DNA of 18,759 nt from contig JAJYGE010000128.1 of the NCBI GenBank assembly GCA_021785155.1, positions 1-18,759 of the forward strand, given 5' to 3'. This document shows, piece by piece, positions 1 to 18,759 of the stretch (the first letter of the stretch is position 1; every line of letters starts with the position of its first letter). This DNA comes from Planctomycetota bacterium (GTDB lineage: Bacteria; Planctomycetota; Phycisphaerae; WQYP01). Under the pieces are notes generated by a model that searched no databases, was not told the origin of the DNA, and worked only from the letters and a program-made list of their open reading frames with translations. The translations under genes were made by a program, and so were the position numbers.

Positions 1-1308
1 ATCAGCGCGCCGATCCAGTGAATAAAATGTCTGCCCCAGATCAATGACGACATCTCCCCACCACAGTCCACGCTCACGGTCGGGGCAATCAGAATAGTTA
101 TCGCGCATGTTGACGTAAAGCGTCCGTTGCGCCCGTTTCCAGAGCTTATTCAGGGCCGGATCAGAGCTGGTAAAATGGCCCGCAAAATCACAATTGTAGC
201 CGCTTTCCCGATAGCCCAATTGTAAAATCTTGACACCTGTTGGAAGACTGTAGACGACATGTTCTCCGCTCATCCAGCCCAGGGATTCAAATTCCTGCAC
301 GCCCGACGTGGTCACGTACTGCGAACGCACGGAATAATCGCCCGGAAAATAGCGATCCGTTCGAATGTCGATAACCAATCCGGCTGGCGCATCGACCTTT
401 AGATAAGGCGTAACCTGCGCATCATAGGGAAGTTGGCACCAAACACGAGACCCGTTAAAGCTCTGGGGCAACTTCGATTGATTCAAAATAGACAGAACCG
501 GAAAACGTAAAGATTCCCCCGGGTTTAAGGCGGCAATGCGATGGTCATTGACGTAAGGCCGAATGCCGGCGTGTTTCCAGAACGCAACTGGCCGTCGTTT
601 AAGCGGTCCCCACGGTTGATCCCCGGCACTACCTTTTTCCATGGCCGATGGCCACGCTGAATCGTTAAAGTCCGTGTGGGTCCAGTTTGGAATATCCTTG
701 CGGGCATCAAAGTGGACATTCCATTCTGATAATCGGTAGTTGGGAACAGGCGGATCACTTGGGCCATAGGCCGGATGGGGCAGGGCCTTCCAATGGCGAT
801 TGCTGATGACTTGTATGCCCTCCATATCGGCATCAAAATAAAGTCCGCCCTGGCCACTGCTGACATGTGAAAAACCGCTTTTTCCCCAATACCAGACCAA
901 AATAGCGATGGTATTTTTTCCCGCAATGAGAAAAGGTGACACGTCCAATTGATCACAATATGTTTCACCCGGATGCGGACCGCGCTTGAGTCCGCCTTCA
1001 AACAGGGCCAACCTGCCATTCATCCAAAGCCAATACTTTGAATCAACCGCAATCGTGGCAATCGCGTGGGCCGGTGTGTGGGTTAGATTCCATGTGTGGC
1101 GAAAACACATCCACGTATTGACAGCACCGGCGTGGCGGTCCCATATCCATTGCGCTTCTATCGCGCGTGCCGTGGTCTGCAATGTTCCCCGCGACGCCAC
1201 GGCAGCAGCCACAGTACCAGCCAGAAACGTGCGCCGAGAGAGCCCAGTACCGCCAGCCGAATCCGGCATCGCAATCCACTCATCCGCTTTATCACTGCCG
1301 TCGTGCAT
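1..1308 (-). CDS. GH78-type alpha-L-rhamnosidase, Tat-exported, partial (3' end outside the window)
   Basis: Predicted secreted glycoside hydrolase that would remove terminal L-rhamnose from plant or algal glycans. The reading frame is open for 436 codons from the ATG at 1308 to the first base of the window, so the C-terminal half is missing. Residues 24-29 read SRRTFL, a twin-arginine signal followed by an alanine-rich hydrophobic stretch, which points to Tat export. The middle (about 60-390) is the beta-rich N-terminal part usual in the family, including a FDARKDIPNW segment. Residues 407-419 read DCPDRERGLWWGD, the family's catalytic-domain signature (other members have DCPQRDERLGWTGD). 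A GGAG lies 7 nt before the ATG. The gene starts 65 bp after the GH3 gene on the same strand, so the two probably share a transcript. The family call is firm; the exact substrate is inference. Confidence 0.85.
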   Translation of the reverse strand, partial: MHDGSDKADEWIAMPDSAGGTGLSRRTFLAGTVAAAVASRGTLQTTARAIEAQWIWDRHAGAVNTWMCFRHTWNLTHTPAHAIATIAVDSKYWLWMNGRLALFEGGLKRGPHPGETYCDQLDVSPFLIAGKNTIAILVWYWGKSGFSHVSSGQGGLYFDADMEGIQVISNRHWKALPHPAYGPSDPPVPNYRLSEWNVHFDARKDIPNWTHTDFNDSAWPSAMEKGSAGDQPWGPLKRRPVAFWKHAGIRPYVNDHRIAALNPGESLRFPVLSILNQSKLPQSFNGSRVWCQLPYDAQVTPYLKVDAPAGLVIDIRTDRYFPGDYSVRSQYVTTSGVQEFESLGWMSGEHVVYSLPTGVKILQLGYRESGYNCDFAGHFTSSDPALNKLWKRAQRTLYVNMRDNYSDCPDRERGLWWGDVVIDLGQTFYSLDRRAD

Positions 1309-1373
1309 AGACACACTCCATAATATACGTGGCCCCGCTCACGCCCGGCGGGTCGTGTTGCGTGCGGCCAGTA

Positions 1374-4300
1374 TCACCACATCACGGTGGCCCGCAGCGG
1401 CTCATCGGAACTGCTGGTACCCGCATCTACTTTGTACACACCCGGTGGCACAACCCAGGAATTTGTCGGACGGTCGAATGTCGCAAATTGCTTCCAGGTG
1501 AAATGCACGTTAATGGTTTTGGACTGCCCCGGTGCCAAGGTTACGCGTTGAAAGCCTTCCAATTTCTGAACCACCCGACTGTTGCCGTGTGGTGGATGCA
1601 CATAAAATTGTACCACTTCCGCCCCGGCGCGCCGGCCCGTATCGGTCACGGTCACGTGTGCGGTAATCATCCGTAGCCGGCCTGAACCATGGGAAGATAG
1701 TCTCAAATTGCGCAATGCAAATGTGGTGTAGGACAATCCGAATCCGAAGGGAAACAGCGGACGAATATGCTTGTAATTGTACCAACGGTATCCAACGTGG
1801 ATGCCTTCCACAAATTTGCACTGTGCGCCCACGCCGCTGGGGAAGCCCGCATAGGCCGGCTCCGCCTGCCAGCGATGGTTAAACACGCCCGGATAACCCG
1901 GAAAGTGATGATAGGCCGCTTCATTGCGCCAATACCGGCTGAAGGTGTCCGGTAAATGGCCACTGGGATCAATCTGGCCAAAGATAATTCTGGCAATGGA
2001 GATATTGCCGGTCTGCCCCGGATACCAGCCCCACAGCAAACCGGCAACATGGTGAATCCATTTTTCCATGCCCACACCCGCACCGGCATAAACCACGGCC
2101 ACGGTGTGCGGATTTAACATCGCCGCATCCCGCAAATATTCATTCTGCGGGCCGGTGAGATTGTACGGGCGGTCCGCCTGTTCCCGTTGGATGGTCTGAT
2201 TAAATCCCATACACGCAATGACGATATTCGCGCCGTGGATCATGCGCCGTTGCGCAGAAGTAAATAAGTGCACGGTTTTTCGCGGCATCCAGCCAAAGCC
2301 GATTACCGCTGGTTTATTCGCAAAACTGCGGTACACCACACGCACCTGATACGTTTCTCCGGCGTGTAGACGCAAGGTAGTCAGCGCCCCTTTGAGCGGA
2401 TGCACGGGGCTTTGCCAGAACGGGAGCCACAAATCAATAATCCGTCGGCCATCAAGATAAACTTCAGCCGATCCATTAACCGCGCAGATAAAGCTGTATT
2501 TCCCGTCGGTCGTCGGGTGAATTGCCGCTTTCCATACCACGCTGATGGGGGCTTTGCCAAGGGTGGCCTGGTGGGTTGCCGCGGTAATCGCCTTCATTAA
2601 ATTGACAGAGCCAGCATTGTCCGCGGCAACTGTATTGCCGTTCAATTCCAAAGTCGCATCCAGAGAAATATTCTGCTGGGTAATCTGCGTCGGCTTTCCG
2701 CCAAAGCCACCATTGGCATAGTAATCAGCCACCACGCCCGGCTTGCCATCAGGCGTGGTCAAAATCCCCTGACCCCAATATTGCTTATAGGTGTCATTCC
2801 ATGGTATGGCTGCGAGATGCACCTGTGAACCGGCTACCTGTTTCACGGCATCAAACAGCGTCAGCGGCGCGACCGCCGGCGTAACGTGAGAACTGCCACC
2901 CCCACCCGTGACCACTCTTGTGGCCCATGGCCCGATGAATACCACATTCATGCGACGGGAAGGATTCAGCGGCAGGAGGTGATCCTGATTTTTCAGCAAC
3001 ACCGTTCCCTCCGCCGCTATCTGATTTACCACGGCACCATCGCCCGCAGTATTGGTAGGGCGGTGATTAAATGGATTACCGGGATCATTGAAACCCATGG
3101 CCACAATCATTCGCAGAATCTCACGCGCCCGCTGATTAACCAAGGCGATCGATATCTTATGTTGATTCAAAAGGCGGCTGATTTTTGGCAACGCATAGGC
3201 GTGTGCGACGGGCATTTCCAAGTTCAGGCCCGCCTTCAGGCTATGCAGTGTGTTATACGCCCCACACCAGTCCGTCATGACCATACCCTTAAATCCCCAG
3301 TGCGTGCGCAGCACTGTGGTGAGGTTAAATGCGTTGGCTCCCGCGTAGTGGCCGTTAACCCAGTTGCAGGCGGTCATCAATGCCCAGGCATGTCCCTGCC
3401 GCACCGCCGCGCGGAACGGCGGAAGATAAATTTCCTCCAATGCCCGCCGACTGATGATGCAGTTGATCCATGGTCGCATGGTTTCAATTTCATTTCCGAC
3501 AAAGTGTTTACAGCATGCCGCAACATCCTCCGCTTGTAGTCCCTTGATATACGGTACGACCATCTGCGCGGCCAGAAATGGATCCTCGCCGCCAATATAT
3601 TCCATGCTGCGGCCATTTTGTGGTTGGCGGAGAATGTTCATCCCCGGTCCCAACAGAATGCCCACATGCTTGGCGCGTGCGTCAATGCCGATGTGCTGAC
3701 CCTCCAGGCGTGCGAGTTGTCTATTCCAGGAAGACGTTAAACATGGTGCCGCCGGATAGGCCGTTGATGGTCCCCACTCCACCAATCCCAAGGTTGCGTC
3801 ACTGCACCGGATGGGCGGAATGCCCAATTTCTTTATGGCGTTTAAATCCATGCCGCTTCCGCTGCCAGCAAGCAGCCGCACCTTGTCCGCCAACGTCATA
3901 CGCCGCAGCAGGGCTTCCGTCCGACGATTAATTTCACGTGCCGTCAGGCCGATGGGGGAATATTCAAACGCCCCGGCGGTCGTCCGTTTTTCCGTCGTTG
4001 GTGTCGCCAACACCACATCGGAAACATCCACGGTGCCGCCAACCATGGCGTTGGCCGGACTGGCATTTATAAATTCAACGGTGGTGGACGCCGATGCGGC
4101 GGTGAATTTAATCGAAAACACCTGGAAGGCCGTTTTTGTGATGGCCGGAAGGGCGCTAACAATGGTACGTCCCGTCGCGGCATTCGTGATGATGACTTTC
4201 AAACGATCCTTATTGTTCACAACATCACTGCCTCTTGCCGCCGCTGCGTAAGTGAGTGTATAGGTTTTTCCGGCAGTGGTTGCCACCGATTGTGATAGGG

Positions 4301-4688
4301 CGGTTCCAGTGCTTTGCAAAAATGCGAAGTCGCGCACGCCCGCCATGCGCTCAGGTGCGAAAGGGGAACCTGTTGTCGTATCAGCACCGTTGACACCGGC
4401 ATGGGAATTGGAATCGTTCCTCCAGCCCGCCGGCACCGCGGGATTGGGGCCAACCGAGTAACCGGGCGAAAGGGTATAAAGTTCGGCATTCGCCGAGAAG
4501 TCACCATTATTGATGATATTGGCCGCCGCCGCGTTGAAGCAGATCGTGCGCTCGCTGGCCGCCGGTACCAAAGCCGGACATGCCGTCAGCGCTGCAATTA
4601 CAGCCATGATCCCAACAATCCGTGCCGAAATTCGGCCCGCCAAAGGCAATGGGACAAACATGAAAAGACTCCTGAAAAGCGTTGACAT
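1374..4688 (-). CDS. GH3 beta-glycosidase with PA14 insertion and N-terminal carbohydrate-binding-like domain
   Basis: Large secreted glycoside hydrolase family 3 enzyme (1104 aa), probably a beta-glucosidase or beta-xylosidase acting on oligosaccharides outside the cytoplasm. In order: a hydrophobic export segment (about 25-47) that contains LTAC, a possible lipobox; an extra beta-rich domain (about 50-235) that resembles carbohydrate-binding modules; the GH3 barrel (about 255-500) with KHF at 394-396 and the nucleophile Asp473 in VMTDWCG; the GH3 C-terminal domain split by a PA14 domain (about 645-800, ADYYANGGF and AEVYLDGRRI); then a fibronectin-III-like end (about 1010-1100). Glu836 in QREQADRPYN fits the acid/base position. 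The ATG at 4688 is preferred because AAGGA lies 5 nt before it; an upstream GTG at 4712 has no good ribosome site. Whether it is a lipoprotein or a released enzyme cannot be told. Confidence 0.9.
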   Translation of the reverse strand: MSTLFRSLFMFVPLPLAGRISARIVGIMAVIAALTACPALVPAASERTICFNAAAANIINNGDFSANAELYTLSPGYSVGPNPAVPAGWRNDSNSHAGVNGADTTTGSPFAPERMAGVRDFAFLQSTGTALSQSVATTAGKTYTLTYAAAARGSDVVNNKDRLKVIITNAATGRTIVSALPAITKTAFQVFSIKFTAASASTTVEFINASPANAMVGGTVDVSDVVLATPTTEKRTTAGAFEYSPIGLTAREINRRTEALLRRMTLADKVRLLAGSGSGMDLNAIKKLGIPPIRCSDATLGLVEWGPSTAYPAAPCLTSSWNRQLARLEGQHIGIDARAKHVGILLGPGMNILRQPQNGRSMEYIGGEDPFLAAQMVVPYIKGLQAEDVAACCKHFVGNEIETMRPWINCIISRRALEEIYLPPFRAAVRQGHAWALMTACNWVNGHYAGANAFNLTTVLRTHWGFKGMVMTDWCGAYNTLHSLKAGLNLEMPVAHAYALPKISRLLNQHKISIALVNQRAREILRMIVAMGFNDPGNPFNHRPTNTAGDGAVVNQIAAEGTVLLKNQDHLLPLNPSRRMNVVFIGPWATRVVTGGGGSSHVTPAVAPLTLFDAVKQVAGSQVHLAAIPWNDTYKQYWGQGILTTPDGKPGVVADYYANGGFGGKPTQITQQNISLDATLELNGNTVAADNAGSVNLMKAITAATHQATLGKAPISVVWKAAIHPTTDGKYSFICAVNGSAEVYLDGRRIIDLWLPFWQSPVHPLKGALTTLRLHAGETYQVRVVYRSFANKPAVIGFGWMPRKTVHLFTSAQRRMIHGANIVIACMGFNQTIQREQADRPYNLTGPQNEYLRDAAMLNPHTVAVVYAGAGVGMEKWIHHVAGLLWGWYPGQTGNISIARIIFGQIDPSGHLPDTFSRYWRNEAAYHHFPGYPGVFNHRWQAEPAYAGFPSGVGAQCKFVEGIHVGYRWYNYKHIRPLFPFGFGLSYTTFALRNLRLSSHGSGRLRMITAHVTVTDTGRRAGAEVVQFYVHPPHGNSRVVQKLEGFQRVTLAPGQSKTINVHFTWKQFATFDRPTNSWVVPPGVYKVDAGTSSSDEPLRATVMW

Positions 4689-4726
4689 AAGTATCCTTAA
4701 CCACTGTGGCACTTACATTGTCTATT

Positions 4727-4767
4727 CTTCCAGCCGGAAGCGGCATGAAGCCGACGGGATAACCGTC
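4727..4767 (-). promoter_or_regulatory. Three abutting short hairpins in the GH3 leader
   Basis: Within the 250-bp gap before the GH3 gene, three perfect inverted repeats lie end to end: CTTCC-AGCC-GGAAG (4727-4740), CGGC-ATGAA-GCCG (4741-4753) and GACGG-GATAA-CCGTC (4753-4767), given as plus-strand sequence. In the transcript they would sit 39-80 nt before the ATG. No clear promoter was found in the gap. They could be a structured 5' leader or binding sites; the role is unknown. Confidence 0.45.
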
Positions 4768-4938
4768 CATCGCCGCTGGTGCTCTGTCACGCCTAACTCC
4801 AAGTGAAGCCTAATGGCTCAAGGTAAAAAAGACAACCCTCCTTTTCGTTTGTGGAAAATGATTTTATGATTGCTCGGACAGTCTCTTGGTGCGCTGTTAC
4901 GGGTCCGGCAGGGAAGGGGGCGCGGTTAGACGGGTGGG

Positions 4939-6234
4939 TCATGCCTCCGGGGCCAGTTCATCCAGACTTTCCACCTTTTGGCGATGATAGGTTCCGCGCA
5001 CCACCCAATATGCGCCCAGCAGGTTCCAACTTATTGGCAGGAAACGTATGGCCTGCGCCAAGGCGAAAGCCTGACTGGCCGTGTCCACCCCGCGCGTAAC
5101 GAAAAAGTGCAGCAGAATGGCATCCATAACACCAATACCCTGGGGCGGCACAATCGGCAGACTCGCCGCCAGAGCCGCCACCGGAATATAGGCCATAAAA
5201 CAGCCGAAGGACGCATGCATGCCGAAAGCCCGTCCCGCCAGAAAGCCGGCGACAGGCAAAACCGCCTGGGATATGACACTGGCCGTCAAAGTCATGGCGA
5301 CCACACCCGGATGCTCGCGATAGACCCGCAACGTACGATCAGCGTGTTTTACAAATTCCGGCAACGGCAGGCGTTCAATCAGGGCGTCAAGATGAAAAAC
5401 TTTCCGCAAGCGCGTTGAAAAATAGACCAATCCGCCCACAAGCGTAAGTCCCAGCAGCCCACCGATAAGCCACAGCACATGTACCAGCACCGGATCGGAA
5501 ACATTTTTACCGGATGGGGAATAATGATTCACCGTCAGTTGCACCGCCGCCGCCACACCAGCCACCATCATTAAGCCGATTAATCCGATGACCCGATCCA
5601 GAATAACCGTCACAGCGCTTTTGGTCTTTTGGCCGGTGATGCGGCCCGTGTAAATAATTTTGACAATATCCCCGCTGGTGGTGCCGGGAAGAAAGGTGGA
5701 ATAAAATTGTCCGACAAATGTTAGCGTCAGACATCGGCCATAAGGCAGATTCATGTCCTGCACCAGCATGAGTTGCCGCCAGCGCCACGCGGTAATGAAA
5801 AACGGCAGCCCCAGCAGCAGCAATGCCGCCAGAAGCGGCAGTGGTTTAGCCCGACGCAGCAGATGTGGCAGCCCCAGCGCCACCGATGGTTGGCCATGCG
5901 CCTCCTGCAGATAATTGCCCGGAACCGCCAGCAAATCCGGAAAATCAATCGGAGCTTTGGTAGCCACGGCGGTTATCAACTGTCCATGGGGCAGGCGCAC
6001 CGATATTTTTTGATGCTGAAATTTCAGCGTATATAAATTGTCGTGATGGGCCAGCAGGGTCAGCCGCGTGTTATGCACAAAGGTAACATTGCGGATGATC
6101 TGCCCTTTTTTGATGATCGCCTGATCATTCCACGCGATATGGGAAATCACATACCAAAGCCCCACCACCGCAATCAGAAGTTTGATCAGGGTAATGACAA
6201 TTTTTCGGATGGGGTGCGATTTTGTCGGTGTCAT
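4939..6234 (-). CDS. YbhN/LPG-synthase-TM (flippase-like) integral membrane protein
   Basis: Polytopic inner-membrane protein of 431 aa from the family that includes the transmembrane part of lysylphosphatidylglycerol synthase and YbhN. Members are often annotated as flippase-like and linked to lipid or polyprenyl-glycan transport. Family hallmarks seen: WRWRQLM (150-156), FLPGTTSGDIVKI (181-193), LDRVIGL (212-218) and PPQGIGVMDA (362-371). One membrane segment lies near the N-terminus (about 12-31), then a soluble loop of about 100 residues, predicted extracytoplasmic, that is longer than in simple members, then the main membrane bundle from about 130. It starts 30 bp after the pyrE stop and is probably cotranscribed with it; no functional link is evident. 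The ribosome site before the ATG is weak (GGATCGC). The transported molecule is unknown. Confidence 0.85.
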   Translation of the reverse strand: MTPTKSHPIRKIVITLIKLLIAVVGLWYVISHIAWNDQAIIKKGQIIRNVTFVHNTRLTLLAHHDNLYTLKFQHQKISVRLPHGQLITAVATKAPIDFPDLLAVPGNYLQEAHGQPSVALGLPHLLRRAKPLPLLAALLLLGLPFFITAWRWRQLMLVQDMNLPYGRCLTLTFVGQFYSTFLPGTTSGDIVKIIYTGRITGQKTKSAVTVILDRVIGLIGLMMVAGVAAAVQLTVNHYSPSGKNVSDPVLVHVLWLIGGLLGLTLVGGLVYFSTRLRKVFHLDALIERLPLPEFVKHADRTLRVYREHPGVVAMTLTASVISQAVLPVAGFLAGRAFGMHASFGCFMAYIPVAALAASLPIVPPQGIGVMDAILLHFFVTRGVDTASQAFALAQAIRFLPISWNLLGAYWVVRGTYHRQKVESLDELAPEA

Positions 6235-6264
6235 GCGATCCAGTCATTCATACGCGGTTGAAGG

Positions 6265-6786
6265 TCAAATCCCCAGATCCTGCCGGGTTAAAATCGATTC
6301 AAACATAAAACCCGCGGATTCAATGTTTTCCCGCGCGCCTTCCTGGCGATCTATGACCGCAATTATTTTTTCCACCTGGGCCCCGGCGGCAGTTATGACC
6401 TTGGCCGCTTCCAGTACCTGCCCGCCGGTGGTGGCGATATCCTCAACCAGCAGCACGGTATCACCGGCTAGAAGGGCACCTTCAATGAGTTTGCCGGTGC
6501 CGTAATCTTTTTTGGAATTTCGCACGATAAAAAATGGCAATCCCGCCGCCAGTGACGCCGCAGCGGCCAACGCCACGCCCCCCAGCTCCGCCCCCGCAAG
6601 GCGCGTGGTCAACGGGGAACGCGCCGCAGCCATGCGGGCACCTAGGGCCGCAAGAATGTCCGGCTGTGTTTCAAAGAGATATTTATCCATGTAATATTTG
6701 GATTTTCTGCCCGAGCGCAGTGTAAAATCACCTTCCAGATAGGCAACTTCTTTGATTCGGGCGGCCAATTGTGATTTATCGAGCAT
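6265..6786 (-). CDS. pyrE: Orotate phosphoribosyltransferase
   Basis: Cytoplasmic enzyme of de novo pyrimidine synthesis that joins orotate to PRPP to give OMP. The 173-aa length is normal for the short bacterial form. The PRPP-binding motif VLLVEDIATTGG is at 111-122, the mobile catalytic loop RNSKKDYGTGKLIEG at 89-103, and an FTLRSGRKS start at 21-29 is typical. The family usually has His-Gly in the loop; here it is Tyr-Gly (KDYGTG). The start is set by AAGGAG 8 nt before the ATG. It is the first gene of a probable two-gene unit with the membrane protein downstream. No other pyrimidine gene is in the window. Confidence 0.95.
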   Translation of the reverse strand: MLDKSQLAARIKEVAYLEGDFTLRSGRKSKYYMDKYLFETQPDILAALGARMAAARSPLTTRLAGAELGGVALAAAASLAAGLPFFIVRNSKKDYGTGKLIEGALLAGDTVLLVEDIATTGGQVLEAAKVITAAGAQVEKIIAVIDRQEGARENIESAGFMFESILTRQDLGI

Positions 6787-6818
6787 TATAAAAACTCCTT
6801 AAATAACATTGGTGGCGA

Positions 6819-6824
6819 ATTATA
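6819..6824 (-). promoter_or_regulatory. Probable -10 box of the pyrE promoter
   Basis: On the minus strand TATAAT (plus-strand ATTATA) lies about 32 nt before the pyrE ATG. No good -35 box is visible at 16-18 nt; that position is overlapped by a repeated 16-bp site described separately, so an activator could replace a -35. This is a composition-based call. Confidence 0.45.
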
Positions 6825-6832
6825 GCGATTTT

Positions 6833-6913
6833 CGACCATTGCGCACGGTTTTGACCGAGCCGGGTCCGGCCCGTGAACGATTATGCTTTCTGTTCCGCGG
6901 CCATTGCGCACCG
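6833..6913 (-). repeat. Two direct copies of a 16-bp site upstream of pyrE
   Basis: CGACCATTGCGCACGG (6833-6848) and CGGCCATTGCGCACCG (6898-6913) differ at two positions and are 65 bp apart, about six helical turns. The proximal copy covers the expected -35 region of pyrE. The pair looks like a binding site for a regulator, but no partner gene is known. Confidence 0.4.
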
Positions 6914-7337
6914 AATCGCAATCCGGTGGATGGTCCGGAGGTACGGACGGTTCGTCGATACATGAACAATACTGAATAGTACCGATCAAAGGCACGACGG
7001 GAATTCCCAGCGCGGCTCCGCCGCAACCAAAACGTCTTATCCACAGATTTCACGGATTTTCACAGATTTGTGCCGGCTCGCCACGGGAAAATGTTTACCA
7101 CAATAACACGGATTTTTGGAAGACCGTGCCGAAAAAGGTTCCTAAGAAATCTTTGCGCACGACGAAGAAATTGACGGATTGTGGCACAAGGAGGCAGAAG
7201 AGGTAACCGAGGAACGTGATGGGGGGGACGACGAGCCAGCGAACAATGAATAACACTGATAATACTGATAATGCTATCATAACGTATTATTTATAAACAA
7301 CTTATGAATTATGTTAATAAATAATAATTTTTTTCAC
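6914..7337. other. Gene-free spacer
   Basis: No convincing coding region on either strand. The stretch holds short direct repeats (CACAGATTT twice, at 7041-7070), a single TTATCCACA matching a DnaA box (7037-7045), and a run of AT-rich sequence from about 7250 to 7337 next to the promoter that follows. An acidic open frame without a start codon (7146-7253) may be a gene remnant but is too short to call. Confidence 0.4.
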
Positions 7338-7366
7338 TTGACACACATCTGAAGATGATGTATACG
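7338..7366 (+). promoter_or_regulatory. Strong sigma-70-type promoter with an inverted repeat in the spacer
   Basis: TTGACA (7338-7343), a 17-bp spacer and TATACG (7361-7366) match the housekeeping consensus closely, with an AT-rich block just upstream that may act as an UP element. The spacer contains CATCT-GA-AGATG, an inverted repeat placed like an operator. Transcription would start near 7373 and read toward the sigma-like gene 370 bp away. Confidence 0.65.
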
Positions 7367-7372
7367 AACCTA

Positions 7373-7741
7373 TAAGGTCAAGGGAGTGACCGGGAGCGTT
7401 ATGGGCTGATTTGGCCTGTGACATCTCAAGAAAAAGCGTGTTGATAATCAAAGTCGGGGGTCGTTGCGTCATGTTTACCGTGTACGCGGTAAATCATGAA
7501 GATCGCATCTCATGGCAAGATGGCGCGGCCAATAGCCTGTTCAGGTATTGGTCGGTAGTGCCATTCGCCGCACGAGGGCCCTGCTCCACCCGTAATGACC
7601 GATGGAACAGGGCACTAGCACCGAGCTGGCGATTGGATTATTCCAATCGGAGGCGCGGTGGACGATGCGGATAATTTTGCCCGCCGGGGTCTCATGTTGT
7701 GATTCTCCGGGTGAAGATGATTTCTGGGAGGTTTGACAGCG
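7373..7741 (+). promoter_or_regulatory. Long structured leader upstream of the sigma-like gene
   Basis: No convincing coding sequence lies between the promoter and the sigma-like gene. Several stems can form in the predicted transcript: GGTCA-AGGGAG-TGACC right at the 5' end (7376-7391); TTTACCG...CGGTAAA, extended by ATG/CAT around one bulged base (7471-7497); GCCCTGCTCC...GGAACAGGGC with one mismatch (7578-7613); and the GATTGGA palindrome (7631-7648). The last 70 bp are a diverged version of the leader found before the anchored-protein genes. It matches no riboswitch class I can name. Confidence 0.45.
7631..7648 (+). promoter_or_regulatory. Inverted repeat GATTGGA-N4-TCCAATC, copy 1
   Basis: A perfect 7-bp palindrome with a TTAT centre, 93 nt before the sigma-like start. 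The core TTGGA-N4-TCCAA recurs before proteins A and C at a similar distance. It may be an operator or an RNA stem. Confidence 0.5.
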
Positions 7742-8242
7742 ATGTTGGCGCGTATGAATGCGGTGAAGCGGTGCCTGACGCGGGCCCGGCGCTGGAAAGC
7801 GCCCCCCAATTGGTCGCGGCACCAGTGGTTGGAGGAGGTGGCGGCTCAGGCGGAATTGGCGGCAGCGGTTGAGTTTCCGATGGCCGGCAAACCGTCTGCG
7901 GTGCCTGTAAACGCCAACACGTTCGAAAGCCGAATTCTCAATGACGTATTAAAGCGCTATCGTCAGGAATGTTCGTTTTGCTGGCATTGTGGGCGGCGTT
8001 TGACTGGTGAGCCGGCTGAAGAAGCGGAAAATCTGGACGATGCCGTCGGCCCGATGGTGCTGCGGCTGGCGGGCGCTGTGGCGCAGCTTGCGGAACCGAA
8101 CCGGCGGCTGATTAAACTGCTGTATTGGCAGCACCGCACCGAATCGGAGGTGGCCGCGGATTTTGGCGTCAGCCAGCAGGCGATCAACAAACGCAAGCGG
8201 CGGATTTTTGCGCAGCTTGCCGATGTCCTGAAAAAAGGGTAA
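7742..8242 (+). CDS. Planctomycete-type small sigma-70-like regulator (region 4)
   Basis: Probable RNA polymerase sigma or sigma-like factor of 166 aa. The C-terminal 50 residues form a clear region-4 helix-turn-helix (about 115-165, with EVAADFGVSQQAINKRKRRI), which would contact a -35 element. The N-terminal part has RARRWKAPPNWSRHQWLEE (14-32) and KRYRQECSF (71-79), a pattern I associate with planctomycete sigma-like proteins that have a poorly conserved region 2. A CWHC pair (80-83) sits between the two halves. The ATG at 7742 is chosen because GGGAGG lies 10 nt upstream; a TTG at 7733 is too close to that site. The gene follows a long structured leader and precedes four anchored secreted proteins on the same strand, two or three of which share parts of its leader. 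Control of those genes is inference. Confidence 0.7.
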   Translation: MLARMNAVKRCLTRARRWKAPPNWSRHQWLEEVAAQAELAAAVEFPMAGKPSAVPVNANTFESRILNDVLKRYRQECSFCWHCGRRLTGEPAEEAENLDDAVGPMVLRLAGAVAQLAEPNRRLIKLLYWQHRTESEVAADFGVSQQAINKRKRRIFAQLADVLKKG

Positions 8243-8251
8243 CGATTCATT

Positions 8252-8323
8252 ACAGGTGGCCGACAACCTGTGGTACAGATTTTCTTGCCTGCGTTCATTA
8301 CCACCGCAGACTGGAAAGTCTGC
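8252..8323 (+). repeat. Two small palindromic repeats of a dispersed type
   Basis: ACAGGT-N8-ACCTGT (8252-8271) and GCAGACT-GGAA-AGTCTGC (8306-8323), a 7-bp stem with a GGAA tetraloop, each followed by a similar tail (GGTACA, ACTACA). Palindromes of this form are, from memory, common between genes in planctomycete and verrucomicrobial genomes and often cause false ORF calls. One of them may end transcription of the sigma-like gene. Confidence 0.5.
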
Positions 8324-8342
8324 ACTACAAAAGACAACCATG

Positions 8343-8413
8343 CGGTAGAGGCCCGATGAAAAAGGTATTCTGCCCTTTGGCCGGTTGTAAAAATCGGCCA
8401 CCATGAAATTATA
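8343..8413 (+). repeat. 71-bp intergenic repeat, copy 1
   Basis: Starts CGGTAGAGGCCCGA and ends AATTATA; copy 2 is at 9473-9544 after gene A. Both contain the stem GGCCGGTT-GTAAA-AATCGGCC (here 8379-8399; 8 bp with one G-T pair). The copies differ at a handful of bases but keep the stem. It lies downstream of a gene in both cases, so it may work as a transcription end or processing site. Confidence 0.6.
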
Positions 8414-8553
8414 TTATCAGGGGGAACCAGCGGCGGCGAAAATCTACCGCCCACTGGTCGCAAATCAGCGAGCAGAATTGCTGCCCTGCCGCAGTGTGTT
8501 GCGTGGAGCGAGGTAGGAAGTAATCAACGGTGGGGCAGAGGCCGCTTTGGCAG

Positions 8554-8567
8554 TTGGATTGTTCCAA
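8554..8567 (+). promoter_or_regulatory. Inverted repeat TTGGA-N4-TCCAA, copy 2
   Basis: Perfect 5-bp palindrome with a TTGT centre inside the shared leader, 112 nt before the start of gene A. Same core as the sites at 7631-7648 and 10714-10727. Confidence 0.5.
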
Positions 8568-8625
8568 ATCGGGCGGCATGTGGGGGCAGATGGTGAAATT
8601 GGGGTTTGATTTCACCCGCAGAGAG

Positions 8626-8645
8626 TTCCATGTCGGAATCCTCCG
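8626..8645 (+). promoter_or_regulatory. Alternative hairpin pair in the leader of gene A
   Basis: TTCC-ATGTC-GGAA (8626-8638) and CGGA-ATCC-TCCG (8634-8645) share the CGGA strand, so only one can form at a time. The same two stems exist with compensating base changes before genes C and D. They end 21 nt before the AAGGAG ribosome site. Confidence 0.5.
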
Positions 8646-8679
8646 GGAGAACAGGTTTGCTTTTATAAGGAGTGTTTTT

Positions 8680-9411
8680 ATGAAAGGGACCTTGGGAAAA
8701 ATTGGTTTCGGCCTGGCGGGGATAGTGGCCTGCGCCAGCGTGATGTCCGCCGGTGTGCAGACGGCAGTCGCCCTCCCATACCCTGCACAGATCGATATCA
8801 ACCTGGCGCACGGCCCGAATGGTGTTACGCCAGACGGGAATTGGGGAACCGATGTTAACGAAGGAACGTACGTTGAGTACCCGGTGTGGAATAATATCAT
8901 AGGTGGTGGAACGCTCGACGACTTGGTTGACACGAATGGCGTAAGCTCTCCCATATCTGTCACCGTATCGGCGGACACCTCCGGCGGCTACACGGGATCT
9001 TCCAACCCTATGTTGTACAGCTACCTCGGGTGGGACGATACCGAAACCGTGACCATTAGCGGCATCGCACAACAGGATGATCTATACAACATATTTGTAT
9101 ACAACTATGGGGGTGGATCAGTCAACTCTGGCGACGGAGGCGCTACCGCTGAGATAACCACGCCCGGCGACCCGAATGATGGCCACACCTCCTTTTCCGG
9201 TGTCACACCAGAGGGATCCTCGTCCCTGATGTTTTTGCTGGCCCGCCCTAACAGTTCAGGCGTAATTTCATTCACCGTTACGGGGCCGGGTGCCATTCTC
9301 AACGGCATACAATTGGCACAACCCGTGCCCGGACCGGGCACGTTGGGAATACTCGCCGCCGGTGGGATGGCTCTGTTTTTGGCGGTGCGCAGACACAACC
9401 TGTCAGCGTAA
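8680..9411 (+). CDS. Secreted protein A with VPGPG-type PEP-CTERM-like anchor
   Basis: Exported protein of 243 aa. Residues 1-31 are a signal peptide (MKGTLGKIGFGLAG, then a hydrophobic core, cleavage likely after AVA). The body is rich in Gly, Ser, Thr and Asp and looks like an extracellular beta-sandwich (DLYNIFVYNYGGG, ILNGIQLAQ). The last 29 residues (PVPGPGTLGILAAGG, then a membrane segment and RRH) match the layout of PEP-CTERM sorting tails: short Pro motif, hydrophobic helix, basic end. Here PGP replaces the usual PEP. Such tails are processed by an exosortase in known systems; none is in the window. The start is fixed by AAGGAG 7 nt before the ATG. Its function is unknown; cell-surface or matrix protein is the reasonable guess. 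Confidence 0.75.
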   Translation: MKGTLGKIGFGLAGIVACASVMSAGVQTAVALPYPAQIDINLAHGPNGVTPDGNWGTDVNEGTYVEYPVWNNIIGGGTLDDLVDTNGVSSPISVTVSADTSGGYTGSSNPMLYSYLGWDDTETVTISGIAQQDDLYNIFVYNYGGGSVNSGDGGATAEITTPGDPNDGHTSFSGVTPEGSSSLMFLLARPNSSGVISFTVTGPGAILNGIQLAQPVPGPGTLGILAAGGMALFLAVRRHNLSA

Positions 9412-9472
9412 CCGTTAAATTTGCCGTTTTACGAAAAATTCGTGAGGGCATTGCCTTCAACCGGCAACCGCA

Positions 9473-9544
9473 CGGTAGAGGCCCGACGAAAAAGGGTAAT
9501 TTGCTCTTTGGCCGGTTGTAAAAATCGGCCACCCTGCAATTATA
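9473..9544 (+). repeat. 72-bp intergenic repeat, copy 2
   Basis: Second copy of the element at 8343-8413, placed 61 bp after the stop of gene A. The stem GGCCGGTT-GTAAA-AATCGGCC is at 9510-9530. The rest of the gap to gene B (9545-9718) has a loose inverted repeat CAGAGA/TCTCTG (9574-9598) and no recognised promoter. Confidence 0.6.
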
Positions 9545-9718
9545 AAGAGTAAGGTATTTTGCGCGGATGCGTTCAGAGAGAGCTGAATCGGTTCTCTGAT
9601 CGATTTATCCGGGTATTGAGATTTGATAATTTATGCCGCCGCAGCCGTGGGTAGTATTTGCCCATGGTCGGCGGGAGAAGTTATTTCAGCGGTTGTTCTT
9701 TTTTTGGAGGTATTGGCC

Positions 9719-10546
9719 ATGAAGATCAGGATGATGCCTGGAAATAAAATGGCGGTGGTTGCCTCTGCGGTGGCCGCGATGATCTGTGGCCTTGGCGCAG
9801 CGCAGGCACAAGTTCTCAATTTTGACATTAACGGAACCAGCACTGCGGGAGTGCAGGGGAGCAACACTTATGTCGGCCCTGGCGCGATGCCCGCTTTCCC
9901 AATTGTTTCCGGATCAGCGCTTTACTATTGGAATCCGGTTAACCTGACCAACAATGCCACCGGCGCGACGATCAATTCCATTTCGGATTCCGCCGGAAAC
10001 CTGGCGTCCGGCGTATCATTCACCTTGGGAAATCTTGACGGGTCATCCAACGGAACCGCCTCCCCGAACGTTACGGACGTCAGGACGATGTTGAATGACT
10101 GGTCGCAGGGCGGATACAACAACCCTGCCTCCACCCCACCGATAACTCCCGCGACGTTTACCTTCAGCGGTCTAAAGCCCAATACCGGGTATACCCTTGA
10201 TCTTTACAGTATCAACGGCGGAGCCGGTGACAATGGTGCCACCACCTTCGCCATTGGTTCGAACTTCCAGACGGCCACCAATACCAGTCCATTGGACGAC
10301 AGTCAATTTATTCTCAACGATAATTACGTTACGTTCAGCGGCAACACCGGTGCGACCGGCGTGATAGCGGGTATGTTCTATGCTACCAACCCCCACACCG
10401 TCGGCTACCTTGACGGGGCGCAGTTGAGCGCTGTGCCCGCCTCCACGCCCGAACCCGCCGCCCTGGCCTTGATGGGCATTGGCGGCGCGGCGTTGCTCTT
10501 GATTCGCCGGAAGCGACATGGCTTGCCGCCAGCGAGAACGGCATGA
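9719..10546 (+). CDS. Secreted protein B with canonical PEP-CTERM anchor
   Basis: Exported protein of 275 aa. The signal peptide covers about 1-27, with cleavage likely after AAQA. The body is a Gly/Asn/Thr-rich beta-sandwich with FSGLKPNTGYTLDLYSINGG, a pattern seen in other anchored planctomycete proteins, and GYLDGAQLSAV before the anchor. The C-terminus has STPEPAALALMGIGG, a hydrophobic helix and IRRKRHG, a standard PEP-CTERM sorting signal. TGGAGG lies 8 nt before the ATG at 9719; the frame is open further upstream but has no better start. Unlike A, C and D this gene does not carry the shared leader or the shared signal-peptide type, although it sits between A and C. The ligand or role is unknown. 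Confidence 0.8.
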   Translation: MKIRMMPGNKMAVVASAVAAMICGLGAAQAQVLNFDINGTSTAGVQGSNTYVGPGAMPAFPIVSGSALYYWNPVNLTNNATGATINSISDSAGNLASGVSFTLGNLDGSSNGTASPNVTDVRTMLNDWSQGGYNNPASTPPITPATFTFSGLKPNTGYTLDLYSINGGAGDNGATTFAIGSNFQTATNTSPLDDSQFILNDNYVTFSGNTGATGVIAGMFYATNPHTVGYLDGAQLSAVPASTPEPAALALMGIGGAALLLIRRKRHGLPPARTA

Positions 10547-10600
10547 GTGCGTATAGATTATTCGCAATCCGTGTTGCGGCGGCGAAAATCCAATGATCAT

Positions 10601-10642
10601 TGCTCACTGATCACGGGCCACAGCATCACGGATCAGTGAGCA
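10601..10642 (+). terminator. 12-bp perfect inverted repeat after gene B
   Basis: TGCTCACTGATC (10601-10612) and GATCAGTGAGCA (10631-10642) pair perfectly around an 18-nt loop, 55 bp after the stop of gene B. There is no T-run, so a simple intrinsic terminator is not shown; it may be a 3'-end hairpin or a protein site. Confidence 0.35.
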
Positions 10643-10713
10643 GAATTGTTGGGCTGCCGCAAGGGTTGCGTGGAGTGACATAATCAACGGCGAGGCAGGG
10701 GCCGTTTTGGCAG

Positions 10714-10727
10714 TTGGATTGTTCCAA
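10714..10727 (+). promoter_or_regulatory. Inverted repeat TTGGA-N4-TCCAA, copy 3
   Basis: Identical core to 8554-8567, including the TTGT centre, 111 nt before the start of gene C. Confidence 0.5.
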
Positions 10728-10784
10728 TTCGGGCGTAGCGTTGGGGCAGATGGTGACATTCAGGTTCGATTCCCCCGTAGAGAG

Positions 10785-10803
10785 TCTCTTGTCGGGATTC
10801 CCG
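10785..10803 (+). promoter_or_regulatory. Alternative hairpin pair in the leader of gene C
   Basis: TCTC-TTGTC-GGGA (10785-10797, one T-G pair) and CGGG-ATT-CCCG (10793-10803) share the CGGG strand. Compared with gene A the shared base changed from A to G, and the partner base changed in both stems. Confidence 0.5.
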
Positions 10804-10838
10804 GGAGGAAGAAATTTTCTTCTATAAGGAGTGTTTTT

Positions 10839-11732
10839 ATGAACACGAAAAACAATTCCAGTATCGGTGGCGTCGGCCTCATGGCCGGGGCCTTGGCATG
10901 TGCGGGGCTGCTGTCGGCGGGGGTGGCACCAGCGATGGCGTCGGTTGCGCTCGATGGCAGCAGCGGCTGGCAAGAATATTATAACCCGACATCAGCAGTG
11001 AATTATAGCCAACAGGATTCATCACTTATCACGTACAGCAACAACGCCGTTATTGCGGGGATACCCACCTCAAGCAATGGCGGTAACGGGTCGGCGGGGT
11101 ATTACGCTTACGCAAGCGGTGCCGGTGCTTATGCAGCACCTTTTACCACTGCAGCGATACTTACGACGGGAGTCACGTTTACCAGTCTAGTGGATCAAAC
11201 CTTAAGCGCTACGTTTACCCTTAACGACAGCGCCCTCTCCACGGGTGCGAGCTTCACTCAGGCTGATTTGGTTGGTGTTGCTAACCCCAACAATACCGCT
11301 ACCGATCCACAGATCCGCCTCTTTTTCCAAGGATCCGGCAGCTACAACATGTGGTGGTCCGATACAGCGGTGGAATATGTAACTAGTATGAAGAATGGCG
11401 TGAGCGTCACAATCTCGCAAACGTTCGTGGGCAGAGGAGCTAACGCTGAAAATTGGAGCAATCTTAACGGCCAGTTGGGGACTCAAGACGCCACCGCCTT
11501 CAACGCCGCGATCAGCGCACCGATCAGCGTTGGGCTGTCTCTCGGGACGGGAAATTTCTACATGGACGGATTCGGTTTCAAGACCGGTGGCACTGCAAGC
11601 CTGACCCTAACATCTTTTACGGGGACAACGGCAACCCCCATCCCCGGCTCCGGCCTTTTAGCCGCCGTTGGCTCATTGGCGCTGATTGGCGGCTTGGCGC
11701 TGCGCAAGCGGCTGGCGGCGAAACTTCGGTGA
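10839..11732 (+). CDS. Secreted protein C with PIPGSG-type C-terminal anchor
   Basis: Exported protein of 297 aa. The signal peptide (about 1-34) ends near SAGVAPAMA. The body is Ser/Thr/Asn/Gly-rich and predicted beta-rich, with QIRLFFQGSGSYNMWWSD and ENWSNLNGQLG; I recognise the style from planctomycete anchored proteins but no named domain. The tail (265-297) is TPIPGSGLLAAVGSLALIGG followed by LALRKRLAAKLR: Pro-rich motif, helix, basic end, with PGS in place of PEP. The last codons and the bases around the stop are nearly identical to those of gene D. The start is fixed by AAGGAG 7 nt before the ATG in the shared leader. Function unknown. Confidence 0.75.
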   Translation: MNTKNNSSIGGVGLMAGALACAGLLSAGVAPAMASVALDGSSGWQEYYNPTSAVNYSQQDSSLITYSNNAVIAGIPTSSNGGNGSAGYYAYASGAGAYAAPFTTAAILTTGVTFTSLVDQTLSATFTLNDSALSTGASFTQADLVGVANPNNTATDPQIRLFFQGSGSYNMWWSDTAVEYVTSMKNGVSVTISQTFVGRGANAENWSNLNGQLGTQDATAFNAAISAPISVGLSLGTGNFYMDGFGFKTGGTASLTLTSFTGTTATPIPGSGLLAAVGSLALIGGLALRKRLAAKLR

Positions 11733-11746
11733 TCTGCGATTATGGG

Positions 11747-11781
11747 CGCGGCTGACGGGAGGATGTTTCCCGTCAGCCGCG
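11747..11781 (+). terminator. 14-bp perfect hairpin between genes C and D
   Basis: CGCGGCTGACGGGA (11747-11760) and TCCCGTCAGCCGCG (11768-11781) pair perfectly around the 7-nt loop GGATGTT, 15 bp after the stop of gene C and 70 bp before gene D. It has terminator-like strength but no T-run after it. It may separate the two genes or protect the 3' end of the C message. Confidence 0.5.
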
Positions 11782-11782
11782 A

Positions 11783-11850
11783 ACTCCCGCAGAGGGTCCC
11801 GTGTCGGGATTCCCCGGAGGAAGAGGTTTTCTTTTATAAGGAGTGTTTTT
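11783..11850 (+). repeat. Shared leader element, short copy before gene D
   Basis: Only the last 70 bp of the leader are present; the upstream half with TTGGA-N4-TCCAA is absent. The hairpin pair is TCCC-GTGTC-GGGA (11797-11809) and CGGG-ATTC-CCCG (11805-11816). The ending TATAAGGAGTGTTTTTATGA is identical to genes A and C. Confidence 0.7.
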
Positions 11851-12513
11851 ATGAGGAATGCCTTTGGAAAAATTAGTCTTGGCCTAGCCGGGGCCGTGGC
11901 CTGCGCCAGCTTGATGTCTGCGGGTGTGCGGACGGCAAACGCGCAGATTGTTCTAACCCAAACCAGCCCGGTTGAGACATTTGGCGGCATGGTTGGGAGC
12001 CGGCAGACCTATGACTTCACATATTACATGGATGTTGGTGCGGCTAACGAAAGCGAGACGCTTGGGAGCGGAGCCTACGTTAGCCTGACACTTGATGGCT
12101 CGCTTTCCGAGTTGGCCATAGTGCCAAGCTTAACCGTCACCAACCCGAATAATTTTGTGACATTCGGGAGTCCGAGCGACGGCAGCACGGACGGCGCAAC
12201 CTACAGATGGGATTACACTGGTTCGCCCCTCAATTTGAACGCAGTGGAGCCGCTCGGCTACATCACCTTGGTTTCGGACACTCAAAACGCCCTCACACCC
12301 AAGGACAACGTGCCACCAGGTAACTTTGAAACGAAGACGGCAACCAACACGGATTACGTCTCTGAGGATGTGGCTGTGCCCGATAGTAGCGGTACGCCTC
12401 TTGCGGCTCTCGACCTGCCCGCTGCAGTTTGGCCGGGGCTTTTGACCCTGGCCGGGATCACCGTGATTGGCGGCTTGAGGCTGCGCCGGCGGCTGGCAGC
12501 GAAGCTTCGGTGA
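11851..12513 (+). CDS. Secreted protein D with LPAAVWPG-type C-terminal anchor
   Basis: Exported protein of 220 aa. The signal peptide (MRNAFGKISLGLAGAVACAS, cleavage likely after TANA) is very close to that of protein A (MKGTLGKIGFGLAGIVACAS). The body shows no similarity to A, B or C that I can see; it is predicted beta-rich (QTYDFTYYMDVGAANESE, LVSDTQNALTPKD) and may bind another surface component. The tail reads ALDLPAAVWPGLLTLAGITV, then a helix and LRLRRRLAAKLR. LPAAVWPG differs from the PEP motif and may mark a different sorting class, while the terminal basic segment matches protein C. The start is fixed by AAGGAG 7 nt before the ATG. Function unknown. Confidence 0.7.
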   Translation: MRNAFGKISLGLAGAVACASLMSAGVRTANAQIVLTQTSPVETFGGMVGSRQTYDFTYYMDVGAANESETLGSGAYVSLTLDGSLSELAIVPSLTVTNPNNFVTFGSPSDGSTDGATYRWDYTGSPLNLNAVEPLGYITLVSDTQNALTPKDNVPPGNFETKTATNTDYVSEDVAVPDSSGTPLAALDLPAAVWPGLLTLAGITVIGGLRLRRRLAAKLR

Positions 12514-12944
12514 TCACAGGATCACGGATCAATGACCAGAATTGACACACCGTTCATGGGCAGGCGGTTCTACTCAACGCGGCCTCCGGCGAGACATTTA
12601 TACCAGGCACGGTCCCGCGTGCCGCTGGCATAGCTTTGCAGCGATATAACGGCATCAGGGATGATGCCTACTACCATCTCGCCGCTGATAATTAAAGATA
12701 TTTTTGAATAGATCACCAATGTCCGCGCCGAGCATAACAGGTTGTGGTGGATCTCGGCGCGGGGGGATTATCCGCATTTGCTACCGCGGCAGACAAGAAA
12801 AGCTACATCACAATCAAGGCAACGGGATAAAGCTCGCCTGTAAATGGTTACCTGTTTCTGCAACATCCACATTTGCTTCTTGCTCTGGATTTTTCGCGGC
12901 GGCTACAGAGTTCGTAATTGCTTCGCGGGACGGATCGGGCCGTG
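12514..12944. other. Gene-free region with three consecutive hairpins
   Basis: No gene recognised on either strand. It starts with a fragment of the shared leader (about 12521-12544). Three inverted repeats follow: CCA/GGCACG...CGTGCC/TGG with a 2-nt bulge (12603-12628), GGCATCA-GGGA-TGATGCC (12651-12668), and CCGCGCCGAG...CTCGGCGCGG with a 20-nt loop (12723-12762). It lies between the convergent ends of gene D and the toxin/antitoxin unit, so one or more may be terminators; a small RNA is also possible. Confidence 0.4.
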
Positions 12945-13133
12945 TCATGAAGGCATCGACCGCCTCACTGCGGAATGGCGCTTTTTCCATTTCGCAGGGT
13001 CCACCACGCGGCTTTTGTCCGGCTGATGCAATTTCCGCTGTCTTTCCGCCATCTCTTCCGCGCTGCCATGGCATTGCTTCCATAACCGCTCGCGAATTCG
13101 GTGTATCTCAGCAACTAACGGGTCCGTTGGCAT
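12945..13133 (-). CDS. Antitoxin-like partner of the PIN-domain toxin
   Basis: Small protein of 62 aa that begins PTDPLVAEIHRIRERLW, a pattern I associate with short proteins encoded next to PIN-domain toxins of this type. The N-terminal half is predicted helical and would wrap or block the toxin; the C-terminal half is basic (KWKKRHSAVRRS) and could bind nucleic acid. GGAGG sits 7 nt before the ATG at 13133, inside the end of the toxin gene. The ATG comes 2 nt after the toxin stop, so translation is probably coupled. No DNA-binding fold such as AbrB or RHH is evident. It could instead be a mere companion without antitoxin activity. Confidence 0.6.
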   Translation of the reverse strand: MPTDPLVAEIHRIRERLWKQCHGSAEEMAERQRKLHQPDKSRVVDPAKWKKRHSAVRRSMPS

Positions 13134-13135
13134 GG

Positions 13136-13609
13136 TCAATCCTCCAAAAGAGAATCTGGGGTTACAATTGTGGGCAGAAAAAATGCCCCTTCGTTCGCTA
13201 AATCCCGGAGCCGTCGCAAGACATTCGGATTAGCGATATGGGTACAGTTCCAAGTTACGAGAAAATCAACCTCGTAAGCGATGCAATAGGCAATATGGTA
13301 AATGTCCGCCAGTGCCTTTTTGGGAAGCCCCAGGCTTTCCGTCAGGTCAATAACCCGCCCCAGAACCTCTGCCGTCACCGGCAAGATGCGAAGGGTGCGG
13401 GCCGCCGCACGCCGCAGCTTTACGGCCTCCGGATCGCCCTGCGCCATTTCATCCTGAACCATCGGTGAGATCAATAGATCAAAGCGATCCGCTGCGATTT
13501 CCCACCACAGGCGGGTGACCTGTTGATGCGCGGCTACGACCAAATCCCGGCTGTTCCGGCTCGTGAGGTAACTTATTACACTCGTTTCGACATATACCGT
13601 AGGCTTCAT
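13136..13609 (-). CDS. PIN-domain ribonuclease toxin (VapC-like)
   Basis: Predicted Mg-dependent RNase of 157 aa, the toxin of a type II system. It starts KPTVYVETSVISYLTSR, where Glu stands at the first acidic position (many VapC proteins have Asp). ADIYHIAYCI and VDFLVTWNCTHIANP supply the later acidic and Asn/His-containing segments typical of this PIN group. The frame stays open to 13792, but the upstream part overlaps a Cys-rich gene and shows no PIN similarity, so I start at ATG 13609 (GGA 6 nt upstream); ATG 13618 is also possible. The toxin precedes its putative antitoxin, the reverse of most VapBC pairs. Its target RNA cannot be told from sequence. Confidence 0.75.
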   Translation of the reverse strand: MKPTVYVETSVISYLTSRNSRDLVVAAHQQVTRLWWEIAADRFDLLISPMVQDEMAQGDPEAVKLRRAAARTLRILPVTAEVLGRVIDLTESLGLPKKALADIYHIAYCIAYEVDFLVTWNCTHIANPNVLRRLRDLANEGAFFLPTIVTPDSLLED

Positions 13610-13707
13610 GCGTTCCATTATAACAAATATTCTGGAGGCTGCGGGAGTGTCGCGCATTTGGTATTTGGGTTTTAGCGTCTTCCGGCTCCTGGATTCTTCA
13701 CGATGCA

Positions 13708-13992
13708 TCACAATTTCAGACGGTTCCACCGCCGACGGCGTTGGGCGCAGCGGCAGGTGGGGCGACTTTTTGCTTTGCGTTTTCGCGGCCATAGCTGGTT
13801 GATCCTATTGGCGATGGGTTGGGCGAACGCATGGACAACATCTCCCCAGCCGCGCGGGCGGCCAGTGTAATGCGGGCACACCTGGCAGGTACCCAGGCTG
13901 GGTTTTCCGCCGTAATGGCCTTGCACGCAACATCCACCGCCGATAACGCCGCAATCCCGCCAGAACCGACAGGGTGTGATGGTAATCGGCAT
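13708..13992 (-). CDS. Small cysteine-rich protein of unknown function
   Basis: Protein of 94 aa with eight cysteines (8, 14, 21, 22, 36, 39, 80, 82). The central KPSLGTCQVCPHYTGRPRGW contains a CxxC that, with C14 or C21/C22, could bind zinc or form disulfides; the C-terminus is strongly basic (RKRKAKSR, RRRRWNR). I do not recognise a named family. A good ribosome site (CTGGAG, 6 nt before the ATG) and the Cys pattern argue that it is real. It follows three unrecognised genes on the same strand after 153 bp and may be the last member of that unit. The reading frame overlaps the open upstream extension of the toxin gene, which supports a later start for the toxin. Confidence 0.6.
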   Translation of the reverse strand: MPITITPCRFWRDCGVIGGGCCVQGHYGGKPSLGTCQVCPHYTGRPRGWGDVVHAFAQPIANRINQLWPRKRKAKSRPTCRCAQRRRRWNRLKL

Positions 13993-14001
13993 ATACTGCT
14001 C

Positions 14002-14142
14002 CAGTAATTATCCGTAATTTCAGTATTGGTCAGTAGTATCAGTAGAGGTCAGTAATGGTCGGCGGGAGCGACAGGGCGGTTGTCGGCCCGGGCCTTGTTT
14101 CTAACCGCTACCGATGATTACTGAAATTACTGATCCATACTG
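14002..14142. repeat. CAGTA/TACTG box array with 12-bp inverted ends
   Basis: CAGTA occurs at 14002, 14021, 14031, 14040 and 14050, and its complement TACTG at 14119, 14128 and 14138: mostly 9-10 bp apart, one helical turn. GTAATTTCAGTA (14014-14025) and TACTGAAATTAC (14119-14130) form a perfect 12-bp inverted repeat. It lies between the 184-aa gene and the small Cys-rich gene. Confidence 0.5.
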
Positions 14143-14145
14143 TTC

Positions 14146-14700
14146 CTATCCTATTTCAACCGTGGCGCGCGGATCACAGCCACCGGTGCGGGTATATGTG
14201 CCGCTGAAACCCGGACCCGTGGTTTTACTGCCCTGCCAGACAATTTCGCCACTGTCCGGACCATTCTGTCCGGTGATCTGCATAAAAAATGTTTTGTTGG
14301 TGCCGTTGTACCAGACACTGGAAATACCGGGCGGCTGGAATTCCCACATCCGCTTGCCATTGAAGCTGCAATCAAAACAGCCGTTGCCGGCAAAACAGTA
14401 GCGGTTGGAATAGGCACAGTTTTGCGGATAAAAAAAGTCAAATATGCCATCCCAGACACAATCACCCGCCACGGCGGCGGTGGCGTCAGCGCAGGGAGTG
14501 AAATAGCTATCGGTGTAATTGAGAATCGCCAGGCTGCTGGGAGCGTTGATGCATGGATCGCTGTAACCCGATGAGCCACAACAGCACGGCTGATCGGCCG
14601 CTTGCAACACCACACTACCGGCGGTTCCGGGACTGCCTTCCCCGGGTTTGGCCAAAACAGCCTGGCCGACGGAGTTAAGTTGTAAAAGATTGCCGGACAT
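14146..14700 (-). CDS. Cysteine-rich protein of unknown function, possible phage-like structural protein
   Basis: Protein of 184 aa with eleven cysteines (39-41, 50, 70, 81, 95, 102, 108, 111, 175), aromatic residues and Gly/Asn turns. It has no signal peptide. The C-terminal SGTYTRTGGCDPRATVEI is a motif I have the impression of seeing in planctomycete hypothetical proteins. GGAG lies 5 nt before the ATG. It follows the 240-aa gene after 131 bp on the same strand; that gap shows no gene. The order of unrelated, moderate-size, beta-rich proteins in one direction resembles a phage tail or decoration-protein operon, but no capsid, portal or terminase gene is present to confirm it. Disulfides would suggest an extracellular or particle-surface place. 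Confidence 0.6.
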   Translation of the reverse strand: MSGNLLQLNSVGQAVLAKPGEGSPGTAGSVVLQAADQPCCCGSSGYSDPCINAPSSLAILNYTDSYFTPCADATAAVAGDCVWDGIFDFFYPQNCAYSNRYCFAGNGCFDCSFNGKRMWEFQPPGISSVWYNGTNKTFFMQITGQNGPDSGEIVWQGSKTTGPGFSGTYTRTGGCDPRATVEIG

Positions 14701-14831
14701 GGGTCTCCGCGGGATTCAGGAGTTAGAATAATGTGCCTGCGGCACCGTATTGAGCCATCAGCGGCCACAGCCGTCACTTGTCCATCTTGCCACCTTCCGA
14801 CTCCCCGGTTTCCCAACGCGGCGAACCAGCG

Positions 14832-15554
14832 TCAAGTACACGCGGTGGTGTTTTGAACTTCTCCGGCATCCCACAACCGCAGTATTCCGGTGGCATCCAC
14901 AAAGGCCGTTCCAAAAGCGGGTAACGCGGTTTGGGGCAACATGGAACCATTGGGCCGGGGGCGGGCCAACGACAGTTGTGTGCCCCAGGTCATCAGACCA
15001 TCTATGGACGTTACAGTATATGTCCATGTGGCCGGCGCGGTTTGTGTGCCGTCGGCTCCGCCATCTTTGCTGATGCCCACGGGAAACATCACCGCTCCGA
15101 CGGAGCTGATCAGCACAATCAGTCGCGGCGGAGATTCATCGGTCAGGCCGGCTTTCAGCCCGATATGAAAACTTCCCGTGCTCAAAGCGTGGCCGGTGCC
15201 ACTTTCCGCCAGGTTAAGTATCAGAGCGTTATTATTGGCGGAATCGCGCAGACCTTCCGGCAGGTTAAGATTGGCACCCGCTGTGGCCGTGGAATTGCCG
15301 GAAAATAAATGTCCCGCATATTTTCCGCCCCCGGTTTCCAGTGCCGTTACATGGACCACCACCATGCAATAGCCAACCGCGCGGCCGCGCGGGGCGATGG
15401 CGGCACCGGCGCGGTTGACGCGATGCGTGTTGAGCCCCTCCGCCGTAATCAGTGACGAATCGGTATTGACCTGATCCACAATGCCATTGATCTGCCGGGC
15501 AATGGTTTGCCAGGGTTCATGTTGCGCGGACCAATGCGGCAGTGCGGGTTGCAT
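14832..15554 (-). CDS. Unrecognised protein, middle gene of the phage-like operon
   Basis: Protein of 240 aa without signal peptide or membrane segment. The N-terminus (PWQTIARQINGIVDQVN) is predicted helical and could oligomerise; the remainder is Gly/Thr/Ala-rich and predicted beta, with GKYAGHLFSGNSTATAGANL and AFGTAFVDATGILRLWDAGE near the end. I cannot assign a family. GGGAAG stands 6 nt before the ATG, and only 14 bp separate it from the stop of the preceding 263-aa gene, so the two are surely cotranscribed. A helical N-terminus plus beta-rich body would fit a fibre, baseplate or decoration protein; this is a guess from shape and context only. Confidence 0.6.
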   Translation of the reverse strand: MQPALPHWSAQHEPWQTIARQINGIVDQVNTDSSLITAEGLNTHRVNRAGAAIAPRGRAVGYCMVVVHVTALETGGGKYAGHLFSGNSTATAGANLNLPEGLRDSANNNALILNLAESGTGHALSTGSFHIGLKAGLTDESPPRLIVLISSVGAVMFPVGISKDGGADGTQTAPATWTYTVTSIDGLMTWGTQLSLARPRPNGSMLPQTALPAFGTAFVDATGILRLWDAGEVQNTTACT

Positions 15555-15568
15555 GGCAAACTTCCCAT

Positions 15569-16360
15569 TCAGTTAATCAGCGGAAACGCGGTGTTAAAAT
15601 CGGTTTGACCGAACACAATAAAGCGGCCCCAGCCATTGCCGCTATAGGTGGAACCGTCAGTGACAATGGTTCCGGCAATGTCCGGTGGAATGGATCCATC
15701 GACATTTTTGAATACGGCATATTGATCCCAGGTTTCCGGGTTATAGGCGAAGGAATACGTATTGCGATACCACACGCCATCCTGCGTACTGCCGGTGATC
15801 GGCAGACACAGCCACGTCCGGGGCGGATAATTGCGCCAGGTAACGCTGTTGACCAGGCCGGCGTAGGAAAGCGTCAGCAGTTCTGGATCCGCGGTTTGCA
15901 GAAAGTGAAAGCTGATGGTGGCGTTAAGAATCAGGCGGTGTAAATCCGCAACTTCGCTTTGCGCGCTTCCACCGGTGGGCGTATAGGTAACGGTGGCAAG
16001 ATTGTTATTGGCGTCATAATGCCGCAGAACCTGCACCAAGCCGGCGTTAAAACTTTTGAGGTAATTGGTGGGGTAGGCGTCCCACTGGTATTCGCATGAC
16101 ACATCGAAGCAATCATAACCCTGACAGTGGGTTTTGATGTTTCGCACCACCGCATTGGGTTGATCCGGATGTTGAACGCCAATGGCGGGAATCACAAAGC
16201 CGGTGACGGAATCCGTGGCCGTAGCGGCCATGATAGGCCGCTGGGTGGGGGAATATTCCGATAAGCCCGTGACCTGAAATTTACGGATAATGTGATAGCC
16301 GGTGGCGGACCATTCCAGGGGTTGAGATAAAAGCAGGTCTTCTTTAATGCTTATTGCCAT
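15569..16360 (-). CDS. Unrecognised protein, first gene of the phage-like operon
   Basis: Protein of 263 aa, no signal peptide, predicted mixed beta. Notable segments are KTHCQGYDCFDVSCEYQW (about 95-112, three cysteines), WRNYPPRTWLCLPITG and VWYRNTYSFAYNPETWDQ (about 200-225), the last being of a kind I have seen in phage virion-associated hypothetical proteins. No ribosome site is obvious before the ATG at 16360, but no better start lies downstream in the long uninterrupted frame. It heads a same-direction set of four unknown genes followed by a toxin/antitoxin pair. The reading as a virion, tailocin or other particle component is inference; a host-specific protein is equally possible. Confidence 0.6.
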   Translation of the reverse strand: MAISIKEDLLLSQPLEWSATGYHIIRKFQVTGLSEYSPTQRPIMAATATDSVTGFVIPAIGVQHPDQPNAVVRNIKTHCQGYDCFDVSCEYQWDAYPTNYLKSFNAGLVQVLRHYDANNNLATVTYTPTGGSAQSEVADLHRLILNATISFHFLQTADPELLTLSYAGLVNSVTWRNYPPRTWLCLPITGSTQDGVWYRNTYSFAYNPETWDQYAVFKNVDGSIPPDIAGTIVTDGSTYSGNGWGRFIVFGQTDFNTAFPLIN

Positions 16361-16668
16361 GGGCAGGGCTATAGGGGCGGCTGTCGGCGGATAACGATGG
16401 AATGGGTAGAACGCAGGAGCTGGGAGTTAGTGGCAGGGCGAGCTGGCAGCTTTATTCTAGCGGGCCGCTGTGAAGCACCTTCGCCTTCGTGCAACGGCGT
16501 TTCCGCATAGTACGCAGATGAACGACGCGACGAAGGGTCTGAAATCTAAAATTTGAAATCTGGCAGGGGACAGGGAACTTCCGACACACGTAACGCGGCG
16601 GCGTGTTTTACTGAACACCGCCTGTGCTTTTTTACTGAGGCGCGAATCCGAAAACACGGCGATGCGCT
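16361..16668. other. Gene-free spacer upstream of the phage-like operon
   Basis: No coding region I can support. On the minus strand TAGAAT (plus ATTCTA near 16451) could be a -10 for the operon, but without a -35. Open frames here lack ribosome sites and recognisable protein sequence. Confidence 0.35.
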
Positions 16669-17223
16669 TCAGCTCGCTGCTGACTTTTTCTTGTGCGCAA
16701 AGCGGTACATGCTTTCCGGCTTTTGAGCATGTTGCCGCGCCAGTTCAATGTAGTGTTGATTATTGTTCCGCATATCCGCCAACTCCGCTTCCCGCACGGG
16801 GCGGACAATTTTTGCCGGTACTCCCATGACGGTCTGCCCGTCGGGAATGATCATACCCGGCGACACGACCGCCCCGGCGGCGACAATGCAATTTTTTCCC
16901 ACCACCGCCCCGCCAAGGATCACCGCCTGCATGCCGATTAATGTCCCCTCCCCCACACTGGCGCAATGTACCACCGCGCCGTGGCCAATGGTGACACGGT
17001 CGCCAATAACCAGGGGCTGGCCATAATCACAATGCAATACGGAGTTCTCCTGAACATTGACGCCATGGCCCAGGGTAATCGGGGCCACGTCACCACGAAT
17101 TGTCACGCCGAACCAGATGCTGCAATCCAATCCCAGGGTAACATCACCACAGATTACCGCATTCTCGGCCTGCCAATGTTCATCAATTCGTTGCATTCGG
17201 GCGTTACTTATATAGCTGCTCAT
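16669..17223 (-). CDS. Gamma-carbonic-anhydrase-like hexapeptide-repeat protein
   Basis: Left-handed beta-helix protein of 184 aa from the gamma-carbonic-anhydrase-like group (YrdA/PaaY type), probably a cytoplasmic homotrimer that binds a metal between subunits. The three metal-binding histidines are at the expected places: His64 (NVQENSVLHCD), His81 and His86 (IGHGAVVHC). Arg43-Gly-Asp45 and Gln58 of the active site are also kept. Hexapeptide turns run from about 20 to 140, followed by a helical C-terminal tail (about 143-175) that packs on the trimer in known structures. Many members of this group have little measurable carbonic anhydrase activity, so the reaction is open. The ribosome site before ATG 17223 is weak. 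It is divergent from the DUF2617-like gene. Confidence 0.85.
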   Translation of the reverse strand: MSSYISNARMQRIDEHWQAENAVICGDVTLGLDCSIWFGVTIRGDVAPITLGHGVNVQENSVLHCDYGQPLVIGDRVTIGHGAVVHCASVGEGTLIGMQAVILGGAVVGKNCIVAAGAVVSPGMIIPDGQTVMGVPAKIVRPVREAELADMRNNNQHYIELARQHAQKPESMYRFAHKKKSAAS

Positions 17224-17289
17224 GGCCCCATTATGCCGAAAAAGCGCGGCTTATAAAAGCGCCTGATTTTCAATTCCACCGGAATGGGT

Positions 17290-17465
17290 GCGTGACACTT
17301 TATGCGGGTTACGGACACCGCAATAGTCTCTCCCCCGAGCACCGCGGTGATAACCCGATGTCGTCAGCCCCCGCGCGGACCAGCGGCACCGCATTACCAT
17401 GACGGTGCTCCGGGGGCATCGTGTTTACGGTGCAATAAAAGCCATACCCGCATAAAATGTCACGC
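17290..17465. repeat. 176-bp nested inverted-repeat element (MITE-like or long hairpin RNA)
   Basis: Outer arms 17290-17309 and 17446-17465 pair at 19 of 20 positions. Inside them CACCG (17316-17320) pairs with CGGTG (17428-17432), then CCCCCGAGCACCG (17332-17344) with CGGTGCTCCGGGGG (17403-17416; 13 bp, one bulged C), then CGGTG (17345-17349) with CACCG (17387-17391). All stems are properly nested. No target-site duplication is visible and no protein is encoded. It lies in the divergent gap between the hexapeptide protein and the DUF2617-like gene. Confidence 0.6.
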
Positions 17466-17622
17466 CAGAGGATTCAACAATCAACGCTCAATGATTGCCG
17501 GTCAATAGTGATAATACGAAAAATTCGCAAAATTAAATATATTGCCCGCAGAATCGATTGAAACGGGCGAAATATCAAATTGAAAAAAATCAAAAAAAAT
17601 TCTTCCGTTTCACCTTTATAAT

Positions 17623-17631
17623 TGCTATACT
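17623..17631 (+). promoter_or_regulatory. Extended -10 promoter upstream of the DUF2617-like gene
   Basis: TGCTATACT (17623-17631) is an extended -10 box; the AT-rich block before it has only a weak -35 (TTCCGT at 17603-17608, 17-bp spacer). Transcription would start near 17638, leaving a leader of about 345 nt before the DUF2617-like start. Confidence 0.5.
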
Positions 17632-17672
17632 TATGTAAACCAAGTGTGGTTGCCGTTCGTATAGGATCTTGA

Positions 17673-17912
17673 ATGATCGGCGGCAGCAGGCTCGCGGAAC
17701 AGTTCCGGGCGCCATCTATTTGGCAGCGTGGCCGTGGTCGATTGCAACACCAGTGGCATTGGAGAGAGTTTACTTTCGAGCCGGAAAAATTCCGCGGCAA
17801 CAGGACAGAGACTTGGATTGTGAAAAAAAGGTACAAAGTATTGCCCCCCGGTTGGGATAATGCCCGATCAGCGTGGAAGGGTTGGTATAAGATAAGGTCA
17901 GATAGACCATAG
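17673..17912 (+). CDS. Possible small ORF in the leader of the DUF2617-like gene
   Basis: An open frame of 79 codons begins 35 bp after the predicted transcription start, with AGGA 6 nt before its ATG. The product is rich in Arg and Trp (QHQWHWREF, SAWKGWYKIR) and matches nothing I know. Codon use is not clearly coding-like. It may be a real small protein, a leader peptide, or chance. Confidence 0.25.
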   Translation: MIGGSRLAEQFRAPSIWQRGRGRLQHQWHWREFTFEPEKFRGNRTETWIVKKRYKVLPPGWDNARSAWKGWYKIRSDRP

Positions 17913-17983
17913 TTGTGCGGGAACATGAGGTTTCCGCGAATTTTAATGAGGTAAGGAATATGAAAAGTCAAAAGGAATCAACC

Positions 17984-18532
17984 ATGAGGGTTCATCACAA
18001 GAAACCCCGCAGCGCGGGCATTTCTGTTTTAATTTATGATCGTCCGCTGCATCCCGAGTTAATCTCCGCGGATGTCCGCCGATCCCGGGCGGTGGGCGAA
18101 TTTGATATTAACATCTGGCTTCTGGCTGCCGGCGGCCACCTGCTGGTTCTTTCCGGGCCGCAGACCATTTGTGAACTCTGCTGTTTCCCCCACAAATCTC
18201 TGCCGGAGCGCGGTCTGTTGGAACGCATTCCCTGCAAGGGCGATAAACTTTATGATGTGGCCCTGGGTGAAACCCATCATTATTACCTGGCCATCAATGA
18301 AGAACATGTCACCGACACGCTGTATGAAAACTCGGTGGCGGAATTGTTGCGCATCGCGGAGGAACAAAACGGGGTGGTATCGCAGCGGAAAAATGAACTT
18401 GGTGAAACGGTGGGCTTGTCGGTAGTTGTGGCGCAACTGCATCGCCGGGCCGTGCATATTGAAGGCTTCCACCTGCTGCGCGACGCCCATGTGCTGGTAC
18501 GCACGCAATCGGTGGTTGAACCCACGCGATAA
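17984..18532 (+). CDS. DUF2617-like protein
   Basis: Cytoplasmic protein of 182 aa that I match to the uncharacterised DUF2617 family, known to me mainly from planctomycetes. Matching features are VLIYDRPLHPELI near the N-terminus, the central PERGLLERIPCKGDK, and the segment around HYYLAINEEHVTDTLYENSVAELL. No catalytic motif can be pointed out. The ATG at 17984 is preferred because AAGGA sits 7 nt upstream; ATG 17960 with a more distant GAGG is a second possibility and would add 8 residues. It stands alone behind a long leader, divergent from the hexapeptide protein. Its role is unknown; the family name is from memory of the motif and should be treated as likely, not certain. Confidence 0.65.
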   Translation: MRVHHKKPRSAGISVLIYDRPLHPELISADVRRSRAVGEFDINIWLLAAGGHLLVLSGPQTICELCCFPHKSLPERGLLERIPCKGDKLYDVALGETHHYYLAINEEHVTDTLYENSVAELLRIAEEQNGVVSQRKNELGETVGLSVVVAQLHRRAVHIEGFHLLRDAHVLVRTQSVVEPTR

Positions 18533-18716
18533 GTCGTTGCCGACAAGCGTTCTTAATTCCGAGATGAAAGCCGGTAATTTCAGCGGTCTGTAAGGGGCCG
18601 TTAAGCGATTTCAAAATGCTGACGCCTATCGACAGGACATGGCTATATTTCCGGGTGCCCGTGGCGGCGGCGGCTGCGGCAGAGCAGAGAACAGTAGAGA
18701 GTGGAACAGTAGAGCG

Positions 18717-18736
18717 AATCGGGCCGCGGCCCGATT
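18717..18736 (+). terminator. 20-bp perfect palindrome after the DUF2617-like gene
   Basis: AATCGGGCCG and CGGCCCGATT are exact complements with no spacer (as RNA, 8 bp with a CGCG loop). A short direct repeat, GAACAGTAGAG, occurs twice just upstream (from about 18690). There is no T-run. It could be a 3'-end hairpin or a protein site; the rest of 18533-18759 holds no gene. Confidence 0.35.
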
Positions 18737-18759
18737 AGAGCAGGTGTGAGTAGAACAGG

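Follow-up and report, generated by a model that had tools for sequence, protein, structure and literature searches.

Separate histories of leader, signal and tail are suggested for a cluster of PEP-CTERM-like secreted proteins in a Planctomycetota bacterium

In the sap system of Campylobacter fetus and the slp system of Lactobacillus, one conserved 5' region is joined to exchangeable surface-protein bodies. In PEP-CTERM/exosortase (EpsH) sorting (TIGR02595/PF07589), as described by Haft et al. (2006; PMC1569441), proteins have a signal peptide, unlike bodies and a C-terminal end composed of a motif, a hydrophobic stretch and basic residues. According to that study, PEP-CTERM proteins belong to the fastest-evolving groups in the genomes that encode them, and their middles resemble no other protein. 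It also describes conserved upstream regulatory DNA of PEP-CTERM genes in Proteobacteria, where the sigma-54/PrsR cis-site consists of two 17-nt motifs, the second of the -24/-12 type (PMC1569441).

The window analysed here, a stretch of 18,759 nucleotides from an uncultured Planctomycetota bacterium of Phycisphaerae type (contig JAJYGE010000128.1), contains four genes, A to D, downstream of a sigma-70 region-4 type gene. Each such gene may be read as a head (5' leader plus signal peptide), a body and a tail (C-terminal anchor codons plus stop). With a probability of about two in three, the genes form a cluster encoding secreted proteins of the exosortase (PEP-CTERM-like) type that are mosaics of exchangeable head, body and tail, the ends recombining independently of the bodies and being tied to a leader regulon. 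The features are as follows.

7633..7744, + strand: leader-like stretch of the sigma-70 region-4 type gene, with the inverted repeat CGATTGGAttatTCCAATCG around 7633 and a hairpin core (model match 7670-7752)
7742..8242, + strand: sigma-70 region-4 type regulator gene, 166 aa from ATG 7742, PF04545 match
8325..8413, + strand: direct repeat, copy 1, 5' of the A leader, 87.5% over 80 nt against 9465-9544
8486..8679, + strand: leader of A, with palindrome (8554-8567), hairpin and ribosome-binding stretch TATAAGGAGTGTTTTT
8680..9411, + strand: gene A (243 aa), D-type signal (8680-8772), PEP-CTERM-type body, anchor VPGPGTLGILAAGGMALFLAVRRH
9455..9544, + strand: direct repeat, copy 2, 3' of A, pairing with the copy at 8325-8413
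9719..10546, + strand: gene B (275 aa), PEP-CTERM protein without leader, PF07589 and TIGR02595 above cut-off
10576..10650, + strand: dispersed intergenic repeat of the GATCACGGATCA type, 5' of the C leader
10650..10838, + strand: leader of C, with palindrome (10714-10727), hairpin and ribosome-binding stretch
10839..11732, + strand: gene C (297 aa), head 10839-10940, body type T1, tail TPIPGSGLLAAVGSLALIGGLALRKRLAAKLR within 11622-11729
11786..11850, + strand: short leader of D, with hairpin and ribosome-binding stretch, TTGGATT palindrome absent
11851..12513, + strand: gene D (220 aa), D-family signal and body (T7), C-type last codons 12464-12513
12515..12544, + strand: dispersed-repeat copy of the GATCACGGATCA type, 3' of D, not a leader

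The DNA upstream of C (10650-10765) is 79% identical to that upstream of A (8486-8600; E 3e-22), and the likeness extends down to the ATG (direct repeats D1-D3). An earlier note on this DNA had given the common A/C leader a length of about 250 bp; about 190 bp stand at 79%, while 8430-8480 yields only patches at 67-74%. The stretch of about 70 bp that the note extended to D is borne out by the 65 nt before the ATG. Together with the ATG these are identical, without gaps, at 78% between A and C, 85% between A and D and 88% between C and D, and A against 2000 shuffles of C gave a mean of 26% and a maximum of 49%. Between A and D the likeness covers leader and signal-coding DNA in one run (157 nt at 80%). 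Leader-model scans of the window found no leader at B, as had been claimed; the supposed leader fragment after D (12515-12544) turned out to be a copy of the dispersed GATCACGGATCA-type repeat, which is also found 3' of the stop of a C-like gene in genome G010 and scattered in G013 and others. An Rfam search over 7600-13200 returned a single match at chance level. A direct repeat of 80-90 bp, unremarked before, lies on both sides of gene A (8325-8413, 9455-9544).

The signals of A, C and D had been called closely similar, which is true of A and D (21 of 31 residues identical) and less so of C, at 46% to each of them. C and D do share their last codons and stop region: the last 18 codons including the stop are 83% identical in DNA, with 52 nt at 88%. 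Judged by eye, A-D all seem to have a tripartite end of short motif, hydrophobic helix and basic residues, and the structure model of D contains a helix at 193-218. The anchor of B scores above the cut-off with both TIGR02595 (24.1 bits, cut-off 16) and PF07589 (24.8 bits), that of A reaches 11.8 bits with TIGR02595, below the cut-off of 16, and C and D match neither of these curated models. The D relatives P0002 and P0003 have the tail LPLPAAFWPGL...RLRRR and gave no match in the NCBIfam scan. Exosortase (PF09721) is above cut-off in 26 of the 28 genomes of the order.

The mature parts of A, C and D show no profile similarity, in agreement with the earlier note. By hhalign, the C body type (T1) against the A body gave a probability of 0.7%, T1/T7 and T7/A body fell outside the 25 best of 55 pairs (thus below 0.3%), and no pair among T1-T7 exceeded 1.1%. 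The A body is assigned to a PEP-CTERM body family and weakly linked to the body of B (hhalign 33%), a link missed previously. Firm homology between the two was rejected and only the weak link is claimed, because a BLAST match at E 6e-10, computed with composition correction off, fell to 3.5-6.0 bits under phmmer. The structure model of C (pLDDT 47) was too poor to be used; that of D (pLDDT 78) gave weak CBM3/Ig-like matches, none at E<=0.001.

Heads, bodies and tails of 22 proteins were compared part by part (231 pairs, 203 with different body types and 28 with the same). Different-type bodies averaged 25.0% identity, against 24.5% for shuffled ones. Heads at least 75% identical accompany bodies at 20-28% in 14 of the 203 different-type pairs, and heads are at most 62% identical in 17 of the 28 same-type pairs; mean head identity is 60% for same-type versus 51% for different-type pairs. 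Heads with an identity of 75% or more sit on five body types unrelated to each other, and six body types have related tails. For example, P0005 and P0015 have heads at 88% (spanning 34 residues), bodies at 23% and tails at 88%; C and P0009 have one body (77%) with different heads (44%). A pair with T6 and T4 bodies (G006:C2), which has another leader sequence, agrees at 86% over 214 bp of leader and signal and at 77% over 52 bp of tail. Without separation of ends from bodies, P0013 and P0020 align with C nearly full length at 32% and the G006 pair at 28% (E about 1e-18); their bodies alone lie at background but may be distantly related. P0011 and its G010 copy differ at 3 of 282 residues, all within the last 17. 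C-type heads gave 13 weak-to-strong matches in 11 of the 28 genomes, with E <0.01 in only 2.

Among 13 D-family genes in 12 loci (upstream DNA of 12 of the 13 inspected directly), none is preceded by the leader and none ends in LAAKLR. The D head was found on D bodies only (3 of 3 proteins; 9 candidates), and the 31-residue signal of A had 16 matches, 12 on D-family genes, two on T4/T6 bodies and two unresolved; the A/D head is therefore not widely shared in the compared genomes. Comparison shows that leader, signal and tail have separate histories. The earlier note had proposed a single expression and secretion module with swapped bodies. The mosaic of head, body and tail is seen again in relatives; a single module is not, because D combines the signal of its own family with a C-type leader and last codons, and A combines a C/D-type leader with a D-type signal, a PEP-CTERM-type body and an anchor of its own.

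A leader model (R1) trained on the three window leaders, one from G010 and two from G009, found seven strong places in 22 genomes, of which three are training sequences and four are new (49.7-62.8 bits; next best 23.9). Across the 28 genomes of the order a further model, R2, gave the same seven places, all belonging to its own training set; the leader is thus not confined to the window, being present in 4 of the 28 genomes. The leader at G009:C62 was first met by plain blastn with the C leader (E 1e-5). Behind the leaders of relatives stand PEP-CTERM genes with GloVer repeats, a further body type and one gene of the sigma-70 region-4 type; some of these genes carry other signals. The closest genome by PyrE (G001, 97%) has no strong leader among the 150 candidates scored per genome. 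An exact leader 23-mer was absent from genome_contigs (84,980 species genomes), as was a leader 20-mer from viral contigs, and plain blastn with the D leader in seven relatives gave nothing but short matches. The motif TTGGATTNTTCCAA has 23 matches in 12 of the 28 genomes (reversed-pattern control, 0) and was rejected as a mark of such genes: just three (two at G009:C62, one at G013:C288) stand ahead of comparable genes. Conserved genes contain many of the remaining matches; we take these genes to include one for glucose-6-phosphate isomerase and one for the alpha subunit of DNA polymerase III. Likeness to TTATAAGGAGTG (at most one mismatch) was set aside as ribosome-site resemblance only, because 8 of 9 rows (14 loci inspected) precede one repeated reading frame (MDKDVLKKRL).

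The gene at 7742-8242 matches PF04545 at 28.5 bits (cut-off 24.1) and TIGR02937 at 29.5 bits, below the cut-off of 42.9, its sigma-70 likeness being confined to region 4. An exact TTGGATTNTTCCAA, the same palindrome as in the leaders, precedes it at 7633 and had been missed. R1 scores this stretch at 18.9 bits (E 0.027), barely over the next chance-level match in the window (17.2 bits), and the 54 bits from R2 are circular because R2 was trained on it. Its homologue in G009 (G009:C124) has a strong leader (49.7 bits), and the window gene itself, beside gene A, seems to carry one as well. Since the leader stands before the sigma-type gene in G009 and, more weakly, in the window, we infer that it is, at least in part, a regulon element. 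With its inverted repeat, hairpin and TATAAGGAGTGTTTTTATG, it would act as a cis-regulatory element. Hairpin pairing over 11 leaders is 84%, compared with 28-55% when slid. In six leaders covariation did not exceed that of shuffled controls, of which 134 or more in 500 equalled it; in the 11, whose alignment had been fitted to the hairpin structure, it was modest, being reached by 7-8 of 500 shuffles on two measures and by 31-141 of 500 on the other three.

Exchange may proceed by homologous recombination or gene conversion between paralogues, starting in the conserved ends. Recombination would homogenise the ends, and bodies would be kept, replaced or imported; a body joined to the leader would be expressed, exported and anchored alongside the others. 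A more far-reaching version is tentative: in a system that diversifies bacterial surface proteins, the structured leader (palindrome, hairpin, fixed ribosome-binding stretch), tied to a co-regulated sigma-type factor, and the exosortase anchor end might serve as recombination landing sites. Unrelated bodies would be captured there again and again, with expression, export and anchoring following immediately, and every lineage would keep a homogenised head and tail of its own.

Ordinary tandem duplication, by which A, C and D would descend from one gene with ends held by selection and bodies diverged beyond recognition, is improbable. It accords with the tandem arrangement of the three genes, with the plain tandem duplicates at G009:C62 and G011:C152, where ends are shared and bodies recognisable, with the nearly full-length alignment of C to P0013 and P0020, and with the lineage-specific expansion of PEP-CTERM tails described by Haft et al. 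(2006; PMC1569441). However, bodies are not fast everywhere, as T1 bodies remain 73-86% identical between relatives while heads fall to 41-47%; heads 88% identical sit on background-level bodies; and in the D relatives both the DNA upstream and the last codons differ from those of D. The last point also bears on a still less probable explanation, in which the leader is a conserved operator or 5'UTR of a regulon, arisen or kept independently ahead of unrelated genes, and the likeness of signals and tails reflects sorting constraints rather than exchange. Tail codons of D that match C, unlike those of D relatives, argue against it, as do heads up to 88% alike across unrelated bodies and the likeness that spans leader and signal DNA in A/D and in the G006 pair; the leader before the sigma-type gene of G009 and before genes with other signals speaks for it, together with the hairpin pairing.

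Chimeric metagenome contigs joined within repeated ends would account for the mosaics only with very low probability. Several mosaic relatives do sit on contigs of 1-5 kb, and the tail difference of P0011 could be such a join, but the proteins of the window recur in several contigs (D in 6, C in 3, A in 4; longest 51 kb), the P0016 mosaic and the G006 pair lie on one 40 kb contig, and P0012 and P0017 are on contigs of 63 kb and 88 kb. Under the preferred reading of recombining ends, the separate histories of head, body and tail suggest a concrete and testable way for new middles to come into use, by swaps at the conserved ends. Should the leader prove to be a regulon element linked to the sigma-type gene next to the cluster, it would also open a way to study how exosortase substrates are regulated in bacteria other than Proteobacteria.

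The locus resembles C. fetus sap and Lactobacillus slp in that a conserved leader and start are joined to different mature parts, and differs in that every one of A, C and D comes with a separate leader, start and open frame. A phase-variable cassette with one expression site (single promoter and start, silent copies) is not what A, C and D present, and no silent copies and no invertase or recombinase gene were found near A-D among the 14 window ORFs covered by the Pfam scan (the mechanical list holds 96). With PEP-CTERM/exosortase systems the locus has in common the signal, unlike bodies, an apparent anchor-type end, lineage-specific tail groups and an exosortase in the order. It departs from them in that none of the curated anchor models recognises C or D, and in that leader and signal are shared too, the leader also with a sigma-type gene.

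Comparison shows that the heads (leader plus signal peptide), bodies and tails (C-terminal anchor codons) of these secreted proteins have different histories. The overall explanation, to which we give a probability of about two in three, is that they are mosaic surface proteins whose ends have been exchanged independently of their bodies. An earlier note had new bodies repeatedly placed behind one expression and secretion module. The shared leader of genes A, C and D, on which it built, is far above chance: over 65 nt plus ATG, ungapped identity is 78% for A/C, 85% for A/D and 88% for C/D, against a maximum of 49% for A with 2000 shuffles of C. Upstream of A and C, 115 nt align with 79% identity (E 3e-22). 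The signal of A is D-type (21 of 31 residues identical, 67.7%), and the tails of C and D are 83% identical over 54 nt. The "leader fragment" placed after D as the start of another unit was a misreading; it is a copy of a dispersed intergenic GATCACGGATCA-type repeat, found in several genomes of the order:

window 10576-10650: repeat copy
window 12515-12544: repeat copy
L151 (a locus in a related genome) 2017-2048: repeat copy
loci L193, L197, L199 and L200: repeat copies

Gene A and its leader are also flanked by a direct repeat of 80-90 bp (window 8325-8413 and 9455-9544) containing a small palindrome (TGGCCG...CGGCCA), with no third copy at E<=0.01 in the 305 sequences compared.

A search with C (7,993 candidates scored) recovered 17 proteins, six of which, C included, have body type T1; among the other eleven, nine match only 10-26% of the length of C, while P0013 and P0020 align with nearly its whole length at 32% identity. 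Heads, bodies and tails were compared in 231 pairs among 22 proteins (C, A, D, P0002, P0003, P0005-P0020 and one G006 protein), sorted by eye into eight body types, the head being the first 34 residues (residues 39-76 in P0007; from a later start in P0016). Bodies of different type are at background in sequence, with a mean identity of 25.0% (highest 34%) against 24.5% for shuffled sequences, and hhalign gave no pair among T1-T7 above 1.1% probability (T3 being one sequence and T2 two). Heads reach at least 75% in 14 of 203 different-type pairs, linking T1, T2, T4, T5 and T6; head, body and tail are 88, 23 and 88% identical in P0005/P0015 and 88, 25 and 74% in P0013/P0018. The tail of the T3 protein P0012 matches that of C (65% over 55 residues), and its head is nearer that of D (58% over 38). 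Unlike heads also occur on bodies of one type (C/P0009, 44, 77 and 74%; P0014/P0017, 41, 77 and 94%). The decoupling of head and body is partial, because same-type heads are still more alike on average (60%, against 51% for different types). Of the 282 residues of P0011, 3 are changed in its G010 copy, all within the last 17. P0007 and L221 (G008:C63) have a long N-terminus with a likelier start, MLS(N/S)RSS, downstream; the extension looks like read-through of a leader, which in L221 ends TATAAGGAGTCATTTATG.

Relatives of D comprise 13 genes in 12 loci, with local identities to D of 28-50%; 12 of the 13 matches start at residue 1 and so include the signal. None of the 13 is preceded by the leader, the upstream DNA of 12 being of other kinds, and none ends in LAAKLR (P0002 ends in RRRAL and P0003 in RRRIV). 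D therefore appears to be a D-family gene carrying C-type DNA at both ends. Adjacency, and the fact that C and D are the closest leader pair, suggest C as the donor.

The leader is not confined to the window, as the reading in the earlier note requires. Plain blastn with the leader of C found a copy before a different PEP-CTERM gene on G009:C62 (E 1e-5). A covariance model of six leaders (R1; three from the window, G010:C293 and two from G009:C62) was run on 22 genomes and gave seven strong places. Three are the training leaders from outside the window; the four new places are G014:C110, G009:C323, G013:C210 and G009:C124 (49.7-62.8 bits, with the next best at 23.9). With a model of 11 leaders (R2), applied to 28 genomes of the order and scoring 150 of 405-1237 first-look candidates per genome, these seven places came up again at E<=0.001, in 4 of the genomes; as all seven had been used to train R2, it contributed no further place. 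The genes behind these leaders are:

both G009:C62 genes and G014:C110: GloVer-repeat PEP-CTERM proteins (one G009:C62 gene and G014 by scan, the other by eye)
G010: a T2 protein
G013:C210: a frame of 104 residues, signal-like at its start and lacking an anchor
G009:C323 (L236 1968-2906): a 24-codon frame, possibly a leader-borne unit that has decayed; a separate PEP-CTERM gene follows
G009:C124: a gene homologous to the sigma-type gene of the window

In the leader hairpin 84% of cells are paired, against 28-55% when slid. The palindrome TTGGATTNTTCCAA lies 109-126 nt upstream of the start in A, C, the sigma-type gene (an exact copy) and both G009:C62 genes; the G010 gene has TTTGAAatgtTTCAAA at -115, and in one G013 D-family gene the palindrome stands 111 nt ahead of the start, the other parts of the leader being absent. 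The palindrome is missing from the leaders of D, G014:C110, G009:C323 and G013:C210. The window's sigma-type gene matches R1 marginally (18.9 bits at an E-value of 0.027, the next window match, at chance level, having 17.2). Its product exceeds the cut-off of the Pfam region 4 model and falls below that of the sigma-70 superfamily model (29.5 bits, cut-off 42.9). A role for this factor in the system is our guess from its neighbourhood and shared leader.

Among 5.8 billion proteins (1,314 candidates), only A itself matched A at E<=0.01. Among 61 genomes, 20 have a match at that threshold (best 4e-9, residues 121-241), and these are relatives of its body and anchor. A profile of A, L128 and L130 matches L135 (95%), L126 (76%) and, weakly, B (33%); the signals of L128, L130, L126 and L135 differ from that of A.

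Other head sets exist in the order. A convergent gene pair on G006:C2 (L159 5632-6501 and 7246-8193), with T6 and T4 bodies, has another leader and signal common to both (86% over 214 bp) and similar tails (77% over 52 bp), the whole proteins aligning at 28%; it is an independent case of the same pattern, with shared ends and unlike bodies. G001, G012, G013 and G014 have a further set (MENVPRG or MENAPRG...MQTGK or MQSGK), and G009 has its MQTGK part. These MQTGK/MQSGK..IGAALSAGLLAA heads (L272, L276, L277, L278 and L290; five genomes of the order) all go with LPGSG tails.

The PyrE of the window shares 97% identity with its counterpart in MAG JA4.bin8 (L001 of G001), and window 4943-6832 is 80% identical to this MAG in DNA; the host is, by this kinship, a Phycisphaerae-type planctomycete. 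From isolate codes, this MAG and its neighbours presumably come from acid mine drainage. The pyrE on L044, a contig labelled as an Alphaproteobacteria MAG, is Phycisphaerae-like (67%), from either a mislabelled bin or a transfer. Three ORFs on the minus strand (14146-16360; 184, 240 and 263 aa) have no Pfam match at E<=0.01.

For the mosaic proteins, ends may be exchanged by gene conversion or homologous recombination, the leader would serve regulation, and the proteins would be anchored by exosortase, which is present in 26 of 28 genomes of the order. Among the titles listed for PEP-CTERM/exosortase, planctomycetes, signal peptides with recombination, shared signal peptides, domain shuffling and the expansion of families, none dealt with the exchange of heads in PEP-CTERM-type proteins. 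As described by Haft et al. (2006; PMC1569441), PEP-CTERM bodies are diverse and tail clades lineage-specific, and a conserved upstream sigma-54-type site occurs, among the species treated there, only in Proteobacteria.
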